Source: Hwanghaeella grinnelliae
GTDB taxonomy: Bacteria; Pseudomonadota; Alphaproteobacteria; UBA8366; Aestuariispiraceae
NCBI RefSeq assembly: GCF_004005845.1
Contig: NZ_SADE01000001.1
Span: 496,001 to 560,000 of the forward strand
Length of the DNA: 64,000 nt
Direction of reading: 5' to 3'
Every line of letters begins with the position of its first letter. Positions within the stretch are counted from its first letter, which is position 1. Positions 1 to 64,000 of this stretch are shown here, one piece after another. A model generated the notes under the pieces. It did not search any database, had not been told where the DNA came from, and saw nothing but the letters and a program-made list of their open reading frames with translations. Both the position numbers and the translations under genes were made by a program.

Positions 1-935
1 CCCATGACACGCGCCACATCCCCAAAGCGGGCCGGATTGGCAATCAGATTGAACCGCGCCGCATGCGGCAGGCAGACCGCATTGGCCAATCCATGCGGCA
101 CCGGATAGCGACTGCCCAGCACCATGGCCATGCAATGCACGTTGCCCAGCCCCGTCGTACCGAAGGACAGTGCCGCCAGCGCCGAGCCGTTTTGCATGCC
201 GAGCGCAGCCTGTGTGTTCTCCCGGTTGGCCACATAGGGGCGAATGTTTTCGCTGATCAACCGCATGGCATGAAGATTCACCGCATCGGACCAGGGGTTC
301 GCCAGTTTGGACAGGTAGCTTTCGAAGGCATGCACGAAGGCATCCACCCCGGCATGGACCGCTACATGGGCCGGCACGGTGCTGATCGCCAGCGGGTCGA
401 GGATGGCATGCATCGCCGGGCCAAAACGGGCATGGCGGATCGCCATTTTCACATTACGCGCGGTATCGGTGATGACCGCCGCGCCGGAAACCTCCGACCC
501 CGTTCCTGCGGTGCTGGGAATGGCGATCAAGGGGAGTGGCGCAATCGAGAACCTGTCCACCCCTTCAAGGTCGGCGACCACGCCGCCATTGGTGGCCAGG
601 ATGCCAATGGTCTTGGCCACGTCGATGGCGCTGCCACCGCCGAGCGCGATGATCGCTTCTGACTTTTGGGTTTGGCATAGGGCAGCGCCGGCGACGACCG
701 ACTTGTCCTTCGGTTCCGGGTCGATTTCGCTGAACTGGGTCAGAGTGACGCCCGCCGCTTCGGCGACTGCGGCGATGCGTGTCATGATCTTGCTGTCGAC
801 CAGGGCCGGATCGACCACGCAGAGCACATTGCGCCAGCCGCCGTCGCCGAGAATATCCCGCAGTCCATCGATTGCGTTGACGCCGAAGCGGACCTGCGTC
901 GGGCAGGAAAAGAAACCGGTTTTTTGGAGTGTCAT
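1..935 (-). CDS. Iron-containing alcohol dehydrogenase (C-terminus cut by window edge)
   Basis: The reading frame opens at an ATG at 935 and runs off the left edge without a stop, giving about 311 residues of a family normally near 380. It has the nucleotide-binding signature GGGSAIDVAK near residue 100, the AGTGSE motif near residue 145, and the metal-binding pattern DAFVHAFES near residue 200. The later histidine region (NVHCMA and VPHGLANAV) follows. These are hallmarks of group III Fe-dependent alcohol dehydrogenases and maleylacetate reductases, which reduce or oxidise alcohols and aldehydes with NAD(P). The substrate cannot be read from sequence. It lies downstream of a TauD-type dioxygenase on the same strand, with about 160 bases between them. 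Confidence 0.88.
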   Translation of the reverse strand, partial: MTLQKTGFFSCPTQVRFGVNAIDGLRDILGDGGWRNVLCVVDPALVDSKIMTRIAAVAEAAGVTLTQFSEIDPEPKDKSVVAGAALCQTQKSEAIIALGGGSAIDVAKTIGILATNGGVVADLEGVDRFSIAPLPLIAIPSTAGTGSEVSGAAVITDTARNVKMAIRHARFGPAMHAILDPLAISTVPAHVAVHAGVDAFVHAFESYLSKLANPWSDAVNLHAMRLISENIRPYVANRENTQAALGMQNGSALAALSFGTTGLGNVHCMAMVLGSRYPVPHGLANAVCLPHAARFNLIANPARFGDVARVM

Positions 936-1032
936 GGCGGGGCCTTTATGGTGTGGATTGGGATGCGTTTCCTTGCGGGGGTTATCGTAAGAACCGACCC
1001 CCTTTTCTTATCCACCCAGTAGAAAGCCGAAG

Positions 1033-1060
1033 TCGGCGGGCGACAATGCCGTCCCGCCGA
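1033..1060 (-). terminator. Possible terminator after the TauD/TfdA dioxygenase gene
   Basis: A perfect 8-base inverted repeat (TCGGCGGG and CCCGCCGA) with a 12-base loop lies just downstream of the dioxygenase stop codon. The tract after the stem on the minus strand is pyrimidine-rich but has no clean T-run, so termination is only probable. A second hairpin, GGGGGTT paired with AACC..CCCCC, lies near 975-1001. Confidence 0.4.
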
Positions 1061-1096
1061 ATAGTGTTGTTTCCAATGATAGAGGTCTGCCGCGGT

Positions 1097-2077
1097 TTAC
1101 GCCGCTTCCTCTTTCACGTTTTCCATTGCGTGTAGGGTGACGCGCCACATCTCGCGTTGATGGGCGTCACTGTCGAAACCGGTCGCCGCATGCAAGGTGC
1201 AGCGGTTGTCCCAAACGACAATATCACCGGGGGACCAAGACCATTTCACGGTGAATTCCGGCCCGGTCACGAAGGGTAGCAGGTTGCGGTAGAGGGCGAC
1301 GCTTTCGTCCTCCACACCTTCCAGATCCCAAAGGTCCAGCTGTTCCTGGGAAATGGTCGCGCCCTTCGGCACCAGGGCGGCGGTGGAACTGTTCAAACCG
1401 TAAAGTGCCGGCTTTCCTGTTTCCGGATGGATCAGGACGACGGGCTGGCGATAGGGTGGGTTGGCCGCACGCTCTTCGGGCGTCAGTACCGGATAGCCCG
1501 GCGTGTAGAGGCTGATCTTCTTGTCGTGATGTGCCTGGGACATGACCGCTTCCATGCCCAGCAGTTTTTCGCGGGTTGCCGCATCCAACCGCTCGAAGGC
1601 GGTGCCGGCATCGGCGAACAGGGTTTCACCCCCACTGGGCGGGGTCTGCCGGCAATGCAGCACCGACCCGATCGTTGGCGTCGCACTGCCGATATCCGTA
1701 TGCCAGACCGGGCGGTGCGTCGTTGTGTCATAGCGCATATCCGCATCGTTCTTCAGCGCCGGCACATCCGATTGCTGGGCTATCGCACGGCCCTGTTCGT
1801 CACGAATATTTCCAATGCGCAGGATTTGCGTGCCGTCGACCATCATCAAGTCCCGGCCCGCGATCGGACGCACTTCAATCGCGCCGAAGACCTCGGCCCA
1901 GTTCAGCATGCCATCGGCGGTCAGCCCGGTCAGTTCATCCCCGCGCAGGGCGAGCAGTCCGCCATGCTTCTGCCACAGGGAAAAGGCCTGTTGCCGGAAA
2001 TCAGGGTCACTCAAATCGCTGAGTCGGACATCCTCGATCAGACATCCAAATTCCCCGTTCAACGGTACACCCTGCAT
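1097..2077 (-). CDS. TauD/TfdA family Fe(II)/2-oxoglutarate dioxygenase
   Basis: A 326-residue protein of normal length for the taurine/2,4-D dioxygenase family. These enzymes hydroxylate a substrate while decarboxylating 2-oxoglutarate. The iron-binding HxD is visible in RPVWHTDIG near residue 127, the second histidine in NRCTLHAATG near residue 295, and the 2-oxoglutarate-binding arginine in REMWRVTLH near residue 310. The ATG start is preceded by AGGAG at good spacing. The substrate (taurine, another sulfonate, or a different carboxylate) cannot be decided. The alcohol dehydrogenase gene downstream may take the product, but this is inference from neighbourhood only. Confidence 0.9.
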   Translation of the reverse strand: MQGVPLNGEFGCLIEDVRLSDLSDPDFRQQAFSLWQKHGGLLALRGDELTGLTADGMLNWAEVFGAIEVRPIAGRDLMMVDGTQILRIGNIRDEQGRAIAQQSDVPALKNDADMRYDTTTHRPVWHTDIGSATPTIGSVLHCRQTPPSGGETLFADAGTAFERLDAATREKLLGMEAVMSQAHHDKKISLYTPGYPVLTPEERAANPPYRQPVVLIHPETGKPALYGLNSSTAALVPKGATISQEQLDLWDLEGVEDESVALYRNLLPFVTGPEFTVKWSWSPGDIVVWDNRCTLHAATGFDSDAHQREMWRVTLHAMENVKEEAA

Positions 2078-2178
2078 CGGCTCGCTCCTAAAATCCGTGG
2101 AGCAACCAGCTTAGCAATGGATTTTGCTGCGGCGCAATAGACGCTTTGCAATGATCTGGATATGAAAACCGGGCGCGG

Positions 2179-3360
2179 TCATGTAGGGGATGCGGCTTGG
2201 GGTGCTTCATTCTCGTTCCCTTCCGCTTCCAGGTCTTCCGTGCGCATGGCATGCCATTCCTTGATGACGGCATTCGCCGTGATCAGGATCGGCACAGCCA
2301 GCAACGCGCCGGCCACGCCCCATAGCCAAGTCCAGGCCAGCATGGACAGAAAGACGGATATGGGGTGCAAGGTGAACCGACGCCCCAATATGGTGGGGGA
2401 AATGAAATATCCCTCACCTGCGGTAATCGCAGCATAGGTCAAAGGCGGCGCCAGGATAGAGAGCCAATCATGGAACGTCAGCAAGGCGGCGATGCCGATG
2501 GCGCCGGTTGTTACCACCGGGCCCAGATAGGGGATGAAGCCCAGCACGAATGCCATCGCCCCCCATAAGAGCGCGTTCGGCATGCCCCAGGCCGCCATGG
2601 CGGCGGCGGTCAGGCAGCCGACGGTGAATTGGATCAGCGCGACCGTGGCCAGGTAATGGGCTGCCTTGGTCTGCACCGATATGAACAGTTGCGACAGTTG
2701 ACGGCGCCGGTCCTGCCGCGCCACGCGCCTCAAAATGTCGGTCACCGCCCGGCGGCCGCCGGATAACAGGAAAAACAGCAGCGCCAGGGTGATGCCGGTC
2801 TGTGCGATGGTTTGCCAAGTATAGGAGAGCAACAGGTCCGACAGGCTGGTATCGCCGACGACGACGGATCGTTCGTCCTTGGGCGAGACCCGTGCCAGCT
2901 CATTGATCTTTTCGGACGCTTCCTTGGCTTCCTCGATGGTTTCCCGGAACGGCCAGACGCGATACTCGATTTCCCGCACCGCGCTGGGGATGCGCGAAAT
3001 CCAGTCCGATGCCGGTTCGGCCAGTAAGTGGAAGGCAACGAACAGCGAGGATAGCAGGCCGAACAGCACCACGGCCGCGCCCAACCAATCCGGCAACCCG
3101 ACGCGGCGCAGCCCGATGATCACCGGGCTCAACACCAGCGAGAGATAGACGGCAAACAGGATCGGCAGAACCAATTCCGCCGCGAAATACAGCGTATAGG
3201 CCGCCGCGAGCCCAAACAGTCCATAGACCGCCTTGCGCTGCCAATCATTTATGTCCTGGGCATTGACTTCCTTTTGCCCAGGCGCCGCCGAAGGTGGCTG
3301 CTGCGGTTGTATGTCCGGCCCGGCACCATCCGTGCCGGCGCTCTCCCCAGTTGGCTGCAC
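2179..3360 (-). CDS. AI-2E family (PerM-type) membrane transporter
   Basis: A 393-residue integral membrane protein with a Pro/Gln-rich cytoplasmic N-terminus of about 40 residues. Hydrophobic segments lie at about 45-110, a soluble loop at about 115-180, and a C-terminal membrane block contains GFIPYLGP and PTILGRR. These motifs mark the AI-2E/UPF0118 family, whose members export autoinducer-2 in some species or act in sodium/proton antiport. The start is GTG at 3360, supported by AGGAG seven bases upstream. It stands alone, with no quorum-sensing genes nearby, so the transported compound is unknown. Confidence 0.87.
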   Translation of the reverse strand: MQPTGESAGTDGAGPDIQPQQPPSAAPGQKEVNAQDINDWQRKAVYGLFGLAAAYTLYFAAELVLPILFAVYLSLVLSPVIIGLRRVGLPDWLGAAVVLFGLLSSLFVAFHLLAEPASDWISRIPSAVREIEYRVWPFRETIEEAKEASEKINELARVSPKDERSVVVGDTSLSDLLLSYTWQTIAQTGITLALLFFLLSGGRRAVTDILRRVARQDRRRQLSQLFISVQTKAAHYLATVALIQFTVGCLTAAAMAAWGMPNALLWGAMAFVLGFIPYLGPVVTTGAIGIAALLTFHDWLSILAPPLTYAAITAGEGYFISPTILGRRFTLHPISVFLSMLAWTWLWGVAGALLAVPILITANAVIKEWHAMRTEDLEAEGNENEAPQAASPT

Positions 3361-3460
3361 CGCCGTCTCCTAGAAAATTCATGCTCATATGAGAAACGCA
3401 TGAACCGGGTGGGGGTTGCGGCGGCGGCCCGGCGGAACCGCCGGACGGGGGGAGGGACTG

Positions 3461-4558
3461 TCATCCCGCGGACTGTCGGTCCCGTGCCGGCTTTTTACGG
3501 CGTTTGAGATGCAGCCATAACCCGCTGATCACGAACCCCGCCGGTGTCAGCGCCAGGACGATCCAGAACACCCGGACGACCGGGCCGGCGAAGGTGCCCA
3601 CATGGATCTGATATTTCATATGCCACAGCCATGTGGCCAGGGTGACGTCTCGTCCGTCCTGGACATGCAGGACGCGCGCTGGTTGGTCGCCGATCCAGAC
3701 CTTCGTCGGCATGGTCTGCCCTTCGGCGAAGTAGGTCATGATGGCGGGGCCTCCCTTCCTGTCCGGCGGGCGGATCGTGCGCAGATCCGCATTGGCCGTG
3801 GCGGGGACGGCGGCGGCGAGTGAGAGGGCCGCGCGCAGATCCTCAAGCGGGGCGAGCCCCTCGAATTTGGGCGGATTTTCCTGCGCGACCTCGCTGAAGG
3901 TGAGGGTTTCCAGAACCCATTGCATTGGATTGTGCCAATACAAGGCCATCCCGGTATAGGCGACGGTGAGCAACAGAAGCGCGGTCAACACGCCGGTAAG
4001 CTGATGCAGGCGAAGCACCGTCACCACCGTGCTGCGCCCTTTCGGCACGACCAGCCGCTTCAACCGGTTCGGCAGTTTGAGCCAGAGCCACAGTCCGATG
4101 CAAATCTCGAACGCCATGAGAAGCGCGACGACGGAAACGACATGCCGCGTCCAACGCGCGGGTTTTCCTTCCGCCAAATATCGCCGGTGCAGCGCTGTCA
4201 CCCACCCCTGAAAGGTCTCGTTCGGCCTGAAATGAACCAGTATATCCCCGGTATAGGGATCGATATTGACGACACCCTTGCCGCCTGAAAGCCATGCGGT
4301 GTGAGGAAGATTTTCCGCTTCGGCAAGGGTCAGTGCCCAAACCGGAAGGTCCGGGCGCTGCTCTTGGACGCGGTCCAATATCTCGGGCGGCGGCAACGGC
4401 GTCCCGGATGGGGTGACACTCCACCCGCCGGGGGCAAAGGCGCGCTGCAATTCCGGACCGTAGACCAGAATCGCACCGGTGACGCTCGCCAGGATCAGCG
4501 GCACCATCAATACAAGCGTGGTGTAGAAATGTATGGCTTTTATCGATGAATACCGCAT
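3461..4558 (-). CDS. PepSY-associated TM helix protein (iron-uptake reductase type)
   Basis: A 365-residue protein with an N-terminal membrane helix (residues 10-32), a periplasmic PepSY region, and further helices near 140-160, 190-210 and 330-350. Conserved histidines occur at the helix ends (HFYT, HRRYLAEG, HQLTG, WHMKYQIHVG). The family (PiuB and related) is found next to TonB-dependent receptors and is thought to reduce or process iron-chelates at the inner membrane. Its ATG lies 34 bases after the receptor stop on the same strand, so the two probably form one iron-regulated operon. Confidence 0.88.
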   Translation of the reverse strand: MRYSSIKAIHFYTTLVLMVPLILASVTGAILVYGPELQRAFAPGGWSVTPSGTPLPPPEILDRVQEQRPDLPVWALTLAEAENLPHTAWLSGGKGVVNIDPYTGDILVHFRPNETFQGWVTALHRRYLAEGKPARWTRHVVSVVALLMAFEICIGLWLWLKLPNRLKRLVVPKGRSTVVTVLRLHQLTGVLTALLLLTVAYTGMALYWHNPMQWVLETLTFSEVAQENPPKFEGLAPLEDLRAALSLAAAVPATANADLRTIRPPDRKGGPAIMTYFAEGQTMPTKVWIGDQPARVLHVQDGRDVTLATWLWHMKYQIHVGTFAGPVVRVFWIVLALTPAGFVISGLWLHLKRRKKPARDRQSAG

Positions 4559-4592
4559 GACCTGATCGAACCCTTATCCGCTTGCGGCGGCC

Positions 4593-6554
4593 CTAGAACG
4601 TGTAATCCATGCCGAGCCAGACGACCGTGCCCAGTTTGGCGTCGTCGTCGAAGGTTTGGCCGTCGATGGTTTGTCCGAAATCACGTTCGTCCAGCAGGTT
4701 TTCGGCCCGCGCGCGCAGGGTCAGCTTGTCGTTGACCGCATAGCTGGTGCCGATATCCAAACGCGTGAAGCCGGACCGTTCGGTTACCGAGCCGTCGATA
4801 TTGTAGGATTCGAACCCGGTCGTGACATACGCGGCGCCCCAAATCCCCCATTTCTCGGTCGCCCGGTAGTCCAGGCGCAAACTGGCCTGATGTTCCGGCA
4901 CCGGCACGCCATTGCTCCCGAAAAAGACATTGCCGTTGGCGTTCGTGCCGTCCGCCCGCGTCGCTTCAACGTCCAGGATGTGCATGTAGGAGGCGGACAC
5001 CGAAACACTGTCGGTGAGCTGGTCGAATGCCTCAACCTCGATCCCTGTTTGGTCCACCTCCACATTCTGGATGGCGCCGCCGTTTCGGCGCGGGACGTTG
5101 TCCTGGACGATGTTGTACAGGGCGACATCGATATACCCGTTGTGGATGCCCTGATTGATGCCGATTTCCATGGTTTTCGATTCAACGACTTCGTCTTGCG
5201 CGCCGTTCGGGTTCAGGGCGTCCGTGCCGAAGTTTCCGTACTTCTCGAAGAAGCGATTGAAACCGGTCGCGTAGGAAACGCGCAGGCGCGTCTCATCCAA
5301 CACGCTGTAGGATGCGCCGGCCTGATAGGACAGGATGGCGTCATCCTGCAGGTTGTCGGCCTGTTCCACGCCGTTCAGGATGATTTCGTTGTTCAGCCAG
5401 GTGTAACGCAGACCCGCCGTGAGGGTGAGGTTGTCGTTGAACGTGAAGGCGTTCATGGACTTCACGGCATAGTCGTCGAACGAATTGTCGAACGTCTTGT
5501 CGCGTTCATTGAATGTGTGTTTGTACTCCACCCCGACCGTGCCGTCGTAGTCGATCGTGTCGGAAAGGGGCAGCGACAGATTGTGGTCCGCGAACAGGAT
5601 CCGGTTGTCGATGGCGCGGTTCCGGTTCCGGGCCGGCCAGCGCGACCGTGTATTCGTGATGGCGGCGCCGGCTTGCACGCTGTTGATATCGCTCAGCGTG
5701 TGGTCGACCGTCGCCGCGCCCATCCACGATTCCGTGGTGATTTTATTCAGGTCCCCGTTCCGGAAGATATCGGGACGGCTACGGTCGTAGATCGCCAAAA
5801 GCTCGGCGCGCGTGTCTTCGCTGAAATTGAAGCCGAGTTTTCCGACGGTGCCCACAATGTACTGTTTGTCCAGGCTGCTCGGGTCGCCGTCATAGCTGCC
5901 CAGGAAGCCGCTGGCCGCGGCATAATAATCCCAGTCCTCCGTGCTGTCCGCGACTTCGCCTTGCACGATGCCTTCTCGCGCGGTGCTGGCGTCGATACTG
6001 ATCGCCTGGTGGTCCTCGTAGCCGCGGCCGGATTTGATGTTGGTTTGGATGACCCCGCCGTCGCTGCCGTCGCCGTACTGAACGGCGCGCCCGCCCTTTA
6101 GGACGTCGATCTGCTCAACCGCGATGCTTGGCACCAGCGTGTTGTTGTATCCGCCGCCTTCCTGACCCTGGAACTTCAGCGCCGGCAGGCCGTCGATCGA
6201 TTCCGATGCCCCGAAATCGCCGAAGGTACGAACCTTCTTGCTGCTGCCGAAGCGGTCGCCTGCCTCCGGTGAGTTGATCAATCCGCTTGCGTTGTAGCGC
6301 AGCGCATCCGTCGTGTTGACGGGGTTCAGGTTCTGCAGAACCGATCCGCCGACGCCGGATGAAGACCGGCTGCTGTTATAGGCCCTGTCGACCCCTTGCC
6401 GGATCGCCTGTGACGGATGAACGGTCCTGCCCTCGATCACGACCGGGGACAGGGTGAATTCCTCCGACCAAGCCGGTGTTCCGGTGATGGATGCGGTAGC
6501 GACCGATGTGGCCAATGTAAGCTTCCAGCCTAAAGTGCTTATTGCACGACGCAT
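4593..6554 (-). CDS. TonB-dependent outer-membrane receptor
   Basis: A 653-residue receptor. A signal peptide (MRRAISTLGW then a hydrophobic stretch ending near SEE) is followed by a TonB-box-like LSPVVIEG, a plug domain at about residues 40-165, and a 22-strand barrel ending in the aromatic MDYTF terminus. The plug contains VEQIDVLKGGRAVQYGDGS. I chose the ATG at 6554 because AGGGGA lies just upstream; an ATG at 6572 would start before that ribosome site. The ligand is probably a ferric siderophore or heme, given the PepSY partner and Fur-box-like sites upstream. No heme-specific FRAP/NPNL signature was seen, so heme is less favoured. Confidence 0.9.
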   Translation of the reverse strand: MRRAISTLGWKLTLATSVATASITGTPAWSEEFTLSPVVIEGRTVHPSQAIRQGVDRAYNSSRSSSGVGGSVLQNLNPVNTTDALRYNASGLINSPEAGDRFGSSKKVRTFGDFGASESIDGLPALKFQGQEGGGYNNTLVPSIAVEQIDVLKGGRAVQYGDGSDGGVIQTNIKSGRGYEDHQAISIDASTAREGIVQGEVADSTEDWDYYAAASGFLGSYDGDPSSLDKQYIVGTVGKLGFNFSEDTRAELLAIYDRSRPDIFRNGDLNKITTESWMGAATVDHTLSDINSVQAGAAITNTRSRWPARNRNRAIDNRILFADHNLSLPLSDTIDYDGTVGVEYKHTFNERDKTFDNSFDDYAVKSMNAFTFNDNLTLTAGLRYTWLNNEIILNGVEQADNLQDDAILSYQAGASYSVLDETRLRVSYATGFNRFFEKYGNFGTDALNPNGAQDEVVESKTMEIGINQGIHNGYIDVALYNIVQDNVPRRNGGAIQNVEVDQTGIEVEAFDQLTDSVSVSASYMHILDVEATRADGTNANGNVFFGSNGVPVPEHQASLRLDYRATEKWGIWGAAYVTTGFESYNIDGSVTERSGFTRLDIGTSYAVNDKLTLRARAENLLDERDFGQTIDGQTFDDDAKLGTVVWLGMDYTF

Positions 6555-6852
6555 GTGACTTCCCCTCGACATGTATGACGAATGAACGGCCCCTGGATTC
6601 AGGGACCGACATGGGCAGGGGGCGTGGGCCGAATGGGTGGAAGTCGCTGGATACCGGTTGGAATTAAACCGAATTGTCTGGCTGATTGTTTCGAACTGAA
6701 CGCGCTATGCCTGGTCCAGCCCCCGGAACAACGGATCGCGAAGCCACCTCGGCCGCTTCGCCCTTTCCGCCGCCCCGTCGGCAAGCCCAACAGAACGCAG
6801 TCGCACCCCCCACATTTAAGCGAAGGCGGTTTCGAAATACCGCCTTCACAGA

Positions 6853-6867
6853 TGAGAATGAGTATTA
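6853..6867. promoter_or_regulatory. Fur-box-like site 1
   Basis: TGAGAATGAGTATTA resembles the 7-1-7 Fur consensus TGATAATNATTATCA at 11 of 14 informative positions. It lies about 300 bases upstream of the TonB-dependent receptor start. Confidence 0.45.
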
Positions 6868-6876
6868 TTAACATGA

Positions 6877-7029
6877 CAGTTAATCAAGAGTGATTTTGAG
6901 AATTATTCGCAATATTGGGTGTGTGAATCGGATTGCCGCATCGCCGACACGGCCTTCGCCCTCTACAGCGAAGCCGGCGCGGGCGTTGCGGCGCATGTGG
7001 TGGGGAAGGAGGGGAAGCGATTGTACTAG
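6877..7029 (+). pseudogene. Possible remnant of a native gene at the island border
   Basis: One frame is open for about 50 codons to a TAG at 7027-7029 and has no ATG. It reads, in part, RIADTAFALYSEAGAGVAAH, in GC-rich, protein-like codon use. This could be the tail of a host gene whose front part was lost when the A+T-rich island inserted. I do not recognise the family, and a chance open frame is possible. It overlaps Fur-box-like site 2. Confidence 0.25.
6897..6911. promoter_or_regulatory. Fur-box-like site 2
   Basis: TGAGAATTATTCGCA matches the 7-1-7 Fur consensus TGATAATNATTATCA at 12 of 14 informative positions. With site 1 it makes a tandem pair. Both suit iron-dependent repression of the divergent receptor operon, though they are far from its start codon. 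Confidence 0.5.
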
Positions 7030-7344
7030 AAAAGCAAACTGTCACCGTAACCCCGGATTTATGCGGTGGTATGATGGACCGCTATTGCTTGGAACGGCGA
7101 ATGTTTGGGAGGTTGGGAAGACTACTGTACGTCCTTTAAACAATCGTCCAAAACAGCAGATAGTTTCCAGCTTAACAACGATTCGAGTAGTTGAAGGCAG
7201 GCGTGCATCATGTGTTGTGATTCTAGCCTGAGTTGAGAACAAGCTTGCAAAAATATCATGCCTCTGAACGAATGTTGTTCAATTCGTGAGAGATCAACAA
7301 CGTATTGAATTGAATAAAAGAAGTTTAACCTGAAGTGTGGTTTT

Positions 7345-7385
7345 GGAACCATCGTTCCTAAGATTCGAGCTGACAATTTTATAAT
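7345..7385 (+). promoter_or_regulatory. Candidate promoter and operator of the GHKL / REC-HEPN operon
   Basis: A perfect palindrome GGAAC-CATC-GTTCC occupies 7345-7358. A TATAAT hexamer lies at 7380-7385, 33 bases before the ATG of the GHKL gene. No good -35 box is visible at standard spacing, so expression may need an activator or the palindrome may be an operator. Confidence 0.35.
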
Positions 7386-7418
7386 CGGCTTCGAGATCCA
7401 GTTAAACTTGGTGCTCAA

Positions 7419-9770
7419 ATGAACGAAAGAACACAGACCTTTAAAATCAGTTCACGCCTGAAGGATGTCTTGGGCCGTGGTCTTGTTACCAACGAATTTG
7501 TTGCGGTTTTTGAACTTGTGAAGAACGGGTTCGATGCTGGCGCAACAAGTGTGGTGATTGAGATTGATCCATTTGAAGGACGAATTGCGATTGCAGACGA
7601 TGGGAAAGGAATGTCCCGCCAAGATATTATAGAACGTTGGCTTTTCCTTGCATACTCGGCAAAAGCTGATGGCTCGGAAGATAGCAACATTCCCAAGGAC
7701 TACCGCGATCTTATCGGTCAACGAGAACAATTTGCAGGAAACAAAGGGATTGGGCGGCTCTCATGCGACACACTTGGTAAAACGCTAGAATTGTACTCAC
7801 GCGCTATTGGACAAGACCAAATCCAGAAATTGTCCATTAATTGGGAAGATTTTGAGCAAGATTCAAAAGAGGAATTTGGAGAAATCGAGGTTTCTCTGAC
7901 ACCCATCGATTCATTTCCGGAAATCAATTGTGGATCAGGTTCGCCTTCAAAACACGGCACTGTCTTGTGGATCGAAGGGGCGCGGCATTCGTGGAATGCT
8001 GATGCTACGCTCCGGTTGCGCCAGTATTTGGCGAAGTTGATTGATCCTTTCGGCACTACTGACGATGTCGATGTCATCACATGCCTAATTGGTTATGAAG
8101 ATGAAAAAGGAGCAGAGCCGAATGAAGTAATCAATGGACCTGTTGGTAACAGTGTTGCCGATGTTCTCCGAGACAAGACCACTCGAATTGAGGTCTTGAT
8201 AGAAAATGGAGAAGTCGAAACACGGCTCGTCGATCGCGGAACGACGATGCTGCATATCCGCGAGCCTCTACAGAATGAAGCGTTGGCCAAAGTTACAATC
8301 AGAGGTGAAATTTTCTTTCTGAACAGAAGTGCGAAAGCGACATTCGCACGGCGTATGGGAGTTATGTCTGTAGAATTTGGAAGCATTTTTCTTTTTTTGA
8401 ACGGCTTTCGAGTTTTCCCAATTGGCGAAGAAACTGATGATACTTTTGGTCTCAATCGCCGAAAACAACAAGGTGTGTCTCGGTTCTTAGGTACTCGCGA
8501 TGTCATGGGCCGAGTAGACATTCGGGCCGCCCCCGGAATCTTTCGAGAAGCATCTAGCCGCGATCAGGGGCTGATTTCAGATGCGAACCAGAGAGCGCTT
8601 TATGACGCTATTCGTAGCTATATGGTGATCCGTCTAGAGCGATACGTCACTGGAGTAAACTGGAAGATTAAGGCTGATCAATACCGAGAAGATCGTTCCG
8701 CACTTGAGAGCGATCAAGGCCGGGAATTGGCGATCAGCGTTTTGGGACGGATGGCATCCCCAGATCAAGTCAAGGTGCTGTCTATCGCACCCGATCTGGA
8801 GCGTGTTGCGGAAGGGCGCCGGGCAACTGCTCAGCGAACTTTATCCGACCTTGACCGTCTTGCGGAAAAAGCCGGCGACTCCGAGATGCGAAAACGTGTC
8901 GCTGAAACACGCCAACGTATTGCCGAACTTGAAGAAGCTGAGCGAGCTGCGAGCCGTGAGGCGGCTAATTTGGCGGAAATGCGGGCTGCTGATGCAGTAA
9001 AGATTGATAGCTTGGAACGCCAAGCGAGATTCTTATCCGCATCTAGTAAGCCAACAAGTGAGCGCTTACAGCTGCTGTTACATCAAGTTTCAATTTATTC
9101 GAACCATATCCATAGCTCATCACTTCGGGCCGCACGTGATCTAGTTAAGGCACTAGAGATGATACCATCAGGCGATGATATTGACCCTGAGGACCTCGAG
9201 GACTTGGCGGCGGCGCTTAGGCACAATATGGGCGAACTTAAAGACGAAGTGGCGTATATCACTCTTGAGGCAGACCGCTTGAAAGCACTCACGCGGTTTG
9301 CGCCAAACCTCGATGTTGAGGTTGACCGTGCCGAGATGCAGGATGACCTCCTGACGTTCCTGCGAGAATATATTGAGGTTATCGTGGGGGGGGCTGACTT
9401 AATTTCGAACGTTGTTTTCAAGGACGATGGAAAGCCTTTCATTACTACATTCTCGCCTTTTGATATTGCGGTCATTGTAGATAACCTTGTCGATAATTCT
9501 CGCAAGGCGAACGCACAAGAAATGAAATTTTCAGTTGAAAGTCGCACTAAAAAAGGCATAGCGTTACTTGTTACAGACGACGGAATCGGACTTCGCGACG
9601 CAGACCCTGCCAAAATCTTTGAGTTAGGTTACACAAGTTCAGCCGGAGGAAGCGGTCTGGGGCTCTATCACATCCGAAAGGTGATGAACGGGATGAATGG
9701 CAGCATTGAACTTGCGAGTAATCGCGAAGAAGGGAGAGCGGACTTCGTCTTGAAGTTCGTGGAGCGCTGA
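7419..9770 (+). CDS. Double-GHKL ATPase: Hsp90/MORC-like N-terminus and histidine-kinase-like C-terminus
   Basis: A 783-residue protein with two separate GHKL ATP-binding domains. The N-terminal one has ELVKNGFDA (32-40), ADDGKGM (59-65) and AGNKGIGRLS (106-115), as in Hsp90, MutL, MORC and HATPase_c_3 proteins. The middle (about 180-420) is an extended transducer-like region. A charged coiled coil follows at about 455-545, then a helical region around HQVSIYSNHIH that could form a dimerisation bundle. The C-terminal domain is like a sensor kinase catalytic domain: DNLVDNSRKA (688-697), DDGIGL (720-725), GGSGLGLYHIRK (743-754). No sensor or membrane segment is present, and no canonical H-box motif was found. 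The next gene starts one base after this stop and encodes a receiver, so this is likely its kinase or regulator. Sequence is A+T-rich compared with flanking genes. Confidence 0.85.
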   Translation: MNERTQTFKISSRLKDVLGRGLVTNEFVAVFELVKNGFDAGATSVVIEIDPFEGRIAIADDGKGMSRQDIIERWLFLAYSAKADGSEDSNIPKDYRDLIGQREQFAGNKGIGRLSCDTLGKTLELYSRAIGQDQIQKLSINWEDFEQDSKEEFGEIEVSLTPIDSFPEINCGSGSPSKHGTVLWIEGARHSWNADATLRLRQYLAKLIDPFGTTDDVDVITCLIGYEDEKGAEPNEVINGPVGNSVADVLRDKTTRIEVLIENGEVETRLVDRGTTMLHIREPLQNEALAKVTIRGEIFFLNRSAKATFARRMGVMSVEFGSIFLFLNGFRVFPIGEETDDTFGLNRRKQQGVSRFLGTRDVMGRVDIRAAPGIFREASSRDQGLISDANQRALYDAIRSYMVIRLERYVTGVNWKIKADQYREDRSALESDQGRELAISVLGRMASPDQVKVLSIAPDLERVAEGRRATAQRTLSDLDRLAEKAGDSEMRKRVAETRQRIAELEEAERAASREAANLAEMRAADAVKIDSLERQARFLSASSKPTSERLQLLLHQVSIYSNHIHSSSLRAARDLVKALEMIPSGDDIDPEDLEDLAAALRHNMGELKDEVAYITLEADRLKALTRFAPNLDVEVDRAEMQDDLLTFLREYIEVIVGGADLISNVVFKDDGKPFITTFSPFDIAVIVDNLVDNSRKANAQEMKFSVESRTKKGIALLVTDDGIGLRDADPAKIFELGYTSSAGGSGLGLYHIRKVMNGMNGSIELASNREEGRADFVLKFVER

Positions 9771-9771
9771 T

Positions 9772-10725
9772 ATGAACTTGAAGTTTGGTCTGCTTTGGCT
9801 CGAAGACCAGTATTCCCCGGCGGAATTGGACAATATCAAGAATGCCGCCAGAGCACATGGCTTCCAGATTGAAATTGTTAATCGTCCAAATGGAGACGAC
9901 CTTAAGGAACTCTCCGTTGAACAAGAGCGTCATTACCCCTTTGACCTTATCTTAATCGACCTTGATCTTGCGGCTGATGGGAACGGTGCAGATGAAGCGA
10001 GACGTGCTCGCGATTTATTCCCAGCTACACCAATCCTGTTCTATTCAGGGAAGAAGAATAGAGACGGACTGGTCCAATTGATTCAAGAACGTCAAGTTGA
10101 GGGTGTTTTCATCTCTCACCGAAACGACTTCACAAAGAGAACTGGAGAGTTGATCGGTCATCTTGCCGCATCGTTTAACCGACTTCCTGGAATGCGTGGC
10201 CTTGCTGCGAGGGTGGTGGCTGAATGCGATGATCATTATAGAGCGATTTTAACTACTCTTGGGAAGCATAGTGACCTAGAAGCCAAAATTGCTGCGCTAC
10301 TTGATGAAGAAGTCCAGAATGCTCAAGAAAGAAGTGTAAAGGGTTATAGTAGTGACTGTAAGGGGGGATTGGCTGGACGAATTGGCTCAAGAGCCGTGAC
10401 TAGTATGACACTCCACAAAGTAGCTCGAAAAATAACTGGTTATGAAGAATTCCGTCAGTTATGTGGCGCTTCCGACGCCTTAGCGGCTGCCCGCCGTGAA
10501 TGTAAAGACTATACAAAGGATGTGCTTGAGGTGCGAAATACTCTTGGGCACGCGCTGGAAAGTCGCACTGACAACGGCTGGGAAATTGCCAACCCTAAGG
10601 GTGAAGACATAACTGTCGCGCGGTTCCCGCAGATACGAGAAACATTTCTCGTAAATCTTGAAGCGATTAAGAGAATGCTAGATATCGTTACGTCAGAGTC
10701 CTTATTGGACGAAAGCGGCTCTTAG
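9772..10725 (+). CDS. Receiver-domain protein with C-terminal HEPN-like RNase motif
   Basis: A 317-residue cytoplasmic protein. Residues 1-130 look like a response-regulator receiver: acidic pair E11-D12 (LWLEDQ), a beta-3 aspartate at D63 (DLILIDLDLA), and S92 (LFYSGK). The usual switch lysine is not seen where expected; the segment reads VFISHR. From about 145 the protein is helical, and at 253-261 it reads EVRNTLGHA. R255-N-x3-H260 is the classic R-x4-H motif of HEPN ribonucleases, including the polar residue after the arginine. There is no DNA-binding output domain. A receiver controlling an RNA-cleaving toxin is the simplest reading; it is inference from motifs. It is translationally coupled to the GHKL gene (one base between stop and start). 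Confidence 0.75.
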   Translation: MNLKFGLLWLEDQYSPAELDNIKNAARAHGFQIEIVNRPNGDDLKELSVEQERHYPFDLILIDLDLAADGNGADEARRARDLFPATPILFYSGKKNRDGLVQLIQERQVEGVFISHRNDFTKRTGELIGHLAASFNRLPGMRGLAARVVAECDDHYRAILTTLGKHSDLEAKIAALLDEEVQNAQERSVKGYSSDCKGGLAGRIGSRAVTSMTLHKVARKITGYEEFRQLCGASDALAAARRECKDYTKDVLEVRNTLGHALESRTDNGWEIANPKGEDITVARFPQIRETFLVNLEAIKRMLDIVTSESLLDESGS

Positions 10726-10807
10726 ACCAAAATCCACGGCTTTCTGTTCTGGGCCTGGCGCTGTGCATCAAGTTGTTGCATAGTCTCGTGAAGTACGTGC
10801 ATAGGGG

Positions 10808-12127
10808 ATGATGATGACCGGAGAGCAGGGGGCACCTGTATTCGTGGATTTGTTTGCGGGCTGCGGCGGATTATCTCTAGGTCTAATGCAGTCCGGGATG
10901 TCCGGATTGTTTGCAATTGAAAAGGACGATTTCGCCTTTCGCAGCCTATTTCGGAATCTGGTAGATCGTAGACGGCGCCAGCATTTTCAGTGGCCCGAAT
11001 GGTTGCCAAGGGCACCCATGTCCGTCGAAGGTCTAAATGAAAAATTTGCAGAAAGACTATCTGAACTCAGAGGACAGATAGATATTTTAGCTGGTGGGCC
11101 ACCATGCCAAGGTTTCTCTTTCGCGGGAAGACGGCAATCCGATGACCCTCGGAACAAGTTATTTGAGGAATATCTAAAAACAGTAGATCTTCTGAACCCG
11201 CGTGTTGTGTTTGTCGAGAACGTGCGCGGCTTTGGCGTGGATTTCCCGACTGGAAACACTCAGAACTACGCTAATGTTCTACGGGATGAACTTGAGCGCA
11301 GATATGTCGTCCACGAGGCGCTTCTTGATGTCTCAATTTTTGGTGTGCCCCAGGCACGGACACGATACTTCCTTCTTGCACTTGATCCAAAATATGGAGA
11401 TCTGGACCCGTTCGATCTTCTTAAGTCTCGGCTACCAAAGTACCTCAAAACCCTTGGCATTTCAGTTCCGGTTTCCGCTCAAGACGCTCTTTCAGACTTG
11501 GAATTAACGACCAATGGCTCTGTACCCAGCCGAGATACACCAGGCTTTCGTGAAATTTTTCCAGGTAAGGCGAACACCGATTTTCAACGATTAATGCGGC
11601 AAGGATTGTCTGGCTCAATCACAGATTTGAGACTCGCACGCCATCGTGCGGACATAGCTGAACGCTTTAGAGAACTAATTGCTGCGTGCATTGCTCAAGG
11701 ACGGCTAAATGTTTCAATTGGCCCGGAGTTGCGTGCAGCCCATGGCCTAAAAAAACAAGCGCTAAGGGTAATGGATCCTTTTGCACCTGCGCCTACGATT
11801 ACCAGCATGCCTGATGATCTTCTCCACTACTCAGAACCTAGAACCCTCACTGTACGAGAGAACGCACGACTTCAGTCTTTTCCTGATTGGTTTTCGTTCC
11901 ATGGAAAATACACCTCCGGCGGAGACCGACGTTCCAGGGAGGTTCCTCGTTTCACACAAGTTGCCAATGCTGTTCCACCAATGGTGGCCCGGGCGATCGG
12001 GGAAACATTGATTTCAATCCTACACTCTGAACCAAAGCCAGCTTTGGAATCGTCATCGCTCACGGAAACTGATCTTACATTAAGTGAAGCGAGTGTTTGC
12101 CTTAATCGGACGCTGTTGCCTGCTTGA
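10808..12127 (+). CDS. DNA (cytosine-5-)-methyltransferase
   Basis: A 439-residue enzyme that transfers a methyl group from S-adenosylmethionine to C5 of cytosine in a DNA target. It has motif I (DLFAGCGGLSLG), motif IV with the catalytic cysteine (GGPPCQGFSFAG), motif VI (FVENVRGF), motif VIII (QARTRYFLLA), and motifs IX-X (RENARLQSFP and TQVANAVPPMVARAIGE). All catalytic motifs are intact. The target-recognition region lies at about 210-330. Three ATG codons occur in a row at 10808, 10811 and 10814; AGGGG at 10803-10807 suits the second or third. No restriction endonuclease or Vsr nuclease is adjacent. It lies 82 bases after the receiver-HEPN gene and shares its A+T-rich composition, so the three genes probably arrived together. 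Confidence 0.93.
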   Translation: MMMTGEQGAPVFVDLFAGCGGLSLGLMQSGMSGLFAIEKDDFAFRSLFRNLVDRRRRQHFQWPEWLPRAPMSVEGLNEKFAERLSELRGQIDILAGGPPCQGFSFAGRRQSDDPRNKLFEEYLKTVDLLNPRVVFVENVRGFGVDFPTGNTQNYANVLRDELERRYVVHEALLDVSIFGVPQARTRYFLLALDPKYGDLDPFDLLKSRLPKYLKTLGISVPVSAQDALSDLELTTNGSVPSRDTPGFREIFPGKANTDFQRLMRQGLSGSITDLRLARHRADIAERFRELIAACIAQGRLNVSIGPELRAAHGLKKQALRVMDPFAPAPTITSMPDDLLHYSEPRTLTVRENARLQSFPDWFSFHGKYTSGGDRRSREVPRFTQVANAVPPMVARAIGETLISILHSEPKPALESSSLTETDLTLSEASVCLNRTLLPA

Positions 12128-12190
12128 TCAAGCGCATTTTTTCTTTCCAACGCCCACCGCCGGACTGTATGGCTACGCCGTGCTAAATTC

Positions 12191-15100
12191 TTAATCCAAG
12201 ATCACCGTAACCAACAAATCCTTCGCGTCGATCTGGTCGGCGGGTTTGACGAGGACTTCCTCGACCACGCCGTCTCGGTCGGCGTGGAGGACGGTTTCCA
12301 TCTTCATCGCCTCGATGCTCAGCAGGTTGTCGCCGGCGGTGATCTTCTGGCCGGGTTTGACGCTGACGGCGGAGACGACGCCCGGCATCGGCGCGCCGAT
12401 ATGGGCCTCGTTCCCGGCCTCTGCCTTGCGGCGGGCGGCGGCGCCGGCGGCGCCGTGGGCGCGGTCGGGGACCTTGATGCGGCGGGGTTGGCCGTTCAAT
12501 TCGAAGAAGACGGTGACCATGCCCTTCTCGTCCGTTTCACTCTGGGCCAGAGTGTCGATCACCAGCGTGACGCCGGGTTCCAGGTCGACCTGCAATTCCT
12601 CGCCCACCGGCAAGCCATAGAAGAAGACCGGGGTCGGCAACCGGCTGACCGGGCCGTAATGGTCATGCGCGCGCGCATAGTCGGTGAAGACCTTGGGATA
12701 CATCATGTAGGAGGCGAATTCCGCATCCGAAATCTTGCGGTCCAGGTCTTCCTCCACCTTTTTGCGCTCCGCGACGAGGTCCGCGTCCGGCAAGAGGGAG
12801 CCGGGGCGTTCGGTATAGGCTTTCTCGCCTTTCAACACCTTCTTCTGAATGTCCTTCGGCCAGCCGCCCGGGGGTTGGCCCAGATCGCCCTTCATCATCG
12901 AAACGACGGATTCCGGGAAGGAGACGTCCCGCGCCGGGTCCTTCACGTCGGCGACCTTCAAATCCTGGCTCACCATCAACAGGGCCATGTCGCCCACAAC
13001 CTTGGAGGACGGGGTGACCTTGACGATATCGCCGAACATTTCGTTCGCATCCGCATAGGCCTGGGCGACTTCGTGCCAGCGGGATTCGAGGCCCAGCGAG
13101 CGCGCCTGTTCCTTCAGGTTGGTGAACTGTCCGCCCGGCATTTCGTGCAGATAGACTTCCGAGGCTGGGCCCTTCAGGTCGCTTTCGAAGGCGGCGTATT
13201 GGCTGCGCACCGCTTCCCAATAGAAGGAGAGGCGGCGGATCCATTCCGGGTCCAGGCCGGGGTCGCGGTCGCTGCCTTTCAGCGCCTCGACGATCGAACC
13301 CAGGCAGGGCTGGGAGGTATTGCCGGAAAAGGCGTCCATCGCGGCGTCCACCGCATCCGCCCCGGCATCGACCGCGGCCAGCACGGTGGCCGCCGAAATG
13401 CCCGATGTATCATGGGTGTGATAATGCAGCGGCAGGTCGGTCACGTCCCGCAAAGCCTTGAACAGCAGGGTCGCGGCGGCGGGTTTCAACAGGCCCGCCA
13501 TGTCCTTCACCGCGATGATGTTGGCGCCCGCCTTGTCCAGCTCGACCGCCATGTCGGTATAGTATTTCAGGTCATATTTCGGGCGCGCGTTGGAGAGGAT
13601 GTCGCCGGTATAGCAGATCGCCGCCTCGCACAGTCCGCCTTCGGTCCGCACCGCGTCCATGGCCAGGCGCATGTTCTCGACCCAGTTCAGGCAGTCGAAC
13701 ACGCGGAACAGGTCGACGCCGCCGTTCTTGGCCTCATGAACGAACTGCTTCACCACATTATCCGGGTAATTGGTATAGCCGACGCCGTTGGCCCCGCGCA
13801 GCAGCATCTGCAGCAGCAGGTTGGGGGCGGCTTCGCGGATCAGGCTCAGGCGTTCCCACGGGTCCTCGTTCAGGAAGCGCATGCTGACATCGAAGGTCGC
13901 CCCGCCCCAGCATTCCAGCGAGAGGAGCTGCGGCAATGTGCGGGCATAGACACCGGCGATGCTGGCGATGTCATGGGTGCGCATCCGCGTCGCCAGCAGG
14001 GATTGATGGGCGTCGCGCATGGTGGTGTCGGTCATCAGGACCTGTTTCTGGTCCCGCATCCATTTTGAGAATCCGTCCGGGCCCAATTCTTCGAATTTCT
14101 GTTTGCTGCCGGCGGGGATCTCTCCGGTTACATAGGGGATGACGGGTTTGGCCGCTTCCGGGTCCGGTTCCGCGCGGCCTCGCGCCTCCGGGTGGCCGTT
14201 GACGGTGACGTCGGCGATATAGGTCAAAAGCCGCGTCGCCCGGTCGCGGCGTCGGACGTTGGAGAACAGTTCCGGCGTCTCGTCGATGAAGCGGGTTGTG
14301 TAGCTGTTGTCGCGGAATTTTTCGTGGGTGATGATCGCTTCCAGGAAGGTCAGGTTCGTCGCGACGCCGCGGATGCGGAATTCGCGCAGCGCGCGGTCCA
14401 TGCGTTGAACCGTTTCATCCGGGTCCGGCGCCCAGGCGGTCACCTTTTCCAAAAGCGGGTCGTAGAAGCGCGTGATCACCGCGCCGGAATAGGCCGTGCC
14501 GCCATCGAGGCGAATGCCGAATCCGGTCGCCCCGCGATAGGCGATGATGCGGCCGTAATCGGGAATGAAATTCTGTTCCGGGTCTTCCGTCGTGATACGG
14601 CATTGGAGCGCATGGCCGTTTAACCGTATCATTTCCTGGGCCGGAACCCGGCTGTCGGGCGTGCCGATTTCGTGCCCTTCCAGGATACGGATCTGCGCTT
14701 TCACGATGTCGATCCCGGTCACTTCCTCGGTCACCGTATGCTCGACCTGGATGCGCGGATTGACCTCGATGAAATAGAATGCGCCGGTATCCGCATCCAT
14801 CAGGAATTCGACCGTGCCGGCGCCGACATAATCGGTGGCATGGGCGATCTTCTTGGCGTAACCGGCCAGTTCCTGGCGCTGATCCTCATTCAGATACGGT
14901 GCCGGGGCGCGTTCGATAACCTTTTGATTTCGCCGCTGGATCGAGCAATCGCGCTCATACAGATGGACGACATTGCCGTGCGTGTCACCCAGGATCTGGC
15001 TTTCCACATGCCGCGCGCGCTCGACCAGTTTTTCCAGATAGACCTCGTCCTTGCCGAAAGCGGCCATGGCCTCGCGCTTGGCTTCCATCACCTCGCGGGT

Positions 15101-15655
15101 CAGATCTTCGGCCTTGCGGATGGTGCGCATGCCGCGCCCGCCGCCGCCCCAACTGGCCTTCAGCATCACGGGGAAACCGATTTCTTCCGCCATTTTAAGG
15201 ACTTGCGCCGGGTCGTCGGGCAGGGGGTCGGTGGCCGGGACGACCGGCACGCCGATCTCGATCGCCAGGTTGCGGGCCGCGACCTTGTTGCCCAGCCGCC
15301 GCATGGTTTCCGGGCTGGGCCCGATGAACAGCACGCCCGCTTCGGCGCAGGCTTCCGCGAATTCCGGGCTTTCCGACAGCAGGCCATAACCGGGATGGAT
15401 CGCATCCGCGCCGCTTTCCTTGGCCACCCGGATGATTTCATCGATCGACAGATAGCTTTCGATCGGCCCCATATCCTGGTCCAGATGCGGCCCCCGCCCG
15501 ATCCGATAGCTTTCATCCGCTTTGAAGCGGTGCAACGCCAGCTTGTCCTCCTCGGCCCAGATCGCGACCGTTTTCAGACCCAATTCATTGGCGGCGCGGA
15601 ACACGCGGATGGCGATTTCCGACCGGTTGGCGACGAGGATTTTTTGGATCGGCAT
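12191..15655 (-). CDS. pyc: Pyruvate carboxylase
   Basis: An 1154-residue single-chain enzyme of normal length that makes oxaloacetate from pyruvate, bicarbonate and ATP to refill the TCA cycle. Domains in order are biotin carboxylase (1-450, beginning KILVANRSEIAIRVFRAANE, with the glycine-rich GGGGRGMR loop), carboxyltransferase (about 535-820, with TTMRDAHQSLLATR and the metal site HYHTHDTSG), the PC-specific linker, and a biotinyl domain with EAMKMET near the C-terminus. The start ATG has GGAGGTCC upstream. It is monocistronic here, with the A+T-rich island ending only about 60 bases beyond its 3' end. Confidence 0.97.
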   Translation of the reverse strand: MPIQKILVANRSEIAIRVFRAANELGLKTVAIWAEEDKLALHRFKADESYRIGRGPHLDQDMGPIESYLSIDEIIRVAKESGADAIHPGYGLLSESPEFAEACAEAGVLFIGPSPETMRRLGNKVAARNLAIEIGVPVVPATDPLPDDPAQVLKMAEEIGFPVMLKASWGGGGRGMRTIRKAEDLTREVMEAKREAMAAFGKDEVYLEKLVERARHVESQILGDTHGNVVHLYERDCSIQRRNQKVIERAPAPYLNEDQRQELAGYAKKIAHATDYVGAGTVEFLMDADTGAFYFIEVNPRIQVEHTVTEEVTGIDIVKAQIRILEGHEIGTPDSRVPAQEMIRLNGHALQCRITTEDPEQNFIPDYGRIIAYRGATGFGIRLDGGTAYSGAVITRFYDPLLEKVTAWAPDPDETVQRMDRALREFRIRGVATNLTFLEAIITHEKFRDNSYTTRFIDETPELFSNVRRRDRATRLLTYIADVTVNGHPEARGRAEPDPEAAKPVIPYVTGEIPAGSKQKFEELGPDGFSKWMRDQKQVLMTDTTMRDAHQSLLATRMRTHDIASIAGVYARTLPQLLSLECWGGATFDVSMRFLNEDPWERLSLIREAAPNLLLQMLLRGANGVGYTNYPDNVVKQFVHEAKNGGVDLFRVFDCLNWVENMRLAMDAVRTEGGLCEAAICYTGDILSNARPKYDLKYYTDMAVELDKAGANIIAVKDMAGLLKPAAATLLFKALRDVTDLPLHYHTHDTSGISAATVLAAVDAGADAVDAAMDAFSGNTSQPCLGSIVEALKGSDRDPGLDPEWIRRLSFYWEAVRSQYAAFESDLKGPASEVYLHEMPGGQFTNLKEQARSLGLESRWHEVAQAYADANEMFGDIVKVTPSSKVVGDMALLMVSQDLKVADVKDPARDVSFPESVVSMMKGDLGQPPGGWPKDIQKKVLKGEKAYTERPGSLLPDADLVAERKKVEEDLDRKISDAEFASYMMYPKVFTDYARAHDHYGPVSRLPTPVFFYGLPVGEELQVDLEPGVTLVIDTLAQSETDEKGMVTVFFELNGQPRRIKVPDRAHGAAGAAARRKAEAGNEAHIGAPMPGVVSAVSVKPGQKITAGDNLLSIEAMKMETVLHADRDGVVEEVLVKPADQIDAKDLLVTVILD

Positions 15656-16037
15656 GAGCTGGACCTCCTGGATTACCGGCGGGCTTGCGGGCTGGAATAC
15701 CGCAGGGTGCGCAAGTTTAATCTATTGTGCAGCGCGGAACTAGCGATTGTTCCAGGCGGACGCTGGTTGTCGTTTTCGGGCAAACAATGTGCGTTCCCCG
15801 GCGCTTAGCGCGGTTCTGACCGGCCCTAAGATGTTTACGGTTACATGATCTGGGTATGTGGACTATGCTTTTCCCAAGGGCTTCTGCCCATGTCGTACGG
15901 CCTCGCTCGCGGTTTCGACGGGCCAAGAATAACGGGAGTGTGTCCACATCAGGCGGATCGCCGACGGCGTATGACAAAAAATCGAACCTAAGAAAACATA
16001 GAACAGCTAACTGAGTTGAACAGAGAGGCTTATCCAA
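15656..16037. other. Divergent intergenic region between pyc and the solute-binding protein gene
   Basis: About 380 bases that must hold the promoters of both divergent genes. I saw no clear operator, RNA gene or small coding frame in it. Confidence 0.5.
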
Positions 16038-17636
16038 ATGACGAAACATCCATTGCTAGACAAAATCCTGAGCGATAGCAGAGCGACCAGACGCGATTTC
16101 ATGGTCGGTGCTTCCGCGCTGGGTTTGTCCGCGGCGGCCGCCTCCGCGATGTGGCAAAGCCGCGCCTATGCGGCGACGCCGAAAAAGGGTGGTAATTTCA
16201 GGGTCGGGATCGAGGACGGCAACACAACCGACTCGCTGGATCCGGGTACGACTGAATCCGTCTACATGATTCAGATGAACCACATCTTCCGGAACTACCT
16301 GACGGAAATCGACAACACGAACCAGGTCGCGCCGGACATCTCGGAAAGCTGGGACGCGACGCCCGATGCGAAGGTCTGGTCCTTCAAACTGCGCAAGGGC
16401 GTTACCTTCCATAACGGTAAGACCTTCGATGCCGCCGATGCGGTTGCGTCGCTGAACTACCACCGCGCGGAAGGCACGAAATCGGCCGCGAAATCGCTGC
16501 TGACCGATGTCGAGGATATCAAGGCGGACGGCAAGGACACGGTCGTGATCACCATGAAGGCCGGCAATGCGGACCTGCCCTATACCCTGTCGGACTATCA
16601 TCTGGTCATGATGCCGTCTGACGGCGAAGGCAATGTGGATTGGGAGAGCGGTATCGGCACCGGCGCCTATTCCATCGAAAGCCATGAGGCGGGCGTCCGC
16701 TCCGTGCTGAAACGGAACGAGAACTATTTCAAGGACGGCTGCGCCAATTTCGACAGTGTCCAGATGATCCAGCTTTCGGACCCGAATGCGCGTCAGACGG
16801 CGCTGAAGACCGGTGAGGTCGATGCGGTTACGTCGCTTGATTTGAAGACTGTTCATCTGATGAAGCGCGATCCGAACTTGGTTATTCAGAACGTCCCGTC
16901 GGGCGCGGCGATCACCATGCCGATGTTCTGCGACGTCGAACCGTTCAAGAACAACGATGTCCGTCAGGCCATGATGTACGCCATGGACCGGCAAGACATT
17001 CTGGACAAGATCTTCAAAGGCTTCGGCACGATCGGGAATGACACGCATATTGCCCCGGCGCTGCCCTATCATGCGGATATCCCGGCCAAGCCCTATGACC
17101 CGGACAAGGCCAAATCCCTGCTGAAAAAAGCCGGCTATGACAGTATCGATGTCGAGCTTTCGGCGGCGGATGGCGCGTTCGCGGGCTGCGTCGACATGGC
17201 GACTCTGTACTCCGCCCATGCGGCGAAGGCCGGCATCAACGTCAAGGTCGTGCGTGAGCCGAATGACGGATACTGGTCCAATGTCTGGCTGGTGAAGCCT
17301 TTCGTCATGGTCTCCTGGGGCGCTCGGCCGACGCCGGACGTCATATACTCCCTGGCCTATAAGGACGACGCGCCGTGGAACGAATCCCATTGGCAGAACA
17401 AGCAGTTCAACGAATTGCTGCTGCAGGCCAAGGCGGAGCTCGACGACAAGAAACGCGCCGCCATGTATGCCGAAATGCAGATGCTGCAGGCGACCGATGG
17501 CGGATCGATCATTCCGATCTACCGGAACCGCGTCTACGCTCATGCCAAGAATGTCTCCCATAGCGAGAACCTGACGGCGAACTGGGAACTCGACGGTGGG
17601 CGCGCCTACGAACGTTGGTGGTTCAACGACGTCTAA
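16038..17636 (+). CDS. ABC transporter substrate-binding protein, family 5 (peptide/nickel type), Tat-exported
   Basis: A 532-residue periplasmic protein. The N-terminus carries a twin-arginine signal (SRATRRDFMVGAS followed by an alanine-rich hydrophobic stretch ending in AYAA). The mature part has the SBP_bac_5 layout, including the LRKGVTFHNGK segment near residue 125 and VRQAMMYAMDR near residue 320. These proteins capture peptides, opines or other cationic solutes for an ABC importer. No permease or ATPase genes are adjacent and a strong terminator follows, so it is an orphan that must work with a transporter encoded elsewhere. Confidence 0.93.
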   Translation: MTKHPLLDKILSDSRATRRDFMVGASALGLSAAAASAMWQSRAYAATPKKGGNFRVGIEDGNTTDSLDPGTTESVYMIQMNHIFRNYLTEIDNTNQVAPDISESWDATPDAKVWSFKLRKGVTFHNGKTFDAADAVASLNYHRAEGTKSAAKSLLTDVEDIKADGKDTVVITMKAGNADLPYTLSDYHLVMMPSDGEGNVDWESGIGTGAYSIESHEAGVRSVLKRNENYFKDGCANFDSVQMIQLSDPNARQTALKTGEVDAVTSLDLKTVHLMKRDPNLVIQNVPSGAAITMPMFCDVEPFKNNDVRQAMMYAMDRQDILDKIFKGFGTIGNDTHIAPALPYHADIPAKPYDPDKAKSLLKKAGYDSIDVELSAADGAFAGCVDMATLYSAHAAKAGINVKVVREPNDGYWSNVWLVKPFVMVSWGARPTPDVIYSLAYKDDAPWNESHWQNKQFNELLLQAKAELDDKKRAAMYAEMQMLQATDGGSIIPIYRNRVYAHAKNVSHSENLTANWELDGGRAYERWWFNDV

Positions 17637-17678
17637 GACGCCGACGGGCTATTAAACTCGGCCATGTGCCGAACAGGG

Positions 17679-17710
17679 AAAGAGCCGCGGTTTTCCGCGG
17701 CTCTTTTCTT
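17679..17710 (+). terminator. Rho-independent terminator after the solute-binding protein gene
   Basis: A perfect 12-base stem (AAAGAGCCGCGG and CCGCGGCTCTTT) closed by a TTTT loop, followed by TTCTT. It lies about 45 bases after the stop codon. The stem also precedes the converging gene's 3' end, so it may serve both directions. Confidence 0.88.
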
Positions 17711-17740
17711 CTGGTTATTTCACGGTCACGTCGTCCGAAG

Positions 17741-18229
17741 CTAGAGATCGATTTCAAGATGCGGTTGCCCGACGCTCGACCGCTCCCGCGACAGACCTGA
17801 TGGGCCGACGGTTCCACGGATGCGTTTTCGGAAGTTCGAAAAGCTGTCGAAGCTGACGACGTCTACGGCATTGTCCAGGTCCAGTTCCAGCCTGAACCAA
17901 CCGGGGCGCAGCATGTCCACGGCCAGGATCGTTGCGTCGAATGCCTGTCCCAGATAGCGGCCCTGGACCCGGCCCCCCGGCACGAAGGCGTCGGGCGGGC
18001 GGTTGCCGATGGCGGCGTGAAAGGCGTTCCAATCCCGGAACCCATGCTGATGCGCGACGAGTTCCAGGGCGTGGCCGTGGCTGATCGGCATGTCTTCGGC
18101 GGCAAGCCGTTCCCGCAGGCGTTTGGCCTGGGACTTCGCGGCGGCCAGTGTCGGCAGGGCCGTGCTGGTGGCGGGCCGTGGGTTGGGGGTCGGTTCGGGG
18201 ACTGGTGGTGTTTGGGATGTCGTGGTCAT
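17741..18229 (-). CDS. Glyoxalase-superfamily-related small protein
   Basis: A 162-residue soluble protein from an ATG at 18229 that has AGAGGA upstream; the frame stays open further upstream but without a good start. A Pro/Thr-rich N-terminus of about 30 residues is followed by a helical domain (LAAAKSQAKRLRERL, then SHGHALELVAHQHGFRDWNAF) typical of the small proteobacterial proteins classed as glyoxalase-related. A beta-rich C-terminal part follows (VQGRYLGQAFDATILAV). Its biochemical role is not known, and no catalytic residues can be named. It converges on the solute-binding protein gene. Confidence 0.7.
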   Translation of the reverse strand: MTTTSQTPPVPEPTPNPRPATSTALPTLAAAKSQAKRLRERLAAEDMPISHGHALELVAHQHGFRDWNAFHAAIGNRPPDAFVPGGRVQGRYLGQAFDATILAVDMLRPGWFRLELDLDNAVDVVSFDSFSNFRKRIRGTVGPSGLSRERSSVGQPHLEIDL

Positions 18230-18751
18230 CGTTCTGCATTCCTCTTGCGTCGGTTTCGCAAAGTGGACGGGGCCCGCACTGCCATCCGCGCGAAACGCGG
18301 GAAGAATGTCAGTTGTCGATGTTTCAGGGCAGAACTTCACCGGGACGATTGACCGTCAGCGGGCGGCGTGCGTCTGCATGCAGCGCGGCTTTTAGACGAG
18401 CGCGCCAGGGGCGTCAAACAATGTTCGATCATGTCAACGTCCGCGCCAGCCTCGCCGCCTAGTCCTTAGACTTTCTCTCTTCCGCCGCGTCTTGATCAAC
18501 CTTATCCAGCGTGACGTCTATGGGCACCGCATGGGCGATCCCGCCGCCATGGTCGAGGCCTCCACGGGTACCCGTCACCATTTGCGGTGACAGTGCGCAT
18601 TTTCAGCCCGCTTTAATTGGTAGCACGCTGCGTATATGATCATACTTTAGGATGATATTGGTACGTTTGCGCACTGCCACCGAAATTCCGCATTTCCGAA
18701 TATCCATGATGGCTTTCCTGTTGATTCTGCCCAATGAAATGAGCGCCCTGA
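18230..18751. other. Gene-free stretch upstream of the orphan A+T-rich gene
   Basis: About 520 bases. A 40-codon open frame on the minus strand (18459-18581) lacks a ribosome site and is not recognised. The last 150 bases become A+T-rich, matching the next gene. No RNA gene or repeat was seen. Confidence 0.5.
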
Positions 18752-19555
18752 ATGTCGAAACCAAAAATACGCAGCCGTGAACTGCAGTCAGAAATTCTAT
18801 CGTCTGTTCTGGAAGAAGGGGCTGCTCTATCTATTTACTTGGAGCCTGATACCAATGGGCCGCTATCCAACGCCAAGGAACCGTATTGCGAGTCATACCA
18901 GCTCGATTTTGTAATCGCCGAAAACAATGTCGCTTTTGCTTTCACTTCGGGCGATCACTTCAATACGCTCGCCCATGTCTGCAATTTGTATCGAAGCTAC
19001 TATGCCTACACCAATGTTCAAGACGCATGGATTCATTACTTTCCAGCCATGGTGAATGGCGAAACGGTAGCGCAAACGACATTGATGTCTTTGGCTAGTT
19101 ATAGACATTTGGAATGGATCGCCCAACCGAAGTACCACCGCATATTCGATAGTGACCAGAGTGCCAACAGTTCAAAAATGTTACTTGAGGCTATCCGGTC
19201 CGGATGCGCGTTCTGTGTTTCTCTACTTGATGAGGGTGGGATATGGCGCCGCGCGCCTGTCGACCTATTTTTCTATCATGAAGAGAGCAAGAGATTTCAA
19301 CTTCAAACAGCAATTCACTGGTATCCAGGCATATTCGATCATCCCATCGCGATAGAGACTGAATTCGCCCAAAAGGGGTATCCAAACCGAACTGCCCCCA
19401 ATGCCAATCGCATCAGGCATGAGCAAAGTTATCCTGCATCATCGACCTATTTGTCCATTTGGACCGACGGTGCCTACGACAATGTTGTTACGATTGAAAA
19501 AGGTCATCAGCTCAAATGGAAGCGCCTTTTGATCTTTGCCGAATCCAACCGCTAG
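18752..19555 (+). CDS. Hypothetical protein, A+T-rich orphan
   Basis: A 267-residue soluble protein with no signal peptide or membrane segment. I do not recognise its family. It is rich in aromatic residues (for example YLEPDTNG near residue 30, HWYPGIFDHP near 190, YLSIWTDG near 235), and its predicted strands alternate with short helices. There is one CAFC pair near residue 152 but no clear metal site or catalytic motif. Base composition is more A+T-rich than the flanking genes, and it stands alone between unrelated genes, which suggests recent transfer. Confidence 0.7.
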   Translation: MSKPKIRSRELQSEILSSVLEEGAALSIYLEPDTNGPLSNAKEPYCESYQLDFVIAENNVAFAFTSGDHFNTLAHVCNLYRSYYAYTNVQDAWIHYFPAMVNGETVAQTTLMSLASYRHLEWIAQPKYHRIFDSDQSANSSKMLLEAIRSGCAFCVSLLDEGGIWRRAPVDLFFYHEESKRFQLQTAIHWYPGIFDHPIAIETEFAQKGYPNRTAPNANRIRHEQSYPASSTYLSIWTDGAYDNVVTIEKGHQLKWKRLLIFAESNR

Positions 19556-19853
19556 GTTTATCGATTCAAGAAACGGCAATCCCAGTTACAATGCAGTTTT
19601 TTAGCCAACTCAAACTGGAAGTGGGCACGCTTTCAACAGCGTTGGTTGAACCTTTGCACTGTCACAGCAGCCTCTCATCGTAACCCGTGCATGCGAGTGG
19701 TAAGGGCGTCCCTTTTACCTCTTTTGCTTGGTCCACGAAGTTCGTGTTGCCGATGGTGCGGGCAACTACTTTCGGCGCATTGGATTGCGTCAAAATCGGC
19801 TAGCGTCGGCGGCTGGTGTTGCCGGACAATAAGGCAGGCTGTACCGTTCGCGC
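19556..19853. other. Intergenic region before the SDR gene
   Basis: About 300 bases in which I see no gene, RNA or clear regulatory site. The SDR start is preceded only by a distant AAGGCAGG. Confidence 0.4.
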
Positions 19854-20606
19854 ATGGACAAGAAAATAGCATTGATTACAGGGGCTGCGCGCGGGATCGG
19901 TCTCGCGACCGCAAAGCTTATGCTCGAGGCCGGCTGGGCTGTTGCGATGGTCGATCGCGACGGGGATGAATTGCGGGCCGCATCCAAGGACCTCTCAGGG
20001 GCGAAGGCGTTCCAATTCGATATTTCCGAACCCGAACAGGTCGCGGAAATGACGGCGGCGGTGCTGGCTTCCTTCGGCAAGATAAACGCCGTCGTGAACA
20101 ATGCCGGTGTCGCTGATTTTTCCCCGCTCGAGGCAACCAGCTTCGACTCCTGGCGGGAGATCATGGCGACTAATCTGGATGGCACCTTCCTGGTTTCCCA
20201 GGCTGCGATTCCTGCTTTGAAGGAGACGCGCGGGGCCATTGTGAACATCGCGTCCATCTCGGGCCTTCGCGCGTCGACCTTACGCGTGGCTTATGGCACG
20301 TCGAAAGCCGCCGTCATCCATTTGACCAAACAACAAGCGTCGGAGCTGGGTGAGTTTGGAATACGCGTGAATTGCGTTTGTCCCGGGCCGGTGAAAACGA
20401 AGCTGGCGATGGCGGTTCATTCGCAGGACATCATCGACGCGTATCACGATGCCATTCCCTTGAACCGCTACGGATCCGAGCGGGAAATAGCCGAGGCTAT
20501 TCTGTTCCTGTGTTCCGAAAAGGCGAGCTATGTCACCGGCCAGATCCTCGCGGCCGATGGCGGCTTCGATGCCACCGGGGTCGGCCTACCCGCCTTGCGG
20601 CGGTAA
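19854..20606 (+). CDS. SDR family NAD(P)-dependent oxidoreductase
   Basis: A 250-residue classical short-chain dehydrogenase. The N-terminal Rossmann motif is TGAARGIG (residues 9-16), the NNAG motif lies near 82, the catalytic serine is in the ISG of VNIASISGLRAS, and YGTSK gives the catalytic Tyr and Lys near 150. The cofactor-selecting region after beta-2 reads VDRDGDEL; an aspartate there favours NAD(H). The C-terminal TGQILAADGGF is typical. Substrate is unknown. It is probably monocistronic. Confidence 0.92.
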   Translation: MDKKIALITGAARGIGLATAKLMLEAGWAVAMVDRDGDELRAASKDLSGAKAFQFDISEPEQVAEMTAAVLASFGKINAVVNNAGVADFSPLEATSFDSWREIMATNLDGTFLVSQAAIPALKETRGAIVNIASISGLRASTLRVAYGTSKAAVIHLTKQQASELGEFGIRVNCVCPGPVKTKLAMAVHSQDIIDAYHDAIPLNRYGSEREIAEAILFLCSEKASYVTGQILAADGGFDATGVGLPALRR

Positions 20607-20678
20607 CGGGAGCCCGCCGAGCGGTGGCGGAATAAAGTTAACTGTCACCGAAAAAGATACTCTGAATGCAGAATGCCG

Positions 20679-20713
20679 ACGGGGGCAAGCGCGATGGTCC
20701 GACCTGCCCCCGT
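20679..20713. terminator. Possible bidirectional terminator between SDR and FKBP genes
   Basis: A perfect 9-base inverted repeat (ACGGGGGCA and TGCCCCCGT) with a 17-base loop lies between two converging genes. There is no strong T-run, so activity as an intrinsic terminator is uncertain. Confidence 0.4.
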
Positions 20714-20746
20714 ACGGAACTCTCTACCCTGACTGGGCTTCCGCCC

Positions 20747-21175
20747 TTAGGCGATCGCGACCAGTTCCACGTCGAAGGTCAGGGCCTTGCCCGCCAGCGG
20801 ATGGTTTGCGTCGAGGAACAGTTCGTCTTCGGTTTTGTCGGCGACCACGACGGTCACGGATTGACCATTTTGGGTCTGCACTTCCAGCGGTGTTCCGACT
20901 TCGGTCGGGATATGGTCCGGCACGCTGGCCAGGGGCATAGCCTGAACCTGGCCGGGGTCGTGCTCGCCATAGGCATCCGCCGCCTCAACGCGGACGGTAC
21001 GTTTTTCACCGACTTCCATGTCGGTCAGGCCCGCTTCCAACCCCGGAATGATCTGTCCGGCGCCCAGTTCGAACGAGAGCGGGTCACGCCCCTCGGAACT
21101 GTCGAACACGGTACCGTCGTCCAGCGTGCCTTTGTAATGAAGATGCAGTGTATCGCCCTGTTTAGCTTGGGTCAT
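20747..21175 (-). CDS. FKBP-type peptidyl-prolyl cis-trans isomerase, SlyD-like
   Basis: A 142-residue cytoplasmic protein of the SlyD/FKBP type that catalyses proline isomerisation and acts as a folding helper. Residues 1-70 and 125-140 form the FKBP part (LHYKGTLDDGTVFDSSEG, GAGQIIPGLEAGLTDMEVGE), and residues 72-122 form the inserted IF chaperone flap (DAYGEHDPGQVQ, DANHPLAGKALTF). The histidine- and cysteine-rich metal-binding tail of E. coli SlyD is absent. The ATG has AAAGGA upstream. Confidence 0.93.
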   Translation of the reverse strand: MTQAKQGDTLHLHYKGTLDDGTVFDSSEGRDPLSFELGAGQIIPGLEAGLTDMEVGEKRTVRVEAADAYGEHDPGQVQAMPLASVPDHIPTEVGTPLEVQTQNGQSVTVVVADKTEDELFLDANHPLAGKALTFDVELVAIA

Positions 21176-21420
21176 GGGTCATGTCCTTTCTGGGAGAGTG
21201 GGTTTGCCGGCGCTGCCGTGGCGCACCGCGTGCTTGCTCGTCTGCTGCCCAGGCTAACAACTGAGCCAAGAGATGCAAACCCGGCTTGCCTATTCCTGCT
21301 ATTCCTGCCGGCGAATCTGCGGCCACCCTCCAAATTCGGCGATGCGATCCCTGGTATGTATTTGTACTGTCTGGGGAAGAAGGCCTGTCTTGGGAAGGAG
21401 ATTCTCCGCAAACGTCAGCA

Positions 21421-22038
21421 TCACTGAAAAATCCAGGCTAGGTCGCTGCGACGCTTGTGTGGATCAGATCCGACCTGTGCCAGTCGACTGTTCACAAGGT
21501 TTCCCAGCGGTTCATCTTTGAAGGAAGAAAGACCGACATCCTCGTATCCATGAAGAGCAAGGAAAGTGGTTACGTCTTTGCCATTGCTGGAAAGAGGATA
21601 ATACATCCGTTCCGACGTGATGTGGCCACGACGTTCGTGCGGCACCGAAAAGAAATCGAAAACAGGTTTTCCGCTATTCATGCATTGAAGGTAGTTTCCA
21701 CGAATTCTTTGGTAGAATTCCGGCTTTACGGCTTCGCTCAGGAACTGACCCTTGATGTTTTGTCCGGCGGCTTCTCTGTTTCGTGTTCCAATCAGTTTGT
21801 ACTGGAATCGGTCTTCGCCACCATCAATCACGTGTGCAACCAAGTTGACCAGGGGCAAGAGCGCGGGAAAGTCGGTAGGGTCCATGGCCGCCTTCAGCGG
21901 TATGGTGTTCGAGTTATCGTCGTACCCCAGCTTAGTACGAATTTGCAGATATCGAGGATGAAGTTGAACGTCACCAGGTGCCAGCGCCGGTCCGAGGCCG
22001 GCAGATAAATCGAACCATGTCATGGCGTAGGATATCAC
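21421..22038 (-). CDS. PAS-domain protein of the alphaproteobacterial PAS_5-like type
   Basis: A 205-residue soluble protein that resembles single-domain alphaproteobacterial PAS proteins. The pattern is a helix with PLVNLVAHVIDG, then the strand-rich RFQYKLIGTRNREAAGQNIKGQFLSE, and later RGHITSERMYYPLSSNG. No kinase, cyclase or DNA-binding domain is attached, so it is a stand-alone sensor or adapter whose ligand and partner are unknown. The start is GTG at 22038; an ATG at 22023 is an alternative. Confidence 0.7.
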   Translation of the reverse strand: MISYAMTWFDLSAGLGPALAPGDVQLHPRYLQIRTKLGYDDNSNTIPLKAAMDPTDFPALLPLVNLVAHVIDGGEDRFQYKLIGTRNREAAGQNIKGQFLSEAVKPEFYQRIRGNYLQCMNSGKPVFDFFSVPHERRGHITSERMYYPLSSNGKDVTTFLALHGYEDVGLSSFKDEPLGNLVNSRLAQVGSDPHKRRSDLAWIFQ

Positions 22039-22195
22039 ATCTCTAATATGGTTTACATATCAATCGTCAGGCCGGGATAGCCGGTCCGATGGCGCGAGTC
22101 CCCGGGCTTGCTGGATGCCCGACGCGGTGGGGACATCGGTGCGGGTTTGGCCCTCAGCAATTGCGGCCCCGGACCTTGGACCTGTTTCCGAGAGA

Positions 22196-22486
22196 CTAGT
22201 ACGGCAGGTCCGGATGATCGATCCAGTTATACTGCGCCAGGCCGCCGTCAACCGGCAGTATGACGCCTGTGACATAGGGGCTGTGGGTATCGGACAGCAA
22301 GGCGCGGGGGGCGAGGCGGGCGACTCGTCCGGCGTGCCGGTGCGGACCATCGGGGGCCTGGCCTCCGAGGCGCGGATGTCCGCCTTAAAGCCTTTGCCTG
22401 GAATGGCGCTGGGCTGGATGCCGCCGGGGCCGGGCGCGCGGGCGTGTTCCCGCACGGCCACGACCGGCCCGCCATGCGACTGCAAT
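22196..22486 (-). pseudogene. Decayed 3' fragment of an SDR gene, paralogous to the intact SDR at 23266-24045
   Basis: Translated on the minus strand, one frame gives GIQPSAIPGKGFKADIRA and RTGTPDESPA, then a second frame gives LLSDTHSPYVTGVILPVDGG and a tail ending QYNWIDHPDLPY with a TAG at 22196-22198. The same blocks appear in the intact SDR that begins at 24045 (GAIPGGGFKANVRA, RTGTPEDLA, LLSDTHSPYVTGV, QYNWIDRPDELE). The copy has lost its first two-thirds and is frameshifted near 22315. It must be a duplication relic. Confidence 0.85.
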
Positions 22487-22611
22487 GACCGCCGCCGCTT
22501 ATCTGAGAGTGCTATTTACGATGACAATGTACGAACTGCCGGAAACGGAATGCGGCCGCATCAGTCATTGTTGCCGGCGGGTACAAAGAAGACCAAGACT
22601 TTGGCGCATCG

Positions 22612-23172
22612 TCACACCTCCTCCTGCGCCTGCTGCTGCGCCAGAAACGCGGACCGCGCCTGCTTAAGTTTCTGCAGTTGTTCATACATCGGGTCGTTCT
22701 GCAGGGCTGCCTGGTTGACGGTGACTTGCGGCGCCGGGGTGGCGTTGAACTCCGACTGCGTCATGGCGGTGGAGGCCATCGCGACTTTGCCCCCCAACTG
22801 CCTGGCGATTTCTTCCGCCCGGGCCAGGGCCGCAGCCGGGCCTTGCTGCCCCGCCGACTTTCGGTCCGCAGCCTCGAGTGCCGGGCGAATTTTGCCGCCC
22901 ATGGCGTTGGAGGATTGCACACCGCCGAAATTGTCGATTGTCGCAACGGTCTTGCCGCCGACCACCACCCTGGCGTAGGGCCGATATCCTGGATGGGACG
23001 AAACGCCGGAATAGTCCGCGTGGCGCGCTTTCAGGAAACCCTCCTGGCCGCTCACAAAGTCTCGGAAAGCCTCTTCCGACCCCTCGGCCACGCTGTATCT
23101 TTTTAACTTACTGGTATCGATGACCCGCACCCGCGGGTCGCTCAATGAAATACCGGACTGAATATTGGACAT
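22612..23172 (-). CDS. Hypothetical protein
   Basis: A 186-residue soluble protein that I do not recognise. The N-terminal half contains VRVIDTSKLKRYSVAEG and a GYRPYARVVVGGKTVATIDN strand region. The C-terminal half is alanine- and glutamine-rich and probably helical (ALARAEEIARQLGG, LKQARSAFLAQQQAQEE). I chose the ATG at 23172 because a G-rich tract lies 5-10 bases upstream; an ATG at 23184 in the same frame is possible. It sits between an SDR pseudogene and an intact SDR and may belong to a small mobile or rearranged patch. Confidence 0.6.
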   Translation of the reverse strand: MSNIQSGISLSDPRVRVIDTSKLKRYSVAEGSEEAFRDFVSGQEGFLKARHADYSGVSSHPGYRPYARVVVGGKTVATIDNFGGVQSSNAMGGKIRPALEAADRKSAGQQGPAAALARAEEIARQLGGKVAMASTAMTQSEFNATPAPQVTVNQAALQNDPMYEQLQKLKQARSAFLAQQQAQEEV

Positions 23173-23265
23173 GGTACCCCCCATGATTCGTTAGAATTAC
23201 GACACCATGCTGAATTGCAACTTTGGGGCCAGTCCTGCTCGCCTTATGCCGGTCCTCGACCGGGT

Positions 23266-24045
23266 TCACTCCAATTCGTCGGGCCGATCGATCCAGTTGT
23301 ATTGGGCGAGGCCGCCGTCCACCGGCAGGATGACGCCGGTGACGTAGGGGCTGTGCGTATCGGACAGCAGGGTCAGGGTCGAGGCAGCCAAGTCTTCCGG
23401 CGTGCCGGTGCGGCCCATGGGGATCTTTTCCTCAAAGGCACGGACGTTGGCCTTGAAGCCGCCGCCCGGAATGGCGCCCGGCGCGACGCCGTTGACGCGG
23501 ATGCCGTCCGGGCCCAGCGCGCGGGCGAGTTCCCGCACCACCATCATCTGCCCCGCCTTGGACGCGCTGTAATGGGGAAGGTTTCGCGGGGAATAGGAAT
23601 GCAGCGAGGTCATGTAGACCATCCGGCCCTTGATATTCGCCGCGCGCATGTCTTTCGCGATTTCACGGCCCAGGAAGAAGCCGCTGCGCAAATTGGTGTT
23701 CACCATGGCGTCCCATTCGTCCTCGGTGACGGTCAGGACATTCTGGCTTTCCAACCGGCGGGGCGAGGCGCAATGCACGAAGATGGAGAAGGGCCCGTAA
23801 ACCGCTTTCGCCTCAGCCAGCATGGTTTTCCAACCGTCCAGATCAGCGAGGCTGCCGTGCACGAATTCGGCCGTGCCGCCCGCGGCGCGGATTTCGGCGA
23901 GAATCGAATTGGCTTCTTCTTCGCCCCTACCGTTCAGCACCGTGCGCGCGCCGGCCGCCGCCAATGCCTTGCCGACCGCGCGGCCAATCCCTGTTGTCGC
24001 CCCGGTCACGAAAGCTATGTCGCCGGAAAAATCGATTCCCGTCAT
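23266..24045 (-). CDS. SDR family oxidoreductase
   Basis: A 259-residue short-chain dehydrogenase. It has TGATTGIGRAV near residue 15, a HCAS segment in place of the usual NNAG near residue 92, MTSLHSYSPRNLPHYSASK with the catalytic Tyr-Lys near 155-159, and the C-terminal VTGVILPVDGG. After beta-2 the sequence NGRGEE hints at NADP(H), which is inference. The ATG is preceded by GGGAGAGA. A decayed copy of its 3' end lies about 800 bases downstream. Substrate unknown. Confidence 0.92.
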   Translation of the reverse strand: MTGIDFSGDIAFVTGATTGIGRAVGKALAAAGARTVLNGRGEEEANSILAEIRAAGGTAEFVHGSLADLDGWKTMLAEAKAVYGPFSIFVHCASPRRLESQNVLTVTEDEWDAMVNTNLRSGFFLGREIAKDMRAANIKGRMVYMTSLHSYSPRNLPHYSASKAGQMMVVRELARALGPDGIRVNGVAPGAIPGGGFKANVRAFEEKIPMGRTGTPEDLAASTLTLLSDTHSPYVTGVILPVDGGLAQYNWIDRPDELE

Positions 24046-24158
24046 GATGAGTCTCTCCCTAACCCTTTGTTGTTTGCTTGAGGGATTACAGCATCGAAGG
24101 GTGGAACAGGGGAAGGGCTGCCCGCGTCAAGGAAGCTTGCACGCTTGGTGGCAAGCGA

Positions 24159-24314
24159 TCAGAGCGGCTTGTCGTCCTCGTCGTCGTTCAGCGCGCGCCA
24201 GGCGGCGCCGTCCAGGTCGGAATATTGGCCGGACTTCAGCGACCAGAGAAAAGCTGCCAGACCAAGGGCGCCGAGGAACAAGGCGGTCGGGATCAGGAAC
24301 AGTAGAACGTTCAT
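24159..24314 (-). CDS. ccoS: cbb3-type cytochrome oxidase assembly protein CcoS
   Basis: A 51-residue membrane protein: one helix (NVLLFLIPTALFLGALGLAAFLW) followed by the conserved SGQYSDLDG motif and an acidic tail. CcoS (FixS) is needed to insert heme and copper cofactors into cbb3 oxidase. Its ATG overlaps the ccoI stop by four bases (ATGA), the usual end of the ccoGHIS operon. Confidence 0.93.
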   Translation of the reverse strand: MNVLLFLIPTALFLGALGLAAFLWSLKSGQYSDLDGAAWRALNDDEDDKPL

Positions 24315-26596
24315 AGTGTCGCTACCCCATGTTTGCCGTGGCGGGCGTTGCCCGAGGCACGCCGGGCCCCCCTGCGGGTGAGCCAAGCGCCTATCGAAGA
24401 AAATGGGGTCGATGCCGCCTCGTTCAAGCGGAGCGCGTTCAGGATGACGACGATCGACGAGCCGGACATGGCGAGCGCCGCGACAAGCGGCGACGCATAG
24501 CCAAGCACGGCGAGTGGAATGGCGATGATGTTGTAGAGCACGGCCAAAGCGAAGTTCTGGCGGATCAGCGCCTGAGCCCTGTGCGCGACGGTGACCGCGC
24601 TGGTGACCGCATCGAGCCCTTCATGCAGGAAGACCAGACCTGCCGCCTGTCGGCCGATATCGGCGGCCTTGGACGGCACCATGGAGACATCGGCGGCGGC
24701 GAGGGATGGCGTATCGTTCAAACCGTCACCCACCATCAGCACCTTGTGGCCCATCGACTGCAGCGCTTGGACTCGCGCGATCTTATCGGCCGGGCGTAAA
24801 TCGCCGCGCCAGTCGGTCATGCCGAGTGCTTGGGCGGCCTGCGCCACGGTTTCGCCATTGTCGCCCGAGAGGATTTCGCAGGCGATATCCTGCTGTTCCA
24901 GCGCCGAGATTGTTTCAGAGGCATTGGCGCGCATCCGGTCTTCGAACCGGAACAGGTCAAGCACGTCATCCCCGCGGCGCAGTTCGACGCCATTGCCGCC
25001 GGCCGCGGAACGGCCCAGGAAATAACGCTCCCCGTCCAGCGTACCTTCAATGCCTTCGCCGGGGATTTCCCGAACATCCGTCAGGCCGACAACCGGGCGG
25101 ATGTTGTTTTCGCCCGCTGCCTGGGCCAGGGCTTGGGAATAGGGATGGCGGCTGTTGGTGCCGAGCGCGGCGGCGATGCCAAGAACACGGGACCCGTGCT
25201 TCCCGGCGTCCTGAAGGCGGGGCATGCCGACGGTCAGCGTGCCGGTCTTGTCAAAAACCACATGGTCGACTTGGGCCAGTTTCTCCAAGGCAGTGCCGTC
25301 GCGCAGCATGATTCCTTTGCGGAACAGGCGCGAGGCCGCGACGACCTGAACGATCGGCACCGCGAGGCCCAGCGCGCAGGGGCAGGTGATGATCAGCACC
25401 GCGATGGCGGAGAAGAGCGACTGCCGCCAATCGCCGGTTACCCAGATCCAACCGAGGAAGGTGAACAGGGCGGCCAGATGGACGACCGGTGCGTAGACGG
25501 CGGCTGCGCGGTCCGCCAATTTGCGATAGGCTGGCGCCCCGCCTTCTGCGGCGTCCAGCATGCGCAGCATTTCCGACAGGAAGGAATCCTTGGCGGCTTT
25601 CGCGGCTTCGACGACCAGCGGCCCGGTCAGGTTCAGCATGCCCGCCGACAGGGTCGTGCCTTCCTGCGCGGTGATGGGAACGCTTTCGCCCGTCGCGATG
25701 GCGGCATCGATATCGCTTTTGCCTTCCCGAACGGTGGCGTCCACGGGAATACGGTCCCCGGCGGCGATATGAAGGCACATGCCGGCCTCGACCTCATCCA
25801 GGGGATGCCAATGCCGGCTACCGTCTTCGCCGATCACGGTTGCCCCGTCGGGCGTGATCCGCGCCAGCCCGGCGACGGCGTCCCGCGCGCGTTCGCGCAT
25901 CATATGGTCCAGCGTACGGCCAATCAGCAGGAAGAAAAGCAGGGTTACCGAGGCATCGAAATAGGCATGGGCTCCGTGGTTCCAGGTTTCGAAGATGCTC
26001 ATGCCTGTCGCCAGCAGAATGGCCAGTGAAATAGGCACATCCATGTTCAGGCTGCGTGCCGCCAGGGCCCGCAAGGCCGGGCGAAAGAAGACGCGGCCGG
26101 CATAGCCGACGGTCGGGATCGCGATGAGTGCGGAGATCCAATGGAACAGATCACGTGTTGCGGCGTCCGCCCCGGACCAAACGGAAACGGAAAGCAGCAT
26201 GATATTCCCGGCCGCGAAACCGGCGACGGCTAGGGCGCGGAACAGCGATTTGCGGGTGTCGTCAACGACGATGGCGTCCGGGCTGATCAGGTTCGGCTCA
26301 TACCCCACCCGGCGCAACGCCGCGAAAACAGGCACGGCGTCTATATCGTCTTCTTTCCAGTGGAAAACGACACGCTTGGTCGACAGATTGACGCGCGGTT
26401 CTTCCAATTCCCGCAGGGCGCTTAACGCGCCTTCCACCTTGCGGATGCAACCGCCGCAATGGATGTCCGGCACGGCCAGGACGGTGCGTATCCGACCGTC
26501 GTCGAGTTTCTGCGAGGAATGCAGAACCGCGTCTCGCGAGGGAACGTCCGTCGATGCGGCAGCATTGACCGTGGTTCCACCGGCACAGCAGCTCAT
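24311..26596 (-). CDS. ccoI: Copper-translocating P-type ATPase CcoI (FixI)
   Basis: A 761-residue P1B-type ATPase that supplies copper for cbb3 oxidase. It has a cysteine-rich N-terminus (MSCCAG), a heavy-metal-associated domain with DIHCGGCIRK near residue 60, eight membrane helices, the ion-path motif CPCALGLAVP, the phosphorylation motif DKTGTLT, and GDGLNDTPSLAAADVS in the nucleotide-binding part. The ATG at 26596 overlaps the ccoH stop (ATGA); the frame is open further upstream but inside ccoH. It is the third gene of ccoGHIS. Confidence 0.95.
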   Translation of the reverse strand: MSCCAGGTTVNAAASTDVPSRDAVLHSSQKLDDGRIRTVLAVPDIHCGGCIRKVEGALSALRELEEPRVNLSTKRVVFHWKEDDIDAVPVFAALRRVGYEPNLISPDAIVVDDTRKSLFRALAVAGFAAGNIMLLSVSVWSGADAATRDLFHWISALIAIPTVGYAGRVFFRPALRALAARSLNMDVPISLAILLATGMSIFETWNHGAHAYFDASVTLLFFLLIGRTLDHMMRERARDAVAGLARITPDGATVIGEDGSRHWHPLDEVEAGMCLHIAAGDRIPVDATVREGKSDIDAAIATGESVPITAQEGTTLSAGMLNLTGPLVVEAAKAAKDSFLSEMLRMLDAAEGGAPAYRKLADRAAAVYAPVVHLAALFTFLGWIWVTGDWRQSLFSAIAVLIITCPCALGLAVPIVQVVAASRLFRKGIMLRDGTALEKLAQVDHVVFDKTGTLTVGMPRLQDAGKHGSRVLGIAAALGTNSRHPYSQALAQAAGENNIRPVVGLTDVREIPGEGIEGTLDGERYFLGRSAAGGNGVELRRGDDVLDLFRFEDRMRANASETISALEQQDIACEILSGDNGETVAQAAQALGMTDWRGDLRPADKIARVQALQSMGHKVLMVGDGLNDTPSLAAADVSMVPSKAADIGRQAAGLVFLHEGLDAVTSAVTVAHRAQALIRQNFALAVLYNIIAIPLAVLGYASPLVAALAMSGSSIVVILNALRLNEAASTPFSSIGAWLTRRGARRASGNARHGKHGVATL

Positions 26597-27078
26597 CAGG
26601 TCGCTCCCTTTTCCTGGATCGTGCTGCGATAGCGCACTTTCCATTCCGTTCCATCCTTCGCCAGGGCCCGGATTTCCAGGTTCCATTCGCCGGGCGGTAA
26701 ATCGTTCGATGCCTGATAGGGACCGCCGACGACCTTGGCGAGTTCGATGACCCGGTCCTGGAATTCGGCCGCGGGGTGCCCGGCATGGATGGTTACGGAG
26801 TCCAAAGGCACAAGCCGGCCGTCACGGTCCTTCAATGTGAAGATGATCTGCTGGCCGTTTAACGAGAATTCGTGCTGCCAGCCGAGCGCCTTCTGGGCCT
26901 CCGCCCGGTCCAGGTCCTCGTTGAAGTGCTGGCTGGCGACGTAGCTGTTCTTCACGACAAGGCCTGTCCAGGAGTCGGTGGCGTAAAAGGCCAAAGTCAG
27001 ATTCACGGCGACGATCACGCCAAAGAACAGCACCATCCAAAGCAGGACGTGTCGGCCAGTGACCTCACGCGGCATCAT
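26596..27078 (-). CDS. ccoH: cbb3 oxidase assembly protein CcoH (FixH)
   Basis: A 160-residue single-span membrane protein. A basic N-terminus (MMPREVTGRH) leads into one helix (VLLWMVLFFGVIVAVNLTLA), then a periplasmic FixH domain with NEDLDRAEAQKALGW and a LPPGEWNLEIRA strand. FixH stabilises cbb3 assembly. The start overlaps the ccoG stop, and the stop overlaps the ccoI start. Confidence 0.94.
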   Translation of the reverse strand: MMPREVTGRHVLLWMVLFFGVIVAVNLTLAFYATDSWTGLVVKNSYVASQHFNEDLDRAEAQKALGWQHEFSLNGQQIIFTLKDRDGRLVPLDSVTIHAGHPAAEFQDRVIELAKVVGGPYQASNDLPPGEWNLEIRALAKDGTEWKVRYRSTIQEKGAT

Positions 27079-28661
27079 TTCGATTCTCCCGCTTCAAAGA
27101 CAGCATCATAACTGTCCCGTTCCGATCCGTTAATGTCTTGGACGACGAAGCGGAACGGCGTCTTTTGCTCGGTCAGGGTTTTCGGGTCCATGGAAAGGAA
27201 AACTTTAACCGTTTCCAATTGGTCGGGTTCGGCCGGCAGCAGGACTGCGTCTTCCGGATTGTCCTTGATGTCGGGAATGATCAGCCGTGCGCCGGGCAGA
27301 CCTTCGATGGTCAATTGGATCAGTCGCGGTTCCGGCATCATATTCAGAATCTTGACCGTATAACCGTTGCGGATCGATCCGTCGGACAAGGTCACGAAAA
27401 GCGGGTTCCGATCATGCAGGACGTTCAGGTCCAACCGCTCCCGCGTCAGCAGCACGCCCAGCATGGCAAAGCCGATGGCAGCCCATGCGCAGATATAGAT
27501 CATGGTCCGGACGCGGATGATCGAGCGCCAATTCGTGTGGGTGAGTGTATCGATAAGCTTGCCCGCGGAATTGCGGATACGGTCGGGTTCAATCTCCCCA
27601 TTGGCGTTGACGGCCTTGGCCATATTGGCGTTGTAGTCGTTCAATGTGGCATAGGAAATCAGACCCTTTTCCAGGCCCAGCTTGCTCATTACGCCGTCGC
27701 AGGCATCAATGCACAGCGCGCAGGTGATGCATTCCAACTGTTGGCCGTCGCGAATGTCGATCCCCATCGGGCAGACGGCGACGCAGGCATTGCAGTCGAT
27801 GCAATCCCCCGTGCTTTTTCCCGCCGCTTCCAATTTCTTCTGGTGACGCGAGCGCGGCTCACCGCGCCAATCGTTATAGGTGACGGTCAGGGAATGCTCG
27901 TCCAGCATCGCGCCCTGAATGCGCGGCCAGGGACACATATAGGTGCAGACCTGTTCCCGCATCAGACCGCCCAGCGTGTAGGTGGTAAAGGTCAGCACGG
28001 CGACGGTCGCATAGGCAACGCCGGCCGCGTTGCCGGTGAACAGGTCGACCGCCAGTTTGGGGGCGTCGGCAAAATAGAAGATCCAGGCGCCGCCGGTCGA
28101 CGCGGCGATCAACAGCCAGATCGTGTGTTTCGAGACGCGTTTGACGGCTTTCTCAGCGCTCATCGGGGCCTTGTCCAGGCGGATCCGCTTGTTGCGGTCG
28201 CCCTCGATCGCGCGTTCGACGACCAGGAACAAATCGACCCAGACGGTTTGCGGACATGTATAGCCGCACCACGCGCGGCCGACAGAAGAGGTGACCAGGA
28301 ACAAGCCGATCCCGGCCATGATCAGCAAGCCGGCCACATAGTAGAATTCCTGCGGCCAGATCTCGATGAAAAAGAAATAGAAACGGCGGTGGTAGAGGTC
28401 GATCAGAACCGCCTGATCCGGGGCGAACTCACCCCGATCCCAGCGGATCCACGGCGTTAGGTAATAGATGCCGAGGGTGACCACCATGATGACCCATTTA
28501 AGGGAGCGGAAACGGCCTTCGGCGCGTTTCGGGTGGATTTTCTTGCGGGCCGCATAGAGCGGCTCCTGACGATCGCGCCGGTTGACGGCTTCGACGTCGA
28601 AACTCTCCAAGCTCTTGGGATCAGCACTTTGGGCGTCGGAAACGGATGGACTTTCACTCAC
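27075..28661 (-). CDS. ccoG: cbb3 oxidase accessory protein CcoG (FixG/RdxA), polyferredoxin
   Basis: A 528-residue membrane protein with several helices, an N-terminal CGYTCPQTVWVD motif, and two [4Fe-4S] ferredoxin motifs: CIDCNACVAVCPMGID and CITCALCIDACDG. The C-terminal domain is an Ig-like FixG_C domain. CcoG is a copper reductase supporting CcoI-dependent copper delivery. The start codon is GTG at 28661 with an AAAGG-type ribosome site. It begins the ccoGHIS operon, separated from ccoP by about 160 bases. Confidence 0.95.
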   Translation of the reverse strand: MSESPSVSDAQSADPKSLESFDVEAVNRRDRQEPLYAARKKIHPKRAEGRFRSLKWVIMVVTLGIYYLTPWIRWDRGEFAPDQAVLIDLYHRRFYFFFIEIWPQEFYYVAGLLIMAGIGLFLVTSSVGRAWCGYTCPQTVWVDLFLVVERAIEGDRNKRIRLDKAPMSAEKAVKRVSKHTIWLLIAASTGGAWIFYFADAPKLAVDLFTGNAAGVAYATVAVLTFTTYTLGGLMREQVCTYMCPWPRIQGAMLDEHSLTVTYNDWRGEPRSRHQKKLEAAGKSTGDCIDCNACVAVCPMGIDIRDGQQLECITCALCIDACDGVMSKLGLEKGLISYATLNDYNANMAKAVNANGEIEPDRIRNSAGKLIDTLTHTNWRSIIRVRTMIYICAWAAIGFAMLGVLLTRERLDLNVLHDRNPLFVTLSDGSIRNGYTVKILNMMPEPRLIQLTIEGLPGARLIIPDIKDNPEDAVLLPAEPDQLETVKVFLSMDPKTLTEQKTPFRFVVQDINGSERDSYDAVFEAGESK

Positions 28662-28713
28662 GGTTTGGAACCTTTCTTATCAAAAAAAACACCCCATTCC
28701 GTACCCAAATTAT

Positions 28714-28754
28714 GTGCCCCCGGCCTTGCGCCCTAAGGCCTTCGGCGGGGGCAC
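28714..28754. terminator. Long imperfect hairpin between ccoP and ccoG
   Basis: GTGCCCCC at 28714-28721 pairs with GGGGGCAC at 28747-28754, and inner bases can pair further (GCCTT with AAGGC). No T-run follows on the minus strand. It may end most ccoNOQP transcripts, attenuate ccoGHIS, or protect the mRNA 3' end. Confidence 0.45.
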
Positions 28755-28825
28755 GTGATCGTCGAATACGTTCTTTGCGAACGACGCGTCACTTATTGTT
28801 TTAGGCGTTTTGTTCTTCGCCTTTG

Positions 28826-29695
28826 TTATTCGCCGCCACCCAGGGAGTGGACGAAGACAGCGAGCTGTTTGACGGTGACATCGCCCAGACGCTCACCCCA
28901 TGCCGGCATGACACCGTGTTGGGGGGCGCTGATCTGGGCCGCGATTTCGGCCACCGTGTCACCATACAGCCAGACGGCGTCGGTCAGGTTCGGCGCACCG
29001 AGGTCGCGCATTCCCTTGCCGGCTTCGCCATGGCAACTCACACAGTTATCCGCATAAACCGTCGCCCCGGCCTCTGCCAATGCGGCATCGTGTTCCAGGT
29101 TGGCGAGTTTGCCGACGAAATTGGCGGCTGCCCGGACGTCGCTGCCGGAAAGGATTTGATCCCGTCCGAAGGCCGGCATTTCCGAGAAACGCGTATCTTC
29201 GTCACCGTTATAGCGAATGCCGTGGGTGATGGTCTGATGGATTTCCTCCACCGTACCGCCCCAAAGCCACACGTCGTCGTTCAGGTTCGGATAGCCCGGC
29301 GACCCTTGTGCGCCCGACCCATGGCACTGCGAACAATAGACCTTGAAGGCCGACGCGCCGCCCGAAACCGCGAAACGGTGGAGGCTGTCGTTCTTCGCGA
29401 TGTCTTCCACATTCGTGGCGTCGATCTGTGCTATCAGGCCCGCCCGGCCTTCTTCGGCCGCGGCGACTTCCTGGTGCAGTTCGGCGCGGCTGGAATAGCC
29501 GCTAATACCCTGCGTGGCGGAGTTGATGAGCGGAATGGCCGGGTAATAGATGCAGTACCCAATCGCATAGGCAATGCAGGCATAGAACACCCAGAGCCAC
29601 CAACGCGGCAGCGGATTGTCGAGTTCCCGGATGCCGTCCCACTCGTGACCGGTGGTATCGACGCCGCTCAATTCGTCTTTATGAGGTGCAGTCAT
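28826..29695 (-). CDS. ccoP: cbb3-type cytochrome c oxidase subunit III, CcoP (diheme cytochrome c)
   Basis: A 289-residue membrane-anchored diheme cytochrome c. A cytoplasmic N-terminus contains the conserved HEWDGIRELDNPLPRWW, followed by one helix near residues 32-54. Two heme motifs follow: CSQCH near 137 and CVSCH near 221. It passes electrons to the CcoN catalytic subunit. It is the last structural gene of the operon. Confidence 0.96.
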   Translation of the reverse strand: MTAPHKDELSGVDTTGHEWDGIRELDNPLPRWWLWVFYACIAYAIGYCIYYPAIPLINSATQGISGYSSRAELHQEVAAAEEGRAGLIAQIDATNVEDIAKNDSLHRFAVSGGASAFKVYCSQCHGSGAQGSPGYPNLNDDVWLWGGTVEEIHQTITHGIRYNGDEDTRFSEMPAFGRDQILSGSDVRAAANFVGKLANLEHDAALAEAGATVYADNCVSCHGEAGKGMRDLGAPNLTDAVWLYGDTVAEIAAQISAPQHGVMPAWGERLGDVTVKQLAVFVHSLGGGE

Positions 29696-29696
29696 C

Positions 29697-29849
29697 TTAC
29701 TTGTCTTCCTTCAAAGGGATGTTCGCGGCATCGTCCGCGGCTTTCTTGCCGCCGGGACGAAACGTGTAGGCGATCACGCCCACGAAGAGCACGAAGAGGT
29801 ACACAAGACCCCAACTGTCTGCTGCGTGTCTTACGGTTTCGTAATCCAT
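29697..29849 (-). CDS. ccoQ: cbb3-type cytochrome c oxidase subunit CcoQ
   Basis: A 50-residue membrane protein translated from an ATG at 29849. It starts MDYETVRHAADSWG, has one helix (LVYLFVLFVGVIAYTF), then the conserved RPGGKKAADDAA tail. CcoQ stabilises the cbb3 complex. It lies between ccoO and ccoP; its stop is immediately before the ccoP start. Confidence 0.93.
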   Translation of the reverse strand: MDYETVRHAADSWGLVYLFVLFVGVIAYTFRPGGKKAADDAANIPLKEDK

Positions 29850-29862
29850 AACTACGCCCTCC

Positions 29863-30594
29863 TTATCGGAAGTTGGCTTCGGCGTCGTAGGCCGTGAAAT
29901 CGACCAGAGTGCCGAGCATTTGCAGATACGCCACCAGCGCGTCCATTTCGGTCAAACGGCTTGGATCGCCATCGAAATCGCCGAGCTTGAGTTTCGGATA
30001 ACGGGCCTCCACGCCTTCCCAATCCGCGTCGGGGTCGGCTTGTGCGGCCAAGTCGGCGGCCGCGTTTTCGATCATCTCGTCGGAATACGGGACGCCGAGC
30101 GTGGCGTTCGTCGACAAGTGTTTGGCGACCAGACTGCCATCCAGCTCGTTATGCTTCAGGAAGCCGTAGGACGGCATGACCGATTCCGGCACCACCGACT
30201 GCGGGTTGATCAGGTGTTGGACGTGCCATTCGTTGGAATAGCGGTCGCCCACCCGCGCCAGATCCGGCCCGGTACGCTTTGAACCCCACTGGAACGGACG
30301 GTCGTACATCGACTCCGCCGCCAGCGAATAAGGTCCGTACCGTTCCACTTCGTCCCGGAAGGGGCGGATCATCTGACTGTGGCAGACGTAGCACCCCTCG
30401 CGGATATAAATGCGCCGGCCCAGCAACTCCAAGGGAGAGTAGGGACGCATGCCCTTCACCTTCTCGATCGTATTGTCGAGATAGAAAAGCGGGACGATTT
30501 CGACGAGACCGCCGATCGAGACGACCAGCAGCGACAAGACGAGAAGAAGCGTCGCGTTGGTCTCGATGACTTTATGCTTGGAAAGGAACGACAT
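29863..30594 (-). CDS. ccoO: cbb3-type cytochrome c oxidase subunit II, CcoO (monoheme cytochrome c)
   Basis: A 243-residue membrane-anchored cytochrome. The N-terminal helix (residues 15-35) is followed by the EIVPLFY segment and one heme motif, [15 protein letters not shown], near residue 70. The methionine in SVMPSYGFL is the probable axial ligand. It mediates electron flow between CcoP and CcoN. Confidence 0.96.
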
Positions 30595-30605
30595 GACGCT
30601 TCCTC

Positions 30606-32210
30606 CTATTCCGCGGGAGCTGCGTGGGCGGTGACGAGGGGTGCCTCATCCCGGACGCGGCCACGGATCGTTTGAACCAGATTGTATGCCATCACCAACG
30701 CACCGATCAGGTAGAGCAGCCCGCCCAACGTCCGGATGACGAAGTAGGGGTGCATTGCCTGGACCGACTCGGCGAAGGAATAGACGAGGAAGCCTTCAGC
30801 GTCGTATTCGCGCCACATCAGACCTTGCGTGATGCCGGAAACCCACATCACGGCGGCGTAGACCACGATGCCCAGGGTCGCCAACCACAGATGCCAGTTG
30901 ACCAGCCGCAGTGAGTAAAGCTGCTTGCGGCCCCACAGACGCGGCACCAGGAAGTAGATCGCCCCGAAGGTGATCATGCCGACCCAGCCCAACGCACCTG
31001 AATGCACGTGGCCGATGGTCCAGTCCGTGTAGTGGCTGAGCGAGTTGACCGCCTTGATCGACATCATCGGACCTTCGAAGGTCGACATGCCGTAGAAGGC
31101 GACCGCGATGACCATCATGCGGATGATCGGGTCCGTGCGCAGCTTGTCCCAAGCGCCGGAAAGCGTCATCAGCCCGTTGATCATGCCACCCCAGGAGGGC
31201 ATCCACAGCATGATCGAGAAGACCATGCCCAGCGTCTGCGCCCAATCCGGCAGCGCCGTGTAGTGCAGGTGATGGGGACCGGCCCAGATGTATAGGAAGA
31301 TCAGGGCCCAGAAGTGGATGATAGAAAGGCGATAGGAATAAACCGGGCGTTCGGCCTGTTTCGGCATGAAATAATACATCATGCCCAGGAAGCCGGCGGT
31401 CAGGAAGAAGCCGACCGCGTTATGGCCGTACCACCATTGCGTCAGGGCGTCCTGCACGCCGGCGAAGGCGGAGTAGCTGACGGATCCCAGGAACGAGACG
31501 GGCAGGGACAGGTTATTCACCACATGCAACATCGCGATGGTCACGATGAAGGCCAGGTAGAACCAGTTGGCGACATAGATATGCGGCTCTTTCCGCTTCA
31601 AAATCGTGCCCAGGAAGACGATCAGGTAGACGACCCAGACGATGGTCAGCCACAGATCGACATACCATTCCGGTTCCGCATATTCCTTGGACTGGGTGAC
31701 GCCCAACAGATAACCGGTGGCGGCCAAAACGATGAACAGCTGATAGCCCCAGAACACGAACCAGGCCGCGTCACCGCCGAACAGGCGGGCCCGACAGGTT
31801 CGTTGCACGACATAGAAGCTGGTGCATAGCAGGGCATTACCGCCGAACGCGAAAATCACTGCCGAGGTATGCAGCGGGCGGACGCGTCCGAAGTTCAAAT
31901 AGGGCTCGAAGTTTAGCGCCGGAAACGCCAATTGCGACGCGATCACAACGCCCACCAGGAAGCCGACGATTCCCCAGAATACTGTGGCGACGACGCCGTA
32001 GCGTATCGGGCCGTCCATATATCCTACTTCCCCGGTCGAATCGACCGTGCGCGACTGTCCGCGCGACAGAAGAAAGAATGCCGTGAGTACCAGAACCAGC
32101 AGCAAAACCCAGGAATGGGCGCGGAAAAGCGCGTCAGCGCCTTGTGCCGCCCCTATCAAGGCGACCACTGCCGCTATCGCCAAAGCGATGACCTGCAATG
32201 TTAGTTTCAT
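30606..32210 (-). CDS. ccoN: cbb3-type cytochrome c oxidase subunit I, CcoN
   Basis: A 534-residue heme-copper oxidase subunit, the catalytic core that reduces oxygen to water with high affinity. About fourteen helices are present. Ligand-containing segments include [27 protein letters not shown], a GPHHLHYTA pair near residue 310, and [12 protein letters not shown] near residue 400. An extra N-terminal helix pair (residues 5-50) makes it longer than many homologues. A perfect FNR/FixK box lies about 150 bases upstream. Confidence 0.96.
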
Positions 32211-32357
32211 GTTTTATATCCCCGAGACCTCGTAAAAGGGCGCATTCCGTCACCTCTCGGTGTGTCGGAACGCCGTTTCACTGTTTGACCAACAGTAGTT
32301 GGCGGCAAAATCCGCCTATGTAAGGCCGCTTCTTAATGCTTCCCACCCGCGCCGGCT

Positions 32358-32371
32358 TTGATTTCGATCAA
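32358..32371. promoter_or_regulatory. FNR/FixK box upstream of ccoN
   Basis: TTGAT-TTCG-ATCAA matches the FNR/FixK consensus perfectly and lies between the divergent ccoN and hemerythrin-like genes. The neighbouring regulator has the cysteines for an oxygen-sensing [4Fe-4S] cluster, so anaerobic or microaerobic activation of ccoNOQP is likely. Confidence 0.85.
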
Positions 32372-32438
32372 AACAGGACAGGGAACACGCGACTACAGTG
32401 ACTTACCTTAAATGATTTGATCGAAAACGAATATACCG

Positions 32439-33017
32439 ATGGGCGAAATGTCACACAGCCGCTGGGGCGGAAACGGAATAGGAATGTCTGTCGAAAACGG
32501 AAAAATCACGGCGCACGGCTTTCCGATGCAGACCCCGTCCTTGTTGGAGGGGCAGGAGATACTTGCGGTCGTTGAAAGCCATCAGTCGCGGCAGCGGGCG
32601 ATCTGTCGGGAATTGGAAACGGTGGCCGATTCCTTGCCTATGGATGTCGATCCGTCGCTTTGCATGCGGCTTGCCCGAACGTTGGTCCCTACGCTGCGAT
32701 CGGCGCATGACTACAAGAAGGAATACCTCTGTGATTTGGCGCGCCGGGTTTTGAACGACCTCAGCAATATCGACGCAATTCTGGAACGGCTTTGCGCCGA
32801 GTACTACGAAACGGAATTGCTGGCGGAGGAAGTCGCGGAAGAGTTGTCCCAATGGGGCATTTGCGCGGATCACAAAAGCGCCGAAGCGATGGGCTATATG
32901 TTACGTGGATTCTTCGTTAGTCTGACGCGGCACGTGGACTTCGAATGCATCGTCCTGATCGAGCCGATCAAAACTCGCCTGTCTCGTCTCGAAGACGCTG
33001 TATATCCGGAACCGTGA
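32439..33017 (+). CDS. Hemerythrin-like (HHE-fold) protein, partly degenerate
   Basis: A helical soluble protein of up to 192 residues. The four-helix arrangement resembles an HHE/hemerythrin domain: VVESHQSRQRAICRELE, SAHDYKKEYLCDLARR, YYETELLAEEVAEEL, and RHVDFECIVLIEPIK. The first, second and last helices keep histidines, but the expected His-Glu pairs are incomplete, so di-iron or oxygen binding is doubtful. The start may be 32439, 32448 or 32484; no strong ribosome site settles it. It is divergent from ccoN across the FNR box, and its last 50 bases overlap the 3' end of the converging fnr-like gene. A role in oxygen or nitric oxide sensing is inference. Confidence 0.65.
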   Translation: MGEMSHSRWGGNGIGMSVENGKITAHGFPMQTPSLLEGQEILAVVESHQSRQRAICRELETVADSLPMDVDPSLCMRLARTLVPTLRSAHDYKKEYLCDLARRVLNDLSNIDAILERLCAEYYETELLAEEVAEELSQWGICADHKSAEAMGYMLRGFFVSLTRHVDFECIVLIEPIKTRLSRLEDAVYPEP

Positions 33018-33696
33018 CGTGGCGGCTCTGCTCCAGTTCAATGATGCCTTCTTTTCGAAGCTTGGTGAACTGGCGGCTGACCGTTTCGATGGTCATGCCC
33101 AGGAAATCTGCGATGTCCGCGCGGGTGAGCGGCAGATCGAAGGTGATAGGAAGATTATCTTCCAGGTCCCGTTCAGGGTCGATTTGCGCCGCGATCATAT
33201 AAAGGAAACTGGCGACCTTTTCGGAGGCCGTCTTTCGGCCCAGCGTCAGCATCCATTGGCGCGCTTCGTCCAACTCTTTCAACGTTTGCCGCAACAGCCG
33301 TTGTTCGACGCCGGGCGTTTCCTTCATCATCGCGTCCAGCTTCGAGCGCGGAAACGCGCAGAGTTTGACGGCGGTTGCCGCTTCCGCGGTGATCGAGGAT
33401 GTTTCCTGGAACGGACGGCCAAGGAAATCCGGTGCGAATTGAAGCCCGACAATCTGTTGGCGACCGTCCGGCATCATTTTGCTCAGCTTCACGACGCCGC
33501 CCATGATGTTGGCGAAGGATTCCGCAGCCTCCGTCTCGCCCACAAGTTCGGTCCCGGCCGGAACCGTTTTCTTCGTGGTATGCTGGCTGAGATACTTTAA
33601 TTCCTTGCCGCTCAACGCGCCGCAAATACCATTATGGCGCGCCTCACAGCTTCGGCACAGCTCAGGAATGTCAGTGTCGTTTGAAGTGTCACTCAT
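32968..33696 (-). CDS. Crp/Fnr-family oxygen-responsive regulator (FnrL type)
   Basis: A 242-residue regulator. The N-terminal CRSCEARHNGIC and a later cysteine in VKLCAF give four ligands for an oxygen-labile [4Fe-4S] cluster. The cyclic-nucleotide-binding-like beta-roll is at about 30-145 and the dimer helix at about 145-175. The helix-turn-helix is RADIADFLGMTIETVSRQF; its E, S and R contacts recognise TTGAT half-sites. I use the ATG at 33696; a TTG at 33711 is in frame. The perfect FNR box in front of ccoN is its probable target. Confidence 0.93.
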   Translation of the reverse strand: MSDTSNDTDIPELCRSCEARHNGICGALSGKELKYLSQHTTKKTVPAGTELVGETEAAESFANIMGGVVKLSKMMPDGRQQIVGLQFAPDFLGRPFQETSSITAEAATAVKLCAFPRSKLDAMMKETPGVEQRLLRQTLKELDEARQWMLTLGRKTASEKVASFLYMIAAQIDPERDLEDNLPITFDLPLTRADIADFLGMTIETVSRQFTKLRKEGIIELEQSRHVTVPDIQRLRDETGEF

Positions 33697-34017
33697 GAAT
33701 ATGTCCGTCAAGCTCCTGCCGCACTTATAAGGTCTCGGGCGGCTTATTGCACTGCCTCAATTTAGCGCAGACCGTCGTATCTCACGCCCGGCCTGCAAGG
33801 CCAATCCGTTCACATCCCTTTTTCGGACGACAACGGATTGTCGCGACGCAGCTCATCAAGGCTGCCGAAGGGTGCGCATAGACCCCAGGTAGAACTTACC
33901 TATGGCCTTGAAAAAGAAAACAGATTAGCTTGACTGCCGAGATGGTGAATAAGCGATCGCAAATATTGGATCGTAGGTGTCTTGTCGGAAGTTGGGGCGG
34001 AAGACTTGGAGCGACCA
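33697..34017. other. Divergent intergenic region between the fnr-like gene and the first lipoprotein gene
   Basis: About 320 bases with no gene or FNR-type box that I can see. It must hold two promoters; none stands out. Confidence 0.4.
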
Positions 34018-34647
34018 ATGACAATTTCGGTTAAGCCCCGTGCATACTTGGTCTCAGCTCTGCTGCTGGCCGTTCCCTTGGTATCCTGCCAGTCCACATC
34101 GCCGCGGAAACCGCCGACGGAAACCCAGGCGGTGACGACTGACCCGGCACCGGCAACGCCGGATTCCGCCGATGCCCCTGAAAAAACGCCGAAAACGGTG
34201 CAACAGGCTGCTGTGGAAGAAACAGAGCCCCCTGTCGCGCAATCGAACACAACCCAGCCGGTGACCCGGGTGAATCCGGAATCAGAGCTCATTTTCCTGG
34301 ATTTTGCCGGTTTCGACGAGGATCTGTCCCGCGAGATGGCCGCCGACAAATCGATGATCGCGGTGGATGTTCCCGCAGCCTTCAGCCTGAACGACGTGCC
34401 GGAGCGTCTGGATCGATGGTTTTCCAAGGTGAAGGAAAGCGGCGGGGACGTGCAGGCGCGCGAGAAATTGAGTGAGGATGAGCGGCAAACGCGCGGCATC
34501 GTTGGTGTTTTGCTGGATATCGCCGTTTCGGCCTTCAAGGCGCACGAAGCAGAAGAAATGTTGCGTCCGGCACAGGACTACAACGTCCTGGTCGAATACA
34601 ACAAAGATACCGGCAAGGCCGATCGGGTCCTGTTCTATCGGCGATAG
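34018..34647 (+). CDS. Hypothetical lipoprotein A (paralogue of the lipoprotein at 37067-37645)
   Basis: A 209-residue predicted lipoprotein. The signal MTISVKPRAYLVSALLLAVP ends in the lipobox LVSC. A Pro/Thr-rich linker (about 25-90) follows, then a globular domain with LNDVPERLDRWFSKVKESGG and a C-terminal YNVLVEYNKDTGKADRVLFY. The same order of motifs occurs in the gene at 37067, so the two are paralogues. The ATG at 34018 has GGAG upstream. Family and function are not recognised. It begins a likely four-gene envelope operon. Confidence 0.75.
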   Translation: MTISVKPRAYLVSALLLAVPLVSCQSTSPRKPPTETQAVTTDPAPATPDSADAPEKTPKTVQQAAVEETEPPVAQSNTTQPVTRVNPESELIFLDFAGFDEDLSREMAADKSMIAVDVPAAFSLNDVPERLDRWFSKVKESGGDVQAREKLSEDERQTRGIVGVLLDIAVSAFKAHEAEEMLRPAQDYNVLVEYNKDTGKADRVLFYRR

Positions 34648-34671
34648 GTCGGGTGCAATGAGTACTCCAAG

Positions 34672-36390
34672 ATGGTGGTAAGACTTCCTTCCCTGAATTG
34701 GTTCGCGGCAGTTTCGGCAGCCGGGCTTATTCTCGCGGCCGGCGTTATCCTGCCCGCCGTTGCGCAATCGGCGGCCGATCAGCCCGGAACCGGATTGTTG
34801 CGGGAAGATCCGGTGCAGTACGAACGGTTTCGATCGGTACCGGCCTATCGCGATTATCTGCCGGACAGAGTCGATCTTTCAGACATGTTTCCGGAAGCCG
34901 GCAACCAAGGCACGCAGGGATCCTGCACCGCATGGTCGGTATCATATGGGTTGCGCGGTTTTTACCGGAATGTCGAAACGCAGTCCCGCCCGGCACGCGG
35001 TTTAAGCCCCGGCTTTGTCTACAATCAATTGAAGACCGACAGAAGCGACTGTGCGGAGCCGATCCGGATTTCCGATGCACTGAAGTTCCTGGAAAAACGC
35101 GGAACCGTGCCGTTCGATCAATTTCCTTATCGCGAGAATGCCTGTTCCGATTTGCCTGATCCGGCGCTGCAATCACTGGCGCAACAGAACCGTATCGATG
35201 GTTGGCGGCGGCTTGAGCACGACAGGTTGGACGATATCAAAGGCCAACTGGCCAGCGGCAATCCTGTGGTGATCGGCATGCTGGTCGACGAGTCGTTGGT
35301 CGACCTCAAACAAGGTGAGGTCTATGACCAACAAGTCGCCGGCGCGCCGGACTTCGTTCATGCCATGGTCCTGGTCGGGTATGATGAGGAAAAGCGCGCC
35401 TTTCGGGCATTCAACAGTTGGGGACGGGAATGGGCCGACCAAGGCCTGGGCTGGCTGAGTTATCGGTCGATTTTCTCCGATCTAGACTCTGCCTTCGTAG
35501 CCGAGGTGGCGGATTTTTCCGACGCAAAATTGGCCGCCGCGCGGGAGGTCGTCGCGGCCGCCAATGCCGCGGCAGTCAATGAACCGGCCCAGCAGACCAT
35601 ATCCCCGCCCGCGGTCGAGCCGGCAGCGACCGAACCGACCGTCGGTCAGAACACCAGCGAACCGAACATGGTACAGGGCTTGGCGCAGAAACCGGCCGTG
35701 ACCAGCGGGCAATGGAAAGCCGACTTGGCGGTTGTTGCCGGCGGTTTCGAATGCGCCAATCTTTCCATGGAAATCAAGGATGGGGCGCTTCGAACCCTGA
35801 ACGGCTATGTCGCGGTGGAGGAGGACTTGGCGCAACTGGGCCGGGTTCTGGCGAGCCATGCGGAAACACAGCAAGCGGCGCTGAAGGTTCGGGTCCGTCC
35901 CTGGCCGCAATGCGAGGCACTGAACACCTTCGCGCGGACCTTCGCGCGCCCCCAGGGATTGGCCATTGAAACGGTTGCCGTCGATCAAACAAAGACGTCG
36001 ACGTTCAAACAAGACGACTATCTGGGTATCCGTGTCACGACCCCGGATTTTCCCGCCTATTTGTACGTCACCTATCTGCAGTCCGGCGGCGACGCGGTTC
36101 ACCTGGTCGGGTGGCAGAAGGGTGATAAACAATATCCGGCCGGGACGGACGCCTTTTTCGGTTTGGATGAAAAAGCAGCCCGATTCCGCGTTTCCCCGCC
36201 GTTCGGGCGGGAAATGGTGATCGTCGTCGCATCCCGCGAGCCGCTTTTCGATCAAGGATATGATATTGTCGAGGAAGATCGGGCTTATTTGACGCGGTTT
36301 CGTCAACGGATGCTGGATATCGGCAAAGGAACCATAAAGGGCCGGTTTGCCGCGGGGGCCGCGTATCTGACGACGAAACCCGTGGAATGA
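34672..36390 (+). CDS. Exported papain-like (C1) cysteine peptidase with C-terminal DUF4384-like domain
   Basis: A 572-residue exported protein. A signal sequence (residues 10-32) precedes a C1 peptidase domain: oxyanion Q79 and catalytic C85 in GNQGTQGSCTAWSVSYG, a histidine in DFVHAMVLVGYD near 227, and an asparagine in FNSWGREWADQG near 245. A Pro/Thr/Glu-rich linker lies at about 290-345. The C-terminal part contains GIRVTTPDFPAYLYVTYLQ and VSPPFGREMVIVVASREP, typical of DUF4384 domains. The full triad suggests an active periplasmic or surface peptidase. Substrate unknown. It lies between a lipoprotein and an OmpA-type gene in one orientation. Confidence 0.87.
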   Translation: MVVRLPSLNWFAAVSAAGLILAAGVILPAVAQSAADQPGTGLLREDPVQYERFRSVPAYRDYLPDRVDLSDMFPEAGNQGTQGSCTAWSVSYGLRGFYRNVETQSRPARGLSPGFVYNQLKTDRSDCAEPIRISDALKFLEKRGTVPFDQFPYRENACSDLPDPALQSLAQQNRIDGWRRLEHDRLDDIKGQLASGNPVVIGMLVDESLVDLKQGEVYDQQVAGAPDFVHAMVLVGYDEEKRAFRAFNSWGREWADQGLGWLSYRSIFSDLDSAFVAEVADFSDAKLAAAREVVAAANAAAVNEPAQQTISPPAVEPAATEPTVGQNTSEPNMVQGLAQKPAVTSGQWKADLAVVAGGFECANLSMEIKDGALRTLNGYVAVEEDLAQLGRVLASHAETQQAALKVRVRPWPQCEALNTFARTFARPQGLAIETVAVDQTKTSTFKQDDYLGIRVTTPDFPAYLYVTYLQSGGDAVHLVGWQKGDKQYPAGTDAFFGLDEKAARFRVSPPFGREMVIVVASREPLFDQGYDIVEEDRAYLTRFRQRMLDIGKGTIKGRFAAGAAYLTTKPVE

Positions 36391-36455
36391 CCGTGTGAAG
36401 CGGCGGCAAGTCGAGACCGTCCGAAACGGTCTGCGACGCCAGGAGGAAATATCGG

Positions 36456-37070
36456 ATGAAAGTCTTAGAAACACGGCGGAATCCCATTCAGCAAAGGCTT
36501 GGGCCAGCTTTCGTGGTGGCGGCATTTGTGTTGTTGATCTTTTGGTCCCCTGCGCAGGCGCAGGGCGTCGTGCAGGACCCAAGCGTGGAGGACCTGATCC
36601 GACAATTGAAGCCGGCGGAAGGTCAGGCAAAGCCGGTATTCCGCAGCCTGGGCGCCGCGACGCGCGGCATCCAAGTCGAACTGCCCGGCGGTTCCGGTGA
36701 CAGCGCGGACCAACCAGCGGCGCCGACCGTGAATCTCAGCATCGAATTCGACTTCAATTCCCATACGCTGACGCCGAAAGGGAAACAGGCGCTGTCCACT
36801 TTGGGCGAGGCGCTCGTGTCGAATGAACTGGAGGAATTCCACTTCCTGGTTGCAGGGCATACCGACGCGGTCGGCGGCGACGACTACAATATGATCCTGT
36901 CTGAATTGCGGGCCCGCAGCGTCCGCGATTTCCTGGTTGGAACCTATGGAATCAAGTCGGACAGACTGGTCGCGCAAGGCTATGGGGAAACACGGCTGCT
37001 CAAACCCGATCAGCCGGATGCGGGCGAAAACAGGCGGGTGCAGATTACCAATCTGGGGGCCGAGGATTGA
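36456..37070 (+). CDS. OmpA-family peptidoglycan-binding protein
   Basis: A 204-residue exported protein. After a signal sequence (about residues 15-38) and a linker comes an OmpA/MotB C-terminal domain: SIEFDFNSHTLTPKGKQ, then FLVAGHTDAVGGDDYN, LRARSVRDFLVG, and VAQGYGETRLL. The domain binds diaminopimelate-type peptidoglycan and anchors envelope complexes. A GGAGG ribosome site precedes the ATG. The stop overlaps the TTG start of the next gene. Confidence 0.92.
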   Translation: MKVLETRRNPIQQRLGPAFVVAAFVLLIFWSPAQAQGVVQDPSVEDLIRQLKPAEGQAKPVFRSLGAATRGIQVELPGGSGDSADQPAAPTVNLSIEFDFNSHTLTPKGKQALSTLGEALVSNELEEFHFLVAGHTDAVGGDDYNMILSELRARSVRDFLVGTYGIKSDRLVAQGYGETRLLKPDQPDAGENRRVQITNLGAED

Positions 37071-37645
37071 TCACCCCCGCATTGTGCGCCTGGGTGAGGA
37101 CGTTTACTGCGGTCGTGCTTCTCTGTCTGCTGGCTTCCTGCAACACGACCGGAAAACCGTCCGCACAATCAGGGCCGGCGCCTAAGACGGCGGCGGCCGC
37201 GGATGTGGCCACGTCCGACAATGTGAGGCTCGACAATGTGACGCCGGAAGAGACAACAGAGCCGGGGAACGGGCCCGAGGAACTGATCTACGACCCGGAT
37301 AGCCTGACTTTCGATATCAGCCTTTCCGCCGCGCTGCGGGCGGCCGACAATGTTTTGTTCCTGCGAACTCCGGCGAATGTGAACCTGAACGAGATACCCG
37401 ACGATTTGGACAAGTGGCTGTCCCGCATTCGTGACAATGGCGGAACCGTCAAAGCGGCGCCCTTACCGCCCGGCGGCAGGCCGAACCGGTCGTTGCTGGG
37501 AATCCTGATCGACGTTGTGCTGTTCTTTGTCGGACTGGCGAAGGATGAAATCATCTTTTCAGCCGTCGATGACTTCGACGCCGTGATGTATTTCGATAAG
37601 CCGACCGGTGATGTGAAATGGATCGTCTTCACCAGAAGCCGATAG
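37067..37645 (+). CDS. Hypothetical lipoprotein B (paralogue of the lipoprotein at 34018-34647)
   Basis: A 192-residue predicted lipoprotein with an unusual TTG start that overlaps the OmpA-type gene's TGA (TTGA) and has GAGG upstream. The signal ends in the lipobox LLASC. The domain includes LNEIPDDLDKWLSRIRDNGG, a glycine/proline turn, the hydrophobic LLGILIDVVLFFVG and FDKPTGDVKWIVFTR. The same pattern in the 34018 gene shows common ancestry. It closes a module in which two related lipoproteins bracket a peptidase and an OmpA-type protein. Confidence 0.75.
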   Translation: MITPALCAWVRTFTAVVLLCLLASCNTTGKPSAQSGPAPKTAAAADVATSDNVRLDNVTPEETTEPGNGPEELIYDPDSLTFDISLSAALRAADNVLFLRTPANVNLNEIPDDLDKWLSRIRDNGGTVKAAPLPPGGRPNRSLLGILIDVVLFFVGLAKDEIIFSAVDDFDAVMYFDKPTGDVKWIVFTRSR

Positions 37646-37657
37646 GCGCAAAACGGT

Positions 37658-38107
37658 CTAGTTTTTTCGCACCCAGGTGCCGTCGTCGTTCTGTACGAAT
37701 TCGCCCGGCAGGCTCTTGTCGATGAATTTTTTTCCGGCGACGAGTTCTACGGTTTTCAATGGCGCGTTGTGACGGCTGGCGATGGCGTTGAATTCCAGCA
37801 GCCGGTCTTCGTTAGCCTGTTGGACGATCTCGGCGATGTCGGATGGTGCGTCCGGCCGAACCAGGGCGAGGTAACCGTCAGAGCGTTCGCCGATCCAACC
37901 GGCCCGTTTCGCAAGTGGGATAGCCGGTTCGGCCGCCAGCCCATCGACATCCCGTTCGACTTTCAGGTTCACTTCCTGGGTGATGTTGATATCGACCTTC
38001 AGGTGGATCGGCTTGTCGGGGGCTTCCACCTTCACGGTGGGCGTGCAGCCGCCGATACCCAGCGCCAAGGCTGTCGAGACAAACCCGATGTATAGGTATC
38101 GTTTCAT
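37658..38107 (-). CDS. YnbE-YdbL fusion lipoprotein
   Basis: A 149-residue protein joining two families usually encoded by separate genes. Residues 1-55 are YnbE-like: a signal with lipobox GIGGC, then TPTVKVEAPDKPIHLKVDIN and ITQEVNLKVERDVDGL. Residues 62-149 are YdbL/DUF1318-like: AGWIGERSDGYLALVRP, then EIVQQANEDRLLEFNAIA and GEFVQNDDGTWVRKN. In E. coli, YnbE (outer-membrane lipoprotein) and YdbL act with YdbH in phospholipid transport between membranes. The ydbH-like gene lies just upstream on the same strand. Confidence 0.85.
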   Translation of the reverse strand: MKRYLYIGFVSTALALGIGGCTPTVKVEAPDKPIHLKVDINITQEVNLKVERDVDGLAAEPAIPLAKRAGWIGERSDGYLALVRPDAPSDIAEIVQQANEDRLLEFNAIASRHNAPLKTVELVAGKKFIDKSLPGEFVQNDDGTWVRKN

Positions 38108-38130
38108 TCATCCCCCATTCGGCCTTGCGG

Positions 38131-41100
38131 TCATTCTATTTGTCCAAACCGGCGCATGCGCTCCAGAATTTGGCTCGGCACTTGGTATGTCGCCAGCCCG
38201 TCATTCATGATCGCGCCTAGTGGACCGTTTACGTTCACATCCAGAACCACCGGATATCCGTCCAGATAATCCGGATTGGCCCCTTCAACATGCAGGCCGA
38301 TACCCACACCGCCGCTCAAACCGCCGTCGATGTCGATCCGCAAATTCGAATATTGCAGGTTAGAGAGCACGTCGTCCACTGCGGTGGGCTCTTCTCCCTC
38401 TTCCAGAGATCTCTTGTACCGCAGAATGCCAGGACCGCGCGTCTCCAAATAGCCTTGCCGGACGGCGGGGCCTTCGACGGTGAAGTGGATCGGAAGTGTC
38501 CCGTCCAGGATGCCCTCGCCGGTGATGCCTTTGTCAGGCACCAATTCGGTCAATTTTTCCAGTCTTGCGCCTTTTACCGAAAGGTCGAGCGACTCCAACG
38601 GGGTGTCAGGCGCGATCTGGAAGGGGGCTATGGAAACCGTGCCGCCAGCCCAATTAAAGCTGAGTTTTTCCAAGTTGAAGCGGGATGTATCGCTTATGTC
38701 GAAAAGCGCGATCCCGTCGGTCAGGGGAAACCCCAAATCCAGAACCCCGACGGACAAAGCCTGATCCGGAGCGGTGGCGAAAGGATAGAAGGACGCGACG
38801 TCGATATTGGCGTTGACGGCCCGAGCGGACACTTGCTCCCCGGCGAATTCCATGCCGTCAAGCAGCAGCTGCCCAATCTGACTTTGTATACCGTCGCTGC
38901 CCGCGCAGACCTTTCCGGTCAGCCCCAATTGGCCGAACGACACCTCGCCCTGCAAGGGGATTGGTCCCGACCCCGGTAAGACGGCGGAACCGCGCCGGAT
39001 CAACAGGTCCGCGTTGCCGCATCCTTCACCGCCTTCCCAACTGGCCGATGCCGCACCCAGCAATTGACCAGCGGGTCGGGAGACAACGCCCTGTAAAATG
39101 CTGGTGACATCGGAGAATTTGTTCACGCCCAGACCGAATACGAAGGGGTGGAGCCGAAACGTCGCATCGCCTTTTCGCGTGGACAGTCTGTGTTCCGCAT
39201 CCCACTCCAATATCAACGGCGTGTTACGAGGGATGACCTTGCCCGACGCCACCAACCTATCCTGCTTGGACGCGGTCGATTTAACTGTCAGTTCCAGTGG
39301 AGCGAAGAGGCGTGGCTTGCGCAAATCCGACACCGTCGCCGCAAGCGTGACGCCAAGTTCCTTGCCGGCGTTTTCGCCGGCGGCGGCAAGCCGAAATTCG
39401 TCGATGCGCAGCAGGGAGGACGGCAGAGTAACAGCGCCCAACGATATATCGGAGGTGACACCGACCGTTCCATCCGGTGAGAGGTGGGCATGCAAGACGG
39501 CTTCGTTGTTCTTGCCGTTCAGGCGTGCCCGCCAACCGTCTTTGCCTGTCATAACAATGTCGCGGCCCAGCATCGACAACCGAGCATTCATCGATGCCGT
39601 GGCCAAGTCGCCGGCCGGGCCCGTTGTTATGGTCAGGAAGTCGCCACCGTCTTCCCGCAGGCAAAGGCGCATGGTTCGCATGTCGATTTGGAAATCGCCG
39701 CTGAGAAGTTTCGGAACCAGAAATTCAGCGCAATCCCGAATGCGCAGGGTCAGCCTGTCCGGCGCAATTTGCCAGGACAGTGGAATGCTGACCTTTCCAG
39801 ATGGAATGTAAAGGGTGTCGCGGTTACCGCCAGACAGCGCCGCCGTCAGATCCGCCAATCCGGATCCACCCGACTCGGTGGCGCTGGCGGTCGCGTCGAG
39901 TGTCACGTCGGTCAGGGTGACGTCATCGATCACGGCGCTGTCCATCGATAGGCTCAGGGCGTCGGCCGTCAGATCGAAAATGCCGGCCCGTGGGTCCAGG
40001 ATCACCGATGCCGAAAGCGCAGTATCCAGGGCGGGCAAGGCACCGCCTTCCAGTCGGACGGCGCCATCAAACCGGCTTTTCTGCAGAATTTGGCCTGGGT
40101 CTAGGATCAGCAAGGGCGTCGCATCCGTTTGCGATATTGAGACGAGCAAGGGGGTCACCGGTCCCGGTTGGCCCAGCGGGCCCAGCATTGTCAGCCAATC
40201 TTCCGCATCGATGGGGGACAGGGAAGCCTGTATGCCTTTCGGCACCTGGACCGCGATACGGCCATCCCCTGTTCGTTCCAAGCTTATCGCTGCCTTCATA
40301 TCCGCGCGGCCCGGCAGGGCAGGGGATTCTATTTCGCTTCCCTCCAATTCGATGGCTAGGGACGGGAAGCCCTTGGCGAGGGCAAGCAGCCCATCCACAC
40401 CGGCCAGCGATTGCAGGTTTCCAACGCGATCGTCGAGAGACACGTGAAGCCTGGCGGCACCATGGGTCAGGGGCACAGGCAGTAACCCGGACGGGAACAG
40501 CGCCGCGTCCGATGCCGACAGTGAAACATCGATGGCGATCGGTTGCGCGGCAAGCGGTTCGGCGAGCGAGGCGGCAATATCCAGGCTGGCTTTCAGCCCA
40601 TGTTTCTCGTCCGCGGCAAGAAGACTGGCCGTCATGCGGTTCTGGCGGATCGAAACGGTCATGTTTCCCGAGGTCGCAAGACCGAAAGGAAGGGACACTT
40701 TCGATACCCGGAGGTCGCCGACTGCTTGCAGCGCGGATAAATCGTCCAGCGGTGTTTCCAGGGAAAGGTTGCCGTCCTGCGCCGTGACTTCGTAGCCTTG
40801 GACCGCCGCACGGCCGTTTGCCAGTTGCATCCCAGCGGTCAGTTTGCCGTCCCCGGAAACCGTTGCTTCGACGTCCGCTGTCAGGCTGAGTTCCGGGCTT
40901 GCTACGGAAATCCGTCCTGGGCCGATATCAAGGCCGCCCGATGGGTTGCGCTGAACCGTTCCATTGATCGTGATGGCGGCTATGGTGCCGGCGTCCTTCA
41001 CCAACACGACCCGTGCATTGCCAAGGGTGAGTTTTCGGAAAGGCCAGTTTAAGGAGCCGATCGCGATTTCCTCGTCCGTCTCTTCCGTTGCACCGTAGAC

Positions 41101-41421
41101 GAATGGGTCCAGTTCCCCGAAGGAAAGGCCCTGATCGCGCTGAATGACGGTCAATTCAAGATCGTCCACGGCAATTTCGCCGACTTCACCGTCGATCAAT
41201 TCCCGCCAGGTGAACACGGCTGAAATGCGGGGTATCTTCAATGCGCCTTCACGGCCGATTCGGATGCCTTCCAAGGTGACCGTTTCCAGCGACAGATCGC
41301 GGAGTTCGAAGTCGACTTCGGGTAGGCCGTTTTCGCGCAATACCTTTTGGGCCCAATCGACGACGACACCCGGACCCTGCCATGCCAGATAGCCAGCACA
41401 AACGGCCAGCACGAAGATCAA
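38131..41421 (-). CDS. ydbH: YdbH-like intermembrane phospholipid transport protein (AsmA-like)
   Basis: A protein of at least 1096 residues with a membrane anchor at its N-terminus (LIFVLAVCAGYLAW) and a long beta-rich body of repeated strands. This is the bridge-like AsmA clan layout shared with TamB, YhdP and YdbH. The C-terminal region (LEKLTELVPDKGITGEGILDG, then GVGIGLHVEGANPDYLDGYP) matches the conserved end of YdbH proteins. The first standard start is TTG at 41421, but the frame is open for 21 more codons and adds a basic stretch before the helix, so a CTG at 41484 overlapping the upstream stop may be the true start. It forms an operon with the YnbE-YdbL fusion. Confidence 0.85.
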   Translation of the reverse strand: MIFVLAVCAGYLAWQGPGVVVDWAQKVLRENGLPEVDFELRDLSLETVTLEGIRIGREGALKIPRISAVFTWRELIDGEVGEIAVDDLELTVIQRDQGLSFGELDPFVYGATEETDEEIAIGSLNWPFRKLTLGNARVVLVKDAGTIAAITINGTVQRNPSGGLDIGPGRISVASPELSLTADVEATVSGDGKLTAGMQLANGRAAVQGYEVTAQDGNLSLETPLDDLSALQAVGDLRVSKVSLPFGLATSGNMTVSIRQNRMTASLLAADEKHGLKASLDIAASLAEPLAAQPIAIDVSLSASDAALFPSGLLPVPLTHGAARLHVSLDDRVGNLQSLAGVDGLLALAKGFPSLAIELEGSEIESPALPGRADMKAAISLERTGDGRIAVQVPKGIQASLSPIDAEDWLTMLGPLGQPGPVTPLLVSISQTDATPLLILDPGQILQKSRFDGAVRLEGGALPALDTALSASVILDPRAGIFDLTADALSLSMDSAVIDDVTLTDVTLDATASATESGGSGLADLTAALSGGNRDTLYIPSGKVSIPLSWQIAPDRLTLRIRDCAEFLVPKLLSGDFQIDMRTMRLCLREDGGDFLTITTGPAGDLATASMNARLSMLGRDIVMTGKDGWRARLNGKNNEAVLHAHLSPDGTVGVTSDISLGAVTLPSSLLRIDEFRLAAAGENAGKELGVTLAATVSDLRKPRLFAPLELTVKSTASKQDRLVASGKVIPRNTPLILEWDAEHRLSTRKGDATFRLHPFVFGLGVNKFSDVTSILQGVVSRPAGQLLGAASASWEGGEGCGNADLLIRRGSAVLPGSGPIPLQGEVSFGQLGLTGKVCAGSDGIQSQIGQLLLDGMEFAGEQVSARAVNANIDVASFYPFATAPDQALSVGVLDLGFPLTDGIALFDISDTSRFNLEKLSFNWAGGTVSIAPFQIAPDTPLESLDLSVKGARLEKLTELVPDKGITGEGILDGTLPIHFTVEGPAVRQGYLETRGPGILRYKRSLEEGEEPTAVDDVLSNLQYSNLRIDIDGGLSGGVGIGLHVEGANPDYLDGYPVVLDVNVNGPLGAIMNDGLATYQVPSQILERMRRFGQIE

Positions 41422-41480
41422 GGTCAGGAAGCCCCGAAAAAGGAACTTGCGGCCACCCCTGGCCGGCTTTTCGGAACGGG

Positions 41481-42221
41481 TCAGAATTTACCGGCCTTCC
41501 CCAACCCTTCCAGCAAGCGATCGACATCCGCTGTCAGTGCAAGCAGCATGGCTTGGTTGGGGCATCCGTTTTCTGACATCCAGGCCGCCGTATGCATGCG
41601 TGTCGGCAGGGTGGCCGGAACCCGCAGCAAGGTCAGGTCCACGGCCGGACCGCTGCTAATGGCCAGGTTATAGGATTGACCGTTCCGTCGCGGCAGATCC
41701 ACCGGCCAGTTGAGCACGGTATCGCCACGGTTCCACTTTACGGCGGCTTCGCCTTCCGGTGAGGTGAACAGGACCCTGTCGTCCCGGTCGGTCGAGTCAC
41801 GCCAAAGGCTCAGATTGTCCGGGTCGTCGAAACAATAATTGCCGCCTTCGGCGGGAACATAGTCCCATGGCGCCGGTGTCGCCGTTCCGAAGGTCCGGTA
41901 GGTCCGGATGGCGGTTCCGACCCGGTTGGACTTGAACAGCGCTGCCATCTTTTGGACCAGAGCCGCCTCACCCTCATCGGTTGGCGACTCCACGATGCCT
42001 TGGAAGGGACCGACGACCTCGATCTTCTCGCCCGCCTCGTTGACCAATGTGACACGTGTCTCAGCCCCCAGGAACAGGCCGGCCTCCGCCTCCAGCACAT
42101 CGCCCCGGCGCAGGTCGCTGTCCCCCGCGACATCCAGGACGACAAGGGTGTTCGCCGCCGCAATGCCGGCGGGCATGGCCATTATCGATACCAGAAGTGC
42201 CGCCAGAATGGATTGCCGCAT
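41481..42221 (-). CDS. Exported protein with FecR-like N-terminal domain
   Basis: A 246-residue secreted protein. A signal peptide (MRQSILAALLVSIMAMPAG ending AAA) is followed by LRRGDVLEAEAGLFLG, TRVTLVNEAGEKIEV and VGPFQG, a pattern of FecR-like beta sandwiches. The second half contains DNLSLWRDSTDRDDRVLF and VLNWPVDLPRRNGQSYNLAI, a second beta domain. I chose the ATG at 42221 for its AGGGGA; the frame continues upstream. Function unknown. It overlaps or abuts the ydbH-like gene, hinting at a link to envelope maintenance. Confidence 0.72.
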   Translation of the reverse strand: MRQSILAALLVSIMAMPAGIAAANTLVVLDVAGDSDLRRGDVLEAEAGLFLGAETRVTLVNEAGEKIEVVGPFQGIVESPTDEGEAALVQKMAALFKSNRVGTAIRTYRTFGTATPAPWDYVPAEGGNYCFDDPDNLSLWRDSTDRDDRVLFTSPEGEAAVKWNRGDTVLNWPVDLPRRNGQSYNLAISSGPAVDLTLLRVPATLPTRMHTAAWMSENGCPNQAMLLALTADVDRLLEGLGKAGKF

Positions 42222-42380
42222 CGCTCTGTCCCCTGTCCTGTATCGTCTGCCGCGTTCTTGTTTTATCGGCGGGTTATCGGTTGCGCGCCGGAATTTGCGG
42301 AACAGTGTACTCCAGTAGAACGAAATACGGAATTCTCCCTGCGAGGCTTGCGCCACGCGGAAGACTAGCCATATGACAAA

Positions 42381-42404
42381 ACACATAGTAAAATGCATAT
42401 GTGT
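42381..42404. promoter_or_regulatory. Inverted repeat upstream of soxW, possible SoxR operator
   Basis: A perfect 7-base inverted repeat (ACACATA and TATGTGT, 10-base gap) lies 27 bases before the soxW ATG in an A+T-rich promoter region. ArsR-family repressors such as SoxR bind sites of this general kind. Confidence 0.4.
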
Positions 42405-42430
42405 ATATAGAAAATGGCAGGGGTGGATCC

Positions 42431-43054
42431 ATGTACTCTCGGCGACAGTTTTTCAATTTGGCCGGCGCGGCGGCTTTGGCGGCGCCGATGGCGGGTTTGA
42501 GTACGGTAAAAAAGGCGGCCGCTGTGGAACTCTCCGACGACGGTCTGCACATCCAGGATTGGTTCATCGACAGTTTTCTGGACCTTTCTGAAGACCATGC
42601 AACGGCCGCTGCGGAAGGCCGGCATTTCGCGGTGATCATCGAACAGCGTGGTTGCCCTTATTGCCGGAAAACTCATGAGATCAATTTCGCGCATCCGAAG
42701 GTGCGGGACTATATCCCGGCGAATTTCGACGTGCTCCAGCTCAACCTACATGGCAGCAGACTGGTGACGGATTTCGACGGGGAAGAGTTGGAGGAACGGG
42801 ATATCGCCCGAAAGTGGCTGGTGAATTTTACGCCAACGATCGTCTTCTTCCCAATGAGTGCGGAAGCGGTTGCAGGCAAGTCCGGCCGCGACGCGGAGGC
42901 GGCGCGTCTGCCCGGGTACTTCCGCCCCTTCACCTTCATGCAGATGTTCAAATACGTGCAGGAAGAGAAATTCGCTGACAGCACATTCCAGCGGTACCTT
43001 GCCGATCGCGTGGCCGAGATGGAGGCGCAAGGCCTCGATCCCGCTGCATGGTAG
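42431..43054 (+). CDS. soxW: SoxW-like thioredoxin, Tat-exported
   Basis: A 207-residue periplasmic thioredoxin. The N-terminus has a twin-arginine signal ([18 protein letters not shown]). The thioredoxin-fold motif is [14 protein letters not shown] near residue 75, giving a CPYC redox pair, and a cis-proline follows in [11 protein letters not shown]. SoxW reduces periplasmic disulfides using electrons carried across the membrane by SoxV and helps keep the SoxYZ carrier cysteine active. The ATG at 42431 is preceded by AGGGGTGG. It starts a three-gene operon with two YeeE-type genes. Confidence 0.87.
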
Positions 43055-43091
43055 GGACTGCCGGACCGCTGTTCATTTTATTGGAGATGTA

Positions 43092-43520
43092 ATGCATATC
43101 GATTTCACGGATTGGTCGATGGGACTGATCGGCGGCCTTTTCATCGGGGCTGCGAGCGCCTTGTTTCTATTGGGGCTGGGCCGCGTCGCGGGGATCAGCG
43201 GAATCACCGGCGATCTGTTGATGGGCAATAAGAACGGTAGGTTTCTGGAAAACCTGGCCTTTGTCGCCGGGATCGTCCTGTGCCCGCTGATCTATGCGCA
43301 GGTCGTGGCGGCGCCGGTCATTCAGATCACGGAGTCCTTGCCGTATCTGATCGTCGGCGGGTTGCTGGTCGGTTTCGGAACGCGCCTGGGCAATGGCTGC
43401 ACCAGCGGTCACGGTGTCTGCGGCTTGTCGCGCCTTTCGGTCCGGTCCTTCATTGCGACCGGCACTTTCATGGTCGTGGCGGCCTTGGTCGTCGCTTTCC
43501 TCAAGACGCGGTTGGGATAA
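43092..43520 (+). CDS. YeeE/YedE family membrane protein (sulfur-compound transporter half)
   Basis: A 142-residue membrane protein with four helices and the family signature [18 protein letters not shown] near residue 100. Full-length YeeE proteins import thiosulfate through conserved cysteines; this one is a short form that needs its partner encoded next door. The ATG at 43092 has TTGGAGA upstream. Context in a sox cluster supports transport of thiosulfate or a related sulfur species. Confidence 0.9.
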
Positions 43521-43524
43521 GGCC

Positions 43525-43950
43525 ATGCGGATTGTCATTGCCTTGATCAGCGGCTTGCTGTTCGGCCTGGGCCTCGTCGTATCGAATATGATCAACCCGG
43601 ACCGGGTGCTTGCCTTCCTGGACGTCGCCGGCGGCAGTTGGGACCCGACCCTTGCCTTCGTGATGGGTGGCGCGCTGATACCGATGGCGCTTGCCTGGAT
43701 CTGGTCCCGGCGGCAAGCCTATCCCTTCGCTGGCAGTGCATTCCCGGAACCTCCGCGTTTCGGTCCGGATCTTCGGCTTGTGGCCGGGGCGGCCATGTTC
43801 GGCGCGGGTTGGGGATTGGTCGGGTTTTGTCCAGGGCCGGCCCTGTCCGCGTTGACCCTGGGCGGGACGCCGGTGCTGATCTTCGTCGCTGCGATGATCG
43901 CGGGGATGGTTCTGCACCTGCTTCTGATGCTGATGACGCATCGCCGCTAG
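43525..43950 (+). CDS. YeeE/YedE partner membrane protein (DUF6691-type half)
   Basis: A 141-residue membrane protein with four helices: SGLLFGLGLVVSNMINPDRV, a second near 50, GAAMFGAGWGLVGFCPGPAL, and a C-terminal helix. The GFCPGPA motif carries the conserved cysteine of the second YeeE half. It begins four bases after its partner stops, so the two halves are probably made together as a heterodimer. Confidence 0.9.
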   Translation: MRIVIALISGLLFGLGLVVSNMINPDRVLAFLDVAGGSWDPTLAFVMGGALIPMALAWIWSRRQAYPFAGSAFPEPPRFGPDLRLVAGAAMFGAGWGLVGFCPGPALSALTLGGTPVLIFVAAMIAGMVLHLLLMLMTHRR

Positions 43951-43969
43951 GGAACAGGCGGGTCCTTTC

Positions 43970-45448
43970 CTACTGAACCGTGTCGGACACCAATCCCAGC
44001 AGGTGCTCCAACGGTGCGTGATCGTCGGTCAGGATCATGGGGGAGGCCAAGTCTTGCGCTTGCACCGGGTGGGGTGCCCAGCCTTCGATCGAGGCCCTTT
44101 CCGCGCCGAACAGAACTTCCGGCCGGTTTGCCGCCGCGATGACGAATGTGTGGCGGTTCGGCCCGGCGCTGGGCTGGTCGTCGCGCCATACGACGACCGA
44201 GGGGAATACATCCGACAGGGTCGCCAGAACCGCGTGTAACGCCGTGGGGTCCGGCATTCGATCGACCAGGTTTAAAAGGTAAATGCCCTGCGGCCGCAAT
44301 TTGCTTGAAACAAGCGTGGCGAATTCGCGCGTGACCAGATGGAACGGCGCGGCGACATCTTTGAAGGCATCGCCGACAACGAGGTCGAAGGCCGCATTTG
44401 CCTGTTGGGTCAGCGCCAGACGTGCATCCTGGTGCAGGACTTCCATTTCCGCCGTGTCGACCCAAAAGAAGTCCTGCGCGACTTTCGTCACTGTGGGGTC
44501 GATTTCCGCCACCACGATCCGGCCACGGCCCAGCCAGGCCCGCGGCAGCGTATAGGCACCGCCGCCGACGAAGAAGGCCGCCCCGCCTTCGGGCTTCAGA
44601 ATGCGGGCCGCGGCGTCCATCTGGGCCGCATAGGGGCTCAAGATCGCTGTCGGATTACCTTCCATATTCACACCATGGACAAGATGGTCCAGAACCATGC
44701 CGCGGATGCTGCTGCTGGCGACATTCGGCCCATCAAAGCCGATAACCCGGATACAGAAGGTGGGTGATTCCTCGTCACAGACGCTTTGCCAATGCCTGTC
44801 AGCGCCGAAACCCATGGCGATGATGACAGCGGCGGCTGCGATGCCGCCAAAGCGCTGCCAGGTAAGCACTAGCCACAGGGCGGCGAGAGCGCCAAGCACG
44901 CCTGCCGCGGCGATGGTTGATTGCGCACTGCCAAGATAGGGGATCAAAAGGAAGCCGGACCCGGCCGAACCGGCAATTGCACCCGCCGAGCCCGCCGCAT
45001 ATATCGCGCCCAGGGCACGTCCTTCGCGGCCCGGTGTCATGGTCACGACCGCCGTTGCGATGATCGGCGAGGCTACCCCGCCCAGGAAGGCAGGCAGGAA
45101 GAACAGGCCGAGCGACATCAAGATCACGCCGGTCATGGCATTGTCGGTATTCGACAGGATCGACGCCGCCAGTGGTTTAACCAGCAACAGGATCGAGATT
45201 GTGGCGAAGGCGGCTGCGAACAGGACCATGCCCAATCTGCGGAGGTCCGAATTCAAACGCCCGCGCGACAGATAGCCGCCGGTCCAGTTCCCGACGGTCA
45301 AACCGGCCAGCACGGTCGAGATGATCGCCGTCCAGGTATAGACGGACATCCCGACATAAGGGGCGAGCAAGCGTCCTGCGAGGATCTCCAACACCAGCAC
45401 TGCGGCGGAAGACAGGAAAGCCGTCAGGACAAGAAGCGCCCGCGTCAC
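43970..45448 (-). CDS. Fused membrane / spermidine-synthase-like protein
   Basis: A 492-residue protein. The N-terminal 210 residues hold about seven helices of the fused MFS/spermidine synthase type. The C-terminal part is a Rossmann methyltransferase-like domain with FVGGGAYTLPRAWL, VVAEIDPTVTKVA and FDLVVGDAFKDV, which is the spermidine synthase fold. Whether it makes polyamines is unknown; such proteins are often annotated as spermidine synthases without proof. The start is GTG at 45448 with a weak ribosome site. It converges with the YeeE pair. Confidence 0.85.
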   Translation of the reverse strand: MTRALLVLTAFLSSAAVLVLEILAGRLLAPYVGMSVYTWTAIISTVLAGLTVGNWTGGYLSRGRLNSDLRRLGMVLFAAAFATISILLLVKPLAASILSNTDNAMTGVILMSLGLFFLPAFLGGVASPIIATAVVTMTPGREGRALGAIYAAGSAGAIAGSAGSGFLLIPYLGSAQSTIAAAGVLGALAALWLVLTWQRFGGIAAAAVIIAMGFGADRHWQSVCDEESPTFCIRVIGFDGPNVASSSIRGMVLDHLVHGVNMEGNPTAILSPYAAQMDAAARILKPEGGAAFFVGGGAYTLPRAWLGRGRIVVAEIDPTVTKVAQDFFWVDTAEMEVLHQDARLALTQQANAAFDLVVGDAFKDVAAPFHLVTREFATLVSSKLRPQGIYLLNLVDRMPDPTALHAVLATLSDVFPSVVVWRDDQPSAGPNRHTFVIAAANRPEVLFGAERASIEGWAPHPVQAQDLASPMILTDDHAPLEHLLGLVSDTVQ

Positions 45449-45490
45449 CGAGCGATCCGCCGGGGAATGTCGATCATGCCCGTCATTCGA

Positions 45491-46477
45491 TTATTCAAAC
45501 TCCATCTCGACATAAACGAATCCGGCGTTCTTGGTCGCCAGCTCTTCATAGGTGTCCAAATGCTCGTAAGGACTTTGATCGACATAATAGGCATCGTCCA
45601 GCGTTCCCCCATTATCCAAGTGTTCGCGGATCTTGCCGCGCAGATAGACCAGATAGTCGTGGGTATAGCGGCGGACCTGGTCCATATTCGTCGGATGTCC
45701 GTGACCGGGGATGACATAGGTCGCGTTTAATTTCTCGAACTCGTTCTCCCAGGTGTCTATCCAAGCGCCGGTTTCGGTGTCGTCGAAGATTGGCAGCATC
45801 CGCTCGTGGAAGGCCATGTCGCCGGCGATGACCAGCCCCTGTTCCGGTAGCCAGACCGAGATATCGCCGGAACTGTGGGCCGGCCCCAGATGCAAAACCT
45901 CGATATGGAACCGGCCCATGTCGATGACATATTTGTCGTCGAAGGTTTCGGTCGGGGGGACGACCTCCGTGCCTTCGGCCAATTCTTCGTTATAGCCCTT
46001 CATGCGTTCCAGGATTTCGTATCCATGGGCGGTGAATTCCTCCGCCGCATCCGAATGCGCCAGGATCGGCACGCCTTGCTTGGCCCAATAGGAATTGCCC
46101 AGCATGGCGTGGCCTTGGCCGTTCTCGTTGATGACAAGGCGGACCGGTTCGTCTGTCACCTTTTTGATTTCATCGTGCAGGGCTTCGGCCAGCAGGGCAC
46201 AGGCCCCACCGTTGATGACGATCACGCCTTCACCGGTGACGATGAACGTGAGGTTGTTGTTGTGCCCCGCATTCGCCTTGCCGGGAGGGGCCGTCGCCCC
46301 GATGGCGGAAAATACATGGGGAATGAACTCCACCGGTTTCGAATACAGGACGGAACCCGGATACATGTCGGGGATATCCTGGCTTGCCCAAGCGGCGCTG
46401 GATGCGACCAGTGTGAAAGCGGCGAACAAGGCCGCTTTGACGGGACGAAACGGAGCAAAATAGTCGAAGGGAGGCAT
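45491..46477 (-). CDS. SoxH-like MBL-fold metallo-hydrolase with altered metal site
   Basis: A 328-residue exported protein of the MBL fold. The ATG at 46477 has TGGAG upstream, and a signal sequence (VKAALFAAFTLVASSAAWA) follows. The later ligands are present: HLGPAHSSGDI, VIAGDMAFHE and YVIPGHGHPTN. The first motif should read HxHxDH but reads NENGQGH, keeping only the last histidine. It lies within the sox cluster next to soxF, as soxH does in Paracoccus. Catalysis with two zinc ions is unlikely; it may bind one metal or act as a non-enzymatic binder. Confidence 0.82.
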   Translation of the reverse strand: MPPFDYFAPFRPVKAALFAAFTLVASSAAWASQDIPDMYPGSVLYSKPVEFIPHVFSAIGATAPPGKANAGHNNNLTFIVTGEGVIVINGGACALLAEALHDEIKKVTDEPVRLVINENGQGHAMLGNSYWAKQGVPILAHSDAAEEFTAHGYEILERMKGYNEELAEGTEVVPPTETFDDKYVIDMGRFHIEVLHLGPAHSSGDISVWLPEQGLVIAGDMAFHERMLPIFDDTETGAWIDTWENEFEKLNATYVIPGHGHPTNMDQVRRYTHDYLVYLRGKIREHLDNGGTLDDAYYVDQSPYEHLDTYEELATKNAGFVYVEMEFE

Positions 46478-46557
46478 TGAAAAACTCCAGGTCTGTAGAA
46501 AAACACCGGGGCCGATAACAAAGTCGGGCGCTGCTGGAACAGGGGATGGAAGGTGGG

Positions 46558-47832
46558 TCAGCCGAACATGTCCGCAGTTATCCCGGAATACCAACCGACG
46601 GCTTCCTTGGCGTTGTCCGCGCGCAGGGTACCGCTCTCGCCGGTCTTGCTGATGAAACCATCTATCTTCGCGATTTTTTCTTCGGTGGCCTGATAGCTTG
46701 CCCCGACCTTCACCGCATCGCTTGGGGCGAGGAGGCTCCAGCACGTATTTGCGAAACGGGGCGGGAAGGCCCGCGAGTCGATCAATGCGTGACGGATTGC
46801 CATGGCGCAGGCCTTGGCTTGGCTATTGGCGGAAAAGCCCGATTTCGGCATGTCGCCGGCGATTGTGCTGTCGCCGACCAGATGGATGTCGGCCACCAGC
46901 TTCGATTCCATGGTTGCCGGGACAATGGGGCACCAGCCGGTAACATCCGCAAGGCCGGTATCGCGTGCGATCTTGCCGGCCGTCTGCGGCGGTATCACGT
47001 TTACGACGTCGCCCTTGAATTCCTCGTCGGGTGTCTTGACTGACATGCTGGCCGTATGGACCGCGTTGACACCGCCGGAGAGCATTTCCCGCGGCAGCCA
47101 TTCGATCATCCCATCGTAGTAGCGGCCCCAGGCTTCCTGGAACAAAGCCATCTTGGAAAATTTGCCCTTAGGGTCGAGGATCAGGATTTTCGACTTTGGC
47201 TTATTGTTCTTCAGGTAATGTGCGACCATCGAGATCCGCTCGTATGGCCCCGGCGGACATCGATATGGGTTCGGTGGCGCGACCATGATGAAAAGGCCGC
47301 CATCCTTCATCGCATGCAACTGGTCATGTAGCAGAACGGTCTGCGGGCCCGCCTTATAAGCGTGCGGCATTATCTGCGTGGCGTCGGGGCCATAGCCGTC
47401 GATTTCGCCATATTTGAAATCGATGCCCGGCGCCAGGATCAACCGGTCGTAGGGCAGCTTCGCGCCATCCGCCAGCGTCAGGGTCTTTTCGTCGGGGTCG
47501 ATGCCGGTCGCCATCTGATGGACGATGTTGATGCCGATATCCGCGAGGCCGCTATAGGAATGGGTGATGGATTCGAAATTCCGGAATCCGCCGATATACC
47601 AGTTGCTGAAAAAGCAGGTTGTATAGGCCTTGTTCGGCTCGACCAAAGTAACGTCGATGGCGCCTTTAGAGTCCTTGGCGATGTAGTGCGCGGCAGTCGC
47701 ACCGCCGGGGCCGCCGCCGACCACGACGACCTTCGGCTTAGCGGCGCGCGCTATGCTCAGGGGCAGGGCGGCGGCCGCCACACCGACCCCCGCGTTTTTC
47801 AAGATTTTTCGCCGGTTGATCGGTTTATTCAT
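46558..47832 (-). CDS. soxF: SoxF, flavocytochrome c sulfide dehydrogenase flavoprotein subunit
   Basis: A 424-residue Tat-exported FAD protein. The N-terminus NRRKILKNAGVGVAAAALPL is a twin-arginine signal. KVVVVGGGPGGATAAHY is the FAD-binding motif; the FCSD redox cysteines lie in AYTTCFFSNW and probably NTCWS. HLVGDSTIAGDMPKSGFSAN is the second FAD-binding stretch. FCSD oxidises sulfide, and SoxF also reactivates the Sox system in Paracoccus. A strong GGGAGGAAAG ribosome site precedes the ATG. The cytochrome partner gene lies just upstream. Confidence 0.95.
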   Translation of the reverse strand: MNKPINRRKILKNAGVGVAAAALPLSIARAAKPKVVVVGGGPGGATAAHYIAKDSKGAIDVTLVEPNKAYTTCFFSNWYIGGFRNFESITHSYSGLADIGINIVHQMATGIDPDEKTLTLADGAKLPYDRLILAPGIDFKYGEIDGYGPDATQIMPHAYKAGPQTVLLHDQLHAMKDGGLFIMVAPPNPYRCPPGPYERISMVAHYLKNNKPKSKILILDPKGKFSKMALFQEAWGRYYDGMIEWLPREMLSGGVNAVHTASMSVKTPDEEFKGDVVNVIPPQTAGKIARDTGLADVTGWCPIVPATMESKLVADIHLVGDSTIAGDMPKSGFSANSQAKACAMAIRHALIDSRAFPPRFANTCWSLLAPSDAVKVGASYQATEEKIAKIDGFISKTGESGTLRADNAKEAVGWYSGITADMFG

Positions 47833-47851
47833 TCTTTCCTCCCAATCGGTA

Positions 47852-48211
47852 TTATTTGGCCAGCGACCTGAAATAGGCGGCTAGTGCCTCCATATCCTTT
47901 TCCGTCAGCCGTTTGACGATGGTCCTCATTGTGGGATTTTCTCGATCCGTGCCGAGATAGGCCTTCAATGCGTCGACGAAATGCTGCTCGTCCCAGCCGA
48001 CAATGGCGGGAATGCCCTCAAACTCTCCATCGGCGCGATGGCATGTCGTGCATTCTGATGCCAGATAGGCCCCGTATTCCAGGTCCGCCGCGCATGCGGG
48101 CCGGTCCAACGGCGATATAGCCGGAACGATGAATGCCAGGACGACTGCCGATAGGGGCAATCCGACACGGGTACGCTGTGCCGATACATTCAGCACATTT
48201 TGGGTTTCCAT
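47852..48211 (-). CDS. soxE: SoxE-type cytochrome c (FCSD cytochrome subunit)
   Basis: A 119-residue monoheme cytochrome with a signal sequence and the heme motif ECTTCHRADG near residue 55; a methionine in NPTMRTIVK is the likely axial ligand. It is the electron acceptor subunit for the SoxF flavoprotein encoded next. Paracoccus SoxE is a diheme protein, so this single-heme form is shorter than that version. The promoter region shows ATATC and GATAT arms at 48254-48272. Confidence 0.85.
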   Translation of the reverse strand: METQNVLNVSAQRTRVGLPLSAVVLAFIVPAISPLDRPACAADLEYGAYLASECTTCHRADGEFEGIPAIVGWDEQHFVDALKAYLGTDRENPTMRTIVKRLTEKDMEALAAYFRSLAK

Positions 48212-48316
48212 CCCTGAATCCGACTTCTTTGTTTTTCTAGTCGTTTCTATTCAATATCACACATGGCGATATTTCTATATAAAAAACTGCATTTCGCACG
48301 CCGCGGATCGGCCGAG

Positions 48317-49399
48317 TCAGGCGCGGGCGGAAAGTGTCCATCCATGGATCAGGATATGCAGGCCGAGCGCGGCACCCAGCCACATGGAGAAAAGCGCCAG
48401 AAAAGATGGAACGGCCAGGGTCGATACGCCGGTCAGTCCCTGGCCGATGGAGCACCCCATGGAAAGCACACCGCCAAAACCCATCAGGATGGCGCCGGCG
48501 ATATGACGCCGCATCTCTCTTGGTTCGTCGAAACCTTCCAGTCTGACTTCGTTTTTCTGTCGGGCGGCAAGGAAACTTCCCCCGAAAACGCCGAGCAACA
48601 TGCCGACGCCGAACGAGATCGTCGCGCCGGTAAAGGTCATGAAATAAATAAGGGTAGAGGAAGCGGCTGCGACGAAACTCAATGACTCCGTCGGCTGGGG
48701 TTCGAACTCGTCGGCGCCGATATAGCCTGTCGCAAACCATCCGGCCACGACGAGAAGGCCGACCATGACGGAACCGAAGAGGGCCCGTCGGTTGGTACGG
48801 AATTCCGTATCCTTCAGACACCAAATGGCAAGCGCCGCTGTCATGAGCAAGGAGACGGGCATCGCCAGGGCATCGGGTTCAAGGTCGAACGCCAAGGCCA
48901 ATAGCCCATGCACCGTGGCCGTCGCCCCCGCCGGCAGGGAAAAGGAAAGCGGCTCAATCAAAGTTTGCCGGGGGATGGCAAGAAAGCCTCGGATCGTCAT
49001 GTATCCGACGATCGCGATAATGCCGACGGTCATCAGCCCGCGCAGATCGCCGCTGCCGGCGCGCAGGGCGGACCCGAACCCGCACGTGCCGACCGCCGCC
49101 ATGCCCACACCGAAGATTAAACCGCCCAGGATGGGGCCAAGGATCGCGACACGGGGCAGCATGTGTACGGTATTCGAAAGGTCGACTAGGTCGTATTGGA
49201 CCAGAAGGAATGTGCCCAGAATGGCAACGGCGATTGCGAACACCCACATTCGCATTTGGACCCAATGCTCGCCGTAGACGGCCGTTTCGACCGCACTCAA
49301 TGTGCAGAAACGCGTAATACGGCCGATATAACCGAAGATCAGACCGATAATTGCCCCAATGGAAGCGACGATGCTTTGGATGGGGACGTCTTCAAACAT
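48317..49399 (-). CDS. YeeE/YedE family sulfur transporter, full length
   Basis: A 360-residue membrane protein with about nine helices and two family repeats, with conserved cysteines in AAVGTCGFGSALRAG and VLSMGCSIGQGLTG. The family includes the thiosulfate importer YeeE/TsuA. In this cluster it most likely imports thiosulfate or sulfite for assimilation, or exports sulfur species, which is inference. It starts 10 bases after soxR stops, so the regulator may control it. Confidence 0.92.
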   Translation of the reverse strand: MFEDVPIQSIVASIGAIIGLIFGYIGRITRFCTLSAVETAVYGEHWVQMRMWVFAIAVAILGTFLLVQYDLVDLSNTVHMLPRVAILGPILGGLIFGVGMAAVGTCGFGSALRAGSGDLRGLMTVGIIAIVGYMTIRGFLAIPRQTLIEPLSFSLPAGATATVHGLLALAFDLEPDALAMPVSLLMTAALAIWCLKDTEFRTNRRALFGSVMVGLLVVAGWFATGYIGADEFEPQPTESLSFVAAASSTLIYFMTFTGATISFGVGMLLGVFGGSFLAARQKNEVRLEGFDEPREMRRHIAGAILMGFGGVLSMGCSIGQGLTGVSTLAVPSFLALFSMWLGAALGLHILIHGWTLSARA

Positions 49400-49408
49400 C
49401 GGGGTCTA

Positions 49409-49759
49409 CTATGACGTTTCTCGGCACAGCCCGGCCGGTTCGCAATACAATCGATACAATGTCTGAATGATCTCCCGGACAGCGGGATCGGCGATGGAAT
49501 AATAGATCGCTTTGCCTTCCCGGCGTGTCGAAACCAGGTCATCCGCGCGCAGCCGGGTCAACAATTGGGAAACGGCGGGTTGTTTTAAGGAAAGCAGGCG
49601 TTCCAGTTCGGTGACGGCCTTTTCGCCGTCGGCCAAGAGGCACATCACCAAAAGCCGATGCTCGTGGCCCAGGGCTTTCAGGACATTCGCCGCGTGCCGC
49701 GCCTTGTCGACCATGTCGTCCTTGAACTCCAGGACCTCTTCCTCAGATGGGAGCGCCAT
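49409..49759 (-). CDS. soxR: SoxR, ArsR-family repressor of sox genes
   Basis: A 116-residue winged-helix repressor. The recognition helix region is LSLKQPAVSQLLTRLRADD, with the wing STRREGKAIYYSI. A cysteine pair, C at LVMCLLADGE and C at LYCEPAGLC near the C-terminus, may sense persulfide as in SoxR and BigR-type sensors. The ATG at 49759 has AAGGA upstream; a GTG just before it is possible. It is first in an operon with the YeeE transporter. Confidence 0.9.
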   Translation of the reverse strand: MALPSEEEVLEFKDDMVDKARHAANVLKALGHEHRLLVMCLLADGEKAVTELERLLSLKQPAVSQLLTRLRADDLVSTRREGKAIYYSIADPAVREIIQTLYRLYCEPAGLCRETS

Positions 49760-49783
49760 CACTCATCCTTTCAGATCTCCAAA

Positions 49784-49797
49784 CAATGCATGCGTTG
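49784..49797. promoter_or_regulatory. Palindrome upstream of soxR, possible autoregulatory operator
   Basis: CAATGCATGCGTTG is a near-perfect 14-base palindrome 25 bases before the soxR start. Extended TCCA and TGGA arms flank it. It may be the SoxR binding site controlling soxR itself. Confidence 0.4.
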
Positions 49798-49836
49798 ACA
49801 ATGGAGTCGCGGGCTCGAAAATTGCCGTATGCTTGC

Positions 49837-50343
49837 CTAAAACTCAAGGTCCACGGCGATTGCCTCGATTCCGGCTTCCGCGCAGGCATGATCCATTTCG
49901 CCCCCGGGCGCACCTGAAACGCCGACGGCACCGACGAGCGTGCCGGCGGCTTCGACGGGAATGCCCCCACCGATGGCCGCGACGTCCGAAATATAACGGA
50001 TGCCGGAAAGACCTTCTCCCGCCTGGGTCAGTGCTGAGAACGCTAATGTGTCCGTGCGGAAACTGGCGGCGGTCCATGCTTTGCGGCGCGACGTTTCCAA
50101 AGTGTGCGGCCCGGCGTATCGGTCACGCAGCACGACTTGCGGCAATCCGAAACGGTCGGTGACCGTCACACTCACCTGGAAGCCGCGTTCGCGGCAATCG
50201 TCCATCGTCGCCTGCGCCAGGGCAAGCGCGGTTTCCGGTTTCATCATCTGATACGATACCAGTGCGCCGTCGTCCTGGGCGTTCGCGCCAAGGGGAAAGG
50301 CGGCGACTAGGAAGGCAAGCAAGTGGCATGTTCGTTTCATCAT
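49837..50343 (-). CDS. GlcG/HbpS-like heme-binding family protein, exported
   Basis: A 168-residue exported protein with a signal (KRTCHLLAFLVAAFPLGANA). The body has the GlcG/HbpS (DUF336) layout: LALAQATMDDCRERGFQVSV, VTDRFGLPQVVLRDRYAGPH, SRRKAWTAASFRTDTL, IGGGIPVEAAGTLVGAVGVS and DHACAEAGIEAI. HbpS binds heme in Streptomyces; GlcG function is unclear. Occurrence in a sox cluster hints at heme supply or redox sensing for the Sox cytochromes, which is inference. Confidence 0.85.
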   Translation of the reverse strand: MMKRTCHLLAFLVAAFPLGANAQDDGALVSYQMMKPETALALAQATMDDCRERGFQVSVTVTDRFGLPQVVLRDRYAGPHTLETSRRKAWTAASFRTDTLAFSALTQAGEGLSGIRYISDVAAIGGGIPVEAAGTLVGAVGVSGAPGGEMDHACAEAGIEAIAVDLEF

Positions 50344-50379
50344 TTTCCCAACCTGATCATGTTTTACATGTTCGAAGGA

Positions 50380-50775
50380 TTATTGTTCCGCTCGCGCCTT
50401 TTCGATGAGCTCGCCCAACAATCCCCAAAAGAATTCTTCACCGGGATAGCCACGAATGCGGCCGACTTCTTCCCCGTCGACCATCATCACGAAGGTCGGC
50501 GTGAAACGCGGCCAACGGATGTCTTTTAGATCCGCCGGGTGGGCGTCGTTCAATTGGACGCGGCGCAAGGGGGCGAATTTTCCTTCCTGCGTGATCGCAT
50601 AGGCGTCGCCGACTTCCTCGTTCCAGGCTTCGCACCATTCGCAGAACGGTCTTTCAAACATCACCAGTTCGATGTCGGCCGCACGGGAAAGGGCCGGCCA
50701 GCAGGTGATAAAGACGGCGGCGCATAGCGCCGCCAGCCGGGTTGAACTCAGAAAAAATGTCGCAAGGTTCATCAT
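50380..50775 (-). CDS. soxS: SoxS-like periplasmic thioredoxin
   Basis: A 131-residue exported thioredoxin-fold protein. A signal (about residues 10-33) precedes FERPFCEWCEAWNEEVG, giving a CEWC redox pair, and a cis-proline in PRFTPTFVMMVDGEE. In Paracoccus, SoxS reactivates SoxYZ by reducing the carrier cysteine. It is divergent from soxV. Confidence 0.88.
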   Translation of the reverse strand: MMNLATFFLSSTRLAALCAAVFITCWPALSRAADIELVMFERPFCEWCEAWNEEVGDAYAITQEGKFAPLRRVQLNDAHPADLKDIRWPRFTPTFVMMVDGEEVGRIRGYPGEEFFWGLLGELIEKARAEQ

Positions 50776-50808
50776 CGGGCTATATTACATTCAAACAATG
50801 CTATAAGT

Positions 50809-50821
50809 ACATTCGTAATGT
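50809..50821. promoter_or_regulatory. Palindrome in the divergent soxS-soxV promoter region
   Basis: ACATT-CGT-AATGT is a 13-base perfect palindrome; a second ATTACATTC half-site lies at 50784-50792. The position between the two divergent genes suits SoxR repression of both. Confidence 0.45.
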
Positions 50822-50894
50822 GTGTCGGGCGCTACCGACGCGAAAAAGCAAGCGCGGCAAGACGCTTGCGCCGTAAGCAAAGGGTGGAAATGGA

Positions 50895-51617
50895 ATGGAC
50901 GTCACGGTTTTCGGCGCCTTTATAGGTGGATTGCTATCCTTCGTCTCACCCTGCGTATTGCCGCTGGTGCCGCCCTATCTCTGCTATGTCGCGGGGATCA
51001 CCCATGATGAATTGAGTGCCGCCGAACCTTCGGTCCAACGACGGGTCGTTCTTTCGTCGGTAGCCTTTGTCATGGGGTTCGCGGTCGTCTTCGTTTCGCT
51101 GGGGGCGATCGCGACCTCGTTCGGGCAATTGATCACCGAAAGCGCCGGCATCCTGACCAAGGTCGCGGGCGTCATGATCATTCTGTTCGGTCTTCACTTC
51201 ATGGGCTGGCTGCGGATACCGTTCCTGTATCGGGAAGCGCGGTTCAATATGGAAAACCGTGGCGGGCTGCTTGGCGCATTTTTGCTCGGCCTTGCTTTCG
51301 CTTTCGGATGGACCCCGTGTGTCGGCCCGATCCTGGCGGCGATTCTCTTCATGGCCGGCGGTGAGGAGTCGGTTACCCGGGGGATTATGCTTCTTGGCGC
51401 CTATGCGATGGGAATCGGTATTCCATTCATTCTGGCGGCCTCATTCGCGTCCCGGTTCCTGATCGTTTCCTCCGGTCTGCGGAAAAACATGAAAGTGATC
51501 GAACGCGTATCGGGCGTATTCCTGATCGCCACCGGCCTGCTGTTCGTTACCGGCGGCATCGACGATGTCGGCTTCTGGCTGCTGGAGCTGTTTCCCTTCC
51601 TTGGTGAAATTGGCTGA
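50895..51617 (+). CDS. soxV: SoxV, CcdA-type membrane thiol-electron carrier
   Basis: A 240-residue membrane protein with six helices. Conserved cysteines lie in SFVSPCVLPLVPPYLCYVAG near residue 16 and FGWTPCVGPILAAI near residue 140; they carry electrons from cytoplasmic thioredoxin to periplasmic SoxW. The ATG has GGTGGAAATGGA upstream. It is divergent from soxS and upstream of soxXYZABCD by about 215 bases. Confidence 0.94.
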   Translation: MDVTVFGAFIGGLLSFVSPCVLPLVPPYLCYVAGITHDELSAAEPSVQRRVVLSSVAFVMGFAVVFVSLGAIATSFGQLITESAGILTKVAGVMIILFGLHFMGWLRIPFLYREARFNMENRGGLLGAFLLGLAFAFGWTPCVGPILAAILFMAGGEESVTRGIMLLGAYAMGIGIPFILAASFASRFLIVSSGLRKNMKVIERVSGVFLIATGLLFVTGGIDDVGFWLLELFPFLGEIG

Positions 51618-51682
51618 TCAAGACGCACTGATATCGTCATACGCGTCTCGACCATGAAAACGGCAAAACAGATAGAAAAATT

Positions 51683-51690
51683 CATATATG
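51683..51690. promoter_or_regulatory. CATATATG palindrome upstream of soxX
   Basis: An 8-base palindrome in an A+T-rich stretch about 140 bases before soxX. Similar A+T-rich palindromes occur upstream of soxW, soxV and soxR. A role as SoxR site is only suggested. Confidence 0.25.
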
Positions 51691-51832
51691 TCCATTGATA
51701 AGACTAAAGTCTTGCGTTACCGTGTTGCTTGAATGGGGCGCGCAAGCTGGCCGAGACAAACATCGGTGAAGCGTCAAAGACCCCTGGGAAAAGTGCTTCG
51801 GCCTTACTGGCGGGGGCTCAGTGGAGGAAAAT

Positions 51833-52294
51833 ATGATGTTCAAACCGGGTATTTGGTCCGGCGCACTATTGGGTGCGGTTCTGACCGCCGGCGTGGCGGT
51901 TGCCGCTGGTCCGGCCGACTATGAAATCGTCGATGGCGGCATTCCCAAAGCATTGACTGCTCAGCCGGGTAACGCGGAAAACGGCCGCGAGGTCGCCATC
52001 AACCGGAAGCTTGGCAATTGCCTAGCCTGTCATGCCGTTACGAAACTTTCTGACCAACCTTACCACGGCGAAATCGGCCCGCCCCTGGATGGCGCGGCGA
52101 CGCGGTGGAGCGAGGCTGAACTCCGTCTGATCGTCGTCAACTCGAAGAAGGTCTTCGAAGGCACGATGATGCCGGGGTTCCACACCACGGAAGGTCTCAA
52201 CCGCGTGGCGGAAAAGTTTGAGGGCAAGACCATACTGTCTGCCCAGGATGTTGAGGACGTTGTCGCTTTCTTGATGACGCTCAATGAAGAGTAA
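51833..52294 (+). CDS. soxX: SoxX, monoheme cytochrome c of the SoxXA complex
   Basis: A 153-residue exported cytochrome. A signal (GIWSGALLGAVLTAGVAVAA) precedes the heme motif GNCLACHAV near residue 65; the methionine in GTMMPGFHTTEGL is the likely distal ligand. SoxXA attaches thiosulfate to the SoxY cysteine. GTGGAGGAAA precedes the ATG at 51833. It heads the soxXYZABCD operon. Confidence 0.95.
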   Translation: MMFKPGIWSGALLGAVLTAGVAVAAGPADYEIVDGGIPKALTAQPGNAENGREVAINRKLGNCLACHAVTKLSDQPYHGEIGPPLDGAATRWSEAELRLIVVNSKKVFEGTMMPGFHTTEGLNRVAEKFEGKTILSAQDVEDVVAFLMTLNEE

Positions 52295-52306
52295 TTGGAG
52301 GAAAGA

Positions 52307-52759
52307 ATGACTGTCCTGAACAAACGGGAATTCCTGATTGTCGCGACGGGCGCTGCGGCGGCCGCAATCGCGGGCCTTCCCAGTATCGCGTTGGGTGCTG
52401 AAAAAGCCGAGATGCGTGTCGCTGAATTTCTTGGCGGCGCGACGGCGTCCGAGGGCGGTTTGAGCCTGGAAATGCCGGAAATCGCGGAGAACGGAAACAC
52501 GGTTCCGTTGACGGTTCGTGTCGATGGCGAAGCAACCGCTGACCGTTACGCGGAAAGCGTCCTGATCCTCGCTGACGGCAACCCTGAACCGGGTGTGGCG
52601 ACCTTCCATTTCACACCGCTCAGCGGAACTCAGGAAGCGTCGACCCGCATGCGTTTGGCCAAAACCCAGAACGTCATCGCGGTCGCCAAAATGAACGACG
52701 GTTCGTTCATGCGTACCGATAATCTGGTCAAGGTCACCATCGGCGGCTGCGGCGGTTAA
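52307..52759 (+). CDS. soxY: SoxY, sulfur-carrier protein
   Basis: A 150-residue exported carrier with a Tat-like signal (NKREFLIVATGAAAAA; KR in place of RR) and the C-terminal swinging arm IGGCGG. The cysteine in GGCGG binds the sulfur intermediate. The ATG at 52307 has TTGGAGGAAAG upstream. The immediate neighbour is SoxZ, its heterodimer partner. Confidence 0.96.
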   Translation: MTVLNKREFLIVATGAAAAAIAGLPSIALGAEKAEMRVAEFLGGATASEGGLSLEMPEIAENGNTVPLTVRVDGEATADRYAESVLILADGNPEPGVATFHFTPLSGTQEASTRMRLAKTQNVIAVAKMNDGSFMRTDNLVKVTIGGCGG

Positions 52760-52786
52760 TCGCGCGCCCGATCAAGGAGATAGAGA

Positions 52787-53107
52787 ATGTCTAAGCCTCG
52801 TGTAAAAATTCCGAAATCCGCCGCTGCCGGTGAGATCATTACGATCAAGACGCTGATCACCCACAAAATGGAATCGGGTCAGCGCAAGGACAAGCAGGGC
52901 AATCCCATCCCGCGGATGATCATCAATTCCTTCGAATGCACGTTCAATGGCGAGCGCGTTTTCGGTTGCGATATGGAACCGGCCATTTCCGCCAATCCGT
53001 ATTTGCAGTTCACCGCGCGCGTGCCGGAATCGGGTGAATTCGAATTCGTCTGGAAAGACGACGAAGGTTCTGTCTTCAGCACCAAGAAGAAGATCAAGGT
53101 CGCGTAA
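52787..53107 (+). CDS. soxZ: SoxZ, SoxY partner
   Basis: A 106-residue beta-sandwich protein without its own signal, exported with SoxY through the Tat system. Conserved features include VKIPKSAAAGEIITIKTLI, HKMESGQRKD, and FEFVWKDDEGSVFS. The AAGGAG ribosome site lies before the ATG. SoxYZ carries the substrate between Sox enzymes. Confidence 0.97.
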   Translation: MSKPRVKIPKSAAAGEIITIKTLITHKMESGQRKDKQGNPIPRMIINSFECTFNGERVFGCDMEPAISANPYLQFTARVPESGEFEFVWKDDEGSVFSTKKKIKVA

Positions 53108-53173
53108 GGCAGAAATGCCGCGCAGTCCGAAAAACGCGCATAAAACGATAAAAAGCGCGATTGGGAGGAAACG

Positions 53174-54010
53174 ATGATGTTTGATGTAAGCATTGGGAAA
53201 CTGGGCCGTTGGGCCACAGCGGCCGTTCTTCTGGGCGGTCTGGCAGCCCAACCGGCCTTGGCGGGGGATATGAAAACCTATCCCGCGCCGGAAGGTCATC
53301 CGCTGAGTGAAATTATCTCCGGCTATGAATTCCGGACTCCGGAAACGCAGGCGCTTCAGGATGATGATTTCGAAAACCCTGCCTTCCTGTGGGTCGATCA
53401 AGGTGAGGAACTTTGGAACACGGCCGACGGAACAGCAGGCAAGGCCTGTGCGGATTGCCATGGCAACGCATCAGAATCCATGAAGATGGTCGGTGCGACC
53501 TTCCCGAAATGGGATGCCAAGAACAACCGGCCGGTCAATATCGAGCTTCAGATCAATCAGTGCCGTACCGAACAAATGGGCGCTGATGCTTGGAAGTATG
53601 AATCTTCCGAAATGATCGGGATGACATCCTTCGTCCGCACCCAATCCCGCGGTGAACCGGTCAATGTCGATTTCAGCGAAGGCGACATGGAGGCCTGGAA
53701 GGCGAAGGGCAAGGACCTGTACTACACGCGGTTCGGTCAGTTGGACCTGGCCTGTTCCAATTGCCATGAGGACAATTACGGCAACCAGATCCGCTCGGAT
53801 TTATTGAGCCAGGGGCAGTCCAACGGCTTCCCGACCTATCGCTTGAAATGGCAGGGCGTCGGCACGCTTCATCGCCGATTCAAGGGCTGCATGGATCAGG
53901 TTCGGGCAAAACCCTACAAGCGCGGTTCCGACGAGTTCCTCGCCTTGGAAGTTTACTTGGCCTATCGCGGTGTCGGCCTGCCGGTCGAGGCACCGGCCCT
54001 GCGTAACTAA
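53174..54010 (+). CDS. soxA: SoxA, diheme cytochrome c of the SoxXA complex
   Basis: A 278-residue exported cytochrome. After a signal ending in LAGD come two heme motifs, CADCHGN near residue 95 and CSNCHED near residue 196. The active-site cysteine lies in RRFKGCMDQVRAKPY near residue 240, the residue modified to a persulfide ligand in known SoxA. Diheme SoxA is the Paracoccus-type form. SoxXA forms the thiosulfate-SoxY bond. Confidence 0.96.
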   Translation: MMFDVSIGKLGRWATAAVLLGGLAAQPALAGDMKTYPAPEGHPLSEIISGYEFRTPETQALQDDDFENPAFLWVDQGEELWNTADGTAGKACADCHGNASESMKMVGATFPKWDAKNNRPVNIELQINQCRTEQMGADAWKYESSEMIGMTSFVRTQSRGEPVNVDFSEGDMEAWKAKGKDLYYTRFGQLDLACSNCHEDNYGNQIRSDLLSQGQSNGFPTYRLKWQGVGTLHRRFKGCMDQVRAKPYKRGSDEFLALEVYLAYRGVGLPVEAPALRN

Positions 54011-54120
54011 GGTTTGAGTTCTCGCTTCCGCCCGGTCCTGCGGGTCGGGCGGAAGCTACATTGTCCGAAGTAAGTGATGTTTAGACGCTGGCCTGGTCGC
54101 GGCCAACGAAGGGGATAGGA

Positions 54121-55809
54121 ATGTTTTCACGTCGTGAATTCCTGCAAGTGAGCGCTGCTGCCGGTGCGCTGCTGGGCGGAACCAGCCTGCTTCGTCCGGC
54201 CGCCGCACAGCAATCGATCACGCAGGACGATCTGTTGGCCTTTGATCCGGTCGGCAATGTGACCCTATTGCATGTGACCGATATTCACGCCCAATTGGTG
54301 CCGGTCTATTTCCGCGAGCCATCGGTCAACCTTGGTGTCGGCGAGGTTGCCGGCCTGCCGCCGCATATCACCGGCAAGGAATTCCTTTCCACGTTCGATC
54401 TCACGCCCGGGTCCTACAAGGCCTATTCCATGGCCAGCACGGATTTCCTCGCGCTGGCGAAGGAATACGGACGGATCGGCGGCATGGACCGCATGGCGAC
54501 CCTGGTGAACGCGATCCGTGCGGAAAGGCCGACCCAGACCCTGTTCCTCGATGGGGGGGATACCTGGCAGGGCAGTTATACCTCTCTGCAGACGCAGGGT
54601 GAGGACATGGTCCGCGTTATGAACGCAATGAAGACCGACGCGATGACGGCGCATTGGGAGTTCACCTATGGGACCGAGCGTGTCGAAGAACTGATCGACC
54701 AGATGGACTTCCCCTTCCTGGCGGCGAATGTCCGGGATACCGATTGGGAAGAACCCGTCTTTGAATCGACCTCCTATTTCGAGCGCGGCGGTGTGAAGGT
54801 TGCGGTGATCGGCCAAGCCTTCCCCTACACACCGATCGCCAATCCGCGCTACATGATACCAAGCTGGAGCTTCGGCATCCGCGAGAAGGAACTGCAGGAA
54901 CGCGTCGATGAGGCGCGCGCGGAAGGGGCTGGGCTGGTCGTCCTGCTGTCCCATAACGGCTTCGACGTGGACCGCAAGCTTGCCTCCAACGTGACCGGCC
55001 TCGACGTCGTGCTCACCGGTCACACGCATGATGCCGTGCCCGAGGCGATCAAGGTCGGCAAAACCTTGCTGATCGCGTCCGGCAGCCATGGCAAGTTCCT
55101 CTCCCGCCTGGACCTCGATATCCGGGATGGGGAAGTGAAGGATTTCCGCTATCGATTGATCCCCGTCTTGTCCGATGTCATTGCGCCGGACCCGGAAATG
55201 GCAGCCGTGATCAAGGATGTCCGCGCGCCTTATGAGGCTGATGTGAACCGGGTGCTCGGGAAGACCGAAAGTCTTCTCTACCGGCGCGGCAATTTCAACG
55301 GCACGTTCGACGATCTGATCTGTGATGCGCTGCTAAGCGAGCGGGATGCGCAAATCGCGCTGTCCCCTGGATTCCGTTGGGGGGCGACCCTGTTGCCGGG
55401 CCAGGACATTACGGTGGACGACGTCTACAACATGACGGCGATCACCTATCCGAACGCCTATCGCAACGAGATGACCGGGCAGATGTTGAAGGACATTCTG
55501 GAAGACGTTGCCGACAATCTCTTCAATCCGGATCCCTATTACCAGCAAGGCGGCGACATGGTTCGCGTCGGTGGTATGGGATACCGGATCGATCCGACCA
55601 AGGCGATTGGGTCCCGTATTTCCGACATGACCTTGCTGTCCAGCGGTGCGCCGATCGACCCGTCGGCGTCCTACGTTGTCGCCGGCTGGGCGAGTGTCAA
55701 TGAAGGCACCGAAGGGCCGCCGATCTACGATGTGGTCAGCGACTATATCGAGAAGGCCGGCACGGTCGCGGTCAAACAAAACGATAGCGTGAAGATCGTC
55801 GGGATTTGA
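54121..55809 (+). CDS. soxB: SoxB, thiosulfohydrolase
   Basis: A 562-residue Tat-exported (FSRREFLQVSAAAG) metallophosphatase-fold enzyme that releases sulfate from the SoxY-bound intermediate. The di-manganese ligands are visible in HVTDIHAQLVPVY, FLDGGDTWQGSYT, HWEFTYG, LLSHNGFD and LTGHTHDAVPE. The 5'-nucleotidase C-terminal domain follows (about 380-560). Strong context within soxXYZABCD. Confidence 0.97.
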   Translation: MFSRREFLQVSAAAGALLGGTSLLRPAAAQQSITQDDLLAFDPVGNVTLLHVTDIHAQLVPVYFREPSVNLGVGEVAGLPPHITGKEFLSTFDLTPGSYKAYSMASTDFLALAKEYGRIGGMDRMATLVNAIRAERPTQTLFLDGGDTWQGSYTSLQTQGEDMVRVMNAMKTDAMTAHWEFTYGTERVEELIDQMDFPFLAANVRDTDWEEPVFESTSYFERGGVKVAVIGQAFPYTPIANPRYMIPSWSFGIREKELQERVDEARAEGAGLVVLLSHNGFDVDRKLASNVTGLDVVLTGHTHDAVPEAIKVGKTLLIASGSHGKFLSRLDLDIRDGEVKDFRYRLIPVLSDVIAPDPEMAAVIKDVRAPYEADVNRVLGKTESLLYRRGNFNGTFDDLICDALLSERDAQIALSPGFRWGATLLPGQDITVDDVYNMTAITYPNAYRNEMTGQMLKDILEDVADNLFNPDPYYQQGGDMVRVGGMGYRIDPTKAIGSRISDMTLLSSGAPIDPSASYVVAGWASVNEGTEGPPIYDVVSDYIEKAGTVAVKQNDSVKIVGI

Positions 55810-55848
55810 TCCCCTCGCACGACGATCCGACTGGACTTGGAGTGAAGT

Positions 55849-57141
55849 ATGAAGAAAGAGCCTAGGGATATCCGGCCCGCAGACGGGCAATCCGATAACG
55901 GACGCCGGCGGTTTCTGAAAGGCGGCCTGGCGGCTTTGGGCGGTGTCGCGGCGACCTCTGTCGCAGCCCGTGCCGCGACACCGGCCCCCGAAATTACGGA
56001 GGTTCAGGAATGGAACCAGTTCCTGGGTGACGGTGTCGCCGCGCGGCCCTATGGCATGCCGTCCCAGTTCGAGAAGCATGTGGTGCGCCGGGACGTCGAA
56101 TGGTTGACGGCCTCACGGGAATCCTCGGTCAATTTCACACCGCTGCATGACCTGGATGGAATCATCACGCCGAACGGGTTGTGTTTCGAACGCCATCACG
56201 GCGGCATCGCGGAAATTCCGCCGGAAAAACACCGCCTGATGATCAATGGGCTGGTCGACCGCGAGCTGGTTTTCACGATGGACGACCTGAAGCGGTTCCC
56301 ACGGGTCAACCGGATCTTCTTCCTGGAATGCGCGGCCAATTCCGGCATGGAATGGCGCGGCGCCCAGTTGAACGGGTGCCAGTTCACCCATGGCATGGTC
56401 CATTGCGTGCAATATACCGGTGTGCTGCTGAAGACCGTGCTGGAAGAATGCGGCGTGAAAACCAACGCCAAATGGCTGATGCCGGAAGGGGCGGATGCCA
56501 GCGGGATGAACCGGTCCGTGCCGCTTGAAAAGGCGCTCGACGATTGCATGCTTGCCTTCTCCATGAATGGTGAGGCTCTGCGTCCCGAACAGGGCTATCC
56601 CCTGCGACTGGTCGTTCCCGGTTGGGAAGGCAATATGTGGGTCAAATGGCTGCGCCGGATCGAAGTCGGTGACCAGCCCTGGCACACGCGCGAGGAAACC
56701 TCGAAATACACAGACCTGCTGGAAAACGGCAAATCCCGCCGCTTCACCTGGGTGATGGATGCCAAATCGGTCGTGACGAACCCTAGCCCGCAGGCACCCC
56801 TCCGGTTCAAGGGGCCGAACGTCCTGTCCGGCTTGGCCTGGTCCGGCCGCGGTGCAATCAAGCGCGTCGACGTCACGCTGGACGGCGGCAAGAACTGGGT
56901 AACCGCCGATATCCAGGGACCCGTCCTGCCGAAATCCCTGACCCGCTTCTACGTCAATTTCGAGTGGGACGGGAAGCCGCTGCTGATCCAGTCGCGGGCA
57001 ATCGACGACACCGGCTATGTCCAGCCGACCAAGAACGAGCTGCGCGCCGCGCGGGGCACGAATTCGATTTATCACAACAATGGTATTCAGACTTGGCATG
57101 TGCGTGAGAATGGTGAGGTTGAGAATGTCGAAGTATCGTAA
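55849..57141 (+). CDS. soxC: SoxC, molybdenum sulfane dehydrogenase subunit
   Basis: A 430-residue molybdopterin enzyme with a Tat signal (DNGRRRFLKGGLAALGG). The sulfite-oxidase-like domain has FFLECAANSG with the molybdenum-ligating cysteine near residue 163, and the C-terminal dimerisation domain follows (about 310-425). SoxCD oxidises the outer sulfur on SoxY by six electrons. Its presence predicts complete oxidation to sulfate without sulfur globules. Confidence 0.96.
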   Translation: MKKEPRDIRPADGQSDNGRRRFLKGGLAALGGVAATSVAARAATPAPEITEVQEWNQFLGDGVAARPYGMPSQFEKHVVRRDVEWLTASRESSVNFTPLHDLDGIITPNGLCFERHHGGIAEIPPEKHRLMINGLVDRELVFTMDDLKRFPRVNRIFFLECAANSGMEWRGAQLNGCQFTHGMVHCVQYTGVLLKTVLEECGVKTNAKWLMPEGADASGMNRSVPLEKALDDCMLAFSMNGEALRPEQGYPLRLVVPGWEGNMWVKWLRRIEVGDQPWHTREETSKYTDLLENGKSRRFTWVMDAKSVVTNPSPQAPLRFKGPNVLSGLAWSGRGAIKRVDVTLDGGKNWVTADIQGPVLPKSLTRFYVNFEWDGKPLLIQSRAIDDTGYVQPTKNELRAARGTNSIYHNNGIQTWHVRENGEVENVEVS

Positions 57142-58213
57142 TCTTCTGCTCGGTTTCGCCATTGCCGGGACACTTTGCGGCACAACCGCGCAGGCGGAGC
57201 CCCTTGGCCTTGGCCGCGAGGCGCTGCCGGAAGAGGTTGCCGCCTGGAACACCGATATCCGTCCCGACGGTCAAGGCTTGCCGGAAGGGTCCGGCAGCGT
57301 CCTGCAAGGGGAGGAAGTCTTCGCCGATCAATGCGCCGTCTGCCACGGTGATTTCGCGGAAGGCGTCGATCGCTGGCCGGTGCTTGCCGGCGGCCATGGT
57401 ACGCTGAAGTCCCGGAATCCGGTGAAGACCATCGGGTCTTACTGGCCGTATCTGTCCACCGCCTACGACTATATCGAACGCGCGATGCCTTTCGGGAACG
57501 CTCGCAGCCTGAGTTCGGATGAGATTTATGGCATCGTCGCCTATCTGCTTTATATGAACGATCTGGTCGATGACGAGTTTGTCTTGAGCAAGGAAAACTT
57601 CACGGAAATTCATTTGCCGAATGAGGCGAATTTCGTCGCCGATGATCGGCCCGATACCCCGACCATGGCGCAGGCCGAACCCTGCATGACGAACTGCAAG
57701 GAAAGCGTGGAAATCACGGCCCGGGCTCAGGTCATCGATGTGACGCCTGAAGACGCCGGCATTCCCGAAGGTGGGGAAGACGCTGCCGAAGGAGGGTACG
57801 ATCAGGCCGCCGCGGAAACGGCCGATCCCGAAAGCGCCGCTGAATCCGCAACAGGGGACGACCAGGTTGCGTCCGCTGCACCGGCGCTGGACGCCGGTTT
57901 GGTCGAGGAAGGCCAAGGGATCTTCAAGAAGAAATGCGGTTCCTGCCACAGTGCGGACGAAGGCAAGCACAAGATCGGCCCCAGCCTGCATGCGGTCTAT
58001 GGACAAACGGCTGCGTCGGTCGATGGGTTCACCAAATATTCGAAGGATATGAAATCCGCCGAACTGATGTGGGATGCGGAAACCTTGGATCAGTTCCTGA
58101 CCAAGCCGAAATCCCTGGTCAAGCGGACCAGGATGTCATTCGTCGGTCTGAAGAAGGATGGCGATCGCGCCGCGGTGATAGAATATTTGAAGAGCCTGAC
58201 GCCGACCAACTGA
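57125..58213 (+). CDS. soxD: SoxD, diheme cytochrome c partner of SoxC
   Basis: A 362-residue exported cytochrome. The ATG at 57125 overlaps the end of soxC. A signal ends near AQAE; the first heme motif is CAVCHGDF near residue 75, a Glu/Ala-rich linker lies at about 210-260, and the second heme motif CGSCHSADEG near 280 sits in a mitochondrial-cytochrome-c-like domain (KIGPSLHAVYG, MKSAELMWDAETLDQFL). It accepts electrons from SoxC. Confidence 0.95.
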   Translation: MSKYRNLLLGFAIAGTLCGTTAQAEPLGLGREALPEEVAAWNTDIRPDGQGLPEGSGSVLQGEEVFADQCAVCHGDFAEGVDRWPVLAGGHGTLKSRNPVKTIGSYWPYLSTAYDYIERAMPFGNARSLSSDEIYGIVAYLLYMNDLVDDEFVLSKENFTEIHLPNEANFVADDRPDTPTMAQAEPCMTNCKESVEITARAQVIDVTPEDAGIPEGGEDAAEGGYDQAAAETADPESAAESATGDDQVASAAPALDAGLVEEGQGIFKKKCGSCHSADEGKHKIGPSLHAVYGQTAASVDGFTKYSKDMKSAELMWDAETLDQFLTKPKSLVKRTRMSFVGLKKDGDRAAVIEYLKSLTPTN

Positions 58214-58276
58214 CCTGTCCTAAATTGTTTTGGTTCGGCTGGTTGACGGCAAACGCGCACAAAATGGAGTTGCGTC

Positions 58277-58789
58277 ATGTCTGAAACATGCCTGAAAGCT
58301 GCCGGACACGGTTCCCCACTGCTAAACCGGTACCGGTTCCCTGAACTGGTATCGGTTCTTTGTTTCTTCGTTTTCTTGGCCTTGGTGGCCTTCCCCGTCG
58401 CGGCGCAGGACGCGAAGTACTATCCCTATGATGGCGCATTCGCGGATGCGGCCTTCGAGGTGGAGTCGGCGATCGTCGATCGCGGCCTGGTCGTCGATTA
58501 TACCAGCCATGTCGGCGAAATGCTGAAGAGAACGAAGGAGGATGTAGGCGGTTCGAAGACAATCTTCGAGAATGCGGACATTTTTCTGTTCTGCTCGGCG
58601 GTTCTGTCGCGGGAAATGATGGAGGCCGATCCGGCCAATATCGTCCATTGCCCCTATAAAATGATGGTGACGGAAAGTGGCGACGGCAGCGGCAAGGTTC
58701 AGGTCGGCTACCCTGTGATGCCCGATGGGCCGATGAAAAAGGTTGAAGCCCTGCTCGACGAAATTGCGCGAAGCGTGACCGGCAACTGA
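58277..58789 (+). CDS. DUF302-family exported protein of the sox locus
   Basis: A 170-residue exported protein with a hydrophobic segment near residues 25-45. The body resembles DUF302: DAAFEVESAIVDRGLVVDYT, FLFCSAVLSREMMEADPANI and VHCPYKMMVTE. Cysteines in FLFCSA and VHCPYK may matter. DUF302 proteins are common beside sox and other redox operons, but their activity is unknown. It closes the soxXYZABCD operon 63 bases after soxD. Confidence 0.8.
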   Translation: MSETCLKAAGHGSPLLNRYRFPELVSVLCFFVFLALVAFPVAAQDAKYYPYDGAFADAAFEVESAIVDRGLVVDYTSHVGEMLKRTKEDVGGSKTIFENADIFLFCSAVLSREMMEADPANIVHCPYKMMVTESGDGSGKVQVGYPVMPDGPMKKVEALLDEIARSVTGN

Positions 58790-59084
58790 TGACCCACAAG
58801 GGCCCCCTTTTGGTGTAGGGGAGTGGTATGGATCTACTCCCTTAGAGGGGTGAGGTATCAAATTACCCCATCGTTATATTCGGAAGTTTGAACCTTTCTG
58901 TGGCGTGACGCCGCAGGGTGGGGCGGGAAACTGACAATTTCCATATTGTTGGTGTTAAAAACAATTTCTAAGGCTGGAAACTCCCCGCTTGGTGGATATC
59001 ATGCGCGGCAATAAGAATGCTTAAGGCAGCGTCGAACCTCTATAACGGAATCGACGCGTCGCCGGGTTTTGGGGAGAGGGAATT
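58790..59084. other. Intergenic region between the sox and pca clusters
   Basis: About 295 bases. It holds a GGGAGT / ACTCCC hairpin near 58818-58842 that may end the sox operon, and TTGTT and AACAA arms around 58946-58963 that could be part of a pca operator. No gene is seen and no pcaQ-type regulator is present. Confidence 0.4.
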
Positions 59085-59471
59085 ATGGCGGAAACCGACG
59101 ATACGCGCGCCGCGATGGGGGAAAAGACCCGCCGTCGCGTGCTTGGGGATGCCCATGTGGACCGTGCGTCGGGGAATGCCACCCCGTTCGATACGCCTTT
59201 CCAGGACTTCATCACACAGGGCGCTTGGGGGTCGGTCTGGTCGCGGGATCAGTTCACGTTCCGGGAGCGGAGCATCGTGACCATCGCCTTGCTGGCGGCC
59301 TTGGGGCATGACGAGGAATTGGCCATGCACATTCGGGCGACGGCAAATACCGGCGCAACGCCTGAAGACATCCGTGAAGCTTTGCTGCATGTCGCGGTCT
59401 ATGCGGGCGTGCCGGCCGCGAATTCCGCAATCAAGATCGCCAAGGCCACCTTGGCGGAGATGGACAAATAG
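59085..59471 (+). CDS. pcaC: 4-carboxymuconolactone decarboxylase
   Basis: A 128-residue enzyme of the carboxymuconolactone decarboxylase family that converts 4-carboxymuconolactone to 3-oxoadipate enol-lactone. It contains the typical FRERSIVTIALLAALGH and HIRATANTGATPEDIREAL segments and the motif ALLHVAVYAGVPAANSA. The neighbouring pcaHGB genes support this specific assignment over other family members. Confidence 0.92.
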   Translation: MAETDDTRAAMGEKTRRRVLGDAHVDRASGNATPFDTPFQDFITQGAWGSVWSRDQFTFRERSIVTIALLAALGHDEELAMHIRATANTGATPEDIREALLHVAVYAGVPAANSAIKIAKATLAEMDK

Positions 59472-59537
59472 GGCCATCCATATTCATGACGCCGTACCGG
59501 CGCCAAACTGGCGGCTGGGGGCACAGGGAGGAAAGAG

Positions 59538-60239
59538 ATGAGCGACTTCTCCGAATTCAGCGAACGGGATTGGCCCAGTCATCCGAAATACATCGATGAA
59601 GGCTATAAATCGACGACCTTCCGCGGTCCGACGAAACCATTGATTCCGTTGCAGCAAACCCTGTCTGAGGTGACCGGACCGGTTTACGGCCAAGACTCGG
59701 TCAGTGCGTTGGACAGTGACCTTACGATGAACGGGCGAAAGAACGGTGAACCGTTGGGTGAGCGGATGATCGTCACCGGCAAGGTTTTGGACGAATTCGG
59801 CCGCCCGGTGCCGAATACGCTGGTCGAAATTTGGCAGGCGAATTCGGCCGGCCGATATGTCGACCTGATGGACAAGCACGATGCGCCGCTGGACCCGAAT
59901 TTCTATGGCGGCGGGCGCGCCGTAACAGACAGCGACGGGAACTATCGGTTCAAGACAATCCGACCCGGCGCCTACCCCTGGGGCAACCACCCTAATGCGT
60001 GGCGCCCGGCCCATATTCATTTCTCGCTGTTCGGGGCAGGGATCGCCAGCCGCTTGGTCACCCAGATGTACTTCCCGGGCGACCCACTGATTCCGCTCGA
60101 TCCGATCGCCCAGGCGACCCCCAGTGTCGACCGCCTTGTTGCGGGTTTCTCGCTGGATGTGACCGAACCGGAATATGCATTGGGCTATGTTTTCGACATT
60201 GTTCTGCGCGGTCCGAAACAGACCCCGATGGAGGATTGA
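59538..60239 (+). CDS. pcaH: Protocatechuate 3,4-dioxygenase beta subunit
   Basis: A 233-residue intradiol dioxygenase subunit that carries the catalytic Fe(III). The ligand region GAYPWGNHPNAWRPAHIHFS supplies Tyr and His ligands, and NTLVEIWQANSAGRY is the family beta-sandwich motif. With PcaG it opens protocatechuate to 3-carboxy-cis,cis-muconate. A GGGAGGAAAG ribosome site precedes the ATG. Confidence 0.96.
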   Translation: MSDFSEFSERDWPSHPKYIDEGYKSTTFRGPTKPLIPLQQTLSEVTGPVYGQDSVSALDSDLTMNGRKNGEPLGERMIVTGKVLDEFGRPVPNTLVEIWQANSAGRYVDLMDKHDAPLDPNFYGGGRAVTDSDGNYRFKTIRPGAYPWGNHPNAWRPAHIHFSLFGAGIASRLVTQMYFPGDPLIPLDPIAQATPSVDRLVAGFSLDVTEPEYALGYVFDIVLRGPKQTPMED

Positions 60240-60242
60240 TTC

Positions 60243-60851
60243 ATGGCGAGCGACGAAAAGAAATTGCCGCAGACACCGTCCCAGACAGTCGGTCCTTTCT
60301 TCTCCTACGGGTTGGCGTCGGAACAGTACGGGTTTTCCGAACTGTCCAGTATTGCCGGGCGCGAGATAGCGGAAGAGGATGAGCCGGGTGAGCACATCAA
60401 GCTTGTCGGTATCATCTATGACGGTCAGGGCGCCCCGGTCTCGGACGCGTTGGTGGAAGTCTGGCAGGCGGATTCCCAGGGCCGTTTCGCGCACCCGACC
60501 GACGGGCGCCAGAAAAACACGCCTTTCACAGGCTTCGGCCGCTGCGGTACCCGCACGGATCCGAAGAACCGGTTCACCTTCGCCACGGTGAAGCCGGGGG
60601 CGGTAGGTGACGGGGAAGCGCCGCATATCAACTTGATCATCTTCATGCGCGGGCTGCTGTCCCATGCCTATACGCGGGTCTACTTCTCGGACGAGGAAAC
60701 GGCGAATGCTGCGGACCCAGTTCTGCAATCCGTGCCGGCGGACCGCCGGGATACCCTGATCGCCACGCGCGAGGAATCTTCCGCGGGTGTCGTTTATCGC
60801 TTCGATATTCATATGCAGGGCGACCAGGAAACCGTATTCTTCGACGTATGA
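60243..60851 (+). CDS. pcaG: Protocatechuate 3,4-dioxygenase alpha subunit
   Basis: A 202-residue non-iron-binding partner of PcaH. It begins SQTVGPFFSYGLA and has DALVEVWQADSQGRF, FATVKPGAVG and APHINLIIFMRGLLSHAYTR. It starts three bases after pcaH stops, so the two are translationally coupled in the usual HG order. Confidence 0.96.
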   Translation: MASDEKKLPQTPSQTVGPFFSYGLASEQYGFSELSSIAGREIAEEDEPGEHIKLVGIIYDGQGAPVSDALVEVWQADSQGRFAHPTDGRQKNTPFTGFGRCGTRTDPKNRFTFATVKPGAVGDGEAPHINLIIFMRGLLSHAYTRVYFSDEETANAADPVLQSVPADRRDTLIATREESSAGVVYRFDIHMQGDQETVFFDV

Positions 60852-60923
60852 TGCCTCAGCCAAGGCATTGGTTTCAGAGGGCGTTCCGATCCATATGCGA
60901 CGGTATGACGAGGGGATAGCTGT

Positions 60924-61985
60924 ATGACGGTTTCGGCATTCGACCATCCCTGGTTTTCCGGCTTGTTCGGTGACGACACGGTTGCCGCGCTGTTTTCCGC
61001 CGATCGCACGGCTCACAGCTTTTTGCGGTTCGAACGCGCGCTGACCAAGGCCTTGGGCGATCACGGTGTGGTCGATAAGGCCGTTGCCGATGGTGTTCTA
61101 AACATGTTGGCCGGGTTCGCACCGGATATGGACGGTATCGCAGCCGGGATGGCCCGGGACGGCGTCCCTGGGCCGGCTTTCGTCAAACAGTTGAAACAGG
61201 CCGTCGGCGATGACCTGGCGGCAGGCGTTCACGTCGGGGCGACCAGCCAGGACCTGTCCGATACGGCCTTGGTCGAGACCCTCGGCGCCGTGAACAAGAT
61301 TTTGAGTGAACGTCTGCGCGAGGCCGTTTCGGCGCTTGAGGAATTGGAAGCACGTTTCGGCACCGCCACCCTGATGGGACGAACGCGGATGCAAGCCGCA
61401 CAACCGATTACGGTGGGCCATCGGGTGTCGACGTGGCGAGCGCCGTTGATCCGGCACCTTCAACGATTGGAAGATATCAACCCGGGCCTGCTGGTTCTGC
61501 AATTCAGCGGCGCCGTCGGAACGGGTGGAGCCTTGGGCGACAAACATGCCGATGTCGCCCGGCAAATGGCCGCCGAACTTGGCTTGGCCTATGCGCCGGA
61601 CTGCTGGCATACGACCCGTGATGCGATAGCCGACTATGCGAACTGGCTGTCCCTCGTCACCGGCAGCCTCGGCAAGATGGGTCAGGACATTTGCCTGATG
61701 GCCCAGCAAGGGCTGGACGAAGCCGTGCTCGGCGGGGGCGGTGGATCTTCCGCGATGCCGCACAAGCGGAACCCGGTAAAGGCCGAAGCCCTGGTGACCC
61801 TAGCGCGCTTTAACGCCGTCCAAGTCGGCGGCATGCATCAGGCCTTGGTCCATGAACAGGAACGATCCGGCGCCGCCTGGTCCCTGGAATGGTTGATCCT
61901 GCCGCAGATGACCGTCGCGGCGGCCGCTTCGCTCTCCACCGGCATTGCACTGTTGAAGAGTATAGAGCGGCTTGGCGATTCGTGA
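60924..61985 (+). CDS. pcaB: 3-carboxy-cis,cis-muconate cycloisomerase
   Basis: A 353-residue member of the fumarase/aspartase superfamily that makes 4-carboxymuconolactone from the ring-opened product. The signature GGGGSSAMPHKRNPVKAEAL lies near residue 275, with GATSQDLSDTAL near 107 and GRTRMQAAQPITVGHR near 153. Length and motifs suit the shorter PcaB forms. Order pcaC-pcaH-pcaG-pcaB. Confidence 0.95.
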   Translation: MTVSAFDHPWFSGLFGDDTVAALFSADRTAHSFLRFERALTKALGDHGVVDKAVADGVLNMLAGFAPDMDGIAAGMARDGVPGPAFVKQLKQAVGDDLAAGVHVGATSQDLSDTALVETLGAVNKILSERLREAVSALEELEARFGTATLMGRTRMQAAQPITVGHRVSTWRAPLIRHLQRLEDINPGLLVLQFSGAVGTGGALGDKHADVARQMAAELGLAYAPDCWHTTRDAIADYANWLSLVTGSLGKMGQDICLMAQQGLDEAVLGGGGGSSAMPHKRNPVKAEALVTLARFNAVQVGGMHQALVHEQERSGAAWSLEWLILPQMTVAAAASLSTGIALLKSIERLGDS

Positions 61986-62071
61986 TTGCACGCCTTAAAC
62001 TGCCCGCCGAGTACAGATGACCGCGTGCTGCTTGACGCAGCTGCGCCGATTTTTTTTGGGAGTACCGAGCC

Positions 62072-63391
62072 ATGATGAGCCAGGAGCAGAACGACCTAAT
62101 CACCCGGATCGGCCCGGGTCGCGCGGCTGGCGACGTGCTGCGCCGCTATTGGATGCCTGCGGCGCTGACGAAGGAATTGGAAGCGAACCGTCCGGTCATT
62201 CCCGTTCGCTTGCTGGGCGAAAACCTGGCGCTGTTTCGGGATGGGGACAGCGGCAAGCTTGGCCTTGTCGCGCGGAACTGTCCGCATCGCGGCGCCGATA
62301 TGTGTTATGGGCGGGTTGAGAATGGCGGTATCCGCTGCGTGTTCCACGGCTGGCTGTATGGTGCCGACGGTCAATGCCTGGAACAGCCGGGCGAACCGGC
62401 GGATTCCACCATGCATGAGCGCCTAAAGATCAAGTCCTATCCGGTCGTAGAGAAGAACGGCATCGTCTGGGCCTATATGGGACCGGGCGAGGCACCGCCA
62501 TTCCCGGCCTTCGACTGTTTCGTCGCGCCGGACAGCCATGTATTCGCCTTCAAGGGGCTATGGGAATGCAATTGGCTGCAGGCGCTGGAAGTCGGTATCG
62601 ACCCTGTCCACGCGTCGTTCCTGCACCGTTTCCTGGAGGATGAGGACACAAAGGACAGCTACGGCAAGCAGTTCCGCAGTGCGGCTGCCGACACGAATGT
62701 GCCGCTGACTCAGTTGCTTCGGGAGAATCCTGCGCCGGAATTGAAGGTCGAGGAAACCGAATACGGTTTGCGCATCATCGCCTTGCGCGACTTGCCGGAC
62801 GGCAGGCGGCACGTCCGTGTCACCAACCAGGTGTTTCCCTGTGCGATCCATATTCCGATGTCGAACGAAATGACGATCACCCAGTGGCATGTGCCGATCG
62901 ACGATGAGACCTGCTATTGGTACGCGATGTTTACAAGTTTCGGGGAGCCGGTCGACAAACAGAAGATGTGGGACCAGCGCGTCAAGGAACACACCTTGCC
63001 GGACTACCGACCGAAACGGAACAAGAGCAACGAATACGGTTTCGATCCGGTCGAACAGGCAAACACGACCTATACCGGCATGGGCATGGATATCAACGTG
63101 CATGACCAATGGGCCTGTGAATCCATGGGGCCGATCCAGGACCGCACGGACGAACATTTGGCAACGAGCGACGCGGCCATTGTCCGCTATCGCCGAATGC
63201 TGCGTTCCGCCATCAAGAAATTGGCTGACAACGAGGGCGGCTTGCCGATGGATGTCACGGCCGAACAAGCCGCGCAGATCACCGGCCCGGTAGCGCTGGA
63301 CGCGATCGGTCCTCAGCAGGATTGGGAAAGTGTCTGGTTGGACCGTGATGCGGCCCGCCGTGAAGCCAGTCCCTGGAAAGCGGCATCTTGA
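62072..63391 (+). CDS. Rieske aromatic ring-hydroxylating oxygenase alpha subunit (phthalate-dioxygenase-like)
   Basis: A 439-residue Rieske non-heme iron oxygenase. The [2Fe-2S] ligands are C70 and H72 in NCPHRGADMC and C89 and H92 in RCVFHGW. The catalytic iron site is in EVGIDPVHASFLHRF near residue 172. The closest architecture is the phthalate 4,5-dioxygenase type, which would feed protocatechuate to the downstream pca enzymes. The substrate is not fixed, and no reductase gene is adjacent. Confidence 0.9.
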   Translation: MMSQEQNDLITRIGPGRAAGDVLRRYWMPAALTKELEANRPVIPVRLLGENLALFRDGDSGKLGLVARNCPHRGADMCYGRVENGGIRCVFHGWLYGADGQCLEQPGEPADSTMHERLKIKSYPVVEKNGIVWAYMGPGEAPPFPAFDCFVAPDSHVFAFKGLWECNWLQALEVGIDPVHASFLHRFLEDEDTKDSYGKQFRSAAADTNVPLTQLLRENPAPELKVEETEYGLRIIALRDLPDGRRHVRVTNQVFPCAIHIPMSNEMTITQWHVPIDDETCYWYAMFTSFGEPVDKQKMWDQRVKEHTLPDYRPKRNKSNEYGFDPVEQANTTYTGMGMDINVHDQWACESMGPIQDRTDEHLATSDAAIVRYRRMLRSAIKKLADNEGGLPMDVTAEQAAQITGPVALDAIGPQQDWESVWLDRDAARREASPWKAAS

Positions 63392-63439
63392 TCATTGACG
63401 GCGGCACAGTGCCGGTCCCTGTCTGAGAGCGAGGATAGT

Positions 63440-64000
63440 ATGGCTTCCGATCCCGAGGAAATGGCCGGGTTTGTCGAACGGTACGGCTTGCGGAGCGGGG
63501 ACGCCCAAAAGTCGGCAGAAGAGGTTGCTGCGCGGGTAAACGCTGATGGGTTGGAGGTCGTGCGCATCTCCTTCGTCGATCAGCACGGCATTTTGCGCGG
63601 TAAGACGATTACCGCCGACGGTCTGGGCTCCGCCTTCAAGAACGGCATCACCATGCCGTCCTCGCTGCTGCTGAAGGATACGTCGAACGCAACCGTCTTT
63701 CCGGTCTGGAGCGGGGATGCCGGCTTCGGCGCCGGACGGATGACCGGGGCGGAAGACATCGTGATGGTCCCCGATCCGACGACGTTCAAGGTTTTGCCCT
63801 GGTCCGCGCATACGGGTTGGATGCTGGCGGATCTTTACCATGCCGACGGCGCACCTGTTGCGATTTCCACGCGCGGCATTTTAAAGGATGCGGTCCAACG
63901 GCTCGACTCTGCCGGTTACCGGTTCACCGCGGGTCTTGAGCTCTAGTTTCATGTTCTTCGGGTAACCAATCCCCGGCTGGACCATTCCGATGGCGGCATG
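63440..64000 (+). pseudogene. Glutamine-synthetase-like gene with in-frame amber codon (3' end cut by window edge)
   Basis: From the ATG at 63440 the frame reads as the N-terminal beta-grasp and the beginning of the catalytic domain of a type I/III glutamine synthetase or related gamma-glutamyl ligase (VVRISFVDQHGILRGKT near residue 40, GSAFKNGITMPSSLLLKD near 64). At 63944-63946 a TAG interrupts. The frame then continues FHVLRVTNPRLDHSDGG to the window edge. The family reads GLExEFH here, so the amber replaces the metal-binding glutamate. The gene is disabled, has a read-through codon, or holds a sequencing error. Confidence 0.8.

Follow-up and report, generated by a model that had tools for sequence, protein, structure and literature searches.

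Glutamyl-organic-amine synthetases (GoaS) are represented by NpaA1 of 1-naphthylamine degradation (PDB 8WWU, 8WWV, 8X6Z), which, according to PMC11335346, joins glutamate to 1-naphthylamine ahead of a Rieske oxygenase and holds two Mn ions with Glu and His residues conserved with glutamine synthetase (GS). As described in the same paper, the NpaA1 gene is intact and is accompanied by a GAT-like enzyme, a two-component oxygenase and a reductase. A similar arrangement occurs in the aniline dioxygenase-type plasmid cluster of Comamonas testosteroni pTB30, which likewise combines a GS family protein with an aromatic ring-hydroxylating dioxygenase.

Here we analysed a GS-like gene of Hwanghaeella grinnelliae at the end of a 64,000-nucleotide stretch of DNA (the window, C1:496001-560000; the genome comprises 5.32 Mb on 7 contigs). 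As for NpaA1, a Rieske oxygenase is encoded close by, and NpaA1 has a Glu aligned at the position where the window gene carries a TAG codon. The partner in the window is a single LigXa-type oxygenase, unlike the two-component oxygenase that PMC11335346 describes. The pTB30 cluster differs in that its GS family protein shows 45.6% identity and lies beside a type 1 glutamine amidotransferase and alpha and beta oxygenase subunits.

The original prediction had called the gene glutamine-synthetase-like, a label that holds, the Gln-synt_C domain (PF00120) being present, and that could be sharpened: the product probably groups with the GoaS proteins. The best solved-structure match of the read-through protein is NpaA1 (8wwu, 4.7e-128, residues 11-484) with 430.9 bits, the next solved structure reaching 188.5, and none of the NCBIfam glutamine synthetase equivalogs matched the read-through protein at cut-off.

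An in-frame amber codon in the GS-like gene

The gene begins with an ATG at 63440 on the plus strand and runs off the window mid-gene. Read on into the chromosome past the window edge (L002, C1:555000-574000), its frame comprises 485 codons and its stop ends at L002:5898 (window-equivalent 64897), 897 bases beyond the edge. The upstream part (63440..63946) consists of the ATG and 167 further codons followed by TAG as codon 169 (63944..63946), and the post-TAG part starts at 63947..64000. As originally predicted, the amber codon is in frame with the ATG, and since it is the sole internal stop of the 485 codons, the frame is intact on both sides and the change of a single codon suffices to explain it. 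The DNA of the TAG site has a single match in the genome, i.e. one copy, at the locus.

With X placed at the stop, Gln-synt_C matched the read-through protein at 4e-80 over residues 143-481, spanning the TAG site, with 269.9 bits (cut-off 24; 271.1 in the genome scan), and Gln-synt_N scored 24.3 bits on the N-terminal domain, below its cut-off of 33.4. GC3 was 0.74 upstream and 0.72 downstream of the TAG (mean 0.726, sd 0.039, in coding-like ORFs of at least 200 aa). The codon score was 0.212 before and 0.166 after it (reference mean 0.226, sd 0.047), the latter value, about 1.3 sd under the mean, giving a weak hint of some decay if it is not normal variation. That the stop arose by chance in a frame without coding function can be ruled out, because the Gln-synt_C match spans the site, GC3 is coding-like on both sides and all 89 relatives described below align through it with a Glu.

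The intact Rieske oxygenase gene (62072..63391, plus strand, Rieske and LigXa_C domains) lies directly upstream. It is preceded, on the same strand, by genes for PcaC (59085-59471), PcaH (59538-60239), PcaG (60243-60851) and PcaB (60924-61985), and a LigM (vanillate/3-O-methylgallate demethylase)-like gene follows downstream of the Rieske/GS-like pair (L002:5979-7379), all five above their NCBIfam cut-offs. To judge from the neighbourhood, the pca genes may be tied to the GS-like gene. Farther downstream, a 1149-aa ORF on the minus strand (L002:11600-15049) appeared by eye to combine transporter-like, acyltransferase-like and AMP-ligase-like parts, and a search of L002 with Rfam gave zero matches.

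The replaced glutamate and the Rieske partner

The relatives used for comparison were the 9 closest non-own matches and the best 80 of 567 named-genome loci; the two sets may overlap, and because the 80 were taken by score, intact copies are favoured. In this set, where the full gene was sought following the original prediction, the codon aligned with the TAG is intact in 89 of 89, encoding Glu as GAG in 45 and as GAA in 44, and no match contains a stop. Within the genome, a genome-wide search found 10 Gln-synt_C copies, of which this one alone has a stop (1 TAG), and the other 9 all have Glu at the aligned position. The predicted family motif GLExEFH stood as far as its Glu is concerned, present in all 89 relatives (9 closest and best 80 of 567), but the FH is not constant, FT, FY and EW being found as well.

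In glutamine synthetase, the second Glu of GPExEFF is a metal ligand (E131 in Salmonella), and the Glu aligned with the TAG is presumably a metal-binding residue too. The original description of it as a metal-site Glu agrees with its invariance in relatives and paralogues and with its alignment to a Glu of NpaA1; metal ligation itself is suggested by the Salmonella residue and by the Glu and His ligands that PMC11335346 describes for NpaA1.

Relative G007 had been flagged with one TAG and was considered as sharing the amber codon. This TAG terminates the adjoining Rieske gene immediately before the ATG of the GS gene, the Rieske ORF ending at L066:2893 and the GS ORF starting at 2892; G007 has GAG at the aligned site and a match free of stops. 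A distant GS-family copy (33%, G010:C15:500944-502251) was flagged with one TGA.

A Rieske match was found in the flanks of 86 of the 89 relatives (exceptions L098, L131 and L151), the flanks covering about 1.5 kb for the 9 closest and at most 6 kb for the best 80 of 567; pca genes had no match in these same flanks. The pair of Rieske oxygenase and GS-like synthetase recurs over alpha-, beta- and gammaproteobacterial loci (L058-L066, L087-L166). Of the 13 other genomes searched within the family, 7 have a close orthologue (E 1e-130 or better), and the sole same-genus genome is without one.

The genome with the amber codon holds a second, stop-free Rieske and GS-like pair at C2:83-86 kb (L195, G000:C2:80000-92000, about 2395-5934, minus strand). 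Its GS-like gene, about 37-39% identical, adjoins two ORFs, one ring-hydroxylating oxygenase alpha-like and the other of 201 aa, again with no stops. Given this second pair, loss of the first GS-like gene might be tolerated.

Nonsense mutation, sequence error or read-through

We consider a very recent nonsense mutation that removed the enzyme to be the best reading and a probable one; the probabilities expressed here are judgements and were not computed. Compared with its relatives, the gene is disrupted in the way a pseudogene is, with one TAG against stops in none of the 89 (the best 80 of 567 favouring intact copies). It resembles an ordinary single-nonsense pseudogene in having a single in-frame stop and being intact elsewhere, and the sole notable difference is that the stop falls on a codon of the catalytic motif. 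Apart from the TAG, the gene shows no sign of decay: over 83 near-invariant columns (at least 97% conserved) it departs once, by F246L past the stop, and the relatives, each compared with the others, depart 0.75 times on average, 38 of the 89 (9 closest and best 80 of 567) having at least one departure. One departure against this mean suggests that there has been little time for decay, and thus the break would be either recent or not real.

If it is real, the sequence of events may be envisaged as follows. A GS-fold glutamyl-organic-amine synthetase would normally couple glutamate and an amine, after which the neighbouring Rieske oxygenase would attack the amine. With a very recent nonsense mutation at the Glu codon of the active-site motif, RF1 would end translation after 168 residues, leaving a stub that extends from the N-terminal domain into the start of the catalytic domain, and translation resuming at L002:4999, the next in-frame ATG, would give a product without the GLExE motif. 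Neither the stub nor the restart product would have a complete catalytic domain, and so both would be expected to be inactive and the enzyme lost.

That a single wrong base arose in sequencing or assembly, the gene being intact in the organism, is a possible but less likely explanation. At the locus itself it fits equally well: the gene shows no other decay, just as would be expected of an error, the neighbouring Rieske gene is open, the codon is intact in all 89 relatives (9 closest and best 80 of 567), and one wrong base in 5.3 Mb is quite possible. Its odds are lowered by the cleanness of the assembly, which has 7 contigs and is 97.85% complete and 0.02% contaminated. Moreover, stops are absent from the 9 other Gln-synt_C copies and from all control-family matches in the same genome (0/139 for ABC_tran, with 150 of 207 candidates scored, 0/7 for Ring_hydroxyl_A and 0/13 for Rieske); these 159 are matches and not separate genes, some of them lying in one gene, and their freedom from stops makes a generally error-ridden assembly unlikely.

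A read-through site, which had been offered as an option in the original prediction together with a search for a suppressor tRNA, appears very improbable. Under this explanation a suppressor tRNA, pyrrolysine or programmed read-through would yield the full-length protein, in keeping with the frame and the conserved residues that are kept past the stop. None of the 44 tRNA-model matches in the assembly (97.85% complete) has a CUA anticodon; ARAGORN called 42 of them, and the other 2 are truncated copies at contig ends with anticodon CAT by eye. Neither Ala-UGC nor Ile-GAU was called among the 44, which indicates that the tRNA set of the assembly is incomplete and that some tRNA gene could be missing, a point in favour of read-through. 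Contig C1 has the same 123 bases at both ends in inverted orientation (L055 1-123, L056 last 123), and these contain a truncated Met-type tRNA, probably marking a repeat where the assembly broke. For PylS, the genome gave no match at E 0.001 or better; the control search returned weak matches in 13 of 14 genomes, above cut-off in one. The RF1 gene is present (518.6 bits against a cut-off of 423.25).

TAG also behaves as an ordinary stop in a 478 kb sample, terminating 48 of 212 coding-like ORFs. There, coding-like sequence follows 2 of 65 TAG, 6 of 127 TGA and 7 of 93 TAA stops; both TAG cases look like gene boundaries (2 of 15 listed stops inspected). This both-sides scan speaks of other stops, the TAG at 63944 falling below its threshold with a 60-codon flank. 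Finally, no relative shares the TAG (0/89, 9 closest and best 80 of 567). The amber codon of the original prediction is confirmed and its interpretation was right for the most part; the gene is an ordinary single-stop gene, and no evidence of recoding was found.

It is similarly hard to credit a functional split gene whose two parts are made and then associate, for although the in-frame ATG at L002:4999 opens a 299-aa ORF, the downstream part is without the invariant GLExE motif, the catalytic domain would be divided and none of the 89 relatives (9 closest and best 80 of 567) is split. A regulated read-through site in the catalytic motif, at which a near-cognate tRNA would fill the metal site in a small share of full-length synthetase, perhaps limiting the accumulation of a toxic glutamyl-amide, is just as far-fetched.

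Possible substrate and consequences for the strain

We can guess that the substrate of the synthetase might be an amine convertible to protocatechuate, e.g. 4-aminobenzoate, because pca and ligM-like genes adjoin the pair. Within the portion of the literature covered, a search for a glutamyl route of 4-aminobenzoate returned nothing on point, and therefore the substrate idea remains a guess.

The analysis brought out, as a by-product, a conserved pair of Rieske and GS-like genes. If the base at the TAG is an error, the gene call is to be corrected. If the nonsense mutation is real, one amine-glutamylating enzyme should be missing from the strain and its Rieske partner retained, which makes a simple growth prediction.
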